From Rhizobium sp. RM (GTDB lineage: Bacteria > Pseudomonadota > Alphaproteobacteria > Rhizobiales > Rhizobiaceae), in contig NZ_JACAWV010000022.1 of the NCBI RefSeq assembly GCF_013390595.1, positions 372,001 through 436,000 on the forward strand: a stretch of DNA of 64,000 nucleotides, written 5' to 3'. Position 1 is the stretch's first letter. Each line of letters opens with the position of its first letter. The translations under genes and the position numbers were made by a program. This document shows positions 1 through 64,000 of the stretch, piece by piece. The notes beneath the pieces were generated by a model, which saw only the letters and a program-made list of their open reading frames with translations, did not search any database and was not told the origin of the DNA.

Positions 1-435
1 GATCTCAAGCTCATCGGCTCCGTTTCGCAGCGCATGCTGAAAAGCGAAATCCGCAACAAGCAGGTTCTGGGCTCCTGGTCGTCCGTCATCGACTATTGCC
101 ATGCGGCGATGGCCTATGAATCGCGCGAACAGTTCCGCATTCTGTTTCTGGACAAAAGAAACGTCCTGATTGCCGATGAAATTCAGGGCCACGGCACGGT
201 GGATCACACGCCGGTTTATCCGCGCGAGGTGGTGCGAAGGGCGCTTGAACTGTCATCTACAGCCTTGATTTTAGTCCACAATCACCCGAGTGGAGACCCC
301 ACCCCTTCCCGCGCCGACATCGAAATGACGAAGACCATCATTGACACGGCCAAACCTCTCGGCATCGCCGTTCACGACCACATCATCATCGGCCGGGATG
401 GCCATGTCAGTTTCAAAGGCCTGCGCCTGATCTGA
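1..435 (+). CDS. radC: RadC/JAB-domain protein, C-terminal part (5' end outside window)
   Basis: The reading frame is open from the first base, so the gene starts upstream and only about 144 C-terminal residues are present. The part seen is the JAB/MPN+ metalloprotease-like domain of the RadC family. Its JAMM zinc motif is intact: [14 protein letters not shown] (H-x-H followed by Asp ten residues after the second His), with an upstream acidic residue in ADEIQGHG. The frame ends in KGLRLI. RadC is widespread; its role in DNA repair is disputed, and no function beyond a putative metal-dependent hydrolase fold should be assumed. The N-terminal helix-hairpin-helix region expected in this family would lie outside the window. 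Confidence 0.9.
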
Positions 436-466
436 CGATCTTTACTTGCAAGCAACGGGAATTTTA

Positions 467-498
467 CTTGCGCCGCAACCTTTAAGGGTCGGCGCAAG
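467..498 (+). terminator. Hairpin after radC
   Basis: A 9-bp perfect stem (467-475 with 490-498) and a 14-nt loop follow the radC stop by about 30 bases. There is no clear T-run after it, so it is a weak terminator candidate or an mRNA-end hairpin. It lies before the TadE-like gene. Confidence 0.4.
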
Positions 499-583
499 GG
501 AAAATTAACGTCTGCAAATTAGCATTTCCGAAAATAATAATATCCGGCGTTCAAGAATAGCGCCAATAAAGCGGGAGTGTGCT

Positions 584-1006
584 ATGCGTAAGGGGGTACG
601 TTTATTCCGTGACCGGTCTGGCTCGTCGGCTGTCGAGTTCGCGATTGTCGCACCGATTTTCTTTCTCGTTCTGCTGACCATGATTGCCTACGGCATCTAT
701 CTGATGGCTGCCTATTCGGTTCAGCAGGTTGCAGCTGACGCCGCACGTACGGCCGTTGCCGGGCTGAACACCGCCGAGCGACAGAAGCTCGCCCGTGATT
801 TCGTTGCCCAGAGCAACCTCAACTACGCCTTCATGAACAAGAACCATTTCACCATCAGCGTCGATGGCGACCCCAGCAATGCCAACCAGTTCACGGTGAA
901 GGTCGAGTACGACGCCCGCGACCTGCCCATCTGGAGCCTCTACAGCTACACGCTGCCGGAACCGGTGATCCGGCGTTTCTCCACGATCCGGATCGGGGGA
1001 GTCTGA
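584..1006 (+). CDS. TadE-like pilus assembly / pseudopilin-like protein
   Basis: The 140-residue protein begins with a short basic leader (RDRSGSSAVEFAIVAPIFF) followed by one hydrophobic segment at about residues 17-40. This is the TadE signature: small membrane-anchored proteins related to pseudopilins that are used with Tad/Flp pilus machinery. The start ATG at 584 has GGGAG just upstream. The stop is one base before the next ATG (1008), so the two genes are surely co-transcribed. No prepilin peptidase, TadA ATPase or Flp pilin is next to it, so this pair is detached from a tad locus, at least within this window. Acting in the inner membrane or periplasm is inferred from the family. Confidence 0.85.
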   Translation: MRKGVRLFRDRSGSSAVEFAIVAPIFFLVLLTMIAYGIYLMAAYSVQQVAADAARTAVAGLNTAERQKLARDFVAQSNLNYAFMNKNHFTISVDGDPSNANQFTVKVEYDARDLPIWSLYSYTLPEPVIRRFSTIRIGGV

Positions 1007-1007
1007 C

Positions 1008-2738
1008 ATGAAACATGCATCCTCGCTCCTCACCCGCCTGTTTCGGGACCGTTCAGGCAACATCGCCATCACTGCCGGCCTGACCGCGCCGCTGTTCATC
1101 GGCATTCTCGCGCTTGGCGTCGATTACGGTTACCTCACCCTGCAGAAACGGCAATTGCAGCAGACGGCTGACCTGGCCGCCATCTCCGCCGCCGGAACCA
1201 CCAATCCCGAACAGGCCGTCCAGCAATACTTCCAGCTCAATGGCATGAACCTTGGCGTCAAGACCGCTCAGGGCCTGCTGACGGAAAATGGCGTCGTCCC
1301 CTTCGACCCGCTGAAAGCCTTTGCCACCCGCAACGGTTACGCCGAAGTGGTGAAGGGTCACTATGAACCGGATGCAAGCCTCGCCGTCGGCAAGCGCTTT
1401 GTCGAAAATGCCCTGCCGACCAACGCGGTGAAGGTCAATATCGTCGAAAAAGGCCAGATATTCTTCGCATCTGCCTTCACCACACCACCGACGGTCTCGG
1501 CGGTCGGAACGGCATCGTCGCAAAGAATTGCCGCCTTTTCCGTTGGCTCGCGCCTGGCAAGCCTGAATGACGGTCTGTTGAACAGCCTGCTTGGCGGCTT
1601 GCTCGGCACCACCGTCTCGCTGAAACTGATGGACTACAAGGCGCTGGTCGATGCCGACGTCAACGCGCTTCACGTCATCGACGCACTGGCGCTCGACCTT
1701 GGCCTGACGGCTGGGACCTACAAGGATGTGCTGAAGACCGAAATCACCTACGGCAAGTTCCTGAACGTGCTGACCAAGACCACCGGCATTCAGCCAACTG
1801 TCGCCACCGTTTTGAAAACGCTCGAAAAAGCTGCGAACAAGACCAACGTCAAATTGCGCCTGGAGGAAATCCTCAATCTCGGGCCATTGAGCGAACAGCT
1901 CATCGGAACCGGCGAGAACCTGAAGGTGACGGCAGGCGTCTTCGATCTGATCAACGCCGCAGCCGTCGCCGGCAATGGCGGCAACCAGATTGCGCTCGAT
2001 GCCGGTGCGGTCGTTCCGGGCCTGGCCTCGGTCAAGATCACGCTGGCGATCGGCGAACCGCCGGTTGAAACACCGCCCATGGCGGTTGGCGGTGTCGGCA
2101 CGGTCGTTCGCACGGCCCAGACCCGCCTGTCGGTCAATGTCACCGTGGATGGACTTCAGGCAATTGCCGGCCTGAAGATCAATCTGCCGCTTTACGTGGA
2201 AGTCGCCAATGCCGAGGCGCGGCTGGCGGATCTGCGCTGCACCGGTGGCGGTCAGGGCACGGTCGATGTCGAAGTCGTTCCCGGTGTCGCCGAAATCGCT
2301 GTGGGCAATGTCGATACCAGCGCCTTCAACAACTTCGGCAAGGACCCACGCGTCACCAAGGCAGCCCTGATCGACTCCGCCCTGCTCAGCGTCAATGGCA
2401 TGGCCCATATCAATGCCGGCAACATGACCAAGACCAAGCTGACCTTCCAGCAGACGGATATCACCCAGGCGAAGATCAAGAGCGTCTCGACCAAGAACAC
2501 AGTGACCTCTCTGGTCAGTTCGCTGCTGACGAACCTCGATCTCGACATCAAGATCCTGTTCCTCAGCCTCGGCACCCCGACGCTGATCCAGCAGGCGCTT
2601 GCCAACACGCTGTCGCTGGTAACAGCCCCGGTAGATGCCCTGCTCTACAACACGCTGCTGGTGCTCGGGGTCAAGATTGGCGAAGCCGATGTCCGTGTCA
2701 CCGATGTTCGCTGCATGCAGCCCGCGCTGGTGCAATAA
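1008..2738 (+). CDS. TadG-like protein with N-terminal membrane anchor
   Basis: This 576-residue protein repeats the theme of its neighbour: a basic start with LFRDRSGNIAITAGLTAPLF, a hydrophobic segment near residues 20-42 and then LQQTADLAAISAA, typical of TadG/TadE-like putative Flp pilus assembly proteins. The rest (about 60-576) is a long extracytoplasmic region rich in Ala, Val, Leu and Thr with no catalytic motif that I recognise. Four Cys at most are visible late in the chain (LRCTGGG, VRCMQP). The gene starts one base after the TadE-like gene stops and is followed by a strong hairpin terminator. A role in surface structure or adhesion is inferred only from the family. Confidence 0.8.
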   Translation: MKHASSLLTRLFRDRSGNIAITAGLTAPLFIGILALGVDYGYLTLQKRQLQQTADLAAISAAGTTNPEQAVQQYFQLNGMNLGVKTAQGLLTENGVVPFDPLKAFATRNGYAEVVKGHYEPDASLAVGKRFVENALPTNAVKVNIVEKGQIFFASAFTTPPTVSAVGTASSQRIAAFSVGSRLASLNDGLLNSLLGGLLGTTVSLKLMDYKALVDADVNALHVIDALALDLGLTAGTYKDVLKTEITYGKFLNVLTKTTGIQPTVATVLKTLEKAANKTNVKLRLEEILNLGPLSEQLIGTGENLKVTAGVFDLINAAAVAGNGGNQIALDAGAVVPGLASVKITLAIGEPPVETPPMAVGGVGTVVRTAQTRLSVNVTVDGLQAIAGLKINLPLYVEVANAEARLADLRCTGGGQGTVDVEVVPGVAEIAVGNVDTSAFNNFGKDPRVTKAALIDSALLSVNGMAHINAGNMTKTKLTFQQTDITQAKIKSVSTKNTVTSLVSSLLTNLDLDIKILFLSLGTPTLIQQALANTLSLVTAPVDALLYNTLLVLGVKIGEADVRVTDVRCMQPALVQ

Positions 2739-2758
2739 CCCCTCCTCCACCGCCGAAC

Positions 2759-2793
2759 AAAAAAGCCGCCGGTTCAACTCCGGCGGCTTTTTT
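2759..2793. terminator. Bidirectional rho-independent terminator
   Basis: An 8-bp GC stem (2765-2772 with 2780-2787) is flanked by A-run and T-run, so it can end both the plus-strand TadG-like gene and the minus-strand DAHP synthase gene, which converge here. Confidence 0.9.
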
Positions 2794-2812
2794 CATTCGA
2801 TCTTGTCGGCGA

Positions 2813-4189
2813 TCAGAAGTTGGCGATTGCCAGACGCTTCTCGTCGCGGCCGCTCTTCATGCGCTCCGACAGCAGGAACGCCAGTTCCAGAGCCTGATCG
2901 GCGTTGAGGCGCGGGTCGCAATGGGTGTGGTAACGATCCGACAGCGAGTCGGCCGTAACCGCGCGTGCACCGCCGGTGCATTCGGTCACGTCCTTGCCGG
3001 TCATCTCGATGTGGATGCCGCCCGGATGGGTGCCTTCCGCACGATGGATCTGGAAGAAGCTCTCGACCTCAGACAGGATGCGCTCGAAAGGACGCGTCTT
3101 GTAGTGGTTAAGCGTGATCGTGTTGCCGTGCATCGGGTCGCAGGACCAGACGACCTTCTTGCCTTCCTTCTCGACAGCGCGAATGAGCTTCGGCAGGTTT
3201 TCGGCAACCTTGTCGTGGCCGAAACGGCAGATCAGCGTCAGGCGACCGGCTTCGTTCGTCGGGTTCAGCGCATCGATCAGCTCGATCAGGTTGTCGGGCT
3301 GCAGGGATGGGCCACACTTCAGACCGATCGGGTTCTTGATGCCGCGGAAATATTCGACATGCGCGTGATCGAGCTGGCGCGTACGGTCGCCGATCCACAG
3401 CATGTGGCCGGACGTGGCGTACCAGTCGCCGGAGGTGGAATCGATACGCGTCAGCGCCTCTTCGTAACCGAGAAGCAGCGCTTCATGGCTGGTGAAGAAA
3501 TCCGTCTCGCGCAGGCTCGGATTGTTTTCAGCCGAAATACCGATGGCCTTCATGAAGTCCATGGTTTCGGAGATACGGTCCGCCAGCTTGCGGTAACGGT
3601 CTGCCTGCGGGCTGTCCTTGATGAAGCCGAGCATCCACTGATGCACGTTTTCGAGGTTGGCGTAGCCACCCATCGCGAAAGCGCGCAACAGGTTCAGCGT
3701 CGCTGCCGACTGGCGGTACGCGTCGAGCTGGCGCTCAGGGTTCGGAATGCGCGAACCTTCATTGAATTCGATGCCGTTGATGATGTCACCACGGTAGGAC
3801 GGCAACTCGACGCCGTTCTGCGATTCAATGTTGGAAGAACGCGGCTTGGCGAACTGACCGGCAATACGGCCAACCTTGACGACAGGAAGCTGTGCGCCAT
3901 AGGTCAGAACAACGGCCATCTGCAGGAACGCACGGAAGAAGTCGCGGATGTTGTCAGCGCCATGTTCCAAGAAGCTTTCAGCGCAGTCACCGCCCTGCAG
4001 CAGGAACGCATTGCCTTCGGCAACGTTGGCGAGCTGCTTTTTCAGGCGACGTGCTTCACCGGCAAAAACCAGCGGAGGATAGCTTGCAAGCTGGGCTTCC
4101 GTAGCAGCCAGAGCTGCTGCGTCAGGATATTCAGGAACCTGCTGGATTGGCTTGTGTCTCCAGCTACCGGGGGTCCAATTCTGTGCCAT
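2813..4189 (-). CDS. 3-deoxy-7-phosphoheptulonate synthase, class II (plant type)
   Basis: The 458-residue protein starts [17 protein letters not shown] and has class II DAHP synthase motifs throughout. It condenses phosphoenolpyruvate and erythrose 4-phosphate in the first step of the shikimate pathway. Probable metal ligands are visible: Cys69 in GGDCAESF, His in CDPMHGNT, Glu in [14 protein letters not shown] and Asp in HTHCDPRLN. The length agrees with the short bacterial class II form. This class is not related in sequence to E. coli AroF/G/H. The ATG has AGGTGAAGAACA upstream. A long leader with a perfect hairpin precedes it (see 4261-4288). The same enzyme is called aroF or aroG in different rhizobial annotations, so no symbol is given. 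Confidence 0.95.
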
Positions 4190-4260
4190 TGTTCTTCACC
4201 TGGTTTTCACGTCCGCTCCATCCCGGGCGGCGATCTCGAAAGTTGCGCGCTTATATCTCC

Positions 4261-4288
4261 AAGGATCGGCTTTGCATAGCCGATCCTT
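4261..4288 (-). promoter_or_regulatory. Leader hairpin upstream of DAHP synthase
   Basis: A perfect 11-bp inverted repeat (4261-4271 with 4278-4288) encloses a 6-nt loop. It sits 72-99 bases upstream of the DAHP synthase ATG on the minus strand. A second, weaker GC hairpin lies at about 4291-4312. Neither has a T-run, so they are not simple terminators. They could be leader RNA structure or an operator. No Trp-, Phe- or Tyr-rich leader peptide is visible. Confidence 0.5.
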
Positions 4289-4425
4289 CCGTGCCCCCTG
4301 GGTTTCGGGGCGTTTTGGGCCTTCAAAGCGCAGAAAAACAAATCTAAACGATTTAAATTTCTGACCGGACCTGAAGGCGCAGGGCGCAAGGCCTGAACGC
4401 AGATGATATCACGCTTGCGCGCTGA

Positions 4426-5811
4426 CTACACGCGCTCGCCGTTGACGACGCGATAGCTCGGCGAATACATCGTGACAAGCTCTTCCGCAGCCGTCGGATG
4501 AACGGCCATCGTGCGGTCGAAATCGTCCTTCGTGCAGCCGGCCTTCAATGTAATGCCGAGAAGCTGCGCCATCTCGCCAGCCTCATGGCCGAGGATATGC
4601 GCGCCGACAACCTTACGGTCCGCCGCATTGACGATCAGCTTCATGATCGTCTTTTCCGAGCGGCCGGAAAGCGTCGCCTTCATCGGCCTGAACTGGGCGC
4701 GGTAGACTTCAAGTTCAGGATATTTCGCACCGGCCTCTTCTTCGGACAGACCAACCGTGCCGATTTCCGGCTGCGAGAACACCGCCGTCGCGATCAGTTC
4801 ATGATCGGGCTTGGTCGGGTTGTTCTTGTATTCGGTCTCGATGAAGCACATGGCCTCGTGGATCGCCACCGGCGTCAGTTGCACCCGGTCGGTGACATCA
4901 CCCAGCGCGAAGATGCTCGGCACGTTGGTACGAGAATAATCGTCGACGATGATCGCACCGCGCGCATCGAGCTTCACACCGGCATTCTCAAGGCCAAGGC
5001 CCTTGGTGTTCGGATCGCGGCCAAGCGCCAGCATGACCGTGTCGACCGCAAGCGTGCCGTTGTTCTTGGTGCGGGCGTTAAGACCGCCCTCGCCCTTCGT
5101 CACCTCTTCGATGACGTCGGTGAGTAGGATCTTGATGCCTTTGGCTTCCATGGCTTCGTGCAGACCACGGCGCATGTCGTGGTCGAAACGCGACAGGATT
5201 TCCTTGCCGCGATAGATCAGCGTCGTCTCGACACCGAGACCATGGAAAATATTCGCGAATTCGACGGCAATGTAGCCACCGCCGGCAATCAGGATCGATT
5301 TCGGCAGCTCTTCCAGGTGGAACGCCTCATTGGACGAGATCGTCAGTTCATGACCCGGCAGCGCCTTGTGCTCGTTCGGCGTGCCGCCGACGGCAATGAC
5401 GATGCGCTCGGCCGTGAAGGTCTGACCGGTCTTCACCAGCTTGACGGTATTCGCGTCGACCAGTTCGGCACGGCTGTCGAAAATATCCGCCTTGGCGTTA
5501 TCCAGTCCTTTGCGGTACAGGCCCTCAAGGCGGGTGATTTCCTTGTCCTTCGCCTCGATCAGCTTCTTCCAGTCGAAGCTGCTTTTGCCGACAGTCCAGC
5601 CAAAGCCTTCCGCATCCTCGAAATGTTCCGGGAACTGCGAGGCATAGACAAACAGCTTCTTCGGCACGCAGCCGCGAATGACGCAGGTTCCGCCGTACCG
5701 GTATTCCTCGGCGATTGCGACGCGCTTGCCGAGAGAGGCAGCCACGCGGGCGCTGCGCACACCGCCGGAACCGCCACCGATGACGAAAAGGTCATAGTCA
5801 TAAGCTGTCAT
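4426..5811 (-). CDS. gor: Glutathione-disulfide reductase
   Basis: A 461-residue FAD-dependent pyridine nucleotide-disulfide oxidoreductase that reduces GSSG to GSH with NADPH in the cytoplasm. The FAD-binding GGGSGGVRSARVAASLG is at the N-terminus. The redox-active disulfide GGTCVIRGCVPKK (Cys43 and Cys48) is the glutathione reductase version. The C-terminal HPTAAEE motif supplies the catalytic His-Glu pair. I chose the ATG at 5811 because AGGGG lies 8 bases upstream; an in-frame TTG two codons earlier (5817) has worse spacing. In this window it contrasts with the transhydrogenase at 49233, which has the same fold without the disulfide. Confidence 0.95.
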   Translation of the reverse strand: MTAYDYDLFVIGGGSGGVRSARVAASLGKRVAIAEEYRYGGTCVIRGCVPKKLFVYASQFPEHFEDAEGFGWTVGKSSFDWKKLIEAKDKEITRLEGLYRKGLDNAKADIFDSRAELVDANTVKLVKTGQTFTAERIVIAVGGTPNEHKALPGHELTISSNEAFHLEELPKSILIAGGGYIAVEFANIFHGLGVETTLIYRGKEILSRFDHDMRRGLHEAMEAKGIKILLTDVIEEVTKGEGGLNARTKNNGTLAVDTVMLALGRDPNTKGLGLENAGVKLDARGAIIVDDYSRTNVPSIFALGDVTDRVQLTPVAIHEAMCFIETEYKNNPTKPDHELIATAVFSQPEIGTVGLSEEEAGAKYPELEVYRAQFRPMKATLSGRSEKTIMKLIVNAADRKVVGAHILGHEAGEMAQLLGITLKAGCTKDDFDRTMAVHPTAAEELVTMYSPSYRVVNGERV

Positions 5812-5899
5812 AGTCAAAACCCCTGCTCAAAATCACTGGCCGACCGCCTGAAGATGGCAGCGGCGCATTCGTGGCACATATAGGTGCTGCGACGCACAA

Positions 5900-5930
5900 A
5901 TGAAAAGCCCGGTCTTGCGACCGGGCTTTG
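5900..5930 (-). terminator. Terminator after the DUF2059 gene
   Basis: An 11-bp perfect stem (5904-5914 with 5919-5929) with a 4-nt loop follows the minus-strand stop at 5958; a short T-run follows in that direction. Confidence 0.85.
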
Positions 5931-5957
5931 AAAATTTCTGAACGAAACGTCAGCCGA

Positions 5958-6527
5958 TTATGGCTTCGGTGCAGCCGGTGCGCCGCCCGTTGCGTTCTGG
6001 TCTGCCGGAAGCGGAGCCAGATCGGCGCCGGCAACCTTCTGCAGTTCAGCCATGCTGGACGTGTTGAGGTCGCGGTTGATGCCTGCAGCCCAGATATCGG
6101 CAGCCTTCATCAGTTCGCGCGTAGCGATCGGGCCGTCCTTCAGGAGCTTCTTGCCGGCTTCGCTGCCGTAGAATGCAGAAATGGCCTTCAGCTCGTCGAT
6201 GGTGAAGGCGCGCGCATAGGTCAGCGCAGCTTCACGCTCGAGGTCGGCACGGCGCGGTGCAAGCTCGAGAGCCTTGGCATCGACGGTCGCGCTGATGGCA
6301 TCCTGAACATTCGGCGAAGCCTGGATGAGCTCGCCCTTCAGGCGCTCTGCCAGGCCCGGAAGGATGGCGTCGAAACGATCGGTAACGCCGAGAGAGGCGA
6401 TTGCCTGCCGTGCGGCAGCGACATGCTCTTCCGAAATTTCCTGAGCCCGTACGGCCGTGCCGAATACGATGCCGGAAATGAGGATCGAAGCAGCGGCAGC
6501 TTTGCCCAGTCCCGCTAGTTTGACCAT
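5958..6527 (-). CDS. Secreted DUF2059 domain protein
   Basis: The 189-residue protein has an N-terminal signal peptide (about residues 1-28, ending VRAQE). A helical region follows, containing AFYGSEAGKKLL, typical of DUF2059. The C-terminus is Pro/Ala-rich (PADQNATGGAPAAPKP). Function is unknown; a periplasmic location is inferred from the signal. CAGGAG lies about 10 bases before the ATG. The gene starts 16 bases after the stop of rpiA, so rpiA and this gene form a transcription unit ended by the hairpin at 5900-5930. Confidence 0.85.
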   Translation of the reverse strand: MVKLAGLGKAAAASILISGIVFGTAVRAQEISEEHVAAARQAIASLGVTDRFDAILPGLAERLKGELIQASPNVQDAISATVDAKALELAPRRADLEREAALTYARAFTIDELKAISAFYGSEAGKKLLKDGPIATRELMKAADIWAAGINRDLNTSSMAELQKVAGADLAPLPADQNATGGAPAAPKP

Positions 6528-6543
6528 GAAAATCTCGCTCCTG

Positions 6544-7239
6544 TTATACTGCCTGCATCACGCGGGCGCCGTCCGGGCCTGCAATGATGGCAAGCGATGC
6601 CAAATTTATGAAAAGTCCGTGCTCGACGACACCGGGAATCGTGTTCAGCTCGCGTGCAAGCGCTTCTGCATCAGGAATACGGCCAAAAGATGCGTCGAAA
6701 ATAAGGTGTCCGCCGTCCGTGGTGAAAGCGCTGTCTCCCATGGTGCGGGTGGTCAATTCACCGGTCAGACCGAGACGCGATGCCAGTTTTTCAATGGCGA
6801 TGCGTGTCGAAACCTGCCCGAAGGGATTGACCTCGATGGGCAGCGGAAAAGCGCCCAGCGTCTCCACGACCTTGGTCTGGTCGGCAATGACGATCACGCG
6901 CTCGGAAGCCGCAGCCACGATCTTTTCGCGCAAAAGTGCGCCGCCGCCGCCCTTGACCAGCCGCAGGGCATGGTCAACTTCGTCTGCGCCATCAATGGTC
7001 AGATCGAGTTCCGGCAACTCGTCGAGAGATTTGAGCGGCACGCCGAGTTCGACGCAGAGCCGCGCAGTTCTTTCAGAGGTCGGTACGCCCTGCACTTTCA
7101 GGCCGCCCGCAACCTTTTCAGCCAGAAGTCGCACGAATTCCTCAGCCGTCGAACCCGTACCGATACCGAGACGCATGCCGTCTTCCACATAGGACAACGC
7201 GGCCTCGGCGGCCTTGATCTTCATCTGGCGGGCATCCAT
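6544..7239 (-). CDS. rpiA: Ribose-5-phosphate isomerase A
   Basis: A 231-residue enzyme that interconverts ribose 5-phosphate and ribulose 5-phosphate in the pentose phosphate pathway. Family motifs are complete: [12 protein letters not shown] for phosphate binding, DGADEVD and [13 protein letters not shown] for the active site. Length is usual for RpiA. It is the first gene of a minus-strand pair with the DUF2059 gene and is divergent from gph, with about 175 bases between the two starts. Confidence 0.96.
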
Positions 7240-7415
7240 GTGCCTGAAACTCCGGTCTCTTGATCGTCGCCGTGCTGTTTACACGGGTCGCAGGCCAAAC
7301 GAAAGCCTTTTTGCGCAGAAGAAACAGAACACTTGCCCGCGATTGCAAAGACGACGGGGATTGCCTACGGTTTGCAGCAACACCACACCAGCACGACACC
7401 GAAAGAGGCGATCTC

Positions 7416-8105
7416 TTGACTTCCCCGCTTGCCATCTTCGATCTCGACGGCACATTGGTCGACACTGCAACCGACCTCGTCTCGAGCCTGAACTACACCA
7501 TTGCCGCCGCAGGCCTTGCCCCTGTGACCTATAACGACCTGACCCATCTTGTCGGCCAGGGTGCGCGCGTCATGATCAAGCGCGCCTTTGCGCTGCGTGA
7601 AACGCCGCTGTCGGAAGATGAGGTCGAGCCGCTCTACGAGCGTTTCATCGCCCATTACAAACATGAAATGCCTGGCGAAAGCCGCCCCTATCCCGGCATC
7701 GTCGAAACGCTGGAAAGCCTTGCCGCAGCGGGCATCACACTTGCCGTCTGCACCAACAAGACCGAAGTTCTGGCGCTTCCGCTGCTCGAAAAACTCGGCC
7801 TGACCAAATATTTCGCGGCGATTACCTGCGGCGATACCTTCGAGTACCGCAAACCAGATCCACGCCATATTCTCGGAACCATCGCCAAGGCCGGCGGCGA
7901 CCCGCTGCGCTCCGTCATGGTGGGCGACAGCATCAACGATATTCTGGCGGCCAGAAACGCCGAAGTGCCGTCGATTGGCGTCACCTTCGGATACACGGAT
8001 GTACCGATGTCGGAACTCGACCCGACCGTCATCATCGATGACTACAAGACGCTGACACCGGCCCTGTTCAACAAGCTGATTGCCGGCCGCGTCGCCGCAG
8101 CCTGA
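7416..8105 (+). CDS. gph: Phosphoglycolate phosphatase (HAD superfamily)
   Basis: A HAD-family hydrolase of about 229 residues. Visible motifs are I (DLDGTLVD), II (CTNKTEV), III (YRKPDP) and IV (VGDSINDIL), in the order and spacing of Gph. It removes 2-phosphoglycolate formed during DNA repair or oxygenation reactions. The frame is open back to 7260, but the likely start is TTG at 7416: AGAGG lies about 8 bases before it, and the protein then begins TSPLAIFDLDGT as in homologues. The extra 52 upstream residues look non-coding. It ends in a bidirectional terminator shared with the L,D-transpeptidase gene. Confidence 0.93.
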   Translation: MTSPLAIFDLDGTLVDTATDLVSSLNYTIAAAGLAPVTYNDLTHLVGQGARVMIKRAFALRETPLSEDEVEPLYERFIAHYKHEMPGESRPYPGIVETLESLAAAGITLAVCTNKTEVLALPLLEKLGLTKYFAAITCGDTFEYRKPDPRHILGTIAKAGGDPLRSVMVGDSINDILAARNAEVPSIGVTFGYTDVPMSELDPTVIIDDYKTLTPALFNKLIAGRVAAA

Positions 8106-8124
8106 CCATCGGCTGCACCACAAA

Positions 8125-8155
8125 CGAAAAAAGCGCCGTCTCCGGCGCTTTTTTT
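8125..8155. terminator. Bidirectional terminator between gph and the L,D-transpeptidase gene
   Basis: A 7-bp GC stem (8132-8138 with 8143-8149) extended by A:T pairs, with an A-run before and a T-run after, lies between two convergent genes. Confidence 0.9.
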
Positions 8156-8174
8156 ATGTCTTGTCAGATCGATA

Positions 8175-10049
8175 TCAGACCGACGAGCCACGGGCCTTCG
8201 TGGTGATGGCAAACGCCTTCTGCACGTAGCTGTCGCGATCGTAGACGTCGTTGAAATATTCGATCTTGCCGTCCTTGTTCGGCCATGCCGTGAAATAGGA
8301 CACGTAGACCGGGATCTTCTGCGGCACCTGAACGGCGCGGTTCTTGCCGGAAGCGATCTGCTCGCCGACCTTATCGACACTGGTGCCGAGAACGGCGGCT
8401 GCCATGCGGCGCGGATCGACCAGACGAATACAGCCGTGGCTGAGAGCGCGCATGTCACGGTTGAAGAAGCTCTTGGCCGGCGTGTCGTGCATGTAGATCG
8501 CATGCGCGTTGGGGAAGAGGATTTTCAGATCGCCCAGCGCGTTGTCACTGCTCGGTGGCTGACGCACGGAAATGGCGTTCGTGGAGCCGTACCAGTTGAC
8601 GCTGCTGGAAGACACGGCCCGGCCACCGACCTGAACCTCGTAACCCAGACGGTCGAGGTAGGACGGATCGCGGCGCAGTTTCGGCAGCATTTCATTGACG
8701 ATGATCGACTGCGGAACGCCCCAGTAGGGGTTGAATTCCACCGTCTGGATTTCATCTTGGAAGAAATAGGTCTGGTTGGCCTTGGAGCCGACGACCACCT
8801 TCATGCCGAACTCTTCCTGGCCACCGTTATGGTAGTACGCCATGAAGGCAGGCTGGTTGATGAAGACGTAACGCTGGCCGAGGTCAGCCGGAAGCCAGCG
8901 AACCTGCTCCATTGCCACTTCAACCTTGGCAATGCGCGCATCGTTGGTTTCGCCAACCATGGCACGAACCGTCGCCGGACCGATGACGCCATCGGCCTTG
9001 AGACCCTGCGCGCTCTGGAATGCCTTCACCAGATCGACCAGTTCCGGCGAATAGTCCGTCGTCTGCTGGTAACCGGAGATAACGGCCGCATGCTCGGTCT
9101 TGAACGACGCCGAAGCCCGGTGTTCAATGGCCTTGACCACATTCGCCAGTTCAGCGCTGCTGTTGCCTGGCTTGAGGACCAGATCGGCAGGAACGGAAAC
9201 GACATGCGCCGGATCGGTCTCGGCGCGCAGCGTCGCAAGTTCGGCCTTCAGCGCCTGATATTCGGCACTCGACGGCTCGCGGCTGCGCAGATAGGCGCCA
9301 ACATCGGGGCTGAGCGAAGCAAGCTTCAGCACCGGTGCAAGGTTGACAGTCTTGCGCTTGAAATCATGATAGCCCGACAGCCGGTTCGGATCGACGCGGC
9401 CACGATTGGTGTCCTGCACGTAAGCCAGAACCTTCGCGGACAATGTCAACTCAAACTGCATCAGGGCGCGCTGATAGGCGTCCGACGCCGATGTGGAAGC
9501 GTCAGCCTGCGGTGCGGCGGCAGTGTCGCTAATGCTGGCAGTGACGTCCTTTGCCGGTGCGGAGACGGAATAGTCGGCCGGATCAAGGCCGCTGGCACCG
9601 ACGGTCTCAAGGAATGCCATTGCCGCATTGGCGCGATCAGTCAACGCACCTTCTGAGACCCAGAGCTTCTTGCCGCCGGCGCCATAATAGGCTTCCAGCG
9701 CCTTGGCGATCTCGGGCGTGGCGCTGAACTTGACGCCTGCCAGACCATCCGCAAATTTGCTGGTATCGACAGCACGCGTCGCATCGGCCTTGTAGGTGTA
9801 ATAACGCGGACCGGAAACGCGCGGCAGAGGCTCGGGATCGGAAGCATCGGCGCTGAGAGATCCGGACGAAGGAGACGTGACGATGCCCGCAGGTGGCATC
9901 TCGCCGCGATCACGCGCAACCTTGCCCGGACCACCGCGCAGCAGATCCATCAACGTGATTGCGTCCGCAGTGCCAGGCATGGCCGTGGAGAAGGAAAGAC
10001 CGAGAGCCAGCATTACTGCTGCTGATGTTTTTCCAGATGTGACTTGCAA
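8175..10049 (-). CDS. Murein L,D-transpeptidase, large YcbB-type
   Basis: About 624 residues with a signal peptide (about residues 1-30, ending GTADA). A long N-terminal region follows, resembling the scaffold domain of YcbB/LdtD. A PG_binding_1 segment (LVKAFQSAQGLKADGVIGP) comes next, and then the YkuD catalytic domain with SHGCIRLVDPRRMA, whose Cys is the nucleophile. It forms 3-3 cross-links or attaches proteins to peptidoglycan in the periplasm. Start choice: the ATG at 10073 has no clear ribosome site, while TTG at 10049 has CGAGG six bases upstream and still leaves a full signal peptide, so I prefer TTG. Rhizobiales rely strongly on L,D-cross-links in polar growth; this context is family knowledge. 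Confidence 0.92.
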   Translation of the reverse strand: MQVTSGKTSAAVMLALGLSFSTAMPGTADAITLMDLLRGGPGKVARDRGEMPPAGIVTSPSSGSLSADASDPEPLPRVSGPRYYTYKADATRAVDTSKFADGLAGVKFSATPEIAKALEAYYGAGGKKLWVSEGALTDRANAAMAFLETVGASGLDPADYSVSAPAKDVTASISDTAAAPQADASTSASDAYQRALMQFELTLSAKVLAYVQDTNRGRVDPNRLSGYHDFKRKTVNLAPVLKLASLSPDVGAYLRSREPSSAEYQALKAELATLRAETDPAHVVSVPADLVLKPGNSSAELANVVKAIEHRASASFKTEHAAVISGYQQTTDYSPELVDLVKAFQSAQGLKADGVIGPATVRAMVGETNDARIAKVEVAMEQVRWLPADLGQRYVFINQPAFMAYYHNGGQEEFGMKVVVGSKANQTYFFQDEIQTVEFNPYWGVPQSIIVNEMLPKLRRDPSYLDRLGYEVQVGGRAVSSSSVNWYGSTNAISVRQPPSSDNALGDLKILFPNAHAIYMHDTPAKSFFNRDMRALSHGCIRLVDPRRMAAAVLGTSVDKVGEQIASGKNRAVQVPQKIPVYVSYFTAWPNKDGKIEYFNDVYDRDSYVQKAFAITTKARGSSV

Positions 10050-10482
10050 TTTGATCCTCGTAGCACCCGGCATGTCTATCCGAAGACATGCGTCAGTTTC
10101 ATGCTTTGTCTAGCCGATCGGCGGCCTGTTGAAAAGAAAACGCGCGAAGCACAAACCTGCCGCGGAATGAACTTCATGTTACAGCCGAAACCATAAAAGC
10201 GTAATTTCCAGAATTGGTCAGAACGGTTAAATTTTCATTTATTTCATTAACTTTACGACAAGACTTTGAAGATCGGCAAAGCCTGTCGCGATGGCTTTTT
10301 TACGTCTGAGGGCCGCGTAGTAAAAATGCCACGTTCCCTGCTTTTTCGCAAAGTCGGGAAATATCTGCCGCAGCTCCACGCCAACGCTTTCATTGGCGGC
10401 ACGATGATTCTATATATCGGCGCGCGCGAAGCGGGCCGAGGCGCCGTTTTGGCGGAGGAAAACGAATATAAAGGCAAGATTG
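10050..10482. other. Intergenic region between divergent ldt and fumC
   Basis: About 430 bases without a convincing gene. It should carry promoters for both divergent genes; an AT-rich stretch at about 10200-10260 is the best candidate area. A short plus-strand frame (10266-10526) runs into fumC out of frame and has no ribosome site, so I do not call it. Confidence 0.6.
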
Positions 10483-11874
10483 ATGACAGCCACACGCACG
10501 GAAACCGATACATTTGGCCCTATTGAGGTTCAGGCCGACCGCTACTGGGGCGCGCAGGCGCAGCGCTCGCTCGGCAACTTCAAGATCGGCTGGGAAAAAC
10601 AGCCTGCTTCCGTCGTGCGTGCACTCGGCATCGTCAAGCAGGCCGCCGCCCGCGCCAACATGGCGCTCGCCGGCCTCGACCCGAAAGTCGGCGATGCCAT
10701 CATTCAGGCCGCACAGGAAGTCATCGACGGCAAGCTGACCGAGCACTTCCCGCTGGTCGTCTGGCAGACGGGTTCGGGCACACAGTCCAACATGAACGCC
10801 AACGAGGTCATCTCCAACCGTGCGATTGAAATCCTCGGCGGCGAAATGGGCACCAAGAAGCCAGTTCACCCGAACGACCACGTCAACATGAGCCAGTCGT
10901 CGAACGACACCTACCCGACCGCGATGCACATCGCCTGCGTCGAGCAGATCGTTCACCACCTGCTGCCGGGCCTCAAGCACCTGCACGCGGCGCTCGAAGC
11001 CAAGGTCAAGCAGTTCGAACACATCATCAAGATCGGCCGCACCCACACGCAGGATGCAACGCCGCTGACACTCGGCCAGGAATTCTCCGGCTACGCAGCC
11101 CAGGTTGCTTCCGCGATCGCCAACATCGAAACCACCCTGCCCGCGCTTTCCAAGCTGGCACAGGGCGGCACGGCTGTCGGCACGGGCCTCAACGCACCGA
11201 TCGGCTTTGCCGAAAAGGTTGCCGACGAGATTTCCAAGATCACCGGCCTGCCGTTCGTGACCGCGCCGAACAAGTTCGAAGCACTTGCTTCGCACGATTC
11301 CATGGTCTTCTCGCACGGCGCCATCAATGCTGCCGCAGCCGCTCTCTTCAAGATCGCCAACGACATCCGCTTCCTCGGTTCCGGCCCGCGCGCCGGTCTT
11401 GGTGAACTGTCGCTGCCTGAGAACGAGCCTGGCTCGTCGATCATGCCTGGCAAGGTCAACCCGACCCAGTCCGAAGCGCTGACACAGGTTTGCGCCCACA
11501 TCTTCGGCAACAACGCAGCTCTTTCCTTCGCTGGCTCGCAGGGCCACTTCGAGCTGAACGTCTACAACCCGATGATGGCGTACAACTTCCTCCAGTCGGT
11601 CCAGCTTCTCGGCGACGCCGCCGTCTCCTTCACCGACAATTGCGTTGTCGGCATCGAGGCCCGCGAAGACAACATCAGGAAGGGCGTTGAAAACTCCCTG
11701 ATGCTCGTCACGGCGCTGAACAGCAAGCTCGGCTACGACATCTGCGCCAAGATCGCCAAGACCGCACACAAGAACGGCACAACGCTGCGCGACGAAGCCG
11801 TCGGCGGCGGTTACCTCACCAACGAGGAATTCGACCAGTACGTTCGCCCGGAAAACATGATCGGCCCGAAATAA
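10483..11874 (+). CDS. fumC: Fumarate hydratase, class II
   Basis: A 463-residue class II fumarase converting fumarate to L-malate in the TCA cycle. The family signature [17 protein letters not shown] is present with the catalytic serine loop. [12 protein letters not shown] and [11 protein letters not shown], both active-site regions, are also visible. The ATG at 10483 gives [25 protein letters not shown]; a TTG one codon earlier is less likely. Codon use is strongly biased to C-ending codons, typical of a well-expressed gene. It is monocistronic and followed by its own terminator. Confidence 0.97.
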
Positions 11875-11903
11875 GCCGATCGCGATTTTCACTGACAGTC
11901 AGG

Positions 11904-11929
11904 AACGGGCCTTCGGGCCCGTTTTTTTG
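11904..11929 (+). terminator. fumC terminator
   Basis: A GC stem with a TTCG-type loop (about 11905-11921) is followed by a seven-T run, 30 bases after the fumC stop. Confidence 0.9.
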
Positions 11930-12135
11930 TTGGGTGGATAGAAAGAGTTTGCTCCCATCCCCAATGACCGATTTGATTCTGAGCCGGGTGCGATCAGGGA
12001 CTCGTCTCAAGGCGCAGGCGCAGGCGCGTCGTGGCCTGACTACGTCCGTAGCACCGCAAGGGTGATTTCCTGGAGCGCGGCATGATGGCAGACCTTGGGC
12101 CACTTCGTTCAGCCCATCAAACCGGAGTCACCAAA

Positions 12136-12165
12136 CAAAAAGGGCCGCTTTCGCGGCCCTTTCGA
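12136..12165 (-). terminator. pyrG terminator
   Basis: An 8-bp perfect stem (12141-12148 with 12153-12160) is followed on the minus strand by a T-run, directly after the pyrG stop. The 200 bases between this and the fumC terminator hold no gene that I can support. Confidence 0.88.
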
Positions 12166-12169
12166 ATTC

Positions 12170-13957
<1,788 letters not shown>

Positions 13958-14422
13958 TTACTGTCCGGTCGGAACTGCGTTCGGGTCCGCCTGCTGAGCG
14001 GGAGCCGCCGGGGCTGGTGCCGGGGCGGCTGCGCCACCAGCGGCCGGAGCCTGGCTGGTAGAAGGAACGCCGTTGTCGGCCGGAGCCGGTGTTGCTGGCG
14101 TCGTGGCCGCCGGGCCGAGCGTATCGAGAATGCCGTTACCCTGACCCTGCGTGGCCGGAATACGGTTCAGGATATCGGTCGGGCGTGCTTCGTAGCGGGT
14201 CAGAAGACCAAGACCGAGCGAGGTGATGAAGAACAGCGCGGCAAGAATGCCGGTCGTCCGCGTCAGCGCATTGGCCGTTCCCCGTGCGGACATGAAGCCC
14301 GAACCGCCGCCGATACCAAGGCCGCCGCCTTCAGAACGCTGGATCAGAACGACGCCAACCAGCGCCAACACGATCATGAGGTGAATAACAATCAAAACGG
14401 TCTGCATGACAATCCATTCCAT
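13958..14422 (-). CDS. secG: Preprotein translocase subunit SecG
   Basis: The protein has two membrane helices (about residues 6-25 and 58-78) separated by the conserved loop QRSEGGGLGIGGGSGFMSARG, diagnostic for SecG, the small subunit of SecYEG. A long Ala/Pro-rich tail (about 85-154) is common in rhizobial SecG and absent from E. coli. An alternative start at the Met five codons later (14407, MQTVLIVIHLM) matches many homologues and may be the real one. Downstream comes pyrG, and tpiA lies upstream on the same strand; tpiA-secG-pyrG order is common in alphaproteobacteria. Confidence 0.93.
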   Translation of the reverse strand: MEWIVMQTVLIVIHLMIVLALVGVVLIQRSEGGGLGIGGGSGFMSARGTANALTRTTGILAALFFITSLGLGLLTRYEARPTDILNRIPATQGQGNGILDTLGPAATTPATPAPADNGVPSTSQAPAAGGAAAPAPAPAAPAQQADPNAVPTGQ

Positions 14423-14511
14423 GCCCCGAAAGGAGCACCATAAAGAAGGTTTTGCGGCTCTTTACATGAGGTAGCGGCTTATTCCAAGCCCCCGTGACAG
14501 GAAACCGTGTT

Positions 14512-15282
14512 TCAAGCCGTCAGTTGCTCGTATGCCGCATAGATGGAAAGGAAGTCCGACGCTTTCAAGCTCGCCCCACCGATCAATGCACCATCGACGT
14601 TTTCGACACCCATCAATTCGAGCGCATTGGACGGCTTTACTGAGCCGCCATAAAGGATTCGCATCTTGGCGCCTTCGCCACCGAAGCGCTTGACGAGTTC
14701 GTCGCGCATGAAGGCGTGCGCCTCGCGCACGTCCTGAACGGTCGGCGTCAGGCCGGTGCCGATGGCCCAGACCGGCTCATAGGCGATGACAGTATTTTGC
14801 GCCGTCGCACCATCCGGAAGCGAACCGGCAAGCTGGCGCTTGAGGATATCGAGCGTCTGGCCTGCCTTGCGCTCATCGGCCGTCTCGCCGATGCAGACGA
14901 TGGCAACCAGTTCGGCCGCATGTGCAGCCTCTGCCTTGACCCGCACCAGATGGTCGGTCTCCGCATGGTCGGTGCGACGCTCGGAATGGCCAACGATCAC
15001 GTGGGTACCAAAGCAATCGGCAATCATCTCGGCGGAAATATCACCGGTATGGGCACCCGAAGCGTTCTGATGGCAATCCTGCGCGCCGATCAGCAGCGGG
15101 CTATCGTCGCAAAGCGCGGTCGCTACGTAAAGCAGCGTCGAAGGCGGGCAGATCAGTGCGTCCACTTTTTCGGACAGCGCGCCCTTGACGCCTTCGGCCA
15201 TGGCCTTGATCTGATCGAGGGATGAACGGGTGCCGTTCATCTTCCAGTTTCCGGCAACGAGCGGTCGAACATTCGGCGTCAT
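14512..15282 (-). CDS. tpiA: Triosephosphate isomerase
   Basis: A 256-residue TIM-barrel enzyme interconverting glyceraldehyde 3-phosphate and dihydroxyacetone phosphate. Active-site motifs are complete: GNWKMNG (catalytic Lys), VIVGHSERR (catalytic His), [11 protein letters not shown] (catalytic Glu) and the phosphate loop [11 protein letters not shown]. Length is usual. Together with rpiA, gph and fumC it makes this part of the window rich in central carbon metabolism. Confidence 0.97.
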
Positions 15283-15512
15283 GCGTATCTAATCCTCTGC
15301 TGAAACGGGGTCCACGCCACCCTGGCAGCGTTACCCCTCTCCCCTTGCCCCGATCGCGGTTCGCCCTGCGACGGACAGCCTTAAAAACTCCGACACTCCC
15401 TTTAGCCGCAGCCAGTGGCAATTGGTATAAAAAAGCGCCGGTTTGGTTCAGAACCGTGGTTAATTTTGCCGAAATCACGCAAGTTTCATCGATAACGGCA
15501 ATAAAACACCCG

Positions 15513-16394
15513 TCAACGGCTCAAAATCCAGTTCAGCACCGCCCGCCAGTCGGTCATGCGCACCGGCGTTCCATGCCCGCCGGTCTGGAAAACCGAAAAC
15601 CGCGCCGGTTGCCCGGCCTTGAGCATGGTGCGGAAAATCGTTGCCTGCTGATCGGCTGAATAGACCTTGTCGACGCTGCCATGGGTAAACCACACTGGCT
15701 TCTTCGCCCTGGCGAAAGCGCTCTTCGGGAATTCGGGATCGACCGCACCGCCAAGAATGGCCATGCCCTTGAGATCGGCAACGGCAGTGGCGTCGCGGCT
15801 GATGCCGTAGCAGATGAAGCTGCCCATCGAGGCACAGGTGAGAATGACCGGCTTGCCCCCGGAACTGCGCTTTGCGTCGGCAATCAGCGCGGCAACATCT
15901 GCAACACCCTGCGCATCGAAAGAGCGGACGCTCGGCACATAATAGGTGCCGCCATTGGCAGCGGCGAGGTTCTTCAGCCGGTTGAAATTGCCGCCGAAGG
16001 TATAATCGTTCATGCCAAGTCTCCGGTCGCCACCGCGCCCGTGGATGAAGATGACGGTGAAGGACTGCCCGGAGGCCGGCCCGACACGTCCGACCTCGAC
16101 TGCCCTGCCCCCGGCCGTGACGGTTTCGAGCGCCTGCACCCTCTTGATACCCATATCGACATATTGCCGTTTCACGCGGCGCTCGGGCACCTCGTCGCGG
16201 CCGTTGATATCGCGCATTTCGTCGTAGTCGAGAACTTCCGAAGCTCCGCCGTCGGCGGTGGAAAGCACCGTCTGACCCGAGAACAGATCGTCCTTGAAAG
16301 GCTTGAGCGGCCCGCCCGATGTCTGCGCGGCGACCGGCATCACCGCAACAGTCAGGCAAAAAAGAGTACAAAACGTGAAATGAGCTGTGGACAT
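15513..16394 (-). CDS. Secreted alpha/beta hydrolase
   Basis: A protein of about 293 residues with a signal peptide (MSTAHFTFCTLFCLTV to VAAQ) and an alpha/beta-hydrolase body. The nucleophile elbow reads TCASMGS, a GxSxG variant in which the first Gly is Cys. A later Asp (HGSVDKVY) and His (TGGHGTPV) could complete the triad. HGRGGDRRLGMNDY is the oxyanion-side loop. Substrate unknown. The frame is open to an ATG at 16436, but the Met at 16394 begins the signal peptide, so I prefer it; neither has a strong ribosome site. It is divergent from parE. Confidence 0.75.
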   Translation of the reverse strand: MSTAHFTFCTLFCLTVAVMPVAAQTSGGPLKPFKDDLFSGQTVLSTADGGASEVLDYDEMRDINGRDEVPERRVKRQYVDMGIKRVQALETVTAGGRAVEVGRVGPASGQSFTVIFIHGRGGDRRLGMNDYTFGGNFNRLKNLAAANGGTYYVPSVRSFDAQGVADVAALIADAKRSSGGKPVILTCASMGSFICYGISRDATAVADLKGMAILGGAVDPEFPKSAFARAKKPVWFTHGSVDKVYSADQQATIFRTMLKAGQPARFSVFQTGGHGTPVRMTDWRAVLNWILSR

Positions 16395-16603
16395 GCCTTG
16401 CTGAACCGTTCCATTAGTTGGCCTGAGACTTGCCATCGCGACGGCGGCGGCGCAATCCTCCTGTTGCGAAACCCTGACATATTCAGTCGTGCAGGAGGCC
16501 TCGCCTTTGGCCGACCGGGCGGATTGTAGTGTTTCGCGCTATACTCGCGCCGATTCGCATGGCGAAATTCTGACGACACGATAAGACTTGAACCTTGGGC
16601 ACG

Positions 16604-18706
16604 ATGGACGACAGCAACGATCTTTTCTCCGGTCTACCGGCAGCACGGCGCTATGAAACGGAAACGCAGGGCGAACCGGCGCAGCCGGCAAACGCCAATA
16701 CGCAGCCGAAGCCCGCAGCCGTGACACCTGTTGCCGCGCCGGCCGCGACATCCGTTGCGCCGCCCGTGTCATCATCCGGTGACGACTACGGCGCGTCCTC
16801 GATCCGCGTACTCGAAGGCCTAGAGCCGGTGCGTATGCGCCCCGGCATGTATATTGGCGGCACCGATGAAAAAGCGCTGCACCATCTGTTTGCCGAAGTC
16901 ATCGACAACTCGATGGACGAAGCCGTTGCCGGTCACGCCAATTTCATCGAGGTTCATCTCGATGCCGAGGGTTTCCTGACGGTCAGCGACAACGGTCGCG
17001 GTATTCCGGTGGAAAACCACCCACAGGTTCCCGGCAAGTCGACGCTTGAAGTCATCATGACCAAGCTGCACGCCGGCGGCAAATTCGACGGCAAGGCCTA
17101 TGAAACCTCCGGCGGCCTGCACGGGGTCGGCGTCTCCGTCGTCAACGCGCTGTCCGACCTGCTGGAAGTGGAAGTCGCCCGTAACCGCAAGCTCTATCGT
17201 CAGCGCTTTTCACGCGGCCTGCCGCTTGGACCGCTGGAAGAGCTTGGTGACGTGCACAACCGTCGCGGCACCCGCGTTCGCTTCCATCCCGATCCGGAAA
17301 TTTTCGGACCGCACGCCAAGTTCGAAGCTGCCCGCATTTTCCGCATGGCGCGCTCGAAGGCCTATCTGTTCGGCGGCGTCGAAATCCGCTGGAGCTGCGA
17401 TCCGGGCCTCGTCCAGCAGGGCGGCGAAATCCCGGAAAAAGCGGTTTTCCATTTCCCTGGCGGTCTGAAGGATTATCTGTCTGCCACGCTTGGCAAGGAA
17501 TTCACCGTCACCCGCGAAATCTTTTCGGGCCGCACCGAAAAGACTGGCGGCCATGGCGCACTGGAATGGGCGGTCACCTGGTATGGCGGCGACACGCAGC
17601 TACATTCCTATTGTAACACCATCCCGACGCCCGAAGGCGGCACCCACGAAGCCGGTCTGCGCATTGCACTGACCAAGGGCCTCAAGAACTATGCGGAGAT
17701 GACGCAGAACAAGCGCGCCAAGGAGATCACCACCGATGACGTGATGATTTCCGCCGTTGGCATGTTGTCCGTCTTCATTCGCGAACCGGAATTCGTCGGG
17801 CAGACCAAGGACAAGCTTGCGACCGTCGAGGCGCAGCGTATCGTCGAAAACGCCCTGCGCGACCCCTTCGACCATTACCTAACCGGTAACCCGGCGGAAG
17901 CCGACAAGCTGCTGGAATGGGTGATCGAGCGCGCTGAAGAGCGTCTTCGCCGCCGCAAGGAAAAGGAAGTCAACCGCAAGACGGCCGTGCGCAAGCTGCG
18001 CCTGCCCGGCAAGCTGGCGGACTGCGCCCAGAACACCGCCGAAGGTGCTGAACTGTTCATCGTCGAGGGCGACTCGGCTGGCGGTTCGGCCAAGCAGGCG
18101 CGTAACCGCGCCAATCAGGCCATTCTGCCGCTGCGCGGCAAGATCCTCAACGTCGGTAGCGCCAGCCGTGAGAAGCTCTCTGCCAACCAGCAGATTGCCG
18201 ATCTCATTCAGGCGCTCGGTTGCGGCACGCGCACGAAATATCGCGAAGAAGATCTGCGTTACGAACGCATCATCATCATGACCGATGCCGACGTCGATGG
18301 CGCACATATCGCATCGCTGCTGATCACCTTCTTCTATCAGGAAATGCCGGAACTGATCCGCGGCAACCATCTCTACCTCGCGGTACCGCCGCTCTACGTC
18401 ATCCGTCAGGGTGCGAAGACCGCCTATGCCCGCGACGACGCCCACCGCGCCGAACTGATGGAAACGACCTTCAAGGGCCGCAAGGTCGAAATCGGTCGCT
18501 TCAAAGGCCTTGGCGAGATGATGGCCGCACAGTTGAAGGAAACCACCATGGACCCGGCAAAGCGCACGCTGCTGCGCGTCGAGATCGATGATGTGGATTT
18601 CGAAGGCACCCGCGAAGCCGTGGACAACCTGATGGGAACCAAGGCCGACGCCCGTTTCCGCTTCATCCAGGAACGCGCCGCCTTCGCCGAAAACCTGGAT
18701 ATCTGA
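16604..18706 (+). CDS. parE: DNA topoisomerase IV subunit B
   Basis: The 700-residue GHKL-ATPase subunit of topoisomerase IV, which decatenates daughter chromosomes. The ATP site is seen in NSMDEAVAGHA, DNGRGIP and GGLHGVGVSVVNALS. The TOPRIM domain is seen in EGDSAGGSAKQARN and DADVDGAHI, and RFKGLGEM lies near the end. ParE rather than GyrB is indicated by the total length and by the lack of the GyrB insertion. Residues 1-60 are an Ala/Pro-rich low-complexity extension before the conserved SSIRVLEGLEPVRMRPGMYIG. The ATG at 16604 is preferred over a TTG three codons upstream. A hairpin terminator follows. Confidence 0.95.
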   Translation: MDDSNDLFSGLPAARRYETETQGEPAQPANANTQPKPAAVTPVAAPAATSVAPPVSSSGDDYGASSIRVLEGLEPVRMRPGMYIGGTDEKALHHLFAEVIDNSMDEAVAGHANFIEVHLDAEGFLTVSDNGRGIPVENHPQVPGKSTLEVIMTKLHAGGKFDGKAYETSGGLHGVGVSVVNALSDLLEVEVARNRKLYRQRFSRGLPLGPLEELGDVHNRRGTRVRFHPDPEIFGPHAKFEAARIFRMARSKAYLFGGVEIRWSCDPGLVQQGGEIPEKAVFHFPGGLKDYLSATLGKEFTVTREIFSGRTEKTGGHGALEWAVTWYGGDTQLHSYCNTIPTPEGGTHEAGLRIALTKGLKNYAEMTQNKRAKEITTDDVMISAVGMLSVFIREPEFVGQTKDKLATVEAQRIVENALRDPFDHYLTGNPAEADKLLEWVIERAEERLRRRKEKEVNRKTAVRKLRLPGKLADCAQNTAEGAELFIVEGDSAGGSAKQARNRANQAILPLRGKILNVGSASREKLSANQQIADLIQALGCGTRTKYREEDLRYERIIIMTDADVDGAHIASLLITFFYQEMPELIRGNHLYLAVPPLYVIRQGAKTAYARDDAHRAELMETTFKGRKVEIGRFKGLGEMMAAQLKETTMDPAKRTLLRVEIDDVDFEGTREAVDNLMGTKADARFRFIQERAAFAENLDI

Positions 18707-18729
18707 CGCTTGAGCGCAGAGCCATTCGA

Positions 18730-18757
18730 GCGGCCCGTTCTGCGGGCCGCAATTTTA
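18730..18757 (+). terminator. parE terminator
   Basis: An 8-bp perfect GC stem (18730-18737 with 18743-18750) is followed by AATTTTA, 24 bases after the parE stop. Confidence 0.8.
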
Positions 18758-18836
18758 CTTCCCCTTACGTGAACGCTTTATCCTCTCGCGCGTTTTCGCC
18801 CGGCCTGATACTGTCGGGGCGGGAGCAAAAAAAGAC

Positions 18837-20393
18837 GTGACTGCAATCTGGGTCGTCATAGCCATTCTGTCGCTGGTCCTCGGGTCCAGCCTTTTTGTCG
18901 TTGTCAGCAAACAGCTCGAAAAAACCAGTCCGAAGCGCCCTTCCCGCGCCTTGCCGGTGCATGAAAACCGCACCCCGCTCGACCGTCACTGGCAGGTGAT
19001 ACGCAACGGACGCAATGAGCGAAACGCGCTCTGCCTCCTGCAATCCAACCTCGATGCCTTTGCGGTGCGCGTTGCCACGGCACGCGCCGCCGGACGCAGC
19101 CTCGACCTGATGTATTATATGTGGAACGCCGATCTGGCCGGTCGGCTGATGATGCGGGAAATCGTCGCCGCCGCCGACCGTGGCGTTCGCGTGCGCCTTC
19201 TTCTCGACGATCTCGGGGTATCGATCTCCGACCGCGTTTTCCACGCCATCGACCGGCATCCGAATATCGATCTCAGGCTGTTCAACCCGACGCGGGCACG
19301 CGAAAACGCCCTGCATCGTGGCATCGAACTTCTGCTGCGCTTCGGCAGCGTCAATCGTCGCATGCACAACAAGGCATGGATTGCCGATGGACGCGTCGCA
19401 ATCGTCGGTGGCCGCAACATTGGTGACGCCTATTTCGACGCGGCAGAGCAGGCCAATTTCCGCGACTTCGACATTCTTGGTTTTGGCAAGGTTGTCGAGG
19501 ATGCCTCGCTGATCTTCGACGACTACTGGAACAGCGCCGCAGCCGTGCCGGTTCGCTCTCTTCTGGCGCGTCGGCCGAACAAGCTCGCCAGATTGCGCCG
19601 CGACCTTGCCGCCCTTCCGAAGAGCGATGCGGCCAAGCCCTATCTGGCCCGTGTCGAAAAACAATATGACAACGGCAACTTCCTGATGTCCGACCGGCTT
19701 CATTGGGTCGATGCCGCCGACGTGCTGGCAGATCCGCCTGAAAAGGCCACGGGAAAACGGCGCCAGGGTCACAATTTCCTGATGGAGACGCTGCTGCCGC
19801 TGCTTGAAGCCGCACAGCAGAATCTGCACATCACCTCCCCCTATTTCATTCCCGGCAAGCAGGGCGTCGCGACCTTCTCCGGACTGGCAAAGGACGGGGT
19901 CTGCGTCAACATCCTGACCAATTCGCTGGGAGCAACGGATGTCGCCGCCGTTCACGGCGGTTATGCCCGTTATCGCAAGCCGCTTCTGGCCGGTGGTGTC
20001 ATTCTTCACGAGTTGCGCCCACGCGCCGACCACCAGCCGCTGTCGCTGCGTGGTTCGGGTCAGGCGAGCCTGCACACAAAGGCCTTCACCCGGGATGGAG
20101 AAACCGGTTTCGTCGGCTCGCTGAATTTCGATCCACGGTCCATGTCACTGAACACGGAAATGGGCGTGCTGTTCTCCTCGCCTGCCCTTGTCGAGATGAT
20201 GGATGCCGTCTTCTGCGAGGAAACCAACAGCTCCATGAGCTTTCAGCTCGAAATGACCAGGGGCAACCGCATTGTCTGGTCATGCACGGAAAAAGGCGAA
20301 CCGAGGCGTTACAGCAGCGAGCCGAACGCCCCGCCGGCACGCCGGCTGATTGCCTGGGTCATGGGCCTGCTGCCGCTGGAATCGCAGCTCTGA
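18837..20393 (+). CDS. Phospholipase D / cardiolipin synthase-like protein
   Basis: A 518-residue protein starting at GTG with one N-terminal membrane helix (about residues 4-25). It has two HKD phosphodiesterase motifs: HNKAWIADGRVAIVGGRN near residue 180 and HTKAFTRDGETGFVGSLNF near 420. The two-HKD arrangement with LLLDDLGVSIS is that of bacterial Cls-type enzymes, which make cardiolipin or transfer phosphatidyl groups. Only one membrane helix is present, where ClsA has two, so it is closer to the ClsC/YmdC-like branch. It is probably anchored at the inner membrane. The substrate is not determined by sequence. Confidence 0.88.
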   Translation: MTAIWVVIAILSLVLGSSLFVVVSKQLEKTSPKRPSRALPVHENRTPLDRHWQVIRNGRNERNALCLLQSNLDAFAVRVATARAAGRSLDLMYYMWNADLAGRLMMREIVAAADRGVRVRLLLDDLGVSISDRVFHAIDRHPNIDLRLFNPTRARENALHRGIELLLRFGSVNRRMHNKAWIADGRVAIVGGRNIGDAYFDAAEQANFRDFDILGFGKVVEDASLIFDDYWNSAAAVPVRSLLARRPNKLARLRRDLAALPKSDAAKPYLARVEKQYDNGNFLMSDRLHWVDAADVLADPPEKATGKRRQGHNFLMETLLPLLEAAQQNLHITSPYFIPGKQGVATFSGLAKDGVCVNILTNSLGATDVAAVHGGYARYRKPLLAGGVILHELRPRADHQPLSLRGSGQASLHTKAFTRDGETGFVGSLNFDPRSMSLNTEMGVLFSSPALVEMMDAVFCEETNSSMSFQLEMTRGNRIVWSCTEKGEPRRYSSEPNAPPARRLIAWVMGLLPLESQL

Positions 20394-20408
20394 CGATGAA
20401 AGGTGACA

Positions 20409-21245
20409 TCAGGCGGCTGCGGCCTTCGCACCCGCCTTGGCAAGCTGGATCTGCACCAGCGTGTCGAGGTTCTGGTTGACGCGGCAATAGAACTCCTCGT
20501 CGATGAACGGCCGCAGCATGAAGTCGTTGCCGCCAGCCTTGAGGAAACGCGCTGATAGAAGCCGGTTGGTCGAAGACGACACACCGATGATGCGCAACTC
20601 GTGCGATCCACGCATGGTGCGTATGCGGCGCGTCAGTTCGAAACCGTCGATATCGGGCATGTTGTAATCTGTGACAACAAGGCCGATATCCGGATTGGCC
20701 TTGAGGATTTCGAGTGCCTTTGCACCGCTGTCGGCAAGGCTGACGCGGAAATTGTAGCGCTTGAGGCGGCTGGACAACAAGGCACGCGCTGTCGGGCTGT
20801 CATCGACGATCAGCACGTGGTGACGATGATTGGTCAGGAACCGGCAGACGGATTCCGTCAGCATGTCGACGGCGAAGATATTGTCCTTGAGAATGTAGTC
20901 GACCACGTTCTTGGCGATCAGCGTTTCGCGGGTCGCCTCGTGGAAGGTGCTGGTAAAAACGATGGTCGGGATCGACAGGTCGATCAGATATTCGAGCGCC
21001 TCGCCGTTTTCCGCACCCGGCAGATTGATGTTGGAAATCGCCAGCGTCACCGGATCGGAGGAGCGCTCGTAGCACTCCTGCAACTCCTCGAACGAGCGGC
21101 AGATTTCGACGGTGACACCCAGCAGCTCTCTCAGCCGCATGCTCACCATCTGGGTAAAGACATTGGTGTCTTCCGCCAGCAGAATACGATTGTTCGTAAA
21201 AGGTACGCCGGAATATTGCATTCCGGTAATTCCGAGAAAGTTCAT
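20409..21245 (-). CDS. Response regulator with two receiver domains
   Basis: A 278-residue protein made only of two CheY-like receiver domains (about 18-140 and 142-265); no DNA-binding or GGDEF output domain. The second domain has the acidic pair Asp148/Asp149 and the phosphoacceptor Asp193 in VVTDYNMPDIDG, but the conserved Lys is Arg245 (DFMLRPF). The first domain keeps the acidic pair Glu25/Asp26 and Lys120, but the phosphoacceptor position is Asn72 (ISNINLPG). So probably only the second domain is phosphorylated. The start ATG at 21245 follows GGGG; a TTG three codons upstream also exists. No histidine kinase gene is adjacent. Confidence 0.88.
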   Translation of the reverse strand: MNFLGITGMQYSGVPFTNNRILLAEDTNVFTQMVSMRLRELLGVTVEICRSFEELQECYERSSDPVTLAISNINLPGAENGEALEYLIDLSIPTIVFTSTFHEATRETLIAKNVVDYILKDNIFAVDMLTESVCRFLTNHRHHVLIVDDSPTARALLSSRLKRYNFRVSLADSGAKALEILKANPDIGLVVTDYNMPDIDGFELTRRIRTMRGSHELRIIGVSSSTNRLLSARFLKAGGNDFMLRPFIDEEFYCRVNQNLDTLVQIQLAKAGAKAAAA

Positions 21246-21349
21246 GTGCCCCAAGCCCCCGTCTTTTCACGGGAAAAATAGCCGGGACCATTTGCCGAAT
21301 GATTAATCGCATTTTCGCCGCGCAACGAGTTTGCGGACATGATTACTCA

Positions 21350-21380
21350 AAAGAAAATACGGCCCCGAAGGGCCGTATTC
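21350..21380 (-). terminator. Terminator of the dehydrogenase gene
   Basis: A 10-bp perfect stem (21356-21365 with 21370-21379) with a 4-nt loop is followed by a T-rich run on the minus strand, 24 bases beyond the stop at 21404. Confidence 0.88.
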
Positions 21381-21403
21381 ATCGCGTTCGAATGGGGTGC
21401 CGG

Positions 21404-23917
21404 TCAGCCACGCAAAGCCACGTTGTCGGTATCGAACGGGCTCTCCTGAACGACCTCGGCATCGTAGAGAACGCCGAGAATACGCACCTTGAGTTTGGTG
21501 CCGATGGCAGCATGTGCAGGCGCCAGCATGGCAAGCGCCACCGACTTGTTGATACGCCAGCCGAAACCGCCGCTTGTGACGCGTCCCACCAGTGCGCCGC
21601 TTTCGTCGTAGATCGCTTCCGACCCACGCGCATCGACATCGCTATTGCCTGAAACGATCAGCGTCGAGAAGATCCATTTGACGCCTGCCTCCTTGTAGGC
21701 AACCAGCGCATCGCGGCCGATAAAGGATTTTTCCGGACGCAGGAAACGGTCGAGACCGGACTCATAGGCGTTGTATTCCACCGAAAGCTCACGCCCCATG
21801 TTGCGGTAGGACTTTTCGACAGCCATCGACACCATCGCCCGGATGCCGAACGGCTTGATGCCGAATTCAGCCCCCGCCTCCATCAACCGGTCGAAGATGT
21901 AATTCTGCATTTCGATCGGGTGGTGCAGTTCCCAGCCGAGTTCACCGACAAAGTTGACGCGCAAGGCATGAGCGGTGGCGACACCGACGGAAATCTGCTT
22001 TGCCGTCAGCCACGGGAAATCCTTGTTTTCAAGACTGGTACGCGTCAGCTTCTTCAGAAGATCGCGCGACTTCGGCCCTGCCAGCACCAGCACCCCGTAT
22101 TTCTGGGTAATGGGCTGCAGCACGACCGACCCGTCACCCGGCAGCAGCCGGAACAGCGTATCGTGGTCATGGGCCTCCAGACCGCCCGCCGAAACCAGGT
22201 AGAAACGGCCCGGTGCCCATTCGTAGACGGTGAACTCCGCCTTCACACCACCATTCGGCGTCAGAAGATGGGTCAGCGCGATACGGCCGCGCTTCTTCGG
22301 CACCGTATTGGCGAGAATACTGTCCAGCCAGGCGCGAGCGCCCGGACCCGAAACTTCCATTTTGGCGAAAGCCGACATGTCGAGCACGCCGACATTCTGG
22401 TGAACGTTCTTCACCTCGTTGCCGACATGCTCGAAATAGTTTGAGCGGCGGAACGACCACTTTTCAACGAAACGGCCATCATCCAGCGGTGGCGCGTAGT
22501 TGTGGCTGGTGATGACATCGACGCCAACACCCTTTTCGCTCTCCGGCAACTCGTAGCCTTCGGGCGCATACCAGTTGGCGCGTTCCCAGCCATAGACGGA
22601 ACCGAACACACCGCCGAGCTTCTTCAGGCGGTCGTAAACCGGTGTCGTCTTCAGCGGGCGGGCCGCCGAACGCTCCTCATCCGGGTAGTGCATGGTGAAG
22701 ACGTTGGCATAGGCCTCCTCATTTTTGGCAATGAGATAGCCTTCCGTCGCGTAAGGTCCGAAGCGTCGTGGATCGACACCCATCAGATCGAGCGTCGGCT
22801 CCCCATCGACAATCCATTCGGCAAGCTGCCAGCCGGCACCACCGGCAGCAGTGATGCCGAAGGAGTGGCCCTCGTTCAGCCAGAAGTTCTTGAGCCCCGG
22901 CGCCGGACCGACAATCGGGTTGCCATCCGGCGTATAGGCGATCGCGCCATTATAGACCTTCTTGATGCCGACCTCGCCAAAGGCCGGAACACGCACCATC
23001 GCCGCCTCGATATGCGGCATCAGGCGGTCGAGTTCTTCCTGGAACAGCTCGTATTCGCTGTCGTCGGAGGGACCGTCGACATAACAGACCGGTGCACCAA
23101 CTTCGTATGGGCCAAGGATCAGGCCACCGGCCTCCTCACGCATGTACCAGGCGGAATCGGATTCGCGCAGCACGCCCATTTCCGGCAGGCCCTGCTTGCG
23201 ACGTTCCAGAATGGCCGGATGCGGTTCCGTGACGATATACTGATGCTCCACCGGAATGACGGGAATATTGATGCCGACCATCTCGCCTGTCTTGCGGGCA
23301 AAGGAGCCGGTACAGGAGATGATATGCTCGGCAATGATCTCGCCCTTATCCGTTATCACCTTCCAGTGACCGCCTTCAAGCTGTTCGATACCGGTAACGG
23401 AGGTGTTGCGGTAAATGGTGGCGCCGCGATCACGCGCCCCCTTGGCCAGCGCCTGCGTCAGATCGGCAGGCTGGATGTAACCGTCGTCGGGATGCTGGAT
23501 GGCACCGAGAAGCCCTTCCGTCTCGCAGAGCGGCCAGACTTCCTTGATCTGTTCGGGGGTGAGGATATTGACCTTGATGCCGATGGTTTCGGCAATGCCG
23601 GCATAATACATATATTCGTCCCAGCGATCTTTGATCCGGGCGAGACGAATGTTGGAGACTTTCGCAAAACCGACATTCATGCCGGTTTCTTCCTGAAGCT
23701 CCTCGTAGAACTTCACCGAGTATTTGTGGATCTGGCCGACCGAGTAGCTCATGTTGAACAGCGGCAAGAGGCCCGCCGCATGCCATGTCGAGCCGGATGT
23801 CAGTTCCTTGCGCTCGATCAGAACGCTGTCGCTCCAGCCCTTTCTGGCAAGATGATAGAGCGTCGACACGCCAACAACGCCGCCGCCGATCACCACTGCC
23901 CGTGCATGTGTCTTCAT
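21404..23917 (-). CDS. Dimethylglycine/sarcosine dehydrogenase-like FAD oxidoreductase
   Basis: An 837-residue two-part enzyme. Residues 1-380 form the DAO-type FAD domain with VVIGGGVVGVSTLYHLA, and His46 in GSTWHAAGL is at the position of the covalent FAD-linking His of the DMGDH/SARDH group. Residues about 440-835 are the GcvT-like aminomethyltransferase and barrel domains (VLDMSAFAKMEVSGPGA, GELGWELHHP, FIGRDALVAYK), which use tetrahydrofolate. The likely reaction is oxidative demethylation of dimethylglycine, sarcosine or a related N-methyl amine, capturing the methyl as methylene-THF. No betaine genes are adjacent, so the exact substrate is open. A hairpin terminator follows. Confidence 0.9.
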   Translation of the reverse strand: MKTHARAVVIGGGVVGVSTLYHLARKGWSDSVLIERKELTSGSTWHAAGLLPLFNMSYSVGQIHKYSVKFYEELQEETGMNVGFAKVSNIRLARIKDRWDEYMYYAGIAETIGIKVNILTPEQIKEVWPLCETEGLLGAIQHPDDGYIQPADLTQALAKGARDRGATIYRNTSVTGIEQLEGGHWKVITDKGEIIAEHIISCTGSFARKTGEMVGINIPVIPVEHQYIVTEPHPAILERRKQGLPEMGVLRESDSAWYMREEAGGLILGPYEVGAPVCYVDGPSDDSEYELFQEELDRLMPHIEAAMVRVPAFGEVGIKKVYNGAIAYTPDGNPIVGPAPGLKNFWLNEGHSFGITAAGGAGWQLAEWIVDGEPTLDLMGVDPRRFGPYATEGYLIAKNEEAYANVFTMHYPDEERSAARPLKTTPVYDRLKKLGGVFGSVYGWERANWYAPEGYELPESEKGVGVDVITSHNYAPPLDDGRFVEKWSFRRSNYFEHVGNEVKNVHQNVGVLDMSAFAKMEVSGPGARAWLDSILANTVPKKRGRIALTHLLTPNGGVKAEFTVYEWAPGRFYLVSAGGLEAHDHDTLFRLLPGDGSVVLQPITQKYGVLVLAGPKSRDLLKKLTRTSLENKDFPWLTAKQISVGVATAHALRVNFVGELGWELHHPIEMQNYIFDRLMEAGAEFGIKPFGIRAMVSMAVEKSYRNMGRELSVEYNAYESGLDRFLRPEKSFIGRDALVAYKEAGVKWIFSTLIVSGNSDVDARGSEAIYDESGALVGRVTSGGFGWRINKSVALAMLAPAHAAIGTKLKVRILGVLYDAEVVQESPFDTDNVALRG

Positions 23918-24118
23918 TTACAGAACCCCTCATGAGCGCCGGCCTCGTGCAAGTGTGCCGACAAATCGATGAGGAGAATATGAAGCGACTGATTTGCGTT
24001 CAGCCGCCTGATTGCGACATGGCCAATGGGTGCTGCGACAGGGCTGAAAATGCCGTCATCCGTCTGTCGGTGGGTCGCCGTCTCCAGACGTAGACACGAC
24101 GCCCCACCACAGAAGATC

Positions 24119-26680
24119 TTACCGACGCGCCTCGGACACGGACTTGCTGGGCTGTTCGGCGCCCTTGTCATCCCTGTTGTCTTCCTTCGGCGTCTGCGCG
24201 ACCTTCGCCGATGCGGCAGCGGTACGCGACACAACCGTCTTGTCGCCTTCCTCTTCAAGGATTGCCGCCAGCATTTGCGGGTTGTTTTCACCATCCACGT
24301 GGATGTTCAGATTGCGCTGCGGGAATGGAATTTCGATGCCTTCCTCGCGGAAGCGCTTGAGGATGGCGATACGCAATGCGTTCTTGACGGTCAGACCGCT
24401 GGAGAGGTCAGCGAGATGGAAACGCAGTTCGAAATCCAGGGCGAAATCGCCAAACCGCATGAATTCCACATGCGGTTCCGGATTGCGCAGCACCGGCGGC
24501 TGCGCCCGTACCAGCTCGAGGAGAATATCCATCACCTGCTGCGGATCGGCATTGTAGGACACCGAAACTGGAATTTCCGCACGCATGATGCGGTTGCGGT
24601 GGGTCCAGTTTCCGACAGAGGCGTTGATGAATTCCGAGTTCGGCACGATGATTGACTGCCCACGGAAGGTTTCGATTTCGGTCGCACGCACCGACAGGCG
24701 CTTGACGGTGCCCTCGGTCGTGCCTGTCACCACCCAGTCACCAACCTTGAATGGGCGCTCGACCAGCAGGATGAGGCCGGACACAAAGTTCGACACGATG
24801 TTCTGCAGGCCAAAACCGATACCGACCGACAGTGCCGAGGCGACCAGCGCCAGACTGGAGAGATTAAGCCCCGCCGACGAAACGCCGAAGATCGCCGCAA
24901 CGGCAATACCGAGATAACCGATACCCGTCTTGACGGAGTTGCGCACGCCGGCATCCACCTGACCGCGCGCCATAACGTTGTTATCAAGCCACTTCTGGAA
25001 CCAGCGGGTGATGGTGTAGCCGATGGCGAAGACCATAACGCCACCGAACAGCCCAAGCAGCGAAATCGAGGCGTTGCCGACGGTAATGCCTGTCAGCAGA
25101 CGATACGCCCAGCTTTCGATGTCGCCCGGCTGGAAACCCCAGGAGAACAGGATGAGCGGCACACCGAAGAACAACGCGACGACATAGATGCCGAGACCGG
25201 CGGCAAGACCGGCCTGATCGAGCGGCACCGGGCCGAGATTATAGCGCCGCTGCAGGAAGCGGCCGGCCAGGGATTCGGCAAAAGCGCCCTGTCGGGAAAT
25301 CGCCTTGCCCGAGAGGATGCCGATATACATCGTTGCCAGAACCGCGCCTGTCGCGACGATCTGCGTGGCTAGGAAGCGCGCAAGGCCGACATAACCGGTG
25401 AGGCACGCGCCGATGAGAATGAGGCCACCAACCCGCAGCAGAATGACGAGCCAGCGCGGCAGGCGCTGGTTGCCGGTATCGTGGTCCTGCCCCTCGCCGA
25501 TGACCGGTCGCAGGAACGACACGGCGAGAAGAATGACGCCGATGGTCACAGACGCAATGAAGCTCTTGGCCACGGTGACTATCAGAGGCGAATAGAGCGT
25601 CTCGCTGATGGTTCCGAACAGATAATCGAGACCATTGACCAGCGCCATCAGAACGACGGCTGTCGAGAGCGTATGCGCGCCCTTGTTCGAGACCTGCAGC
25701 AAACGCCATTCCGGCTGCGTTGGCGCAAAGATCGCGTAGCTCAGCCGCGATACGAAATAGACGAAGCCGATGATCGCCATGGCGCCGAACAGGATCGGCG
25801 CGATGTCGGACCGCAGGACGTTGAAATTGTCTAGAAAGAAGGCCGAGGTGATGAGGAACAGGAACAGCGAGAGCGACTGAACCATCGTCGACCAGAAGGC
25901 AAGCGACAGACGTCGCAGATAAGACGGTTCACCCGAAAACGCCCGCCGGTCCATGCGGCTGCCGAAAAAGCGATAGCCGCCGACCAGGAACAGCATCGCT
26001 GCCATGACGGAAAGCGCCACCGCGCCGAACATCGGAAGGCGCTTGTAGTTCCAGACGAACGTTACCCAGCTGCTGACGGCGTTGTTGAGATTGGAGAGTT
26101 CGTCGACAAAGGCAGACGTGGCTTCTGTAAATGTGGCTGCGGACAGGTCCGTCCGCTTGAACAGTGTCGCGGCAAACAGTGCACGGCGGACAGCCGTGAT
26201 ATTGTTGGAAATCTGCGCCGCATTGGTGGCGATGCTATCCACCTCACCGGCAATGGCATTCACTTCGGCCCGTTCGGACGTCAGACGGGTGCGCTCTTCG
26301 GTAACGACGCTGGCTTCGGGCGCCTGCCCTTCGGCTGGCGGTTCGCCAAGCGCATCAAGCCGGGCCTTGATCTGGTCGAGGCGCGCACGCAGCTTGCTGT
26401 TGGTCGCACCCGCATCACCGGCGATCTGGTCGACCTGCCCCTTCATATCCACCAGCTTGGCATCGTCGTTGCCACCCGCCTCGATCTGGCTGGTCACTCT
26501 GGCGACATCTGCCTTCCAGCGTTCGAGATCGGTTTTGGCCTGCTCGGAAACCGATTGCTGGATTCCGACAGCGGTTGGCGGCGTTTCCTCCTGGGCGGAA
26601 GCCTGCATTGCGGAAAAGAACAATCCGCCAATGAGGGCCAGCACAATCGCCCCGATGAATTTATGCCGCTTGTCAAACAT
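24119..26680 (-). CDS. MscS-family mechanosensitive channel (DUF3772 type)
   Basis: About 853 residues. A signal peptide (MFDKRHKF to MQASAQ) is followed by a periplasmic coiled region (about 30-200; the DUF3772 area). Many membrane helices follow (about 230-640). Then comes the MscS core with LNLSSLALVASALSVGIGFG as the pore-lining helix and VGDWVVTGTTEGTVKRLSVRAT as the beta domain. It releases osmolytes under hypo-osmotic stress. The C-terminal tail is charged and Lys/Glu-rich. The frame opens to 26833, but the Met at 26680 starts the signal peptide; the 51 codons before it lack protein character. Confidence 0.9.
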   Translation of the reverse strand: MFDKRHKFIGAIVLALIGGLFFSAMQASAQEETPPTAVGIQQSVSEQAKTDLERWKADVARVTSQIEAGGNDDAKLVDMKGQVDQIAGDAGATNSKLRARLDQIKARLDALGEPPAEGQAPEASVVTEERTRLTSERAEVNAIAGEVDSIATNAAQISNNITAVRRALFAATLFKRTDLSAATFTEATSAFVDELSNLNNAVSSWVTFVWNYKRLPMFGAVALSVMAAMLFLVGGYRFFGSRMDRRAFSGEPSYLRRLSLAFWSTMVQSLSLFLFLITSAFFLDNFNVLRSDIAPILFGAMAIIGFVYFVSRLSYAIFAPTQPEWRLLQVSNKGAHTLSTAVVLMALVNGLDYLFGTISETLYSPLIVTVAKSFIASVTIGVILLAVSFLRPVIGEGQDHDTGNQRLPRWLVILLRVGGLILIGACLTGYVGLARFLATQIVATGAVLATMYIGILSGKAISRQGAFAESLAGRFLQRRYNLGPVPLDQAGLAAGLGIYVVALFFGVPLILFSWGFQPGDIESWAYRLLTGITVGNASISLLGLFGGVMVFAIGYTITRWFQKWLDNNVMARGQVDAGVRNSVKTGIGYLGIAVAAIFGVSSAGLNLSSLALVASALSVGIGFGLQNIVSNFVSGLILLVERPFKVGDWVVTGTTEGTVKRLSVRATEIETFRGQSIIVPNSEFINASVGNWTHRNRIMRAEIPVSVSYNADPQQVMDILLELVRAQPPVLRNPEPHVEFMRFGDFALDFELRFHLADLSSGLTVKNALRIAILKRFREEGIEIPFPQRNLNIHVDGENNPQMLAAILEEEGDKTVVSRTAAASAKVAQTPKEDNRDDKGAEQPSKSVSEARR

Positions 26681-26844
26681 CAACCGCACTCCGTTCCTTT
26701 CCGTCGTCTCGATCATCGCACCCGGCCCGTCAATGCCCGACACCTTGAAAACTACCCGCAAAAGGGGTGTTTCCCCAAGGATTGCCTTGCCTTCCAACGC
26801 GAGAATCACCACCTTTGATATTGCAGCAATCATGGGAGGAAATC

Positions 26845-27099
26845 ATGGAATCTGCTGGCATTGGCTGGATTGCAGCCATCATCATCGGTGGCATCGCCGG
26901 GTGGCTCGCCGAACAATTCATGAAAAGCAATATGGGTGTTTTCATGAACATCCTACTTGGAATCGTCGGCGCGGTCGTCGCCAACGCCATTCTTGCCGTT
27001 TTCGGAATCGTTTTGACGGGCTGGCTCGGTTATCTCATCGCCGGATTCGTCGGCGCATGTATTTTGATCGCGATCGGGCGAATGTTCAGACGCGGATAG
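26845..27099 (+). CDS. GlsB/YeaQ/YmgE family small membrane protein
   Basis: An 84-residue, nearly wholly hydrophobic protein with three predicted helices and Gly-rich faces: GIAGWLAEQFM, GIVGAVVANAIL, GWLGYLIAGFVGACI. This is the transglycosylase-associated/GlsB family, often stress-induced; the biochemical role is not known. GGGAGGA lies just before the ATG, which fixes the start. It is divergent from the mscS gene and followed by a hairpin terminator. Confidence 0.9.
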   Translation: MESAGIGWIAAIIIGGIAGWLAEQFMKSNMGVFMNILLGIVGAVVANAILAVFGIVLTGWLGYLIAGFVGACILIAIGRMFRRG

Positions 27100-27114
27100 C
27101 GAAAAAAAAGAAAA

Positions 27115-27144
27115 GCCGGAAAACCCCGGTTTTCCGGCACTTTT
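27115..27144 (+). terminator. Terminator after the GlsB-family gene
   Basis: An 11-bp perfect stem (27115-27125 with 28-38 of the same block) with a 2-nt loop is followed by a short T-run. Confidence 0.82.
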
Positions 27145-27256
27145 CGCGATTGCCGAAATTTTTCTGTCATAAAAATCGAAGAAAATTCATTTCGGCGCTA
27201 GACAACCAGAATGATCCTCTTTATACGGCCTCTCACACCGCCAGACGGCGGGCGGC

Positions 27257-27332
<76 letters not shown>

Positions 27333-27492
27333 AATTCTCTCAAAAAGACAATACGTTGCTGATTTTCGTTAAAGCGCTTTCGAGGCGCTTGGCGTAGCGG
27401 TTTCAGCCTGAACGTGGTCCAAGGACTACACAGTTCGCGCTTAAATCCGAGATAGTGTTTTCTTCGAAATTCTGTGTCATCGTTATTGCGGT

Positions 27493-28524
27493 GTGACGAA
27501 AGCGGAGAAACAATTGCAGTTTGAATACACCCCTCCCCAAACCACCTTTGAGGAAGCATTTGGGGGCTTTAATTCAATCAATGCATTCGGCCCCATAGCG
27601 GCCGGAGATGACGAACGTTTTTTGGATTTTTTGCAAAAAACACAAGCGCCACCAAGAACACCCATTTATATTAACTCTACAGGTGGTGACGTAGAGAGTT
27701 CAATAAACATAGGTCGAATGGTAAGAGATAGCTGGCTCTCTACTAATGTGGGCCAATATATTCTGGATGAGGACCTATCAGATGAACTCACCAAAAAGAG
27801 AAAGCTATTACCCGCACGTTGTTTAAGTGCGGCAACGCTCATTTATTTGGGTGGTCGTTTGCGCTATCTCAATCAAGATTCAGAATTTGGCGTCCATCAA
27901 TTTTCTTTTAGAAATCCCTCACCAAGGCATCTTGCGCAATCGCAAATTCTCTCCGCAAAAATCGCGCGCTACATTGTCGAAATGGGAATAACATCAGAAT
28001 TTCTAGAGATATCCTCCGCCACTCCAAGCGATGAAATTGAGATTTTATCGCACGACCTCCTAGAACGACTCGGCGTCGTAACTGGTGGTCAAACCCCTGT
28101 GACATGGTCCATTCAAGCTGTTGAAGGCGCTCTTTATGTTCGAGGCGAAAGAGACAACTTGTTTGGCCATCATAAAATGCTTTTAGGCTTCATAAAACCC
28201 AGAGGTTTTTTCGTTCACGCGGTAATTGAATCACAGGGAAGGGAACAGGAACTTATGACGTTCCCCCTTGTCGAGTTGGTAATTGGAGACAATGATAGCG
28301 AGACAATCGATATTTCAGATCGTTGCGATAGAAAAATTAATGGCATTTACGCTAATGTCAGCGCGTATCTCGATCCCGAAGAGGCTAGACAGGTCGCGCA
28401 TTCTAACGCATTTGGAGTACGGCTCCGAACCACCCCAGATGCACCGGTATTTTTAGGCATAGGCCCAATGTCTACCGATGGTGGCGGCCATTTGCTGCAA
28501 TCGTTCTTCCTAACTCTGTCATAG
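27493..28524 (+). CDS. Orphan ClpP/SppA-fold serine protease-like protein
   Basis: A 343-residue protein of unknown function. Residues about 28-200 resemble the ClpP/crotonase-like serine protease fold: INSTGGDVESSINIGRM matches the ClpP oxyanion region (Gly64-Gly65), RCLSAATLIYLGG offers Ser112 as nucleophile, FGVHQFS gives His135, and Asp180 or Asp188 could be the third member. Residues 200-343 form a C-terminal part that I do not recognise. No signal peptide or membrane helix is seen. Numbering is from the GTG at 27493; a TTG at 27514 has GCGGAG at better spacing and may be the true start. Base composition is low: 23/60 G+C at 27661-27720 and 25/60 at 28141-28200. It is probably acquired, beside tRNA-Lys; no AAA+ partner is nearby. 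Confidence 0.72.
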   Translation: MTKAEKQLQFEYTPPQTTFEEAFGGFNSINAFGPIAAGDDERFLDFLQKTQAPPRTPIYINSTGGDVESSINIGRMVRDSWLSTNVGQYILDEDLSDELTKKRKLLPARCLSAATLIYLGGRLRYLNQDSEFGVHQFSFRNPSPRHLAQSQILSAKIARYIVEMGITSEFLEISSATPSDEIEILSHDLLERLGVVTGGQTPVTWSIQAVEGALYVRGERDNLFGHHKMLLGFIKPRGFFVHAVIESQGREQELMTFPLVELVIGDNDSETIDISDRCDRKINGIYANVSAYLDPEEARQVAHSNAFGVRLRTTPDAPVFLGIGPMSTDGGGHLLQSFFLTLS

Positions 28525-28664
28525 CCATTAGTAATAAGGCCAATATTCGAAGCCCACTGTCAGTATTTCGCATTTGTCGCTTTCGCCCATCAAGCGATAA
28601 CTGCCCGCCCGTCAAAATTTCCGGATCGACCGCGTTTTTCCCCAAAGCTGTCTTAATCGTACTT

Positions 28665-28916
28665 ATGATTGAGACCATGAGACTGATCACCAATATAGTG
28701 CTGTTCGTTCTCGGCATCGTCGGAAGCGGAACGCTTGCATTTTTATTGTCGTCGGCGCTTGCCGCAAATGGCCTTCTCGGTTCCTGTTTCGAGGGAAGCT
28801 GCGGTTACGCTGCCCTCTTCATGGTTGCCCCGCTCGCCTGGTTCGTCATGTTCGCCCTTTATGTCATGGCCCTGCTGATCTGGCGAAAAAAGCCATTTAG
28901 AAGTGAAAAATTGTGA
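28665..28916 (+). CDS. Small hydrophobic membrane protein, unknown
   Basis: An 83-residue protein with two or three predicted membrane helices (about 5-33, 43-72) separated by a loop with two Cys (GSCFEGSCGYAA). The tail is basic (RKKPFRSEKL), suggesting a cytoplasmic C-terminus. I do not recognise a family. The start could also be the Met at 28677, four codons on, which is nearer to a GAG. Codon use is like the core genome again, so the AT-rich segment ends before it. Confidence 0.65.
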   Translation: MIETMRLITNIVLFVLGIVGSGTLAFLLSSALAANGLLGSCFEGSCGYAALFMVAPLAWFVMFALYVMALLIWRKKPFRSEKL

Positions 28917-29137
28917 GATCACGACGCTGACGACACGTAACCCGACGTCTCAGTTGCAAACACCACCAACCGTTCGTTGACAGTCGTTGCGACTTCCCGC
29001 TAACGTCCGGCTGCTGTGGGGAATCGCTGTCTGCGATGCGTGTGAGATATCAGGTCTTGCCGCATAACGGGCCTCTGAAGAGACATGTCGCCACTATGTA
29101 TGGCGTGCGACATGCGGGAAAACAGGGAGACTAAACG

Positions 29138-29362
29138 ATGCGGGCCGCCATTAACCCACCATCGCTTTCCATCGGCACGCTCGACTATCAATCGGAATGC
29201 CAGTTCGCACTTGAACCATCGATCCAGGGGTTGCTCGAGAAGGCAATCGATGCCGGATGGAACCGCCAGCAGGCCGCCATGGCCATCATTGCACTGGCAA
29301 GCGAACATGTCGGCGACTTTACCTCCGAGATCGTTCTGTCAGAACAGCGCCCGCTCTGCTGA
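29138..29362 (+). CDS. Conserved-looking small protein, unknown
   Basis: A 74-residue soluble protein. GGGAGA stands before the ATG with good spacing. The middle is helical (SIQGLLEKAIDAGWNRQQAAMAIIALASEHVG) with a helix-turn-helix-like or UBA-like look, but no family is recognised. It is acidic overall and has two Cys. It stands alone between small genes. Confidence 0.65.
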   Translation: MRAAINPPSLSIGTLDYQSECQFALEPSIQGLLEKAIDAGWNRQQAAMAIIALASEHVGDFTSEIVLSEQRPLC

Positions 29363-29545
29363 GAGCGCGCCACACGACGGGAGGCGGGTATCTGCCCGCC
29401 ATTCACCCCGAATAGTGAAAAGCCGCTCCTGAGCCGCCCTCCTCCCTTTTTACCCCCATTTCCAGACAGGACTTGCCCACGCTGCCACAGTGTTGACATC
29501 AACCGCCATTAATGAGAACATAAAGTGAACATTATGGAGGTCAGC

Positions 29546-29734
29546 ATGAACAGGCCAGACATCACCATAGAAAATGCACTGTCCGTTGTTGCCCGCTCGC
29601 AGAGCATGCGGGAGCGCGCACTGGAAAGACGGCGTGAATTGCAGCGGCGCACCGAGGTCATCACCACCCGCCCGCTCTATGTTCTGAAAAAGCGCCCCGT
29701 GGAGCGGCAGCTTTCCCTGAAGCTGGATAGCTGA
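29546..29734 (+). CDS. Small basic helical protein, unknown
   Basis: A 62-residue protein rich in Arg and Glu (SMRERALERRRELQRRTE), probably one long amphipathic helix. The start is fixed by GGAGG five bases before the ATG at 29546; upstream GTG and ATG codons in the same frame lack a site. No family recognised. It is convergent with the secreted protein gene at 29809, with a hairpin between them. Confidence 0.65.
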   Translation: MNRPDITIENALSVVARSQSMRERALERRRELQRRTEVITTRPLYVLKKRPVERQLSLKLDS

Positions 29735-29754
29735 TTGCAGCGATAAAAATGAAA

Positions 29755-29784
29755 ATCCCGCGCAAACCAGATGCCACGCGGGAT
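29755..29784 (-). terminator. Terminator between convergent small genes
   Basis: An 8-bp perfect stem (29755-29762 with 29777-29784) has a T-rich tail on the minus strand, ending the secreted protein gene at 29809-30054. Confidence 0.75.
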
Positions 29785-29808
29785 GATCGTATAAAGATGT
29801 CGCCAGGC

Positions 29809-30054
29809 TTATTGCATGCGTTGCAGTGCAGCTTCCGGCTCTCCCACCGTCGTCGATGACGGAAGGCGGTCTGTCTTCTTGAGAACAAGGATCGGTTTTT
29901 CCACCGGATCAGACGGCGGAACGATGCTGGCGGTCTTGAATTCGCGATCTACGGCTGGAACGGATGCGTTGATCTGTTGATGACCTGCGCATTCCGCAAA
30001 CGCTGCGCTGGCGGAAAAACCAAGTACAGCGGCGATTATGAGAACTGATTTCAT
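29809..30054 (-). CDS. Small secreted protein, unknown
   Basis: An 81-residue protein with a clear signal peptide (MKSVLIIAAVLGFSASAAFA, cut before ECAGHQ). About 60 residues of mature chain follow, containing KTASIVPPSDPVEKPILVL and a single Cys. GGGAG lies before the ATG. The motif PILVLKK and its small size suggest a periplasmic protein; no family is recognised. Confidence 0.7.
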   Translation of the reverse strand: MKSVLIIAAVLGFSASAAFAECAGHQQINASVPAVDREFKTASIVPPSDPVEKPILVLKKTDRLPSSTTVGEPEAALQRMQ

Positions 30055-30122
30055 GTCATTCTCCCTTCGCTATTATGGCGATCTCCAGTCTATGTGGAGA
30101 TCTTGCTGATTGAAAATCACAC

Positions 30123-30138
30123 TTTAGTGGGCACTAAA
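30123..30138. repeat. Short perfect palindrome upstream of the secreted protein gene
   Basis: TTTAGTG, two Gs, then CACTAAA: a 7-bp perfect inverted repeat 69-84 bases upstream of the ATG at 30054 on the minus strand. It resembles a dimeric repressor operator more than a terminator, although an A-run follows on the plus strand. Confidence 0.45.
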
Positions 30139-30534
30139 AAACGGCAATACAGTCTGCGTGCCAATCTTCTCTTGCCTGAAACAAGAAAAACCGGATCAAA
30201 CACCGCTACCCTTTTTGCACATCATGTGTTTTTGGGCCTCGGGAACGGCGGAATATCATCGCGGCGAAACTTCCCTTGAGGGGAATGATGATCGGATGAT
30301 ACGTCGATACCGTTTCCGTGTTTGCGGCCTTAATCGTTCTTCCGGCTGTGGAATTCTGCTGCATGGCACGCCTCCTTCCGAGGCGTTAACGACAGACATG
30401 CCGTCTTGTTCCCTCAGCTATCCCTGCAAATGCTTGAAAGCGGCACTGCAAAGGCTTATATCGCTCTCGCGAGGACGACCTCGGCCATCATGGCAATCGC
30501 ATCGGGACGGCCCGGACATCAACCGGAGAACACC
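30139..30534. other. Non-coding stretch before the PACE gene
   Basis: About 400 bases with only overlapping short frames that lack ribosome sites. It presumably carries the promoter of the PACE gene. I see no RNA gene or repeat in it. Confidence 0.5.
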
Positions 30535-30972
30535 ATGCGTTCCCTTGCAGATCGTATCCGCCACGCGCTCAGCTTTGAAATCATCGGTCTTTTGCTGGTC
30601 GTTCCGCTCGGTGCGCTGGTTTTCGGCATGCCGATGGAAGACATCGGTATCGTCGGTGTGGTCAGCGCCACGCTGGCAACCACCTGGAACTATCTCTACA
30701 ACCTGATCTTCGATCACGCCATGCAGCGCCTGAAGGGTACCACCCTCAAGACGCCAGCAATCCGTGTCGCCCATGCCGTGCTGTTCGAGATCGGCCTGTT
30801 GATCGCGTTGATGCCATTCATCGCCTGGTATCTCGGCATCAGCCTCATGCATGCGCTGGTGATGGATATCTCGTTCGCGCTGTTCTACGTGGTCTATGCC
30901 TTCATATTCAATCTGGGCTACGACAAGCTTTTCCCGCTGCCTGAGTGGCAGACAGAAGCGGCGGCCGAATAG
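30535..30972 (+). CDS. PACE-family efflux transporter
   Basis: A 145-residue protein with four membrane helices arranged as two repeats of the bacterial transmembrane pair domain. The first repeat begins RSLADRIRHALSFEIIGLLL and the second TPAIRVAHAVLFEIGLLIA. The paired RxxHxxxFE pattern is the hallmark of the PACE family, whose known members export chlorhexidine and other biocides in the inner membrane. The start at 30535 is supported by GGAG six bases upstream; the open frame extends to 30406 without protein character. Natural substrate unknown. Confidence 0.85.
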   Translation: MRSLADRIRHALSFEIIGLLLVVPLGALVFGMPMEDIGIVGVVSATLATTWNYLYNLIFDHAMQRLKGTTLKTPAIRVAHAVLFEIGLLIALMPFIAWYLGISLMHALVMDISFALFYVVYAFIFNLGYDKLFPLPEWQTEAAAE

Positions 30973-30999
30973 GCCGCCCTACCCCCTCTGAGCGCAGTC

Positions 31000-31968
31000 T
31001 CAGCGCAACGACGCCTTGAAGAAGGCCACCACGCCCTCGTTGAGCGTGCGGTGAAACGCCACCCGGTCAAACCCCTCTTCATCGCCGCAAACCTGCGGCG
31101 CCATCTCTGCCATTTCGGCAGGACACGGGGCGACAAATGAAAAATGCCCTGCCCCGGCCACCGTATGAAACTCGGGCTTCGCCGGCAGGTTGTCGCGCAG
31201 TGCCGCAATATCCTCCGGCGTAACACCGTCGCCACCGCGCTCCGACTGCCAGAGCTGGACGGGGATCGTAATCGCTCGCAGATCGTCGGCATCGGGAAAA
31301 GCATTCAGCGGATCTGCAACCGACACGGCCTTCACTCTGGCATCACGAAGCGCACCCTGCATTCCCACGCCTTCTTCCTTCATCCCGGCGCAGACTGTCG
31401 CCTGCCCCTCAGGACACGGCAGCGTGGCATTCTTCCAATCGGCAACAGCACCGGCAAGCAGAAGCGCCGTATAGCCGCCACGCGAAAAGCCGAAGACACC
31501 AATCTTATCGGCATCGATAAAACGACGGTCCGTCCAGTCGCCAAGCAAATGATCGAGCAGGCGGATCACATCGGACGGGCGCTCGGTCAGCGCCGAAACC
31601 TCGCCGGCCCGCGTCATGTCGAGAGCACTGTCGCCGGGATGATTGATCGCCACCACCAGAAAGCCGGCATCCGCCAGCGCCGTAGCCGTATCGCGGTGGC
31701 TGAGATAGGTGCCTTCAAAGCCATGCGAAATGACCACGAGCGGATACTTCCCCTCGGCGATGTCGCAATCGCGCACGGCGGGCAGCACAAAAGGTCCAAT
31801 ACGGGTGTCAACCGGCGCTGCCGCACAGGGCGACCAGAGTGCCGCCCTTATCGACGGTTTTCCTTGAGGCGAAGGCACTTCAACCAGCCGCAGTCCCGCC
31901 GCCCAGGCGACACTGGTCTGCGGAACAATGGAAAGAGCAGTAACGAAGAGCAGCGTTGAAATTCGCAT
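31000..31968 (-). CDS. Secreted alpha/beta hydrolase, dienelactone-hydrolase-like
   Basis: A 322-residue protein with a signal peptide (MRISTLLFVTALSIVP to VAWAAG) and an alpha/beta-hydrolase fold. VVISHGFEGTYLSH forms the oxyanion region, GVFGFSRGGYTAL the nucleophile elbow with Ser, and GAGHFSF the catalytic His. It resembles platelet-activating-factor-acetylhydrolase or dienelactone-hydrolase-like secreted esterases. Several Cys in the mature part suggest disulfides. The start at 31968 has CGAGG upstream; the frame is open for a further 21 codons. Convergent with the PACE gene. Confidence 0.82.
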   Translation of the reverse strand: MRISTLLFVTALSIVPQTSVAWAAGLRLVEVPSPQGKPSIRAALWSPCAAAPVDTRIGPFVLPAVRDCDIAEGKYPLVVISHGFEGTYLSHRDTATALADAGFLVVAINHPGDSALDMTRAGEVSALTERPSDVIRLLDHLLGDWTDRRFIDADKIGVFGFSRGGYTALLLAGAVADWKNATLPCPEGQATVCAGMKEEGVGMQGALRDARVKAVSVADPLNAFPDADDLRAITIPVQLWQSERGGDGVTPEDIAALRDNLPAKPEFHTVAGAGHFSFVAPCPAEMAEMAPQVCGDEEGFDRVAFHRTLNEGVVAFFKASLR

Positions 31969-32063
31969 GAAGACCTCGCATGTCGACAACATCAGGTGCG
32001 GCCGGTCAAAACCGGCCACGACCGCGAGCACAGCGTTTCCATGTCAGGAATGACGACAGCCGG

Positions 32064-32672
32064 TTAAAGCGACTTCAGCGTCCAGCTTACGATATCGCGC
32101 GTTGCGGACGCGAAGGCCTGATCGAGTGCCTTGACGAGATTGGCATTACCCGAGCCGCTGACGCGGGCACCGGCGCGGAATACTTCCTGCGCCTTGACCG
32201 TGCCGTTGCGATCGTTGAGCAGCTTCACCGAGATTTCGATGTTGGCGACATTGCGCGCCGTATCGATCTCGAAGGCGCGGATATCGGTCACGACCTGATA
32301 GTCGATGGCAAGGCCCTGCCCCGGCCGTCCGACACCACCCAGTTTGCCGGTATCTTCAAACGCTTCAACCAGCTTCGACTGCACCATGCGCGGCAGGCGA
32401 TCGCTCCACTGCGAATTGGCGAGATACTGCACTTCCGATCCCGAAAGCCGCACAACGATGTTCTCGCTGTCGAGCGCCTTCAGAGCGGTCGGATCGGCAA
32501 TCAGCAACTGCCGGCTTTTCAGCGACGGTCCCTGCGTCTCGGCAGCCGACGAAACCGACAGATCGAACGTGTCGTTCTTCGGGCTTCCGGCACATCCGGC
32601 CAGCAGCGCGGATACCAGCGGAACCAGCAAAAGGGTGCGGCGTGTATTGCCGCTGATCAGTCGTCTTTTCAC
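32064..32672 (-). CDS. ABC-type transport auxiliary lipoprotein
   Basis: About 202 residues. After a basic start comes a lipoprotein signal with lipobox LLAGC, then a PqiC/MlaE-associated lipoprotein domain (TFDLSVS, LLIADPTALKALDSENIVVR, YLANSQWSDRLPRMVQ, KALDQAFASATRDIV). It is the last gene of the Mla/MCE operon and would sit in the outer membrane or at the periplasmic face, helping to pass lipids. The GTG at 32672 directly follows the MCE gene stop with GAGGGG in between; an ATG at 32705 would overlap that gene. Confidence 0.85.
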   Translation of the reverse strand: MKRRLISGNTRRTLLLVPLVSALLAGCAGSPKNDTFDLSVSSAAETQGPSLKSRQLLIADPTALKALDSENIVVRLSGSEVQYLANSQWSDRLPRMVQSKLVEAFEDTGKLGGVGRPGQGLAIDYQVVTDIRAFEIDTARNVANIEISVKLLNDRNGTVKAQEVFRAGARVSGSGNANLVKALDQAFASATRDIVSWTLKSL

Positions 32673-32685
32673 CCCAAAACCCCTC

Positions 32686-34056
32686 TTAACGCCTGGTCCT
32701 GCCATCGTATTGTTTCACGGTTTCGCCCCCGAAAATCAACCGCTGCGGATCGCGGTCGATATTGGTGATCGCATTGTTCAGATTGTCGACGGTCTGTCGC
32801 GTGCTGCCGATCAGCGCCTGGAAGTCCTTCAGACCGGAGCCGGAGAACCGGGTCAGATTGTCGGCAATCGGACCGATGCGCGCATTGAGATTGTCGGCGA
32901 CCGCCTTGAAGGACACCAGCGTCTCGCGCGCCTTGGCAAACAGCGAGTTGGCATCCTCGGTTCCAAGCATGGTGTCGATCTTGGCAAGAATGCCATCGAC
33001 ACGGCTGGATGCGAGGTTCAGCTTGCGTCCCATTTCGGTGAAGTCGGACACGGCCTGATCGATATCGGCGCGGCGTGCGCCCACATCATCGGCAATCTGC
33101 TTGAAGTTGGCGACCGCATCGCGTGCGTCCGCGGTGGCGGTGGACACATCGTCCACGACATTGCCGACCTTGGCCGGATCGACGGAAGCCAGAAGCTCGT
33201 CGGCGCGCTTGACGACAGTCTGCACCTCGGTGCTGGCAGCCTCGAAATTACGCGCAGTGCTCTGCACCGTTTCCATGATGCCCTGAATATCGCTCGATGC
33301 GGTGGCGACATCCTTCGTCACCTTGTCGACATTGGTCAGGATGGAATCGATCTTGCCGGCATCGACGGCCTTCACCAGATCCTCAACGGCCGTCAACGTG
33401 CTGTCGAGACGCACCGAAACGGACTGCACGGTCGTGGAGAGCGAGCTCAGGCTGGCGATGAAGGTCTTGATGCCATCGGAGTTGGCAGCCAGCGCATCCG
33501 AAAACTTCTCGGCGTTGCGCACCGTCTGCGTCAACGGGCCACGTGCATCCTGCACGAAGCCCTGCAGCTCGCCGATGGCGCCATCGGCGCGCTTCAAAAT
33601 CTTGTCGGCAGTGGCAAGCAGGTTGGTCACGCTCGAAAGATCGGCTGTCAGTTCGGCAGGAACACCGGTATCGACGGCTTTCTGGAGAATGCGCTCGCCA
33701 TCCTTGTTGCCGCCGGACAGTTCGATGTAGGCGGCACCGGTCAGGCCCTGAATTTCAAGCACGGCGCGGGTCGACGGAAACACCGGCGCATCGGCCTGTA
33801 CTTCGGTGAAGGCAATGGAATAGGCCGGATCATCGCGGTCGATGGCAAGCCCGCGCACCGTACCAACCGGAATACCGTTGAAGCGCACCGGCGAACCGAC
33901 CGAAAGGCCGTTTGCCGAGCCGGGAATACGCACGGTGAGCTGCGCTGTCGGCCCACCACGGCCGAACTCCGCCATCCAGTAGACAAAGCCGAAAGCAGCG
34001 GCGATCACGATCAGCGTGAAAATTCCGACAATGGTGTAGTTCGCCTTGGTTTCCAT
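32686..34056 (-). CDS. MCE/MlaD family substrate-binding protein
   Basis: A 456-residue protein with one N-terminal membrane helix (about 8-30) and the MCE domain (about 38-120: LTVRIPGSANGLSVGSPVRFNGIPVGTVRGL, given here in parts SANGLSVGSPVRFNGIPVG). It is followed by about 300 residues of Ala/Asp/Ser-rich coiled-coil sequence. MCE proteins form hexameric rings or tubes in the periplasm that carry phospholipids between membranes; the long coiled part resembles PqiB/YebT-like or Mce tunnel proteins more than short MlaD. Third gene of the operon, nine bases after the ATPase gene. Confidence 0.9.
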   Translation of the reverse strand: METKANYTIVGIFTLIVIAAAFGFVYWMAEFGRGGPTAQLTVRIPGSANGLSVGSPVRFNGIPVGTVRGLAIDRDDPAYSIAFTEVQADAPVFPSTRAVLEIQGLTGAAYIELSGGNKDGERILQKAVDTGVPAELTADLSSVTNLLATADKILKRADGAIGELQGFVQDARGPLTQTVRNAEKFSDALAANSDGIKTFIASLSSLSTTVQSVSVRLDSTLTAVEDLVKAVDAGKIDSILTNVDKVTKDVATASSDIQGIMETVQSTARNFEAASTEVQTVVKRADELLASVDPAKVGNVVDDVSTATADARDAVANFKQIADDVGARRADIDQAVSDFTEMGRKLNLASSRVDGILAKIDTMLGTEDANSLFAKARETLVSFKAVADNLNARIGPIADNLTRFSGSGLKDFQALIGSTRQTVDNLNNAITNIDRDPQRLIFGGETVKQYDGRTRR

Positions 34057-34064
34057 ACTGTTCG

Positions 34065-34901
34065 TTACTCCACCGGATTTTCGTGCTTGCCGTCCGGAAG
34101 AACGACAGAACGCGCCCGCTTGCCGCGAAAATAGGACTGCACCCAGGGGTCGTCGCAGGCAAACATGTCCTGCAGCGTTCCCTCGACAAGAACCTTCTTC
34201 TGCCCCAGCACCGCAATACGGTCGCAGACGGAAAACAGGCTGTCGAGATCGTGCGTCACCATATACACGGTCAGACCGAGCGAATCGCGCAAGCGCGCAA
34301 TGAGCATATCAAATTCTGCGGCGCCGATGGGATCGAGGCCGGAAGTCGGTTCATCCAGGAACACCAGATCGGGATCGAGCGACAGCGCGCGGGCAAGTGC
34401 GGCACGTTTGATCATGCCGCCGGAAAGCTCCGACGGATACTTGTCACCCGCATCGGGCTTCAGACCGACCATCTCGATCTTGAGATAGGCCAGTTCGTCC
34501 ATCAGCTTCTGCGGCAGGTCGAGATATTCACGCATCGGAAGCTGGATGTTTTCCTTGACCGTCAGGCCGGAAAACAGCGCACCCTGCTGAAAAAGAACGC
34601 CAAGCCGCGTGTCGAGCTTCACCCGCTCGTCTTCGGTCGCCTTATCGTAATCCGTGCCGAGAATGCGGATCGTGCCCGCCTGACGAGGAAGAAGACGCAG
34701 CACCGCGCGCATCAGCACCGACTTGCCGGCACCGGACGGACCGATAAAGCCGAGGATTTCGCCGCGATAAACGTCGAGATTGAGGTTCTCCAGCACGTTC
34801 TTGCCGCTGAAACCAACCGTCACGCCTTCGACGGAAAGCACCACTTCGCGGTCTTTCTCAGGCTTCTGTGCCGGTTGTAACTGTGTGGTCGGCTGGTTCA
34901 A
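34065..34901 (-). CDS. Mla-type ABC transporter ATP-binding protein
   Basis: About 278 residues with all ABC motifs: Walker A GPSGAGKS, Q-loop FQQGALF, signature LSGGMIKRA, Walker B DLVFLDEPTSGLDP and the H-loop THD. The KRAALARAL stretch after the signature matches the MlaF branch. It powers lipid movement with the MlaE-type permease. The start is probably TTG at 34901 with GAGGAGG a few bases upstream, formed just after the permease stop, so translation is coupled. An upstream in-frame start (34952) would overlap the permease. Confidence 0.9.
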   Translation of the reverse strand: MNQPTTQLQPAQKPEKDREVVLSVEGVTVGFSGKNVLENLNLDVYRGEILGFIGPSGAGKSVLMRAVLRLLPRQAGTIRILGTDYDKATEDERVKLDTRLGVLFQQGALFSGLTVKENIQLPMREYLDLPQKLMDELAYLKIEMVGLKPDAGDKYPSELSGGMIKRAALARALSLDPDLVFLDEPTSGLDPIGAAEFDMLIARLRDSLGLTVYMVTHDLDSLFSVCDRIAVLGQKKVLVEGTLQDMFACDDPWVQSYFRGKRARSVVLPDGKHENPVE

Positions 34902-34911
34902 CGCGCCCTCC

Positions 34912-36072
34912 TCAAAAATCGATGGCTGCGTAGAAGATGGCAAACAGGCCATCGACCAGAATGACGACGAAGATCGATTTCACCACGGAGGACGTCACAT
35001 GCTGGCCGAGCGATTCTGCCGAACCGCCAACCTTCATGCCTTCCACCGCAGCAACGATACCGATGATGAGCGCCATGAACGGCGCCTTGATCATGCCGGC
35101 GGCAATAGTGGATTGCTCAACCGCACCATGCAGGCGCGACAGGAACACCTCGAATGTGATGCCGGAATAAAGCAGCGCCACGACGGCAGCGCCAAAAAGC
35201 GCGGCGAAGTTGGCCAGAATGGTCAGAAGCGGCAACGCGATCGTCAACGCAACAAGCCGCGGAAACACCAGAACACCGACAGGGTTGAGGCCGATGACCT
35301 TCAACGCGTCGATTTCCTCGCGCATCTTCATCGAGCCGATTTCGGCTGTAATGGCGCTGCCAGAACGACCGGCAATCATGATCGCGGTCAGGAGAACGCC
35401 GATTTCGCGCAATTGCAGAATGCCAACGAGATCGACAACGAAGACTTCCGCGCCAAAATAGCGAAGCTGGAACGCGCCCTGCTGCGCAATGATCGCACCG
35501 ATCAGGAACGACATCAGCACGATGATCGGCACGGCACGCACGCCCATGTGGTCGATCTGGTTGACGATGGCCGCAGGCGATACGCCGCGTCCGCGCCCGA
35601 GTTTCATCTGCGCACCGCGCACCGCCGAGCCGAGAATATACATGCCGGCCAGAAAATCCGCACCGCTCTGGATCACCGCTTCGCCAACGGGTGCGAAGAT
35701 GCGTTCTGCCCAGCCGCGCTTTTCAACCGGTTCGCTCGGCTGTGGCGGCTGGTCGGGCAACTGGCCGATGAGGTCCTCGACACGGCTGTTGCCGTCGAGC
35801 TTGACGGTGGCGCCGCGCGCCTCAAGCTCCTGCCGCAAGCGGTGAATGATCCAGGCACCCGTCGTGTCGATGGCGTCGACGCCAGAGAGGTCGATATCGA
35901 TTGCACCGCCCGGCGCACTCTTGCCGATCTTCTCCACAGCCTCGAAGACATGCGCCAGATCGCTGTTTCGCCAGGAGCCGGTCAACGCGTAGCGAACACC
36001 TTCGCCGTGGACATTGTTGTCCTCGGAGATTGCGGCCGGGTTCGCCTGTTGCCGTCTGTCCTGTTCTTGCAT
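34912..36072 (-). CDS. MlaE-type permease with N-terminal STAS domain
   Basis: About 386 residues. The N-terminal part (about 20-110) is a STAS domain (DIDLSGVDAIDTTGAWIIHRLRQ), which in E. coli is the separate protein MlaB. The C-terminal part (about 150-386) is the MlaE/YrbE permease with about five helices and the EQxx-like motif in IAGRSGSAITAEIGSMKMREEIDAL. The fusion is common in alphaproteobacteria. The start at 36072 has CGGAG directly upstream; Met codons further upstream (36099, 36159) have none. First gene of a four-gene operon: permease, ATPase, MCE protein, lipoprotein. Confidence 0.9.
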   Translation of the reverse strand: MQEQDRRQQANPAAISEDNNVHGEGVRYALTGSWRNSDLAHVFEAVEKIGKSAPGGAIDIDLSGVDAIDTTGAWIIHRLRQELEARGATVKLDGNSRVEDLIGQLPDQPPQPSEPVEKRGWAERIFAPVGEAVIQSGADFLAGMYILGSAVRGAQMKLGRGRGVSPAAIVNQIDHMGVRAVPIIVLMSFLIGAIIAQQGAFQLRYFGAEVFVVDLVGILQLREIGVLLTAIMIAGRSGSAITAEIGSMKMREEIDALKVIGLNPVGVLVFPRLVALTIALPLLTILANFAALFGAAVVALLYSGITFEVFLSRLHGAVEQSTIAAGMIKAPFMALIIGIVAAVEGMKVGGSAESLGQHVTSSVVKSIFVVILVDGLFAIFYAAIDF

Positions 36073-36215
36073 AATGCTCCGAGCGAATGCAGCCTTCATG
36101 AGAATCTTAAAGGTTTCATAACGTTTTGACCTTTGACAGGCCACAGTGACGGCTGACAATTCGTAATAAATTTGGCGTCATCCCCTTCTTGTCGCTTATT
36201 CGGAAGTGAAAAATC

Positions 36216-37199
36216 ATGCCCCGTTACCTCCAAGCCACAACCGAACGCTTTCCCGTTGCAGGGAGCTTCACCATCTCGCGCGGCAGCCGGACTCACGCCG
36301 ACGTCGTAACGTGCACGATCCACGACGGTTCCCTTGCCGGTCGCGGCGAATGTGTTCCCTACCCGCGTTACGGCGAAAGCATTGAAGGCGTGATCGCCGA
36401 TATCGAAGCAATGGCCGACGCCGTTTCCAATGGCCTGACACGTGCCGAACTGCAAAAGGCGATGAAGCCGGGCGCCGCCCGCAATGCGGTGGATTGTGCC
36501 TTGTGGGACCTCGAAGCCAAGACATCCGGAAAAAGCGTTGCCGATCTTGTGCTTGGCGCCGCCGCAAAACCGCTGGTCACCGCCTACACGATTTCCCTTG
36601 GCGAACCTGAGACGATGGCGGCCAAGGCGGCGGAAAATGCCGCCCGCCCATTGTTGAAGATCAAGACCGGCACGGAGAGCGATGAAGCGCGCCTGCGTGC
36701 CGTACGCGCCGCCGCCCCCGACGCCCGCATCATCATCGACGCCAATGAAGGCTGGAATGACGGCAATATCGAATATTACCTGCGGCTGGCGGCGGAGTTG
36801 AAGATTTCGCTGATCGAACAGCCGCTTCCCGCCGACAAGGATGATATTCTCGCCCGCATCGAGCACCCCGTCCTGATCTGCGCCGACGAAAGCGTGCATT
36901 CCACCAGGGATCTGGAAGGTCTGCGCAATCGCTACGACGCAATCAACATCAAGCTCGACAAGACGGGCGGCCTGACGGAAGCGCTGGCGATGAAGGCGGA
37001 GGCGGATCGGCTGGGCTACACCGTTATGGTCGGCTGCATGCTCGGCACCTCGCTTGGCATGGCGCCTGCGATCTTCGCCGCACAGGGCACGGCCTTTGCC
37101 GATGTCGACGGCCCCCTGCTTCTGGCCGAGGATCGCCAACCCGGCCTCATCTACGAGGGATCGCTGGTCTATCCGCCCAAACCCGACCTGTGGGGCTGA
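36216..37199 (+). CDS. dgcA: Dipeptide epimerase / N-acetyl-D-glutamate racemase, enolase superfamily
   Basis: A 327-residue enolase-superfamily enzyme. The barrel shows the catalytic Lys pair in LLKIKTG, metal ligands Asp in IIDANEGW, Glu in IEQPLP and Asp/Glu in ADESVHS, and the second acid-base Lys in NIKLDKTGG. This arrangement belongs to L-Ala-D/L-Glu epimerases; close relatives in Rhizobiales have been named DgcA (N-acetyl-D-Glu racemase). Which substrate applies here cannot be read from sequence. It stands alone, divergent from the Mla operon. Confidence 0.85.
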   Translation: MPRYLQATTERFPVAGSFTISRGSRTHADVVTCTIHDGSLAGRGECVPYPRYGESIEGVIADIEAMADAVSNGLTRAELQKAMKPGAARNAVDCALWDLEAKTSGKSVADLVLGAAAKPLVTAYTISLGEPETMAAKAAENAARPLLKIKTGTESDEARLRAVRAAAPDARIIIDANEGWNDGNIEYYLRLAAELKISLIEQPLPADKDDILARIEHPVLICADESVHSTRDLEGLRNRYDAINIKLDKTGGLTEALAMKAEADRLGYTVMVGCMLGTSLGMAPAIFAAQGTAFADVDGPLLLAEDRQPGLIYEGSLVYPPKPDLWG

Positions 37200-37215
37200 C
37201 CATTCCCCCATAACA

Positions 37216-37248
37216 AAAGGGCGCGGATTTTACACCGCGCCCCTTTTT
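37216..37248. terminator. Bidirectional terminator between dgcA and the LpxH-like gene
   Basis: A 10-bp GC stem around 37217-37243, preceded by AAAA and followed by TTTTT, lies in the 67-base gap between convergent genes. Confidence 0.88.
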
Positions 37249-37266
37249 ATATGAAGTGCCGTGAAC

Positions 37267-38106
37267 TCAGGCGGCCCGTCTGCCGATCAGGCCCGGCAGG
37301 TTGACCGGCTCCATCTCGTCGGAGGCGCCCTCGGAGGCAACGTCGCTTGCCTGCATCCAGGTGATCAGTTCGAAGCTGCCATCCATGTTTTCGGCAATCG
37401 CCGTGCAGCTTTCCACCCAGTCACCGGTGTTGATGTAGCGGATGCCATCCATGTCTTCCATCACCGCATGGTGAATATGGCCACAAATCACGCCATCCAC
37501 ATTGTTGCGGCGCGCTTCGTCGGCAACAACGCGTTGAAACTCGCCGATGAAGTTGACGGCGTGTTTGACCTGCAGCTTTGCCCAGGCGGAGAACGACCAG
37601 TAAGGCAGGCCGATACGCCGACGCACGGCTGCAATGCCGATGTTGAGCGCGATGGCCGCGTCATAGGCCCAGTCACCGAGATAGGCGAGAAGCCTTGCAT
37701 TTCGCACCACCACATCGAATTCATCGCCGTGGATAACGAGGTATTTCTTGCCATCCGCCGCTTCGTGGATCATCCGCTCGGCCACTTCGATACCGCCGAA
37801 ATGCGTGCCGGGAAACTCTCGCAGGAATTCGTCATGGTTGCCTGGGATGTAAACGATGCGCGTACCCTTGCGCGCCTTGCGCAACAATTTCTGCACGACG
37901 TCGTTGCAGCCCTGCGGCCAATACCAGCTGCGCCGCAAGCGCCAGCCGTCGATGATGTCACCGACGAGTATCAGCGTCTCGGCCTCGTGATGTTTCAGGA
38001 AGTCGAGCAGGAAATCCGTCTTGGCGGCTTTTGAGCCAAGATGGACGTCCGAAATGAAAAGCGTTCTGAACTGTCTGGGTTCACTGTGACCGGCCACGGA
38101 ATTCAT
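37267..38106 (-). CDS. LpxH-like metallophosphoesterase
   Basis: A 279-residue calcineurin-like phosphoesterase with all five metal-site motifs: DVHLG (Asp20, His22), GDIIDGW (Asp50), GNHDEF (Asn90, His91), HGDEFD and CGHIHHAVM. The family includes UDP-2,3-diacylglucosamine pyrophosphatase of lipid A synthesis. RRSWYWPQG after the second motif is typical of the LpxH2-like branch. Rhizobia usually carry LpxI for this lipid A step, so the role here may be different. It is 233 bases from maeB, divergent. Confidence 0.85.
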   Translation of the reverse strand: MNSVAGHSEPRQFRTLFISDVHLGSKAAKTDFLLDFLKHHEAETLILVGDIIDGWRLRRSWYWPQGCNDVVQKLLRKARKGTRIVYIPGNHDEFLREFPGTHFGGIEVAERMIHEAADGKKYLVIHGDEFDVVVRNARLLAYLGDWAYDAAIALNIGIAAVRRRIGLPYWSFSAWAKLQVKHAVNFIGEFQRVVADEARRNNVDGVICGHIHHAVMEDMDGIRYINTGDWVESCTAIAENMDGSFELITWMQASDVASEGASDEMEPVNLPGLIGRRAA

Positions 38107-38339
38107 CCCCCTGTTCGGCTGCGTCTTCTGCGACTTTCATGCCTCTCAGAACCAGACTCGTGTTTCAGCAAAATGACAGACAGGCTTTTTTGTGACAATT
38201 CCGGCCGCGTACCTCACGAAAATGCGAATAACCCGTGCCCCGAATTTGCATGACAGAGCGGCAAATAACGGCTGTACGCACAGGCTGTTTGTTGTATGCA
38301 GGTGCCTACCAAGACAAAACAGATACGACGGTGAAAAGC

Positions 38340-40655
<2,316 letters not shown>

Positions 40656-40807
40656 TAGCCTCCTGACGGGATATTAACGCAATTTTGAACGCGCTGTTGC
40701 CGCCTTGCGGCAACGGCATATGCTAAAGTCCGAAAAGACACTTTGGACTGGCAATGCCGACAGCATGGCTGACAGCATTGCCCGCAAGATCTGACGGAAC
40801 GGACAAA

Positions 40808-41890
40808 TTGACCTGCCGCAGCCGCATGACCGGCTTCTTTTTTGCGATGTTCCTTGCCGCACCCGCTGCAGCATTTGCGAACGAGGTGTGCGACACGCTG
40901 TATGCCCAGTTGCGTGAGCCACCTCGCGTCATCGGCAACACGGCGGAAGTCCGCTTCTACGCCAACGCCCTTGCCCGCCAGAACATCGCCATCCGCAGGA
41001 TCAGGAACGATCTGCGTGGCTACGGCTGTTCTTCCGGCAGCATCATCACCTACGGCAGTCCGAATGCCGGTGTCTGCGCGGAAATAGGCGATGCGCTTCT
41101 CGACGCCGAACACGAGCGCGATGCCATCATCCATGATCGCGATCAGGCGCTGGCAACCCAGCGCGGTGATGATCCCGGCATTCGCCGTCAGCGCATTCTG
41201 GCGGCTTTGGACGCAAATGGCTGCAGCCCGGTGGAGGCCGAACGGCCTGCCGTAACGGAACGTAACGTTACGGTATACGGGAACGCCCCGCGGTACGACC
41301 AGACGGGAATCCCGCCGCAACCCGGCCTATCCGGCGAAACTGGCCTCAGAACTCTTTGCGTGAAGACCTGCGACGGTTCATTCTTTCCGATTGCTTCCAA
41401 CGCCTCGCCACTTGATTTTCGTGGACAGGCGGAACAGTGCCGCAACATGTGCCCCGGCACGGAAACGGAACTTTATTACCACTCCATGACGGATCAGGAG
41501 ACATCCGACATGGTATCGGCCGAAACCGGCAAACCCTACAAGGAACTGCCGACGGCATTCGCCTATCGCAATGCGTCCACCCGCGCACCGGGCTGTAGCT
41601 GCAACATGGCGGCCTATCAGGACGAGATGAAAAAGCAGGAAGCGGCTGCGACGCCGGAGGCCGAAAAGCCCTACTCCAGCATCACCGACATCACGTCACC
41701 ACCGGGAGACAAGGTGGCGAAACCTGTCGAACCCGAGGCTGCCAAGGCGCCGGAACTGCAGGTTCCGGAACGCGAGTACGATCCGCACAACAACAAGGTG
41801 CGCGTCGTCGGCCCAAAATTCCTGCCGGACGAAACAAGCCGCATCGATCTGAAGAACCCTGCCCTCAAGGGTATCCAGCCGCAACAGTAA
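40808..41890 (+). CDS. Secreted DUF2865 protein
   Basis: About 360 residues beginning with a signal peptide (TGFFFAMFLAAPAAAFA). The middle carries the DUF2865 motif: LRTLCVKTCDGSFFPI, then QCRNMCPGTETELYYH, with four Cys that may form disulfides or bind metal. Before it lies a helical part with a Cys; after it a Pro/Glu/Lys-rich low-complexity tail. Function unknown; the family is largely restricted to Rhizobiales. The TTG at 40808 has GGAACGG upstream and gives a compact signal; an upstream ATG at 40754 is an alternative. It ends six bases from the convergent bluB. Confidence 0.8.
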   Translation: MTCRSRMTGFFFAMFLAAPAAAFANEVCDTLYAQLREPPRVIGNTAEVRFYANALARQNIAIRRIRNDLRGYGCSSGSIITYGSPNAGVCAEIGDALLDAEHERDAIIHDRDQALATQRGDDPGIRRQRILAALDANGCSPVEAERPAVTERNVTVYGNAPRYDQTGIPPQPGLSGETGLRTLCVKTCDGSFFPIASNASPLDFRGQAEQCRNMCPGTETELYYHSMTDQETSDMVSAETGKPYKELPTAFAYRNASTRAPGCSCNMAAYQDEMKKQEAAATPEAEKPYSSITDITSPPGDKVAKPVEPEAAKAPELQVPEREYDPHNNKVRVVGPKFLPDETSRIDLKNPALKGIQPQQ

Positions 41891-41896
41891 CAACGC

Positions 41897-42631
<735 letters not shown>

Positions 42632-42671
42632 TCAACAACCTTCCGCCGTCCGCGCGGGTTGGTCTATCGTA

Positions 42672-42838
42672 TCAGGCCGGTCTTCTGACTTGGCTTCATC
42701 CACCCGCTTCGCCTTCCCGAATGACTTCAGTGGCAATCAAAGCTGGTGTCCGCCTTACAGCGCTGGGCACGTTCCGGTCTCACACCGGATTCCCGATTCT
42801 CCCGCCCCGTGGGCAGGCACCTGATGCCTGAGGTTATG
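42672..42838 (-). promoter_or_regulatory. Cobalamin (B12) riboswitch
   Basis: On the minus strand the B12-box-like end (AAGTCAGAAGACCGGCC, 42675-42691) is preceded at the correct distance by GCCACTG (42728-42734) and by GGGAAGGCG in between. Upstream come the CCGGTGTGAGACCGG, CAGCGCTGTAA and GGTGCCTGCCC regions of the cobalamin aptamer. The 3' end is about 89 bases from the bluB ATG. The next gene on this strand, bluB, works in B12 synthesis, which fits. Confidence 0.95.
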
Positions 42839-43014
42839 GCTACGGCAGCGCGGGAATGCAAGCATCATGAATGCCGAACGCTGACCTGGCTGTGGCCAAC
42901 ACCCAGCCTGCCCTTCTTTCCGGCCTTGAGCCAATACCCGACCAGCCCAAATCCTTGAGCTGGAAATATCTCTTTCATGCGTGCGCTGTGGCGGAGACAG
43001 ACTCGCGTGCCGGC

Positions 43015-43845
43015 TTATCCGACAGGGAAATACCTGACATAGGCAAACTCATCCCCATCCGGTGACCAGTTGGGGGAGTTCATCGTGCCCTGCCCGCCGA
43101 AGAGATCAAACAGCGTTTCGACATTGCCGCCATCGGGGTCCATCAGCCGCACGCGCACATGAAGGTCGCGTGGATGGTCGAAGACATCGCCATCATAGGA
43201 GACGAAAACCACTTTGTCTCCCTTCGGTGACGGGTGAGGAAACCAGTCACCATACACGCTGTCCGTCACGCGCTCGACCGCCGAACCATCGGTGCGCACG
43301 CGCCAGATCTGCATCTGGCCGGTGCGGCTGGAGTTGAAATAGATCCACTGCCCGTCGGCAGAATAATCCGGGCCGTCATTGCGCCCTTCGCCATGCGTCA
43401 GGCGCGTCTCGATACCGGTCTCGATCTCCATGGAATAGATGTCAAACACCTGATCGCGAATGCCACAATAGGCGAAGTGCTTTCCATCCGGCGACCAGCC
43501 ATGCCAGTATGACGGCAGGTTTTTCGTCATCAGCCTCAGCGCGCCACCGGAAGACGGCAAAAGATAGATGGTGCTCTTGCCGAACTCCACCTTGTCCGAG
43601 AGCGCATACATCAACCCATCGGGTGAAATGCCGTGATCGTTGTTGCAGATCGTCGCAAACCCCGTGTCGACCTTCTGAGGCGAAGGATCGCCGGAAAGCG
43701 GCAGGCGATAGAGAAATCCCTCGGAATTAAGCAGCAGATACATGCCATCAGGCGACCAGTTCGGTGCCTCGAACAGTTCAGGTGTCTGCCAGACCACCCG
43801 CATCTGGCGGGTGCGGATATTATAGATTTCGATCGAACTGCGCAT
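43015..43845 (-). CDS. TolB-like beta-propeller protein
   Basis: A 276-residue protein built of TolB/PD40-type beta-propeller repeats: APNWSPDGMYLLLNSEG, HGISPDGLMYALSD, HGWSPDGKHFAYCG, DYSADGQWIYFNSS, HPSPKGDKVVFVSY, NWSPDGDEFAYVRY. Six blades are visible. Unlike TolB there is no signal peptide when started at 43845, where GGGAGG sits at good spacing, so it is probably cytoplasmic. Longer starts upstream (43902) give no signal either. The ligand or partner is unknown; related proteins are annotated as translocation or biopolymer transport proteins. Confidence 0.8.
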   Translation of the reverse strand: MRSSIEIYNIRTRQMRVVWQTPELFEAPNWSPDGMYLLLNSEGFLYRLPLSGDPSPQKVDTGFATICNNDHGISPDGLMYALSDKVEFGKSTIYLLPSSGGALRLMTKNLPSYWHGWSPDGKHFAYCGIRDQVFDIYSMEIETGIETRLTHGEGRNDGPDYSADGQWIYFNSSRTGQMQIWRVRTDGSAVERVTDSVYGDWFPHPSPKGDKVVFVSYDGDVFDHPRDLHVRVRLMDPDGGNVETLFDLFGGQGTMNSPNWSPDGDEFAYVRYFPVG

Positions 43846-44023
43846 TCTGCCTCCCGCTTCGTCATCGACCCGCACTATGACCGAAACATTTGGCGCTTGC
43901 ATACCCCGAAGCTGTCTCTATGGTCACTAAGTCGCAGGCACCGTCCTGCATACGAAAATTTGGAGCATGGCAACGAACCGGCACCGTCCGCGTCTGTCGC
44001 CCTCTCTCCTTCGAGGTTTCTCG

Positions 44024-44401
44024 ATGAATACCAATGCCGATCAAGCGATCCGGTTCGGCCGTATCGCCGCAATGCTTCCCGTCAAGAATATCCAGAAGGC
44101 CCATGATTTCTATGTGGGCGTGCTGGGCTTCACCAAAACCTTCGAAAACGGCAATCCCGTTGGCTTCATGATCCTGAAACAAGGCAATGCCGAACTTCAC
44201 CTGACCTTGCAGCCATCGCACAAGGCAGCCCCCTTCAATGTGGCGCATATGATGGTGAGCGATGTCGACGCGCTGCACGCCCTTTGCAGGGCGCACGGCC
44301 TGCGCATCATCAAGGGCCTGCAGGACAAGGACTATGGTTTGCGGGCCTTCGTTTTCGAAGACCCGGATGGCAACCGCATCGATGTCGGGCAAGCCATATA
44401 A
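44024..44401 (+). CDS. VOC (glyoxalase/bleomycin-resistance) family protein
   Basis: A 125-residue single VOC domain, with LPVKNIQKAHDFYVGVLGF at the start and FEDPDGNRIDVGQ at the end. The metal-ligand positions of the family are partly present (His in ELHLTLQ, Glu in FEDPDGN region). The ligand is not predictable; the family includes glyoxalases, antibiotic-binding proteins and dioxygenases. The start at 44024 has CGAGG upstream. A hairpin terminator follows. Confidence 0.85.
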   Translation: MNTNADQAIRFGRIAAMLPVKNIQKAHDFYVGVLGFTKTFENGNPVGFMILKQGNAELHLTLQPSHKAAPFNVAHMMVSDVDALHALCRAHGLRIIKGLQDKDYGLRAFVFEDPDGNRIDVGQAI

Positions 44402-44414
44402 AGGCCAGATCCGG

Positions 44415-44440
44415 CGGCGCGGTTCACTCCGCGCCGTTTG
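44415..44440 (+). terminator. Terminator after the VOC gene
   Basis: An 8-bp perfect GC stem (44415-44422 with 44429-44436) is followed by TTT. Confidence 0.7.
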
Positions 44441-44486
44441 CCGGCGGTGAAAATGGCGCGCAGCAAAAGCTGCACGTCATAAAAGA

Positions 44487-46166
44487 CTACCGATCACGGA
44501 AGCGATTGGTGATCGGGTAACGCCGGTCACGGCCGAAGTTCTTTTTGGTGATCTTAACGCCCGGCGCCGACTGGCGGCGTTTGTATTCGGCGAGATAGAG
44601 CAGATGCTCGATGCGGTGCACGGTGGCAACGTCATGACCACGCGCCACGATATCCTCAACCGACATTTCCTGCTCGACCAGGCATTCCAGAATATCGTCG
44701 AGGACCGGATATGGCGGCAGCGAATCCTGGTCCGTCTGGTTGGGACGAAGCTCGGCGGATGGCGCCTTGGAGATGATGTTCTGCGGAATGACCTCGCCCG
44801 AAGGGCCGAGGGCGCCAGGCGGCACATGGTCGTTACGCCATTTCGAAATTGCGTAGACCTGCATCTTGTACAGATCCTTGATCGGGTTGAAGCCGCCGTT
44901 CATGTCGCCATAAAGCGTGGCATAGCCGACCGACATTTCCGACTTGTTCCCCGTCGTCACCACCATCGAGCCGAACTTGTTGGAAACGGCCATCAGGATC
45001 GTTCCACGGGCACGGCTCTGCAGGTTTTCTTCGGTAATGCCCTCTTCCGTGCCTTCGAACAGGTCCGACAGCGCCGACATGAAACCGTCCACCGGCTCGG
45101 CAATCGGCACGATATCGTAACGGCAGCCAAGTGCCCGGGCGCAGTCCGCAGCATCCTTCAGCGAATCTTCAGAAGTGTAGCGGTATGGCAGCATGATGCA
45201 GCGAACCCGCTCCTCGCCCAGCGCATCCACGGCGATTGCCGCGCAGATGGCCGAATCGATGCCGCCGGAAAGGCCGAGCACTACGCTCTTGAAGCCGTTC
45301 TTGTTGACGTAGTCGCGGAAGCCAAGCAGGCAGGCCCGGTAGTCAGCCTCTTCGCCTTCAGGAATTTTCGAGAACGGCCCGTTTTCGCAGCGCCAGCCAT
45401 CGCCGTTGCGCTTCCAGTCGGTAACGGCAAGCGTCGCCTCGAACTGGCTCATCTGGAAGGCCAGCGTCTTGTCGGCATTGAAGGCAAAGCTTGCGCCGTC
45501 GAACACCAGTTCGTCCTGGCCGCCAAGCTGGTTGGCGAAAATCAGCGGCAAACCGCTTTCGATCACCTGTTTCAGCGCGACCTGATGGCGAACATCGAGT
45601 TTGCCGCGATAATAGGGCGAACCGTTCGGCACCAGCAGTAGCTCGGCGCCGCTTTCCGCCAGCGTTTCGCAGACACCCATGTCGTTCCAGATTTCCTCGC
45701 AGATCGGAATACCGATCCGCACGCCACGGAAATTATAGGGCCCGGAAATCGAACCTTCCGAAAAGACGCGTTTTTCGTCGAACTCGCCGTAGTTCGGCAG
45801 GTCAATCTTGTCGCGCAGCGCAATGATCTTGCCACCGTCGATAAGCGCCACAGAGTTGTGCCGGCCAGTCTCGCCCTGGCGCGGGAACCCGATAATCACG
45901 CCCGGCCCGCCATCGGCCGTATCCGCTGCCAGTTCTTCCACGGCCTTGAGGCAAGCCTTCAGAAAAGCTGGCTTCAAAACCAGATCTTCAGGCGGATAGC
46001 CGGAAATGAACAGCTCCGTCAGAAGCAGGAGATCGGCCCCTTGCGTTGCCGCATCGGCTCTCGCCTCACGCGCCTTGGCGAGATTGCCCGCCACGTCGCC
46101 GACTGTGGGATTGAACTGCCCGACGGCAATCCGGAGATGGTTCGCAGTGGTCTGTCTGTCGCTCAT
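44487..46166 (-). CDS. nadE: NAD+ synthase, glutamine-hydrolysing
   Basis: A 559-residue two-domain enzyme that converts deamido-NAD+ to NAD+. The N-terminal nitrilase-like amidase (about 1-270) has the Glu in LLLTELFISG, Lys in LRDKIDLPNYGEF and the Cys in IPICEEIW, and so can draw ammonia from glutamine. The C-terminal synthetase has the PP-loop LGLSGGIDSA and TGNKSEMSVGYATLYGD. Length is typical of the bacterial glutamine-dependent form. Convergent with the VOC gene, divergent from the LtaS-like gene. Confidence 0.96.
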   Translation of the reverse strand: MSDRQTTANHLRIAVGQFNPTVGDVAGNLAKAREARADAATQGADLLLLTELFISGYPPEDLVLKPAFLKACLKAVEELAADTADGGPGVIIGFPRQGETGRHNSVALIDGGKIIALRDKIDLPNYGEFDEKRVFSEGSISGPYNFRGVRIGIPICEEIWNDMGVCETLAESGAELLLVPNGSPYYRGKLDVRHQVALKQVIESGLPLIFANQLGGQDELVFDGASFAFNADKTLAFQMSQFEATLAVTDWKRNGDGWRCENGPFSKIPEGEEADYRACLLGFRDYVNKNGFKSVVLGLSGGIDSAICAAIAVDALGEERVRCIMLPYRYTSEDSLKDAADCARALGCRYDIVPIAEPVDGFMSALSDLFEGTEEGITEENLQSRARGTILMAVSNKFGSMVVTTGNKSEMSVGYATLYGDMNGGFNPIKDLYKMQVYAISKWRNDHVPPGALGPSGEVIPQNIISKAPSAELRPNQTDQDSLPPYPVLDDILECLVEQEMSVEDIVARGHDVATVHRIEHLLYLAEYKRRQSAPGVKITKKNFGRDRRYPITNRFRDR

Positions 46167-46382
46167 GGCTCTTCATTACCGCGCTCGCGCCCGCTCCGCA
46201 ACGCGGCAAATGCAGTGCGCGCATCATCCCTTGCGTTCACGCAGAGGTTATCGCGCCATCTGTGTGTGAACGCAAAGTTCATGTCGCATTCATCCCGCTT
46301 ATGTGACAGTTACATGACACTTTCGCGACATACGATTCACTCCCGCTTCGTCACGTCGCACTGCATACCGGAGTTTAAGAGT

Positions 46383-48335
46383 TTGAGAAATTCGGCGCCT
46401 GAAACAGCGGCTTCCGAAAAGGCGAAGTCTGTCTTTTCGTTTGGCCTGGCTCGCGGCCTTTCCAACCGTGCCCTTTCCAAAGGTGCGGCCATTGCCTACA
46501 CGACCGCCAATCTTGTGGTGATCTCCATTCTGCTGATTGTTGCACTGGAATGGATCGTGCGTGGCACGCTGACAGATGTTGGGCCGTTTCTCACCTCGTC
46601 CGTTCGCCCCGGCATGACAACCATTGCATCGCTGGCGCTGCTGATTATCGCGCTCGATGCCGTTTTCGGCCGGCGTTATCTGTCGCTGATCGTCGTTGCT
46701 CCGACACTGCTGCTGGTGGCGCTGATTTCGGCACAGAAACAGACCTATCTTTCCGATCCGCTCTACCCCTCCGACCTGCTGTTCGGCCGTCAGATCGTTG
46801 AACTCCTGCCGACCATGCTGAAAGCCCAGCCGCTGGTGGCGGCACTTGTCGTCCTCGGCCTCTGCGCCGTTGTCGGAGTGCTTGTCTTTGCGTGGATCTC
46901 CGTTCGCAAACATGCGCCATCGCTGCGCTGGCGCGAGCGTGTCCTGAGCCTTGCGTTGGCCCTGCCCCTGCTGGCCGGTCTCGGCTCGCTGATGGAGTAT
47001 TCACATTATTCCTGGATGCGTGACCGCCTCAACATTATCCCCATGATGTGGGACCAGAAGGAAAATTACCGTCACAACGGCTTCCTGATGGCCTTTGCCT
47101 TCAATATTCCGATGGCCAATGTCTCGGCACCCGACGGCTACAGCGAAAACACCATCGCCGAACTGATGCCTGATTCCTCCGCCTTTGCTGCCAACAAGAG
47201 CGATTACCCTGATGTCATCATGCTGATGAGTGAATCGCTGTGGGACCCGACACGACTGAAAAACGTCGAGCTTTCAGCCGATCCGATGCCGGCAATCCGC
47301 GCCAAGCAATCCGGCAACGTGTTTTCGCCGGAGTTCGGCGGCATGACGGCCAATGTGGAATTCGAGGCGCTGACCGGCTTCTCCAACGCCTTCCTGCCCT
47401 ATGGCAGCATTCCCTATCAGCAGTATATCCGTCGCCCAGTCCCCTCGCTCGCCAGCTTCTTCCGTGGCGAAGGTTATTCGGCCATTGCCATGCACCCGTT
47501 CCAGGAATGGTTCTGGAACCGCAAGGAAGTCTACAAGAACTTCGGCTTCGAGGAATTCCGCTCGGAAGAAACCTTGCCTCCGATGGAAAAGCGCGGCAAC
47601 TTTGCCTCCGACGACGCGCTGATGGAAGAGATCATGACGACCGCGGACCAGACCGCGAACCCGCTGTTCCTCTTTGCCGTCACCCTGCAGGGACATGGCC
47701 CTTACGAGGCCGATCGTTACGCTGCCAATACCATTGGCGTCAGCGGTGATCTCTCCGCACCGGCATCGCAGGCGCTCGCCACCTACACGCAGGGCGTGGT
47801 CGAAGCCGATGAATCGCTCGTCAAGCTGATGAAGTGGGCCAAGAAGCGCGACCGCGAAACCATCATCGTTCTTTTCGGCGACCATCTGCCGCCGCTTGGC
47901 CGTACCTTCATGGAAAGCGGCTATATGCCGGGCATGGTGGCAAGCCGCCGCGCGCCGCTCGACGTCATGAAAAAGGAACACGAAACGCCACTCGTCGTCT
48001 GGTCGTCGAAAAAGGGCGTGCAGAAGAACATCGGTACGATCAGCCCGTCCCTGTTGCCCTACCACATTCTCAAGACGGCAGGCTTCTCCGACCCGTTCTA
48101 TACGGATACACTCGGTGAACTTCAGGACAAGTTCTCCGTCATCGACAGGCACATGCTGGTGACCAAGGAGGGCAACGCCCTGCCCGACTGGTCGATTTCA
48201 CCGAAGGACGTTCCACAGTCGGTGAGCAATTATCGCATGCTGCAATTCGATATGATGTTTGGCAAGCAATACGGCCGCGAGCGCTTCTTCCCAGGCTTCA
48301 ACTGGCTGAACACGGAGCAGCAGCCGTCAGTCTGA
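46383..48335 (+). CDS. LtaS-like phosphoglycerol transferase (sulfatase fold)
   Basis: About 650 residues. Five membrane helices lie at about residues 38-60, 75-95, 100-118, 150-172 and 186-205. The sulfatase-fold domain follows: MLMSESLW (metal Glu284), GGMTANVEFEAL with Thr322 as probable nucleophile, HPFQEWFWNR and FGDHLPP as metal ligands. The family makes lipoteichoic acid in Firmicutes; in rhizobia relatives add phosphoglycerol to cyclic glucans or other periplasmic or lipid acceptors. The TTG at 46383 has GGAG upstream and starts the conserved protein; the frame is open much further, but antisense to nadE. Confidence 0.85.
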   Translation: MRNSAPETAASEKAKSVFSFGLARGLSNRALSKGAAIAYTTANLVVISILLIVALEWIVRGTLTDVGPFLTSSVRPGMTTIASLALLIIALDAVFGRRYLSLIVVAPTLLLVALISAQKQTYLSDPLYPSDLLFGRQIVELLPTMLKAQPLVAALVVLGLCAVVGVLVFAWISVRKHAPSLRWRERVLSLALALPLLAGLGSLMEYSHYSWMRDRLNIIPMMWDQKENYRHNGFLMAFAFNIPMANVSAPDGYSENTIAELMPDSSAFAANKSDYPDVIMLMSESLWDPTRLKNVELSADPMPAIRAKQSGNVFSPEFGGMTANVEFEALTGFSNAFLPYGSIPYQQYIRRPVPSLASFFRGEGYSAIAMHPFQEWFWNRKEVYKNFGFEEFRSEETLPPMEKRGNFASDDALMEEIMTTADQTANPLFLFAVTLQGHGPYEADRYAANTIGVSGDLSAPASQALATYTQGVVEADESLVKLMKWAKKRDRETIIVLFGDHLPPLGRTFMESGYMPGMVASRRAPLDVMKKEHETPLVVWSSKKGVQKNIGTISPSLLPYHILKTAGFSDPFYTDTLGELQDKFSVIDRHMLVTKEGNALPDWSISPKDVPQSVSNYRMLQFDMMFGKQYGRERFFPGFNWLNTEQQPSV

Positions 48336-48378
48336 CCCCATCGGCGAGGGACGCCGGCCCGCATGGCACGGAAATCAT

Positions 48379-48975
48379 TTGAATTCCGTCGCCATGCGGG
48401 CTTATGTCTCAGCACTTACAAAAGCCAAGCGGGGTTCCGCCGTGTCAGATATCTCCGACTATATCGTTTCGCATTTCAAACGCTCGTCCCGCGAGATTGG
48501 CGAGGTGGAGCGGCGCATTCTGGAACTGTCGCACCAGAAGAAGCTGATCTCGACGGACACGAATGCGGAGTTTTCCGCTGGCGCCAGCCTTGGTGACAAA
48601 CTGGCCGATGGCATTGCCAGGGTCGGTGGCTCCTGGGGCTTCATCATCGGATTCTGCTGTTTCCTGATCTTCTGGGCGGTGATCAACACCATCATCCTTA
48701 CCACCGGTGCCTTTGACCCCTACCCGTTCATCTTCCTCAACCTGCTGCTTTCCATGCTCGCAGCCATCCAGGCGCCGATCATCATGATGTCGCAGAACCG
48801 GCAGGCGGCGCGTGACCGCTTCGAGGCCGCCAAGGACTATGAAGTCAATCTCAAGGCCGAGCTCGAGGTTCTGTCCCTGCACGAAAAGATCGACGTAAAG
48901 GTTCTGGCCGAACTCGCCCTGCTGCGGCAGGAACTGGCGCAGCTTCATAGCAAGGTAACAGACAGGAAGCTCTGA
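48379..48975 (+). CDS. DUF1003 membrane protein
   Basis: A 198-residue protein with two membrane helices (about 88-110 and 117-137) separated by TGAFDPYPFIFLNLLLS, the core motif of DUF1003. The N-terminal part is charged and helical; the C-terminal part is a coiled region with ending LRQELAQLHSKV. Function unknown. The true start is uncertain: ATG at 48379 has no good site, while GTG at 48442 (VSDISDYIV) has GGGG upstream. It follows the LtaS-like gene by 43 bases on the same strand, so co-transcription is possible. Confidence 0.85.
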   Translation: MNSVAMRAYVSALTKAKRGSAVSDISDYIVSHFKRSSREIGEVERRILELSHQKKLISTDTNAEFSAGASLGDKLADGIARVGGSWGFIIGFCCFLIFWAVINTIILTTGAFDPYPFIFLNLLLSMLAAIQAPIIMMSQNRQAARDRFEAAKDYEVNLKAELEVLSLHEKIDVKVLAELALLRQELAQLHSKVTDRKL

Positions 48976-49232
48976 AGCTGCGGCAATCTGCCCGGCGATA
49001 CCGGCAGGCATTCATTTTCCACGTCGCAAAACGGAGATTGGCTGTTCCGGTTACGAATCCGTCAGAATCTTCCGCTACAGATTGACGCAGGCGTTTGTTG
49101 CATTGCACTCTTGCGGGCAAGGCAAGGGAATCAGTTCCCTCCGTCGAAAGGGCATCATGCCCATTTCGCAGCGACGCCAGGCCGGATACCAGTTCCGGTC
49201 ATCGCAAATGCATTAATGTTCCGGGGTTTTTC

Positions 49233-50633
49233 ATGCACCAGTACGATCTGATTGTTGTCGGTAGCGGTCCGGCGGGAAGACGCGCCGCCATCCAGGCTGC
49301 CAAGCTGGAAAAAAGAGTTCTGGTCGTGGAAAAAGGCACCCGCGTTGGCGGTGTCTCGGTACACACCGGCACCATCCCCTCCAAGACGCTGCGCGAAACC
49401 GCGCTGAACCTGACGGGCTGGCGCGAGCGCGGCTTTTACGGCCGCTCCTACCGCGTCAAACAGGAAATCGATGCCGAAGACCTGCGACGCCGCCTGCTGA
49501 TAACACTCGACCACGAAGTCGAGGTTCTCGAACACCAGTTCGCCCGCAACCGCGTACAGCACATTCGCGGCACGGCAAGCTTCATCGACGCCAACACGCT
49601 GAAGGTCGTGAAGAACGATGGCGAAATCCTGAGCGTCACCGGCACCTCCATCCTGCTGACGATCGGCACCCGGCCCTACCGGCCGCCGCACATTCCCTTC
49701 GATGGCGAGGCCGTGATCGATTCCGACGAAATTCTCGAAATCAAGGAACTGCCGCGCTCGATGATCGTGGTTGGCGCAGGCGTCATCGGCATCGAATATG
49801 CAACCATCTTCAGCGCGCTCGACACCCAGGTAACGGTGATCGAACCGCGCGAAACCATGCTGGAATTCATCGACAAGGAAATCGTCGAGGACTTCACCTA
49901 CCAGCTTCGTGATCGCAACATGAAGTTGATCTTCGGCCAGAAGGCTGAAAAGGTCGAGCGAGACGAGAGCGGCAAGTGCCTGGTATCGCTTGGCAATGGC
50001 CGCGTTCTCAAAGCCGAGACCGTGCTGTTTGCCGCCGGCCGCGTCGGCGCGACCGATACGCTGAACCTTGCCGCCTGCGGACTGGAAGCCGATAGCCGTG
50101 GCCGTCTGAAGGTCGATCCCGTGACCTTCCAGACCTCCGTTCCGAACATCTATGCCGCCGGCGATATCATCGGCTTCCCAAGCCTTGCATCGACCTCGAT
50201 GGAACAGGGCCGTATCGCCGCCCGCCACGCGGTTGGTGCGCCAGCTGGCGAACCGCCGCAGTTCTTCCCCTATGGCATCTACGCCGTACCGGAAATTTCC
50301 ACCTGCGGCCTGACGGAAGAAGAAGTTCTCGAGCGCGGCATTCCCTATGAATGCGGCATCGCGCATTTCCGCGAAACGTCACGCGGTCACATCATGGGTC
50401 TCGACAGCGGCTTGCTGAAGATGATCTTTTCGTTGAAGACCCGCCGCCTGCTCGGCGTCCACATCGTTGGCGAAGGCGCGACCGAACTGGTGCATATCGG
50501 CCAGGCCGTGCTGAACCTCAAAGGCACGGTGGAGTATTTCGTCGAAAACACCTTCAACTATCCAACCCTTGCCGAAGCCTACAAGATTGCCGGCCTGGAT
50601 GCCTGGAACCGCATGGGTGAAAAGAAGGAATAG
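49233..50633 (+). CDS. sthA: Si-specific NAD(P)+ transhydrogenase
   Basis: A 466-residue soluble flavoprotein that moves hydride between NADPH and NAD+. The FAD motif is YDLIVVGSGPAGRRAAIQA. The place of the redox disulfide reads GGVSVHTGTIPSKTLRE, with no Cys, as expected for SthA/UdhA and unlike glutathione reductase. The NAD(P) motif VVGAGVIGIEYATIF is in the middle. The start ATG at 49233 gives the usual N-terminus; the longer open frame is not conserved-looking. In this window Gor and MaeB use or make NADPH, so SthA could balance the pool. Confidence 0.94.
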   Translation: MHQYDLIVVGSGPAGRRAAIQAAKLEKRVLVVEKGTRVGGVSVHTGTIPSKTLRETALNLTGWRERGFYGRSYRVKQEIDAEDLRRRLLITLDHEVEVLEHQFARNRVQHIRGTASFIDANTLKVVKNDGEILSVTGTSILLTIGTRPYRPPHIPFDGEAVIDSDEILEIKELPRSMIVVGAGVIGIEYATIFSALDTQVTVIEPRETMLEFIDKEIVEDFTYQLRDRNMKLIFGQKAEKVERDESGKCLVSLGNGRVLKAETVLFAAGRVGATDTLNLAACGLEADSRGRLKVDPVTFQTSVPNIYAAGDIIGFPSLASTSMEQGRIAARHAVGAPAGEPPQFFPYGIYAVPEISTCGLTEEEVLERGIPYECGIAHFRETSRGHIMGLDSGLLKMIFSLKTRRLLGVHIVGEGATELVHIGQAVLNLKGTVEYFVENTFNYPTLAEAYKIAGLDAWNRMGEKKE

Positions 50634-50665
50634 GCCGCGCTATCGCCGGTCCTTATTTGCAGCCG

Positions 50666-50690
50666 TTACCCCGGACGTGATCCGGGGTGA
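50666..50690. repeat. Palindromic intergenic element between convergent genes
   Basis: An 8-bp perfect stem (50668-50675 with 50681-50688) with a CGTGA loop, of the form ACCCCGGA...TCCGGGGT. Very similar palindromes recur between genes in many alphaproteobacterial genomes, so this is likely one copy of a dispersed family; it could also end transcription. Confidence 0.65.
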
Positions 50691-50715
50691 CAGACCCATC
50701 ACGTCGTCCAAGCAC

Positions 50716-51375
50716 TCACCACTTGATGCTGTAACGGGCGTTCACGCCGGGACGGAAACTGTCCTCGAAGCCCTGATTGAGCGTGCCGCTGACGGTCAGA
50801 TGATCGCCAAGCTTCTGTTCGACGGCAACGCCGGTCGAGAACTCATCGAAACTGTTGCGGCTGGCTCCTGTCAGCACGAAGGCCGTGCCGGTCTCCGAGC
50901 GCGTCAGGCGCAGGGATTGCGAGACATCGAGACCGCTCCACTGCTGCGCGGAGCCATCATAGCGAACAGTGAAATTGCGATTGGCTTCGATATCCAGCTC
51001 TGGCGTGACGATACGCTTTTGCGACGATGTCATCGTCAGCGCACTGGAGCCGGTCAGGGCATTGAACATGACTGCCACGTCGCGGGCAAGTGACACCCCC
51101 GGCAGGTTTGTCGAAGCAATCGACATGTTGCCCCAGAACCGCACAGGCGTATCCGTCACCTGCCCTTTCCTCGAGGCATTCATACCCATTTCGAGCCCGG
51201 CGCGAATGGGCGTATCGGTCGGCAGCTTTGCCCCAAGCCGCGCCGAATAAGACCGGCTGGAATTCTTGACCGGCTTCCAGATCAGGCCGGCATCGTCAGC
51301 GTAAACTGTGCTTGCGGCAAAAAGGCTTGCAACGAAAGGCAGGCAAAAAACGAAAATTGGCGTCCGTGACGGCAT
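50716..51375 (-). CDS. Secreted, probably beta-barrel protein of unknown function
   Basis: About 219 residues with a signal peptide (MPSRTPIFVFCLPF to STVYA). The mature chain consists of alternating polar/hydrophobic stretches (YSARLGAKLP, AGLEMGM, VSQSLRLTRSE, FSTGVAVEQKL) and a C-terminal aromatic residue (ARYSIKW). This pattern fits an outer-membrane beta-barrel, but is not proof. No family recognised. The start at 51375 has GGGA about 8 bases upstream; an ATG six codons earlier lacks a site. Confidence 0.7.
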   Translation of the reverse strand: MPSRTPIFVFCLPFVASLFAASTVYADDAGLIWKPVKNSSRSYSARLGAKLPTDTPIRAGLEMGMNASRKGQVTDTPVRFWGNMSIASTNLPGVSLARDVAVMFNALTGSSALTMTSSQKRIVTPELDIEANRNFTVRYDGSAQQWSGLDVSQSLRLTRSETGTAFVLTGASRNSFDEFSTGVAVEQKLGDHLTVSGTLNQGFEDSFRPGVNARYSIKW

Positions 51376-51685
51376 ATCTTGTTCCCAGGCCATTTAAGGG
51401 CGCACCGGTGCGATCCGGTTTGCACGGTAAAAGTCGAGTCCAACGAGATTGTCGGCGATGAGGGCCACCCCCTTGGGATGGCCTTGCATTTCCCTTGATG
51501 GCAGCGCGAAGCAACCGGGAAATCATGCTTCGCATTCTGCCAGATGAACGGGAGATGAACAAGCGCACATGCAGCAAAAATTATATGCGCCGCATTAAAG
51601 GCACAAATCGTGACCGTATCGCCACGCCCGTGTCCGGTGCTGGCTATACAGTCAGGTCCAAAAGATCGAAAAAAACCGGCTAAAC
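51376..51685. other. Non-coding gap
   Basis: About 310 bases between two minus-strand genes. Only short frames with no ribosome sites are seen. It probably carries the promoter of the 51375 gene and the end of the 51686 transcript; I see no structured element. Confidence 0.45.
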
Positions 51686-52303
51686 CTAGGCGTAGGTAAA
51701 AACGAATGACGGGCTCTGCTGAACACGCTCCATCACACTCTCCGCGCCGGAAAGTTGCGCAAGCGGAATGAAGAAGATCACGTCCGGTAGATTGCGGGCA
51801 TCGCCAGGGGTGATTTGCAGCATGCCGTTTCGCTGAAAGATAAGGCCGATCTTTTCGGCATCATCATAGCTGGCCGAAAATTGCACATTATCCTGCACCA
51901 GTTCGAAATGATCTTCACCGAAGCGCGCCTCGCCCCGCACACTGTCCCGCCCCTTGAAAATCCGTTTTTCGAGGGCTTTGACGACAGCGTTGCGCGAAAC
52001 TTTACGTGTGGCGCCCAACTGGTTCATGCCGCGCTTGATGCGCCAGTCACTGAACTTGAAGAGAACACCAAACACCATCAGAACCACCACGCCGATCTGC
52101 ATCCACGGCGCTTTGTTTACCCAGATGCCAGCGATCATCGTCGGAATAAGCACGACGACCGAAAGCATCCTGAGCTTTCTCCAGAGCCCTGTCTTGTCAT
52201 CGACGACCTGTGCGGACGCCCCACGCATATCCTGCATCACAGCCAAAACATCCTGGCGCTGCAGTGTAAAACTGCCCCTGCCGATCACCTCATCGTGTCT
52301 CAT
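51686..52303 (-). CDS. Membrane protein with YcxB-like C-terminal region, unknown
   Basis: A 205-residue protein with two adjacent membrane helices (about 45-64 and 66-85) near the middle. The C-terminal soluble part (about 100-205) contains FELVQDNVQFSASYDDAEKI and DVIFFIPLAQL, which resemble YcxB-like proteins of unknown function. The helix pair is followed by a basic segment (KFSDWRIKRG), so the C-terminal part is probably cytoplasmic. The start at 52303 has GCGGGA upstream. Family assignment is tentative. Confidence 0.7.
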   Translation of the reverse strand: MRHDEVIGRGSFTLQRQDVLAVMQDMRGASAQVVDDKTGLWRKLRMLSVVVLIPTMIAGIWVNKAPWMQIGVVVLMVFGVLFKFSDWRIKRGMNQLGATRKVSRNAVVKALEKRIFKGRDSVRGEARFGEDHFELVQDNVQFSASYDDAEKIGLIFQRNGMLQITPGDARNLPDVIFFIPLAQLSGAESVMERVQQSPSFVFTYA

Positions 52304-52454
52304 GGGATTCCCGCTACCATCGCAGCTTGTGGCTGCGTTCATTACAATCACAGGAGGGATTTAGAGGATCTGGTGTGGGGCTTGTAGGGCGAAATCATAC
52401 CAGTGAGCGTTTAGATGACGCTACCGTTCCGGGGTTCTAAGGGCCCGCTTCCAA

Positions 52455-52487
52455 AACAAAAAGGCCGCAGCTTTCGCCACGGCCTTT
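52455..52487 (-). terminator. tig terminator
   Basis: An 8-bp stem (52460-52467 with 52480-52487) with a 12-nt loop and a T-rich tail on the minus strand follows the tig stop. Confidence 0.85.
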
Positions 52488-52514
52488 CGTTTGTTCAGCG
52501 TATGCTGAAGAAGA

Positions 52515-53993
52515 TTATTCGGCGTCGCCTTCAGCGGCCTTCTTCTTGGCCGGAGCCTTCTTCTTTGGAGCGGCTTCTTCGCCTTCAGCAGCGTCGTCAG
52601 CCTTGGCAGCAGCCTTTTTCTTGGCCGGAGCCTTCTTCTTGGTTTCGGTCGCTTCTTCAGCGTCGTCAGCCAGCAGCTCTTCCTTGGAAACGGTCTTGTC
52701 CGTTACCGAGATTTCGCCGAGCAGCTTGTCGATGACCTTTTCTTCGAAGATCGGAGCGCGCAGCGAAGCGGAAGCGCCAGGCGTGTTGCGGAAGAAATCG
52801 AGGATTTCCTTCTGCTGGCCAGGGAACTGCTGAAGCTGCTGGAACAGGGCGCGCTGCATTTCTTCTTCGGTCACTTCGACGCCGGCCTTTTCGCCGATTT
52901 CGGAGAGAACGAGGCCGAGGCGAACGCGGCGTTCAGCCAGCTTGCGGTATTCTTCGCGAGCTTCTTCTTCGGTGGTGTCTTCGTCAGCAAAAGTCTTGCC
53001 GGACTGTGCGAGATCGGTGTTGATCTGGCGCCAGATGTTGTCGAACTCGGCGTCTACGAGACCAGCCGGCGTGTCGAACTTGTACATCTCGTCGAGCTGG
53101 TCGAGGATCTGACGCTTGACCTTCTGGCGGGTGACGTTGCCGTACTGGCTTTCGATCTGACCCTTGACGATTTCCTTGAGCTTTTCAGCAGACTCGAGAC
53201 CAAGCTTGGAAGCAAGTTCGTCGTTGATTTCAACGGCGCCAGCAGCAGCAACTTCCTTGACGGTGATGTCGAAGGCAGCTTCCTTGCCAGCAAGGTTTGC
53301 AGCCGGGTAATCAGCCGGGAACGTTACGGTGATGGTCTTTTCGTCGCCAGCCTTGACGCCAACGAGCTGGTCTTCGAAGCCAGGAATGAAACGGCCCGAA
53401 CCGAGAACCAGTTCTGCGTCTTCAGCAGCGCCACCGTCAAAAGCAACGCCGTCGACCTTGCCGAGGTAGTTCATGGTGACGCGGTCGCCTTCAGCGGCCT
53501 TGCCCTTCTTGGTTTCGTAAGTGCGTGCGCTTTCAGCGATCTTGAGGATCTGCTCGTTGATTTCGTCTTCGGAGACTTCAACAACTTCGCGGGTAACCTT
53601 GATGCCGTCGTTGGCTTTCAGTTCAATCGCAGGAATAATTTCGTAAGCCAGCGTGAATTCGAAATCGGCTTCGCCTGCAATGATCTTGTCGGCTTCTTTT
53701 TCGTCTTCGGTCATGGCGATTGCCGGCTGCGTTGCAGACTTTTCACCACGGCTGGAGAGAATTTCAGTCGGCTTCTCGCGAACCAGTTCGTTGACAAGCT
53801 CGACCATGATCGACTTGCCGTACATCTTCTTGAGGTGACCAACCGGTACCTTGCCCGGACGGAAACCGTTGATGCGAACCTTGTCCTTGGCGTCAACCAG
53901 GCGCTCATCCAGACGAGCCTTCATGTCGGCAGCCGGGATAACGACCTTGAGTTCGCGCTTCAGCCCTTCAGAGAGCGTTTCGATAACCTGCAT
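52515..53993 (-). CDS. tig: Trigger factor, ribosome-associated chaperone
   Basis: A 492-residue peptidyl-prolyl isomerase chaperone. The ribosome-binding N-terminal domain has GFRPGKVP (about residues 43-50). The FKBP-like isomerase domain (about 165-250) has [14 protein letters not shown] and [13 protein letters not shown]. The C-terminal helical arms follow (about 255-430). It binds nascent chains at the tunnel exit. Unusual is a Lys/Ala/Pro-rich tail (about 450-492) with a repeated [11 protein letters not shown] unit, like histone H1, not found in E. coli Tig. The gene is monocistronic, with strong codon bias. Confidence 0.96.
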
Positions 53994-54335
53994 TTTCTCA
54001 AACCTTCACAATCATGGCGGCGGTGCTCAGACAGCCGTTGGTTTACTTTCGAGCACTGCGCCGGAAACATGGATACCGGCCGTGACTTCAATTCTCATTG
54101 CACAAACAGCGCCGGACACCTGATATGTGCTTGGGTTCGGGAAATAATGAGCGGTATCTCGCGAACCGTCAGACCTCCCGCGCAGCAAAATGCGCCGGAC
54201 CGGACCTGACGCCCCGCCCTGCTCGACCGAAACCGGATGTCCTGAGGACATCACGCCGTTCCAGCCTGCATCTCGCCGACCCATGCCTATACCGGCATAC
54301 TCTGGCGCAAGCGTGGCACCGCCAAGCTTTGCTTG
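53994..54335. other. Intergenic between tig and tRNA-Leu
   Basis: About 340 bases upstream of tig on the minus strand. No gene is supported. It should carry the tig promoter, but I cannot fix its boxes. Confidence 0.45.
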
Positions 54336-54418
54336 TGGTGCGGGTAGAGAGACTCGAACTCCCACGCCGAAGCGTTGGTACCTAAAACCAATGCGTCTAC
54401 CAATTCCGCCATACCCGC
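54336..54418 (-). tRNA. tRNA-Leu (anticodon UAG)
   Basis: Minus strand. The 7-bp acceptor stem (54412-54418 with 54340-54346), the D-arm with GGTAGACGC, the anticodon stem TTGGT/ACCAA with loop TTTAGGT (anticodon TAG), a class II variable arm, T-arm GGGAGTTCGAGTCTCTC and an encoded CCA (54336-54338) make a complete type II tRNA. Confidence 0.95.
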
Positions 54419-54990
54419 ACGTTGGGCGGCGGTATGTCACAATGTTCAGGAAGGGTCAAGCGCGGGTTTCCGGCCTCATCCGTTTCCAACGAATTTTCCC
54501 GCCCGGACGAGCCGACTTCACGTCCAAAAGCCCGCAAATGATGGTTATCGGCCCAAAGGGCCAACTACGCGAAGTTCGCAACACTATATATAAGGAGCGC
54601 GCTGAAACCAGGGAAATGATGCATGACGCTCGCCATGCGTCAGTGGCATCGCGGGAATCATGTCGCCTCGGACCCGCCACCTTCTCAAAAACATACCGAT
54701 TTTTAACCCTCTCCCGCGACGGATCATCAGTTGATTGGCTGGCAGGCAGCCCAAAACGCCACAATCGGGTGAAAGCCTCAATTTTGGTCACAAATTGAGC
54801 ACGGAAATGCCTGAAACGGCCGAATACGCCCACTGCCTTGCAAATGGTGCATAGGTGGCATCTTGCTTTGTCTGTTTTTGTTTCGATTAAAACGATTATA
54901 TCTACGGCCATACAAGAGATCGAAGTTCAGCGCAGGCCACATCCTCCCAAGACAGGCCGCGGACTGGACACCACGAAAAGGAAGATGACC
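54419..54990. other. Long non-coding region upstream of the first DUF1127 gene
   Basis: About 570 bases. Open frames on both strands have no good start signal. A T-rich part at 54860-54905, before the DUF1127 gene, is the best promoter area. A small RNA could lie here, but I see no clear terminator hairpin. Confidence 0.4.
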
Positions 54991-55137
54991 ATGAACATTG
55001 CACGCTCGCTCACCAACTGGCGCAAGTACCGTCAGACCGTAACCGAACTCGGCCGCATGACCGACCGCGAACTGAACGACCTCGGCATTGGCCGCCAGGA
55101 CATCCGTCGCGTCGCTCGCACCGCAGTCGGCATGTAA
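54991..55137 (+). CDS. DUF1127 arginine-rich small protein (copy 1)
   Basis: A 48-residue protein: basic N-terminal helix (SLTNWRKYRQTVTEL) followed by MTDRELNDLGIGRQDIRRVAR, the DUF1127 signature. AAGGA lies about 7 bases before the ATG at 54991; an ATG two codons upstream is too near to the site. Small DUF1127 proteins have been linked to phosphate and carbon metabolism in A. tumefaciens and to RNA binding elsewhere; the molecular role here is not known. A second copy lies about 490 bases downstream. Confidence 0.9.
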   Translation: MNIARSLTNWRKYRQTVTELGRMTDRELNDLGIGRQDIRRVARTAVGM

Positions 55138-55182
55138 TATAAAGTGTCGCCATAACTGGCGACGCGCAGAATTGACCTCCCA

Positions 55183-55216
55183 AAAAGGCCAGAGGCTTCC
55201 CGCCTCCGGCCTTTTC
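55183..55216 (+). terminator. Terminator of DUF1127 copy 1
   Basis: A long stem (AAGGCC and GAGGC pairing with GCCTC and GGCCTT, 55185-55213, one mismatch) ends in a T-run. A small hairpin at 55146-55163 precedes it. Confidence 0.85.
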
Positions 55217-55625
55217 TGTTTTTTGGCGCATCACACTGCACGCGCATGATGCAAACGGCATCCCAGACCTTGCGCAATCGGCAGAGCTCAAGCCACCGCA
55301 AGCCTTCATCCAGACAGCTTCCGCACCAGGGATTCCCGTCGCTTTTCGCTCTGAAACGCAGCAAAAGCGGGTTCATGAACCCTACCCCGCGCCTGACCGC
55401 CTATGACGCGGGCATTTTCGCTCAAAAAACGCGCATATGGCCCCTGCAGCCGCAAAATTAGCCGACACATTGCACAAATGCATGGCAGTCGCTTAAAATC
55501 TGCACTCCAAAACATGGCTGATTGCCTCTATATAAGCCTCAACAGCCGAGAGCGCAGAACAACTTCTGAGCCGGCCGCGAAATTCAGACAACACACCAAC
55601 ACAACTTAGATTGAGGAAAAGAACG
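55217..55625. other. Non-coding region upstream of DUF1127 copy 2
   Basis: About 400 bases without a supported gene. TATATAAG at about 55528-55535 could be part of a promoter of copy 2, whose mRNA leader would be near 80-90 bases. Short frames here lack ribosome sites. Confidence 0.4.
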
Positions 55626-55769
55626 ATGAACCCGATTCGCATTGCAAAAAACTGGATCAGCTACCGCCGCACGATGAACGAGCTCGGCAGCCTCTCCAAC
55701 CAGGCTCTGAACGACATTGGCCTGACCCGTTACGACATCCGTAACGTTGCTTCCCGTTCGTTCCGCTAA
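55626..55769 (+). CDS. DUF1127 small protein (copy 2)
   Basis: A 47-residue protein, MNPIRIAKNWISYRR... ending YDIRNVASRSFR. It has the same pattern as copy 1: basic N-terminal helix, then LSNQALNDIGLTRYDIRNVA. GAGG lies about 9 bases before the ATG. It has its own upstream gap and terminator, so it is a separate transcript. Codons are strongly biased, indicating high expression. The two copies share LG, ELNDLG/ALNDIG and DIR positions and so arose by duplication or from a common ancestor. Confidence 0.9.
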   Translation: MNPIRIAKNWISYRRTMNELGSLSNQALNDIGLTRYDIRNVASRSFR

Positions 55770-55833
55770 TCAGCGTCAAGGGTCATCCCGCTGCCCGACC
55801 TCCAGGGCGCGATGACTGAGCGACAGGTAAAAG

Positions 55834-55858
55834 AAACGGCGCCTCTGGCGCCGTTTTT
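55834..55858 (+). terminator. Terminator of DUF1127 copy 2
   Basis: A 10-bp perfect stem (55834-55843 with 55847-55856), a 3-nt loop and a T-run. Confidence 0.92.
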
Positions 55859-56197
55859 GATTCTGGGGACAGAACGCGGTTCCGGGTCATTTCTTCCGTT
55901 ATATCGTTTCCTCGGCATCGAGGCGTATCCCGCAATCAAAGACTTGATCGCACCGGTGTCAGGCGCAATGCCCGAATGAAGATCACGCATGGAGTCACGC
56001 GCACCCTCACCGCTTTTTTCTTCCGCCTCTTCCTATGAGCGCCAGCCAAAGCGCGCCGCGAAAACATTTGGCGGCAACGCGCTTGCATGCTACTGCATCG
56101 GCACGAAGACGCATCCCTGAGGATTGCGCGAAACACTCACTTTAAAAAACTGCCGCGTCATGGAGGCTCATGCTTCCCGGCGGCATATGGGTTGACG
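55859..56197. other. Gap upstream of trmFO
   Basis: About 340 bases. The trmFO frame is open back to 56087 but without conserved protein character; no other gene is supported. Confidence 0.45.
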
Positions 56198-57643
56198 ATG
56201 CAAGACAAGACTTATTCCCCCATTCACGTCGTTGGTGGCGGACTGGCCGGCTCAGAAGCCGCATGGCAGATCGCACAGAGCGGCGTCCCCGTCATTTTGC
56301 ACGAGATGCGCGGTGTACGCGGCACGGACGCACACAAGGGCGATACGCTGGCTGAACTCGTCTGCTCGAACTCTTTCCGCTCCGACGACGCGACTGCAAA
56401 TGCCGTTGGCGTCATTCACGCCGAAATGCGTCTTGCCGGCTCGCTGATCATGGCCTGCGCCGACAAACACCAGGTTCCGGCCGGTGGCGCACTGGCCGTC
56501 GATCGCGACGGTTTTTCGCAGGCAGTGACGGACATGCTGGAAAGTCACCCTTTGGTGACGATCGTGCGCGAAGAGGTCAACGGCCTGCCGCCAAAGGAAT
56601 GGGGCAACACCATCATTGCGACCGGCCCGCTGACATCGCCCGATCTCGCCGCCGCCATTCAGTCGCAAACCGGTGAAGATGCGCTTGCATTTTTCGATGC
56701 CATTGCGCCGATCGTTCACCGCGACAGCATCAACATGGATATATGCTGGTACCAGTCGCGCTACGACAAGGTCGGCCCAGGCGGCACCGGCAAGGACTAC
56801 ATCAACTGCCCGATGAATGAAGAGCAATACAATGCCTTCATCGACGCGCTGGTCGAAGGCGATACGGTCGGCTTCAAGGAATGGGAAGGCACACCCTACT
56901 TCGATGGCTGCCTGCCAATCGAGATCATGGCCGAGCGCGGCCGCGAAACCCTGCGTCACGGCCCGATGAAGCCGATGGGGCTGACCAACTCCCACAACCC
57001 CACCGTCAAGGCTTACGCTGTCGTACAGCTTCGTCAGGACAATGCGCTTGGCACGCTCTACAATATGGTCGGCTTCCAGACGAAGCTGAAATACGGTGCG
57101 CAGGCGGATATTTTCCGCATGATCCCCGGCCTTGAAAACGCGGAATTTGCGCGTCTCGGTGGCCTGCACCGCAACACCTATATCGACTCCCCGATTTTGC
57201 TCGATCCGTATCTCAGACTGAAATCGCGTCCGGACATCCGTTTTGCCGGCCAGATTACCGGTTGCGAGGGTTATGTCGAAAGCGCCTCGGTCGGCCTCCT
57301 GGCCGGTCGTTTCGCCGCTGCCGAGCGAAAGGGTGAGGAACTGAGCCCGCCGCCTGCGACCAGCGCGCTTGGCGCGCTTCTCAACCACATCACCGGAGGA
57401 CACCTGTCCTCCACCGATGAGCCGGGCAAGCGCTCCTTCCAGCCGATGAACATCAATTTTGGCCTGTTTCCCGAACTCGCACCGGGCTCCATCGTCAAAC
57501 CGGAAGGCGTCAAGCGCTTCCGTGGCAAGGACAAGACCATCATGAAGCGCCAGCTTATTGCCGCACGCGCCCTCAAGGATTGCGCCGGATGGCTGGGCGT
57601 TGAAACTGCCGCCGACGAACAGGAAAACGTCGCAGCCTCGTAA
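56198..57643 (+). CDS. trmFO: Methylenetetrahydrofolate-tRNA-(uracil-5-)-methyltransferase
   Basis: A 481-residue FAD- and folate-dependent tRNA methyltransferase making T54 (ribothymidine) in the T-loop. The FAD motif is [18 protein letters not shown], with [23 protein letters not shown] and [16 protein letters not shown] as family motifs. The older name is gid. The start at 56198 gives [15 protein letters not shown]; longer forms lack homology-like sequence. Length is slightly above the usual because of a C-terminal extension. It is followed by a terminator. Confidence 0.96.
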
Positions 57644-57675
57644 GTTTCACGACGGCACAATCTTTTAAAAACAGG

Positions 57676-57704
57676 CGGGGTGCGTTTCCCACGCACCCCG
57701 TTTT
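57676..57704 (+). terminator. trmFO terminator
   Basis: A 9-bp perfect GC stem (57676-57684 with 57692-57700), 7-nt loop and TTTT. Confidence 0.9.
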
Positions 57705-57806
57705 GATTCCACAAACCGTATTTTTACGCCTGTGGCCCTTGTCGCTCCCGGCAGGCTCAGGCAAAAAACGTTTCAAATCACATAGGCAATCCCAAGGAGA
57801 TCACCG

Positions 57807-58934
57807 ATGGATGTTCGCGCCGCTGTTGCCATTCAGGCAGGCAAACCACTGGAAGTCATGACCGTTCAGCTCGAAGGACCGCGTGCGGGCGAAGTGCTGA
57901 TCGAGGTCAAGGCCACGGGCATCTGCCACACCGACGACTTCACGTTGTCCGGCGCTGACCCGGAAGGCCTGTTCCCGGCCATTCTCGGCCATGAGGGTGC
58001 CGGTATCGTCGTGGATATTGGCCCAGGCGTCACCTCGGTCAAGAAGGGCGACCACGTTATCCCGCTCTACACGCCGGAATGCCGCGAGTGCTATTCCTGC
58101 ACCTCGCGCAAGACCAACCTCTGCACCTCCATCCGTTCGACGCAGGGCCAGGGCGTGATGCCTGACGGCACCAGCCGCTTCTCGATCGGCAAGGACAAGA
58201 TCCATCACTACATGGGCTGCTCGACCTTCTCGAACTTCACCGTTCTGCCGGAGATCGCCCTTGCCAAGATCAACCCCGACGCTCCGTTCGACAAGGTTTG
58301 CTACATCGGCTGCGGTGTCACCACGGGTATCGGTGCCGTCATCAACACCGCAAAGGTCGAAATTGGCTCGACGGCCATCGTTTTCGGTCTTGGCGGCATT
58401 GGCCTCAACGTGCTGCAGGGCCTGCGTCTTGCCGGTGCCGACATGATCATCGGCGTCGACATCAACCCCGAGCGCAAGGCCTGGGGCGAAAAGTTCGGCA
58501 TGACGCACTTCGTTAACCCGAAGGAAGTCGGCGACGACATCGTGCCCTATCTGGTCAACATGACCAAGCGTAACGGCGACCTGATCGGCGGCGCGGATTA
58601 CACCTTCGATTGCACGGGTAACACCAAGGTCATGCGTCAGGCGCTGGAAGCCTCGCACCGTGGCTGGGGCAAGTCTGTCATCATCGGCGTTGCAGGCGCT
58701 GGCCAGGAAATCTCCACCCGTCCGTTCCAGCTCGTGACCGGCCGTAACTGGATGGGCACGGCCTTCGGTGGCGCACGTGGCCGTACCGACGTTCCGAAGA
58801 TCGTCGACTGGTACATGGAAGGCAAGATCCAGATCGATCCGATGATTACCCACACAATGCCGCTCGAAGACATCAACAAGGGCTTCGAACTGATGCACAA
58901 GGGTGAATCGATCCGCGGCGTCGTCGTCTACTGA
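57807..58934 (+). CDS. adhC: S-(hydroxymethyl)glutathione dehydrogenase / class III alcohol dehydrogenase
   Basis: A 375-residue zinc enzyme that oxidises the formaldehyde-glutathione adduct and can reduce S-nitrosoglutathione. Catalytic zinc ligands are Cys in GICHTDD, His in GHEGAG and Cys in IGCGVTTG. The structural zinc site CRECYSCTSRKTNLC has four Cys. The NAD+ motif is FGLGGIGLNVLQG. Class III identity is supported by the high match to FrmA/AdhC motifs (STQGQGVMPDGTSRFS). AAGGAG lies before the ATG. No frmB (esterase) gene is directly adjacent; the GNAT gene follows after 200 bases. Confidence 0.96.
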   Translation: MDVRAAVAIQAGKPLEVMTVQLEGPRAGEVLIEVKATGICHTDDFTLSGADPEGLFPAILGHEGAGIVVDIGPGVTSVKKGDHVIPLYTPECRECYSCTSRKTNLCTSIRSTQGQGVMPDGTSRFSIGKDKIHHYMGCSTFSNFTVLPEIALAKINPDAPFDKVCYIGCGVTTGIGAVINTAKVEIGSTAIVFGLGGIGLNVLQGLRLAGADMIIGVDINPERKAWGEKFGMTHFVNPKEVGDDIVPYLVNMTKRNGDLIGGADYTFDCTGNTKVMRQALEASHRGWGKSVIIGVAGAGQEISTRPFQLVTGRNWMGTAFGGARGRTDVPKIVDWYMEGKIQIDPMITHTMPLEDINKGFELMHKGESIRGVVVY

Positions 58935-59133
58935 TCGTCACAATCCGACCCGAACTGGCAGGCGGCGCATCTTTCGCGCCTCCTGTCCACCGATCATAAA
59001 AATGTGATCGCACAACTCGCCGTTCAACCTCGGCATTTAACGGCCCGGTAAAATTATCGTCATAAAGCGTTGAATACGCGGCACGGTTGAAACTGCTTTC
59101 GGCCCGGCGAGACGAAACCCCGGAGAACAGACG

Positions 59134-59973
59134 CTGAAGACCGTTCCCATCGACAAGGATAACATCGACGCAGCCCACGCGCTGCTGGTCAAAGGTTTTC
59201 CGGAAAAAACGGCCTCCTTCTGGCGCGAAGGCCTGACCCGCGTCAGCGCCCATCACGAGCGCCGCAATCTCGGCAGTATCGGCCAGCTTCTGATGAAGAA
59301 GGAAGAGGCAGTCGGCGTTCTCCTGACACTCAAAAGCCGCCTGCCCGGCAGCGAGCGCCCGGTTGTCAACCTCTCGAGCTGGTATCTCGATCCATCCTGC
59401 CGCTGGTTTGCTCCGCGTATGCTGCAACTGGCATCCGCATCGGCGGATGAAACCTACACCGATCTAACACCCTCGCCCGAGGCCGCCACGCTCAATGAAA
59501 GGCTGGGGTTTACAACGGCCACGGATGTCACGCTATTCTATCCGCTGCCCCTCAAGGCCCTTCGCCCATCAGAGGCGGCAGTCGTCGACATGAGGACGGT
59601 GCCGCAGGATGCCTTTTCCCTAGATATAACGCAGATGCTGGAAGACCACCGCCGCCTAGGCTGCATTCTGGCTGCCCTTCGTGTTGATAACAGCTATCAC
59701 CCACTGGTCTTTTTGAAGACAACCACCAAGCGATTGCCCTCCGCTCGGCTGATCTATTGCGACAACCGCCATCTGGCCCAGAAAAACCTTGGCGCCATTG
59801 CCCGTTTCCTTCTGAAGCATGGGCGGATTGCCATGACCATGCCATGCCCGCAAGAGGACAAGAACAGTGGCGGCTTTGCTTTGCACAAGACTGCGACGAC
59901 ACAAGTAAAAGGCGAGTGGAACGCTCGCCTTGTTAACGAAACATATTCAGAATTGGTGTTATTACCACTCTAG
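59134..59973 (+). CDS. GNAT-like protein, apparently starting at CTG
   Basis: About 279 residues if started at CTG 59134; from the first ATG (59293) only 226. The 53 codons between read like normal protein (KTVPIDKDNIDAAHALLVKG, FPEKTASFWREGLTRV) and match the usual GNAT N-terminus. CGGAG stands 8-9 bases before CTG. No in-frame ATG, GTG or TTG exists between the upstream stop (59071) and 59293, so CTG is the best start. The body shows an acyltransferase-like pattern (GSIGQLLMKKEEAVGVLL), but the acetyl-CoA motif is not clear. It may be the acyl-transfer member of the ACP/ligase/decarboxylase cluster. Confidence 0.65.
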   Translation: MKTVPIDKDNIDAAHALLVKGFPEKTASFWREGLTRVSAHHERRNLGSIGQLLMKKEEAVGVLLTLKSRLPGSERPVVNLSSWYLDPSCRWFAPRMLQLASASADETYTDLTPSPEAATLNERLGFTTATDVTLFYPLPLKALRPSEAAVVDMRTVPQDAFSLDITQMLEDHRRLGCILAALRVDNSYHPLVFLKTTTKRLPSARLIYCDNRHLAQKNLGAIARFLLKHGRIAMTMPCPQEDKNSGGFALHKTATTQVKGEWNARLVNETYSELVLLPL

Positions 59974-60024
59974 GACGTAGTCGCGACGTGGCTTTTATCT
60001 CGATAAGAGTCAAAGATCGTTGCG

Positions 60025-60040
60025 GTCTCGAAATTGAGAC
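60025..60040. promoter_or_regulatory. Inverted repeat in the GNAT-ACP gap
   Basis: GTCTC, then 6 bases, then GAGAC: a perfect 5-bp inverted repeat 88-103 bases before the ACP ATG. Possibly an operator of a second promoter; weak evidence. Confidence 0.35.
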
Positions 60041-60127
60041 AGACCATTTAAATCGCCTGCCGGTGTTGCGCAGACAAGAGTGAATCCCGACTTACATGAG
60101 GTAACGACGGGAAATCGGAGACTTGAT

Positions 60128-60388
60128 ATGCTTGCAGCGAAATTGAACGAGCGCGATGTTGCGGAAACGATTTACGACTATCTCGCACAACGTTTTCCAG
60201 CATCTGCGCCCTTCAGCGCCGATACCCCGCTTCTCGAAGGTGGTGTGATCGATTCTCTCGGTTTCCTGGAACTCATGGTGTTTCTGGGCGAGACGTTTGG
60301 CATCCTGCTTGAGGATGAACATTTCACCCCTGACAACCTCGGCACGCCCGCAGAACTCATCGCTTTCGTCGTGCGGGAAAAGAGATGA
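60128..60388 (+). CDS. Acyl carrier protein
   Basis: An 86-residue four-helix carrier protein with the phosphopantetheine site GGVIDSLGFLELM; Ser43 is the attachment residue. It is acidic, as are most ACPs, but clearly not AcpP of fatty acid synthesis. Start ATG 60128 has GGAG seven bases upstream; a GTG at 60080 is less likely. The stop overlaps the next ATG by four bases (ATGA), giving translational coupling to the ligase. It would carry an activated acyl or aminoacyl group. Confidence 0.9.
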   Translation: MLAAKLNERDVAETIYDYLAQRFPASAPFSADTPLLEGGVIDSLGFLELMVFLGETFGILLEDEHFTPDNLGTPAELIAFVVREKR

Positions 60389-61905
60389 AACCATCCTACC
60401 TCCTGCATCATCTGCTGGACGCGCAAGCGGACAATGACCGCCAGGCGCTTGCCCACAATGGAAAATCGCTGACGTACCGCGAATTTGCCTTGGCAACGGC
60501 GCGCTGTGCGGCAGCGCTGCGGGAGAAGGGATTGCAGCGCGGCGACCGTGTGGTCGTCTTCTTGCCACGCGGCCTTGAGGAATGCTGGTCGATCTTCGGT
60601 GTCAGCGCCGCCTCCGGCGTCTTCGTCCCGGTCAATGCGTTGCTGAAGGCTCCTCAAATCCGCCATATCGTGCAGGATTGCGGCGCAAAACTCGTTATCG
60701 GCAGCACCGAGATGCGTGCGGAACTGGACGCCGCCCTGACAGGGCTTTCGGATGTCACGGTTCTTCTGGCTGAAGAGATCGACGCCCGTCAGGATCTCGG
60801 CACAAAACCCTCTGCCGCAATTGGCGAGGACCTTGCCGCAATCCTCTATACATCGGGCTCAACCGGTTCGCCCAAGGGCGTCATGCTTTCGCACCGGAAC
60901 CTTCTGGCTGGTGCGCGCATCGTACGCACCTATCTGGAAATCACCGAAAGAGATCGTATCCTTTCGATCCTGCCTTTCAGCTTCGACTATGGCCTGAACC
61001 AGCTGCTTACCGCGGTGGAACAGGGCGCGGTCACGGTGATCTCGACGTTCAGACTGGGCGACGATATCGTCAAGGCATTGCGTGACAACGAGATTACTGC
61101 ACTTGCAGGCGTGCCGACCGTGTGGGCGATCCTGACGCGTGCCGCACCGCTTCTTGCCAAAACGCCGCTGCCGCATCTGCGTTACGTCACCAATTCCGGC
61201 GGGCGTGTTCCCTCCGAAACCGTCAAGGCACTGCGGGACAAGCTGCCCGACACGAAAATCTTCCTGATGTATGGTCTGACCGAAGCATTCCGGTCCACTT
61301 ACCTGCCACCGGAAGAAATCGACATCCGCCCGACCTCCATCGGCAAGGCCATTCCGGAATGCGAGATCTTCATTGTCACCGCCGAAGGACAACGCGCAAA
61401 ACCCGGTGAACCCGGAATTCTCGTTCATCGCGGCCCGACGGTATCCATGGGATACTGGAACCGGCCGGAAGACACCGCCAAGGTGCTGCGACCTCACCCC
61501 TTCATTCCCGTCACCCAGGGCGGCGAAACGGTATGTTACTCCGGCGATCTGGCGATTGAAGACGAAGACGGCTTTTTCAGTTTCGTTGCCCGCAATGACG
61601 CGATGATCAAATCATCCGGTTATCGCATCAGCCCGACCGAGGTGGAAGAAAGCCTGATGTCGACAGGTCTCTTCCATCAGGTTGCGGTGATTGGCCTACC
61701 AGACCCCTTCGCGGGGGAAAAGGTGCATGCCGTGGCAACAGCAGCCAACCAGAACATCGATGTTTCCGCGGCACTCAGAAAAGCTGCGGAAATGCTCGCC
61801 CCCTTCATGATCCCGCGCGCCATTGAACTGGTCGATCAGCTTCCGGTGACAGCAAACGGCAAGGTCGATTATCGCGCCTTGGTGCGCGAACGGACAGACA
61901 AATAG
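60385..61905 (+). CDS. AMP-forming acyl/aminoacyl-activating ligase (ANL family)
   Basis: A 506-residue adenylate-forming enzyme. Core motifs: ILYTSGSTGSPKGVMLSHRN (A3), MYGLTEAFRSTYLPP (A5), YSGDLAIEDEDGF (A7), RNDAMIKSSGYRIS (A8) and TANGKVDYRAL with the catalytic Lys (A10). No fused carrier or condensation domain. It resembles the acyl-CoA ligases found with exosortase clusters (ligase_PEP type), but no exosortase is in the window. Its direct overlap with the ACP gene suggests it loads that ACP. Substrate unknown; with a PLP decarboxylase next door an amino acid is possible. Confidence 0.9.
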   Translation: MKPSYLLHHLLDAQADNDRQALAHNGKSLTYREFALATARCAAALREKGLQRGDRVVVFLPRGLEECWSIFGVSAASGVFVPVNALLKAPQIRHIVQDCGAKLVIGSTEMRAELDAALTGLSDVTVLLAEEIDARQDLGTKPSAAIGEDLAAILYTSGSTGSPKGVMLSHRNLLAGARIVRTYLEITERDRILSILPFSFDYGLNQLLTAVEQGAVTVISTFRLGDDIVKALRDNEITALAGVPTVWAILTRAAPLLAKTPLPHLRYVTNSGGRVPSETVKALRDKLPDTKIFLMYGLTEAFRSTYLPPEEIDIRPTSIGKAIPECEIFIVTAEGQRAKPGEPGILVHRGPTVSMGYWNRPEDTAKVLRPHPFIPVTQGGETVCYSGDLAIEDEDGFFSFVARNDAMIKSSGYRISPTEVEESLMSTGLFHQVAVIGLPDPFAGEKVHAVATAANQNIDVSAALRKAAEMLAPFMIPRAIELVDQLPVTANGKVDYRALVRERTDK

Positions 61906-61913
61906 ACGGTACG

Positions 61914-63191
61914 ATGGCGCCCACGGACAAGACTGCAAACCACGGCCCGGACATTGCTTCCGCATGGTTCGAGGTAAAGGGAAACGATCTTTTTGCCAGT
62001 GGCGTGCCGATTGGCGACATCGTTGCCAGGACCGGAACACCCGCCTTCATCTACGACGCCGCTGTCATGCGCCGGACCTATGCTGATCTGCAGGCGGCGC
62101 TGAACGGGTTTGCCGACATCTATTATTCGGTCAAAGCCAACCCGCTGCCAGCCGTCATCGCGCTATTTCATGGCCAGGGTGCTGGTGCCGAGATCGCGTC
62201 GATCGGCGAATATCACGCTGCACTGAAGGCTGGAGTCCCGCCTCAACACATCATCTTTGCCGGTCCCGGCAAACGTGAAAGCGAGTTGCGTGCCGTGATC
62301 GATGGCGGCATCGGCGAGATACACGTCGAGAGCGCTGAAGAAATCGCCCGCCTCAAGGCCATCGGCAAGCCGGTCAAGGTTTCGATCCGCATCAACCCGG
62401 TGCCGGATGCGCAGGCCGGTGCCATGCGTATGGGCGGCAAGGCGACCGCTTTCGGTTTCGATGAGGAAGAACTCGAAACCATTCTGCCGCTTTTCAATAC
62501 AGCGCCGAATGTCGATCTCGTCGGCATCCACGTTTATGGCGGCACGCAGATTCTCGATGCGGACGCACTTGTCTCCCAGTGGAGACATGCTGTCACGCTC
62601 GGCGGCCGCGTTGCGGCCATGCTCGGCAAACCGCTTGAAACAATTGATCTCGGCGGCGGATTGGGCATCCCCTATTTCACCGGGGAGACGCCGCTTGACC
62701 TCAGCGTTGTCGCGTCTGCGATTGCCGATCTCAAAGCCATGCTTGCCGGCGATCCGAACCTTGCGGCGACACGGGTGATTGTCGAACCCGGCCGTTATCT
62801 GGTTGGACCGGCGGGCATTTATGTCTGCGAGATCAATTCGGTGAAAGTCTCGCGCGGTACCACATTCCTTGTCACCGATGGTGGCATGCATCATCATCTG
62901 GCTGCATCGGGCAATCTCGGCCAGATCGTCAAGCGCAATTATCCCATCGTGGCTCCAGCCAGGATGCGCGAGACATGCGATGAAACCGCAACTGTCGTCG
63001 GCCCGCTCTGCACCCCGCTCGACACCCTCGCCCGCAACGCCGCCCTGCCAAAACTGAAGGCTGGCGACCTAGTCGCTTTCCTGCAATCGGGCGCCTATGG
63101 CGCCAGCGCAAGCCCTGCTGGCTTCCTCAGCCACCCCCATGCGACGGAAGTTCTGGTGGACAATGGCGCGTTTGAGGCGATCGAGCGTTAG
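61914..63191 (+). CDS. Fold-type III PLP-dependent decarboxylase
   Basis: A 425-residue alanine-racemase/DAP-decarboxylase-fold enzyme. The PLP Lys is Lys74 in YYSVKANPLP. HVYGGTQ, DLGGGLGIPY and EPGRYLVG are PLP-phosphate motifs, and GPLCTPLDTL has the active-site Cys from the partner subunit. SGAYGASAS is near the end. The group includes LysA, ornithine/diaminobutyrate decarboxylases and the exosortase-associated branch. It starts eight bases after the ligase stop, so it is in the same operon. Substrate not known; a carrier-bound amino acid is a reasonable idea (see findings). Confidence 0.9.
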   Translation: MAPTDKTANHGPDIASAWFEVKGNDLFASGVPIGDIVARTGTPAFIYDAAVMRRTYADLQAALNGFADIYYSVKANPLPAVIALFHGQGAGAEIASIGEYHAALKAGVPPQHIIFAGPGKRESELRAVIDGGIGEIHVESAEEIARLKAIGKPVKVSIRINPVPDAQAGAMRMGGKATAFGFDEEELETILPLFNTAPNVDLVGIHVYGGTQILDADALVSQWRHAVTLGGRVAAMLGKPLETIDLGGGLGIPYFTGETPLDLSVVASAIADLKAMLAGDPNLAATRVIVEPGRYLVGPAGIYVCEINSVKVSRGTTFLVTDGGMHHHLAASGNLGQIVKRNYPIVAPARMRETCDETATVVGPLCTPLDTLARNAALPKLKAGDLVAFLQSGAYGASASPAGFLSHPHATEVLVDNGAFEAIER

Positions 63192-63285
63192 TCGACACAA
63201 GCTAGTAATGACCGAAGAGAGATAGGCTACGGAAAGATACCGAGCTTATTCACAGACCAACAGCGAGAAGACAAAAAGCTTCCGC

Positions 63286-64000
63286 TTATCGCCCCTGCAA
63301 CAATCTGTCCCCGACGGCAAATCGGGATTTCAGCAGGCATTCCGCATATTCCGCCTCTGCCTCGGAATCGAAGACAATGCCGCCGCCGACATTGAAGGTG
63401 GCGTTGCCATCTTCAAACAGCGTCATGGTGCGGATTGCCACGGAGAACCGCATCTCTCCACTCGGAGACATGACGCCAATCGCGCCGCAATAGACGTCTC
63501 GGGGTGTCTGCTCCAGATCATGCAGGATCTTCATGGCCCACATTTTCGGAGCGCCGGTAACCGAACCACAGGGAAACAGCGCCGAGAAAATATCTTCGAC
63601 CGTCATGTCTGGCAGGAGTTTTGCCCGCACATGGCTGACCATCTGATGCACGGTGGGATAGGTCTCGATTTCGAACAGCTTCGGAACATCCAGACTGCCG
63701 ACTTCGGTAATCCGGGAAATGTCGTTGCGCAGCAGATCGACGATCATGCGGTTTTCGGCCAGCGTCTTTTCGTCCTCAAGCATCGCCGCGATGATCGCCC
63801 TGTCTTCCGCTTCCGATGCTCCGCGCGGGGTCGTGCCCTTCATCGGGTGCGTTTCGATCCATCCCTCTCCATCGACCGAGAAGAACAGTTCAGGCGAACG
63901 GGACAGGACGACGGGGCCGCCGAGATCGACCAGGGCACCGTATTTGACCGGTTGCCGCTCGATCAACGACCAGAAGGCGGTCAGGGGATCACCGGACCAG
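63286..64000 (-). CDS. pabB: Aminodeoxychorismate synthase component I, C-terminal part (5' end outside window)
   Basis: The frame is open to the window edge on the minus strand, so the start is missing and about 238 C-terminal residues are seen. The chorismate-binding domain is clear: GDPLTAFWSLIER, MKGTTPRGA, ENRMIVDLLRNDISR, PTVHQMVSHV, FPCGSVTGAPK and YCGAIGV. RNDISR and TGAPK are typical of PabB/TrpE; the absence of a TrpE-type TGEIF and the single short protein favour PabB. It makes 4-amino-4-deoxychorismate for folate. It converges with the cluster at 59134-63191, separated by 94 bases with no clear terminator. Confidence 0.88.
   Translation of the reverse strand, partial: WSGDPLTAFWSLIERQPVKYGALVDLGGPVVLSRSPELFFSVDGEGWIETHPMKGTTPRGASEAEDRAIIAAMLEDEKTLAENRMIVDLLRNDISRITEVGSLDVPKLFEIETYPTVHQMVSHVRAKLLPDMTVEDIFSALFPCGSVTGAPKMWAMKILHDLEQTPRDVYCGAIGVMSPSGEMRFSVAIRTMTLFEDGNATFNVGGGIVFDSEAEAEYAECLLKSRFAVGDRLLQGR

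Follow-up and report, generated by a model that had tools for sequence, protein, structure and literature searches.

In vicenistatin biosynthesis, and with FlvN for Asp in that of fluvirucin, a stand-alone adenylation enzyme, an ACP and a PLP decarboxylase are found together (VinN/VinL/VinO), and the VinO-type decarboxylase is described as acting only after the carrier has been loaded (PMC11284099). The AFC-BC11 system of Burkholderia (AfcQ/AfcK/AfcP) also has a VinN-type ligase and has no condensation domains; as reported in PMC12186527, AfcQ attaches L-Asp through its side chain to AfcK, AfcP makes β-Ala on the carrier, and AfcQ iterates to a β-Ala trimer that is capped by a FAAL. An Arg residue (VinN Arg331, AfcQ Arg311) is associated in the same report with loading of aspartate-type acids via the side-chain carboxyl, and an amine-binding Asp is known in the VinN-type family, cited without a residue number in PMC11284099. 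GNATs that pass on acyl groups from carriers charged by stand-alone adenylating enzymes are described for SB-203208 (SbzB/SbzG/SbzC and SbzL/SbzI), where SbzC resembles mycothiol acetyltransferase (PMC6331615).

A pair of ligase and decarboxylase families, TIGR03098/TIGR03099, is associated with exosortase A. In butirosin biosynthesis (BtrI/BtrK/BtrH), BtrK decarboxylates glutamate tethered to the carrier BtrI, the loading enzyme BtrJ belongs to another family than the ligase analysed here, and the carrier-bound amine is capped by a glutamyl group. BtrH is described as papain-like, and is thus no GNAT, unlike the product of the fourth gene at our locus.

Results

The window analysed here is a 64-kb stretch of contig NZ_JACAWV010000022.1 from Rhizobium sp. 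RM. It holds four intact cassette genes, all on the + strand, with these features:

59134..59973, + strand: tandem GNAT-fold acyltransferase gene, predicted carrier-protein-dependent (AlphaFold model, conserved start, carrier-linked family)
59398..59424, + strand: degenerate pyrophosphate-loop segment CRWFAPRML, shortened by two residues relative to loop-bearing relatives (alignment)
60128..60388, + strand: stand-alone acyl carrier protein gene (PF00550, 21.6 bits; alignment of relatives)
60254..60256, + strand: codon of Ser in D-S-L-G, expected phosphopantetheine site (alignment)
60385..61905, + strand: AMP-forming ligase of VinN/TIGR03098 type, predicted amino-dicarboxylic acid loader of the ACP (family and structure-sequence matches)
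60985..60987, + strand: Asp201 codon, aligned with VinN Asp230; putative amino-group contact
61195..61197, + strand: Ser271 codon, aligned with VinN Ser299
61291..61293, + strand: Arg303 codon, aligned with VinN Arg331 and AfcQ Arg311; putative α-carboxylate contact
61914..63191, + strand: PLP fold-type III decarboxylase of BtrK/TIGR03099 type, predicted for an ACP-bound acid (profile and structure-sequence matches)
63000..63023, + strand: GPLCTPLD motif (alignment; BtrK GPLCTPED)

The ligase start overlaps the ACP end by 4 bases (ATGA), and the decarboxylase starts 8 bases past the ligase end. Coordinates and family matches confirmed the gene set reported in the initial annotation, a GNAT-like gene followed by this overlapping pair and the decarboxylase. 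The same annotation had listed no exosortase, NRPS or PKS gene in the window, and the exosortase family PF09721 gave 0 matches in the window's genome. No multi-module NRPS or PKS was seen in that genome either, since a PF00550 search, which misses weak ACPs including the cassette's own, gave only five places with a longest open frame of 582 aa. Conserved blocks lay upstream in 13 Agrobacterium-type copies, none matching a nameable regulatory motif.

The ligase matched the AMP-binding profile (273.9 bits) and scored 568.5 against TIGR03098, below the curated exosortase-set cut-off of 592.35. Among solved structures VinN ranked top over the 171-residue pocket region (88.9 bits, next 63.4). For the full-length ligase no single adenylation enzyme outscored VinN (217.7 bits), and the acyl-CoA synthetase 8wev came only 9 bits behind (208.8 bits). 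The alignment gave D/S/R pocket residues common to the ligase and VinN. We take VinN Asp230 and Ser299 to be pocket positions, and Ser299, equated with Ser271, presumably has a pocket role. The 80 loci gave 77 ligase matches, of which 75 could be scored at the Arg303-equivalent position; all 75 have Arg, as do all 18 survey ligases. Of 16 remoter ligases tested, from ACP/SDR sets that lack a decarboxylase, the 15 that could be scored all have Val there. Asp201 was invariant in 32 of 32 aligned rows, and Ser271 was replaced by Thr in some. From these VinN-type marks, we predict that the ligase charges the stand-alone ACP with an amino-dicarboxylic acid.

The decarboxylase matched Orn_Arg_deC_N (151.5 bits) and scored 424.5 against TIGR03099, below the curated exosortase-set cut-off of 478.45. 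Its score on the lysA profile was 270.5, below the cut-off of 297.9, and the CE.GD motif was absent, with CTPLD instead. BtrK was the closest solved structure (280 bits, versus 192 for the best DAP decarboxylase), and the two DAP decarboxylases compared read GPVCETGD and GPICETGD at the CTPxD site. All 80 loci have CTPLD, as do 16 of the 17 survey copies, and a separate lysA-like copy with CETGD is present in the same genome. In the tree BtrK stood on a long branch, its exact placement not being firm. These features predict a decarboxylase of the carrier-bound-acid type (BtrK/VinO/AfcP-like), and together the marks in both enzymes speak against a CoA-only ligase and a free-lysine-type decarboxylase. 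The cassette decarboxylase is likened to VinO by published description, and so are the cassette enzymes to AfcQ and AfcP.

The ACP frame opens at GTG 60080, and relatives align from about ATG 60128. Its PF00550 match (21.6 bits) compares with a cut-off of 20.8, and the Ser of D-S-L-G was invariant in all 16 aligned ACPs. The best NCBIfam name was that of the cispentacin ACP (AmcB), at 40.7 against a cut-off of 80. A link to ornithine lipids through the NCBIfam name ACP_for_OlsHI was rejected (37 bits, cut-off 130); in the available text of PMC12493201 the OlsH step requires no ACP and the word "decarboxylase" never occurs.

The GNAT gene starts at CTG, preceded by a GGAG/GGGAG-like site. The 12 further close Agrobacterium-type copies have CTG (10) or GTG (2) there, and L019, a more remote Agrobacterium sp. 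copy, has CTT. The GNAT product matched no Pfam or NCBIfam family at E values up to 0.1 and had no relatives in the PDB by sequence search. The AlphaFold (AF2) model has a mean pLDDT of 92.4, and its fold-search matches include tandem GNATs, Eis and 3ddd among them (Z 13.8 over 245 residues for 3ddd and Z 13.4 over 250 residues for MAB_4324, each at rmsd 4.8), with single GNAT domains scoring similarly (4zbg, Z 14.2 over 139 residues). From this model we are confident in assigning the fourth cassette gene as a tandem GNAT. The structures of FeeM, MbtK and SbzI were not among the fold-search matches listed, which carries no evidential weight.

The pyrophosphate loop by which GNATs bind acyl-CoA has the pattern Q/R-x-x-G-x-G/A. 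The cassette GNAT reads R-W-F-A-P-R at this place and does not fit it. With L110 counted as non-fitting, and L241 and L242 as fitting despite an aligner gap, none of the 24 cassette rows has the motif; among the survey rows it is present in 1 of the 40 near a carrier and in 8 of the 32 without one. In the tree analysis L110 was scored with the loop-bearing rows. By the tree and these counts, loss of the loop predates the carrier link. It neither proves an ACP donor nor is required for one, because 24 of the 32 carrier-less rows also miss the motif and the one carrier-fused GNAT (L112) keeps it (R-G-W-G-V-A).

Relatives of this GNAT are tied to carriers. A carrier protein lay within 6 kb in 37 of the 44 surveyed loci with a GNAT score of at least 200 bits (the other 7 had none at that distance). 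Of the 28 weaker relatives, 3 had a carrier this near, two of them being ligase/decarboxylase sets in their own right. GNAT relatives adjoin three kinds of loading enzyme, being found also beside aa:CP ligases and beside ACP/ligase/SDR sets without a decarboxylase, and in one more distant relative a single ORF fuses AMP-ligase, carrier and GNAT. The trio of ACP, ligase and decarboxylase is paired with different branches of the GNAT family, the tree forcing 4 changes.

All four genes occurred together, GNAT first, in 31 of the 80 loci fetched with the decarboxylase, and flanks differed by group. This co-occurrence exceeds chance, and the four genes are kept side by side in many unrelated bacteria; the order is conserved beyond near relatives. 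A further 33 of the 80 loci, foremost those of Methylobacteriaceae, had ACP, ligase and decarboxylase without a GNAT of this family. The initial annotation had called for a search for the four-gene order without exosortase genes, and of the 16 genomes with all four genes that were tested, 15 have no exosortase. The Arg and CTPLD motifs were also present in the exosortase-type rows compared, and glycosyltransferase and O-glycan ligase genes are found in exosortase-type loci that share this ligase and decarboxylase. Comparison of flanks between groups found no acceptor gene or glycan gene conserved beside the four-gene cassette. A reading as a defence system was dropped, as none of the four proteins had a PADLOC match at E 0.001.

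Discussion

The cassette differs from each of its closest known counterparts. The vicenistatin system has a PKS, a second aminoacylation enzyme (VinM) and VinK; the cassette is without these and has a GNAT in fourth place. Where AfcQ builds a capped trimer (PMC12186527), the cassette has a single GNAT instead. The SB-203208 system, likened to the cassette by description, is a Streptomyces cluster without such a decarboxylase step. The exosortase A-associated pair shares families, Arg and CTPLD with the cassette, which differs in its sub-cut-off scores, the lack of exosortase in the genome, the extra GNAT and the absence of an adjoining glycan cluster. The four-gene set is not described in the accessible text of PMC12493201, PMC11284099, PMC7756342, PMC12186527, PMC7857480, PMC6331615 or PMC2922099, most subscription journals being outside this scope.

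The gene content, motifs, fold and conservation of the cassette are as observed above. On balance, we lean towards a portable four-gene cassette for loading, decarboxylation and transfer acting jointly. The ligase would adenylate an α-amino dicarboxylic acid at its side-chain carboxyl, most likely L-aspartate, or else glutamate or 3-methylaspartate, and load it on the ACP phosphopantetheine. The BtrK-type decarboxylase would strip the free α-carboxyl on the carrier, giving β-alanyl-ACP or GABA-ACP, and the tandem GNAT would move the ω-aminoacyl group from the ACP onto an amine or hydroxyl of some acceptor molecule. For the first two steps we infer this from residue-level likeness to tested enzymes. 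β-Alanyl- or GABA-ACP is the most likely product of ligase, ACP and decarboxylase, as with VinN/VinL/VinO and AfcQ/AfcK/AfcP, because the ligase has the VinN-type Arg and the decarboxylase has CTPxD and its likeness to BtrK. The third step is suggested by gene association, one natural fusion and the tested analogues SbzC/SbzI, with loop loss a weaker help. The initial annotation had proposed that the set loads an amino acid, decarboxylates it and passes the group on. This is supported in part, indirectly, by the VinN-type Arg, the BtrK-type motif and the carrier-tied GNAT family; the GNAT's donor role is what we infer, as is the acceptor. The initial annotation cited BtrK/BtrI as precedent, with a loading enzyme of another family. 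It missed the VinN and AfcQ systems, which are closer precedents because their loading enzymes share the cassette ligase's family.

It is very improbable that the genes are mere neighbours with unlinked activities, the ligase making acyl-CoA, the decarboxylase being of lysine/ornithine type and the GNAT an ordinary acetyltransferase. TIGR03098 bears the curated name acyl-CoA ligase, the structure of an acyl-CoA synthetase comes near VinN over the full-length ligase, and the decarboxylase scores on lysA (270.5 bits, below cut-off); against this, all four genes recur in 31 of 80 loci despite differing flanks, two overlap at ATGA, the VinN Arg and BtrK motif are present, and a lysA-like copy with CETGD exists elsewhere in the genome. 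An unlikely scheme leaves loading and decarboxylation unchanged but has the GNAT acylate the free amine of β-alanyl- or GABA-ACP from acyl-CoA, the ACP being the acceptor in a capping or protection step. The glutamyl cap in butirosin offers a parallel. Acyl-CoA is the donor for most GNATs (PMC6331615), and the carrier-bound amine of vicenistatin is capped by VinM (PMC11284099). However, none of the 24 cassette GNATs has the CoA loop motif, the family also stands beside decarboxylase-free sets, where an ω-amine is not expected, and the cassette has no further gene to release a product.

The identity of the acceptor, rather than the chemistry, is at issue if the cassette makes an aminoacyl decoration of a cell-surface polysaccharide, as presumably happens in exosortase/EPS loci, the alphaproteobacterial form being reduced with its glycan genes elsewhere. 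This would fit the glycosyltransferase and O-glycan ligase genes of the exosortase-type loci and a 2010 note that, in its available text, predicted amino-acid transfer onto surface sugars by aa:CP ligase systems. With no glycan gene conserved beside the cassette and with flanks varying between groups, we regard it as rather unlikely.

The load-decarboxylate-transfer reading proposes a testable chemistry, an amino-dicarboxylic acid loaded by its side chain and decarboxylated on the carrier, for a ligase/decarboxylase/ACP set named in NCBIfam by its exosortase link only; genomes lacking exosortase also carry this set, as a portable unit. More tentatively, with confidence a little short of even, the fourth gene may represent an undescribed tandem-GNAT family of carrier-dependent (amino)acyltransferases serving at least three unrelated loading systems, which would be VinN-type ligase plus decarboxylase, ACP/AMP-ligase/SDR sets, and aa:CP ligases. 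If true, the family would provide condensation-domain-free amide formation in Alphaproteobacteria, and it may be the transfer step for the cassette and for some aa:CP ligases, where the acceptor is a prediction of the 2010 note. The link to aa:CP ligases is only occasional, because GNAT was found in 1 of the 7 genomes above the aa:CP cut-off, 4 having DUF1839 without GNAT and 2 neither. Weaker aa:CP-like loci (L135-L137, 116-138 bits), excluded from the count of 20, had neither DUF1839 nor GNAT. Profile comparison ruled out DUF1839 as a GNAT, and comparison with BtrH_N gave one sub-threshold match among four proteins. In one genus the GNAT occupies the slot next to the aa:CP ligase that is held elsewhere by DUF1839, and it would therefore supply the missing acceptor step for orphan aa:CP ligases.

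The four-gene cassette is conserved mostly without exosortase

All four ORFs of the cassette (GNAT, ACP, AMP-forming ligase and PLP decarboxylase; window 59134-63191, forward strand) are unbroken and in the order described in the initial annotation, with the ACP and ligase genes overlapping by ATGA and a gap of 8 bases between the ligase and decarboxylase genes. A Pfam search identified PP-binding (ACP), AMP-binding (ligase) and Orn/DAP/Arg decarboxylase domains and gave no family match for the GNAT, and the exosortase-associated NCBIfam models TIGR03098 (ligase) and TIGR03099 (decarboxylase) each scored their protein below the cut-off. The GNAT gene is:

59134-59973, forward strand, GNAT gene with CTG start

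At the position corresponding to window 59134, twelve further close Agrobacterium-type copies have CTG (ten) or GTG (two) as the start codon, preceded by a GGAG/GGGAG-like site; the more distant copy L019 has CTT.

One genome-contig scan with the decarboxylase found 163 relatives, and the best 80 loci were kept; their genes were called with a simple tool based on codon scores and with profile searches, and several loci are MAG contigs. Profile searches placed GNAT, ACP, ligase and decarboxylase together, GNAT first, in 31 of these best 80 loci: 13 Agrobacterium-type and 18 others, from Devosia, Xanthobacteraceae, Bradyrhizobium, Reyranella, Pseudolabrys and further Hyphomicrobiales, Henriciella (two loci of one MAG), one actinomycete and one acidobacterial MAG. 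The ACP and ligase are present with the GNAT downstream in Aminobacter and Aquamicrobium (2/80), and on two planctomycete contigs (2/80), which end on the ACP side, the GNAT lies downstream of a ligase and a decarboxylase. The trio of ACP, VinN-type ligase and BtrK-type decarboxylase occurs without this GNAT family in 33/80 loci, Methylobacteriaceae and exosortase types included, and 12/80 are cut by a contig end or lack some part within the set distance. The genes flanking the cassette vary between groups, and it is therefore a unit rather than an accident of one chromosome.

The Henriciella MAG carries its two four-gene cassettes at L064 and L080. Within the window's genus the GNAT occurs in 24 of 39 genomes, its own counted, with one copy interrupted (L111, 6537-7435, reverse strand), beside which the three other cassette members match over their length. 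The GNAT-less trio of Methylobacteriaceae (L041, L044, L045, L049, L051 and others) often follows ATP-grasp/Alpha-E and transglutaminase-like cluster genes, as named from the annotation of one member per cluster. A different GNAT-like protein is encoded immediately upstream of the ACP in L059 (Labilithrix, 7129-8154), with a sub-threshold PF13527 match, and in the acidobacterial exosortase locus L062 (4777-5817), whose protein belongs to the same cluster.

No exosortase match was obtained in the 26 contigs (5.59 Mb) of the window's genome. Exosortase was also searched in the genomes of 24 relatives, several of them MAGs and possibly incomplete. It was not found in 15 of the 16 four-gene genomes searched, any MAGs among which may be incomplete, the lone exception being that of the acidobacterial L071. 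Nor was it found in the genomes of L039, L040, L036, L044 and L059 (with the same caveat); those of L062, L083 and L085 possess it.

The ligase and decarboxylase resemble VinN and BtrK

Among solved structures, the best single adenylation enzyme over the full length of the ligase was VinN of vicenistatin (3wvn, 217.7 bits); LgrA rows score higher over the full length, but sum two domains. Full-length scores alone are not decisive, since the acyl-CoA synthetase 8wev follows VinN so closely (208.8 bits over the full ligase). Over the pocket half, VinN scored 88.9 bits, the runner-up 63.4 and 8wev 49.3. Ligase residues Asp201, Ser271 and Arg303 align with VinN Asp230, Ser299 and Arg331, and a constant 16-residue crystal-chain offset fits all three.

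Arg occupies the Arg303 position in all 75 scorable ligases of the best 80 loci (77 matches, two without this stretch) and in 18/18 further ligases from our GNAT-profile surveys, and all 32 aligned rows, those of exosortase type among them, share GLTEAFR-x-T. Decarboxylase-less ligases adjoining this GNAT family have Val at this position (15/15 scorable, 16 tested), although this is not a clean control because the Val ligases are more remote from VinN. AfcQ of the AFC-BC11 system, which loads L-Asp via its side chain, has the same residue (Arg311), and its authors attribute the side-chain loading to this Arg holding the alpha-carboxylate (PMC12186527). The difference between Arg and Val is suggestive: Arg accompanies the decarboxylase, as would be expected if it holds the carboxylate later removed by this enzyme.

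The top solved-structure matches of the decarboxylase were BtrK (7ru7, 280 bits; 2j66, 279 bits), followed by DAP decarboxylase (192). Its substrate-loop motif is GPLCTPLD, resembling GPLCTPED of BtrK; by contrast, the genome's own LysA-like copy and Aquifex LysA have CETGD there. CTPLD is present in 80/80 loci (the best 80 of 163) and 16/17 survey copies. In the decarboxylase tree the LysA rows separate on a long, fully supported branch, and BtrK is long-branched, with no firm placement. BtrK decarboxylates glutamate on the carrier BtrI (PMC7857480).

The GNAT family is associated with carrier proteins

The GNAT structure was predicted confidently (mean pLDDT 92.4). In a fold search it matched the tandem GNATs Eis, 3ddd, MshD, MAB_4324 and a clostridial glucosamine N-acetyltransferase, and single GNAT domains scored similarly.

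Family-profile surveys detected this GNAT in at least 46 of 398 genomes (phylum) and at least 52 of 397 (order), lower bounds because at most six candidates were scored per genome. We pooled 60 neighbourhoods from these surveys with 12 earlier loci, 11 from a class survey (12/385 genomes with a match) and L111 from a genus survey, giving 72. Where the GNAT scored at least 200 bits (44 loci), a carrier protein lay within 6 kb in 37 and within 300 bp in 28, and seven had none within 6 kb. Among the weaker relatives below 200 bits, which served as the control, 3 of 28 had a carrier within 6 kb, and two of these three are ligase/decarboxylase sets whose GNAT is broken (L111) or divergent (L224). 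The background density of carriers is a rough estimate, because searching the window's genome with PF00550 overlooks even the weak ACP of the cassette. The partners in the 37 loci were ACP, VinN-type ligase and decarboxylase (16), ACP and another AMP-ligase (16, with an SDR in 15 and an aa:CP ligase in the stretch in 9), or an aa:CP ligase and carrier (5, a single genus). One survey locus, L112, encodes a fusion:

548-3736, reverse strand, 1062 aa ORF joining AMP-ligase, carrier domain and GNAT of this family

In a tree of 93 GNAT rows, from which L022, L034 and L111 were omitted as partial, the main cassette GNATs formed one clade (35 rows, 100/98), nested with the remaining carrier-linked sets (100/99, 62 rows, of which five have no nearby carrier), with the fusion outside this main carrier-linked clade. 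Occurrence beside the trio required four changes on this tree, every one forced by well supported branches, and the GNAT family has therefore joined the trio more than once.

Ordinary GNATs bind the CoA pyrophosphate via the loop Q/R-x-x-G-x-G/A. This motif fitted 0/24 cassette rows, 1/40 carrier-adjoining survey rows (the fusion, with R-G-W-G-V-A) and 8/32 carrier-less survey rows, and the loop segment is 1-2 residues longer in eight GNAT relatives. A simple reading by loop loss is weakened by the 24 of 32 carrier-less survey rows that also lack the motif, by the fusion that retains it, and by the seven high scorers without a nearby carrier.

Proposed mechanism

The cassette is predicted to act on Asp or Glu. 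The ligase would use ATP to form a side-chain-linked aminoacyl-ACP, which the decarboxylase would convert to beta-alanyl-ACP or GABA-ACP, by analogy with VinN/VinL/VinO (PMC11284099) and AfcQ/AfcK/AfcP (PMC12186527). The GNAT may then hand the aminoacyl group onward from the carrier, like SbzC/SbzI of SB-203208; with SbzC, the carrier protein worked and CoA failed (PMC6331615). Each half of this scheme is known chemistry; no passage found in the literature searched describes the two combined, independent of PKS and NRPS and with a GNAT family of its own.

GNAT and DUF1839 at aa:CP ligases

We compared 20 loci whose aa:CP ligase is full (above 400 bits), omitting three weaker ones. The GNAT was present in 14, DUF1839 directly after the ligase in 4, neither in 2 and both in none. 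This set is biased because most loci were reached through the GNAT; when the count starts from the ligase, the numbers are 1, 4 and 2 for GNAT, DUF1839 and neither. In one genus (five loci) the GNAT directly follows the aa:CP ligase, in the slot of DUF1839 elsewhere, which suggests that both may act as the acceptor-side transferase. One of the four DUF1839 proteins (L129, L130, L131, L133) has a sub-threshold BtrH_N match. The window's genome itself encodes DUF1839 and a carrier protein together with an aa:CP ligase that scores 508.7 bits (L131, G000:C23:349000-349929).
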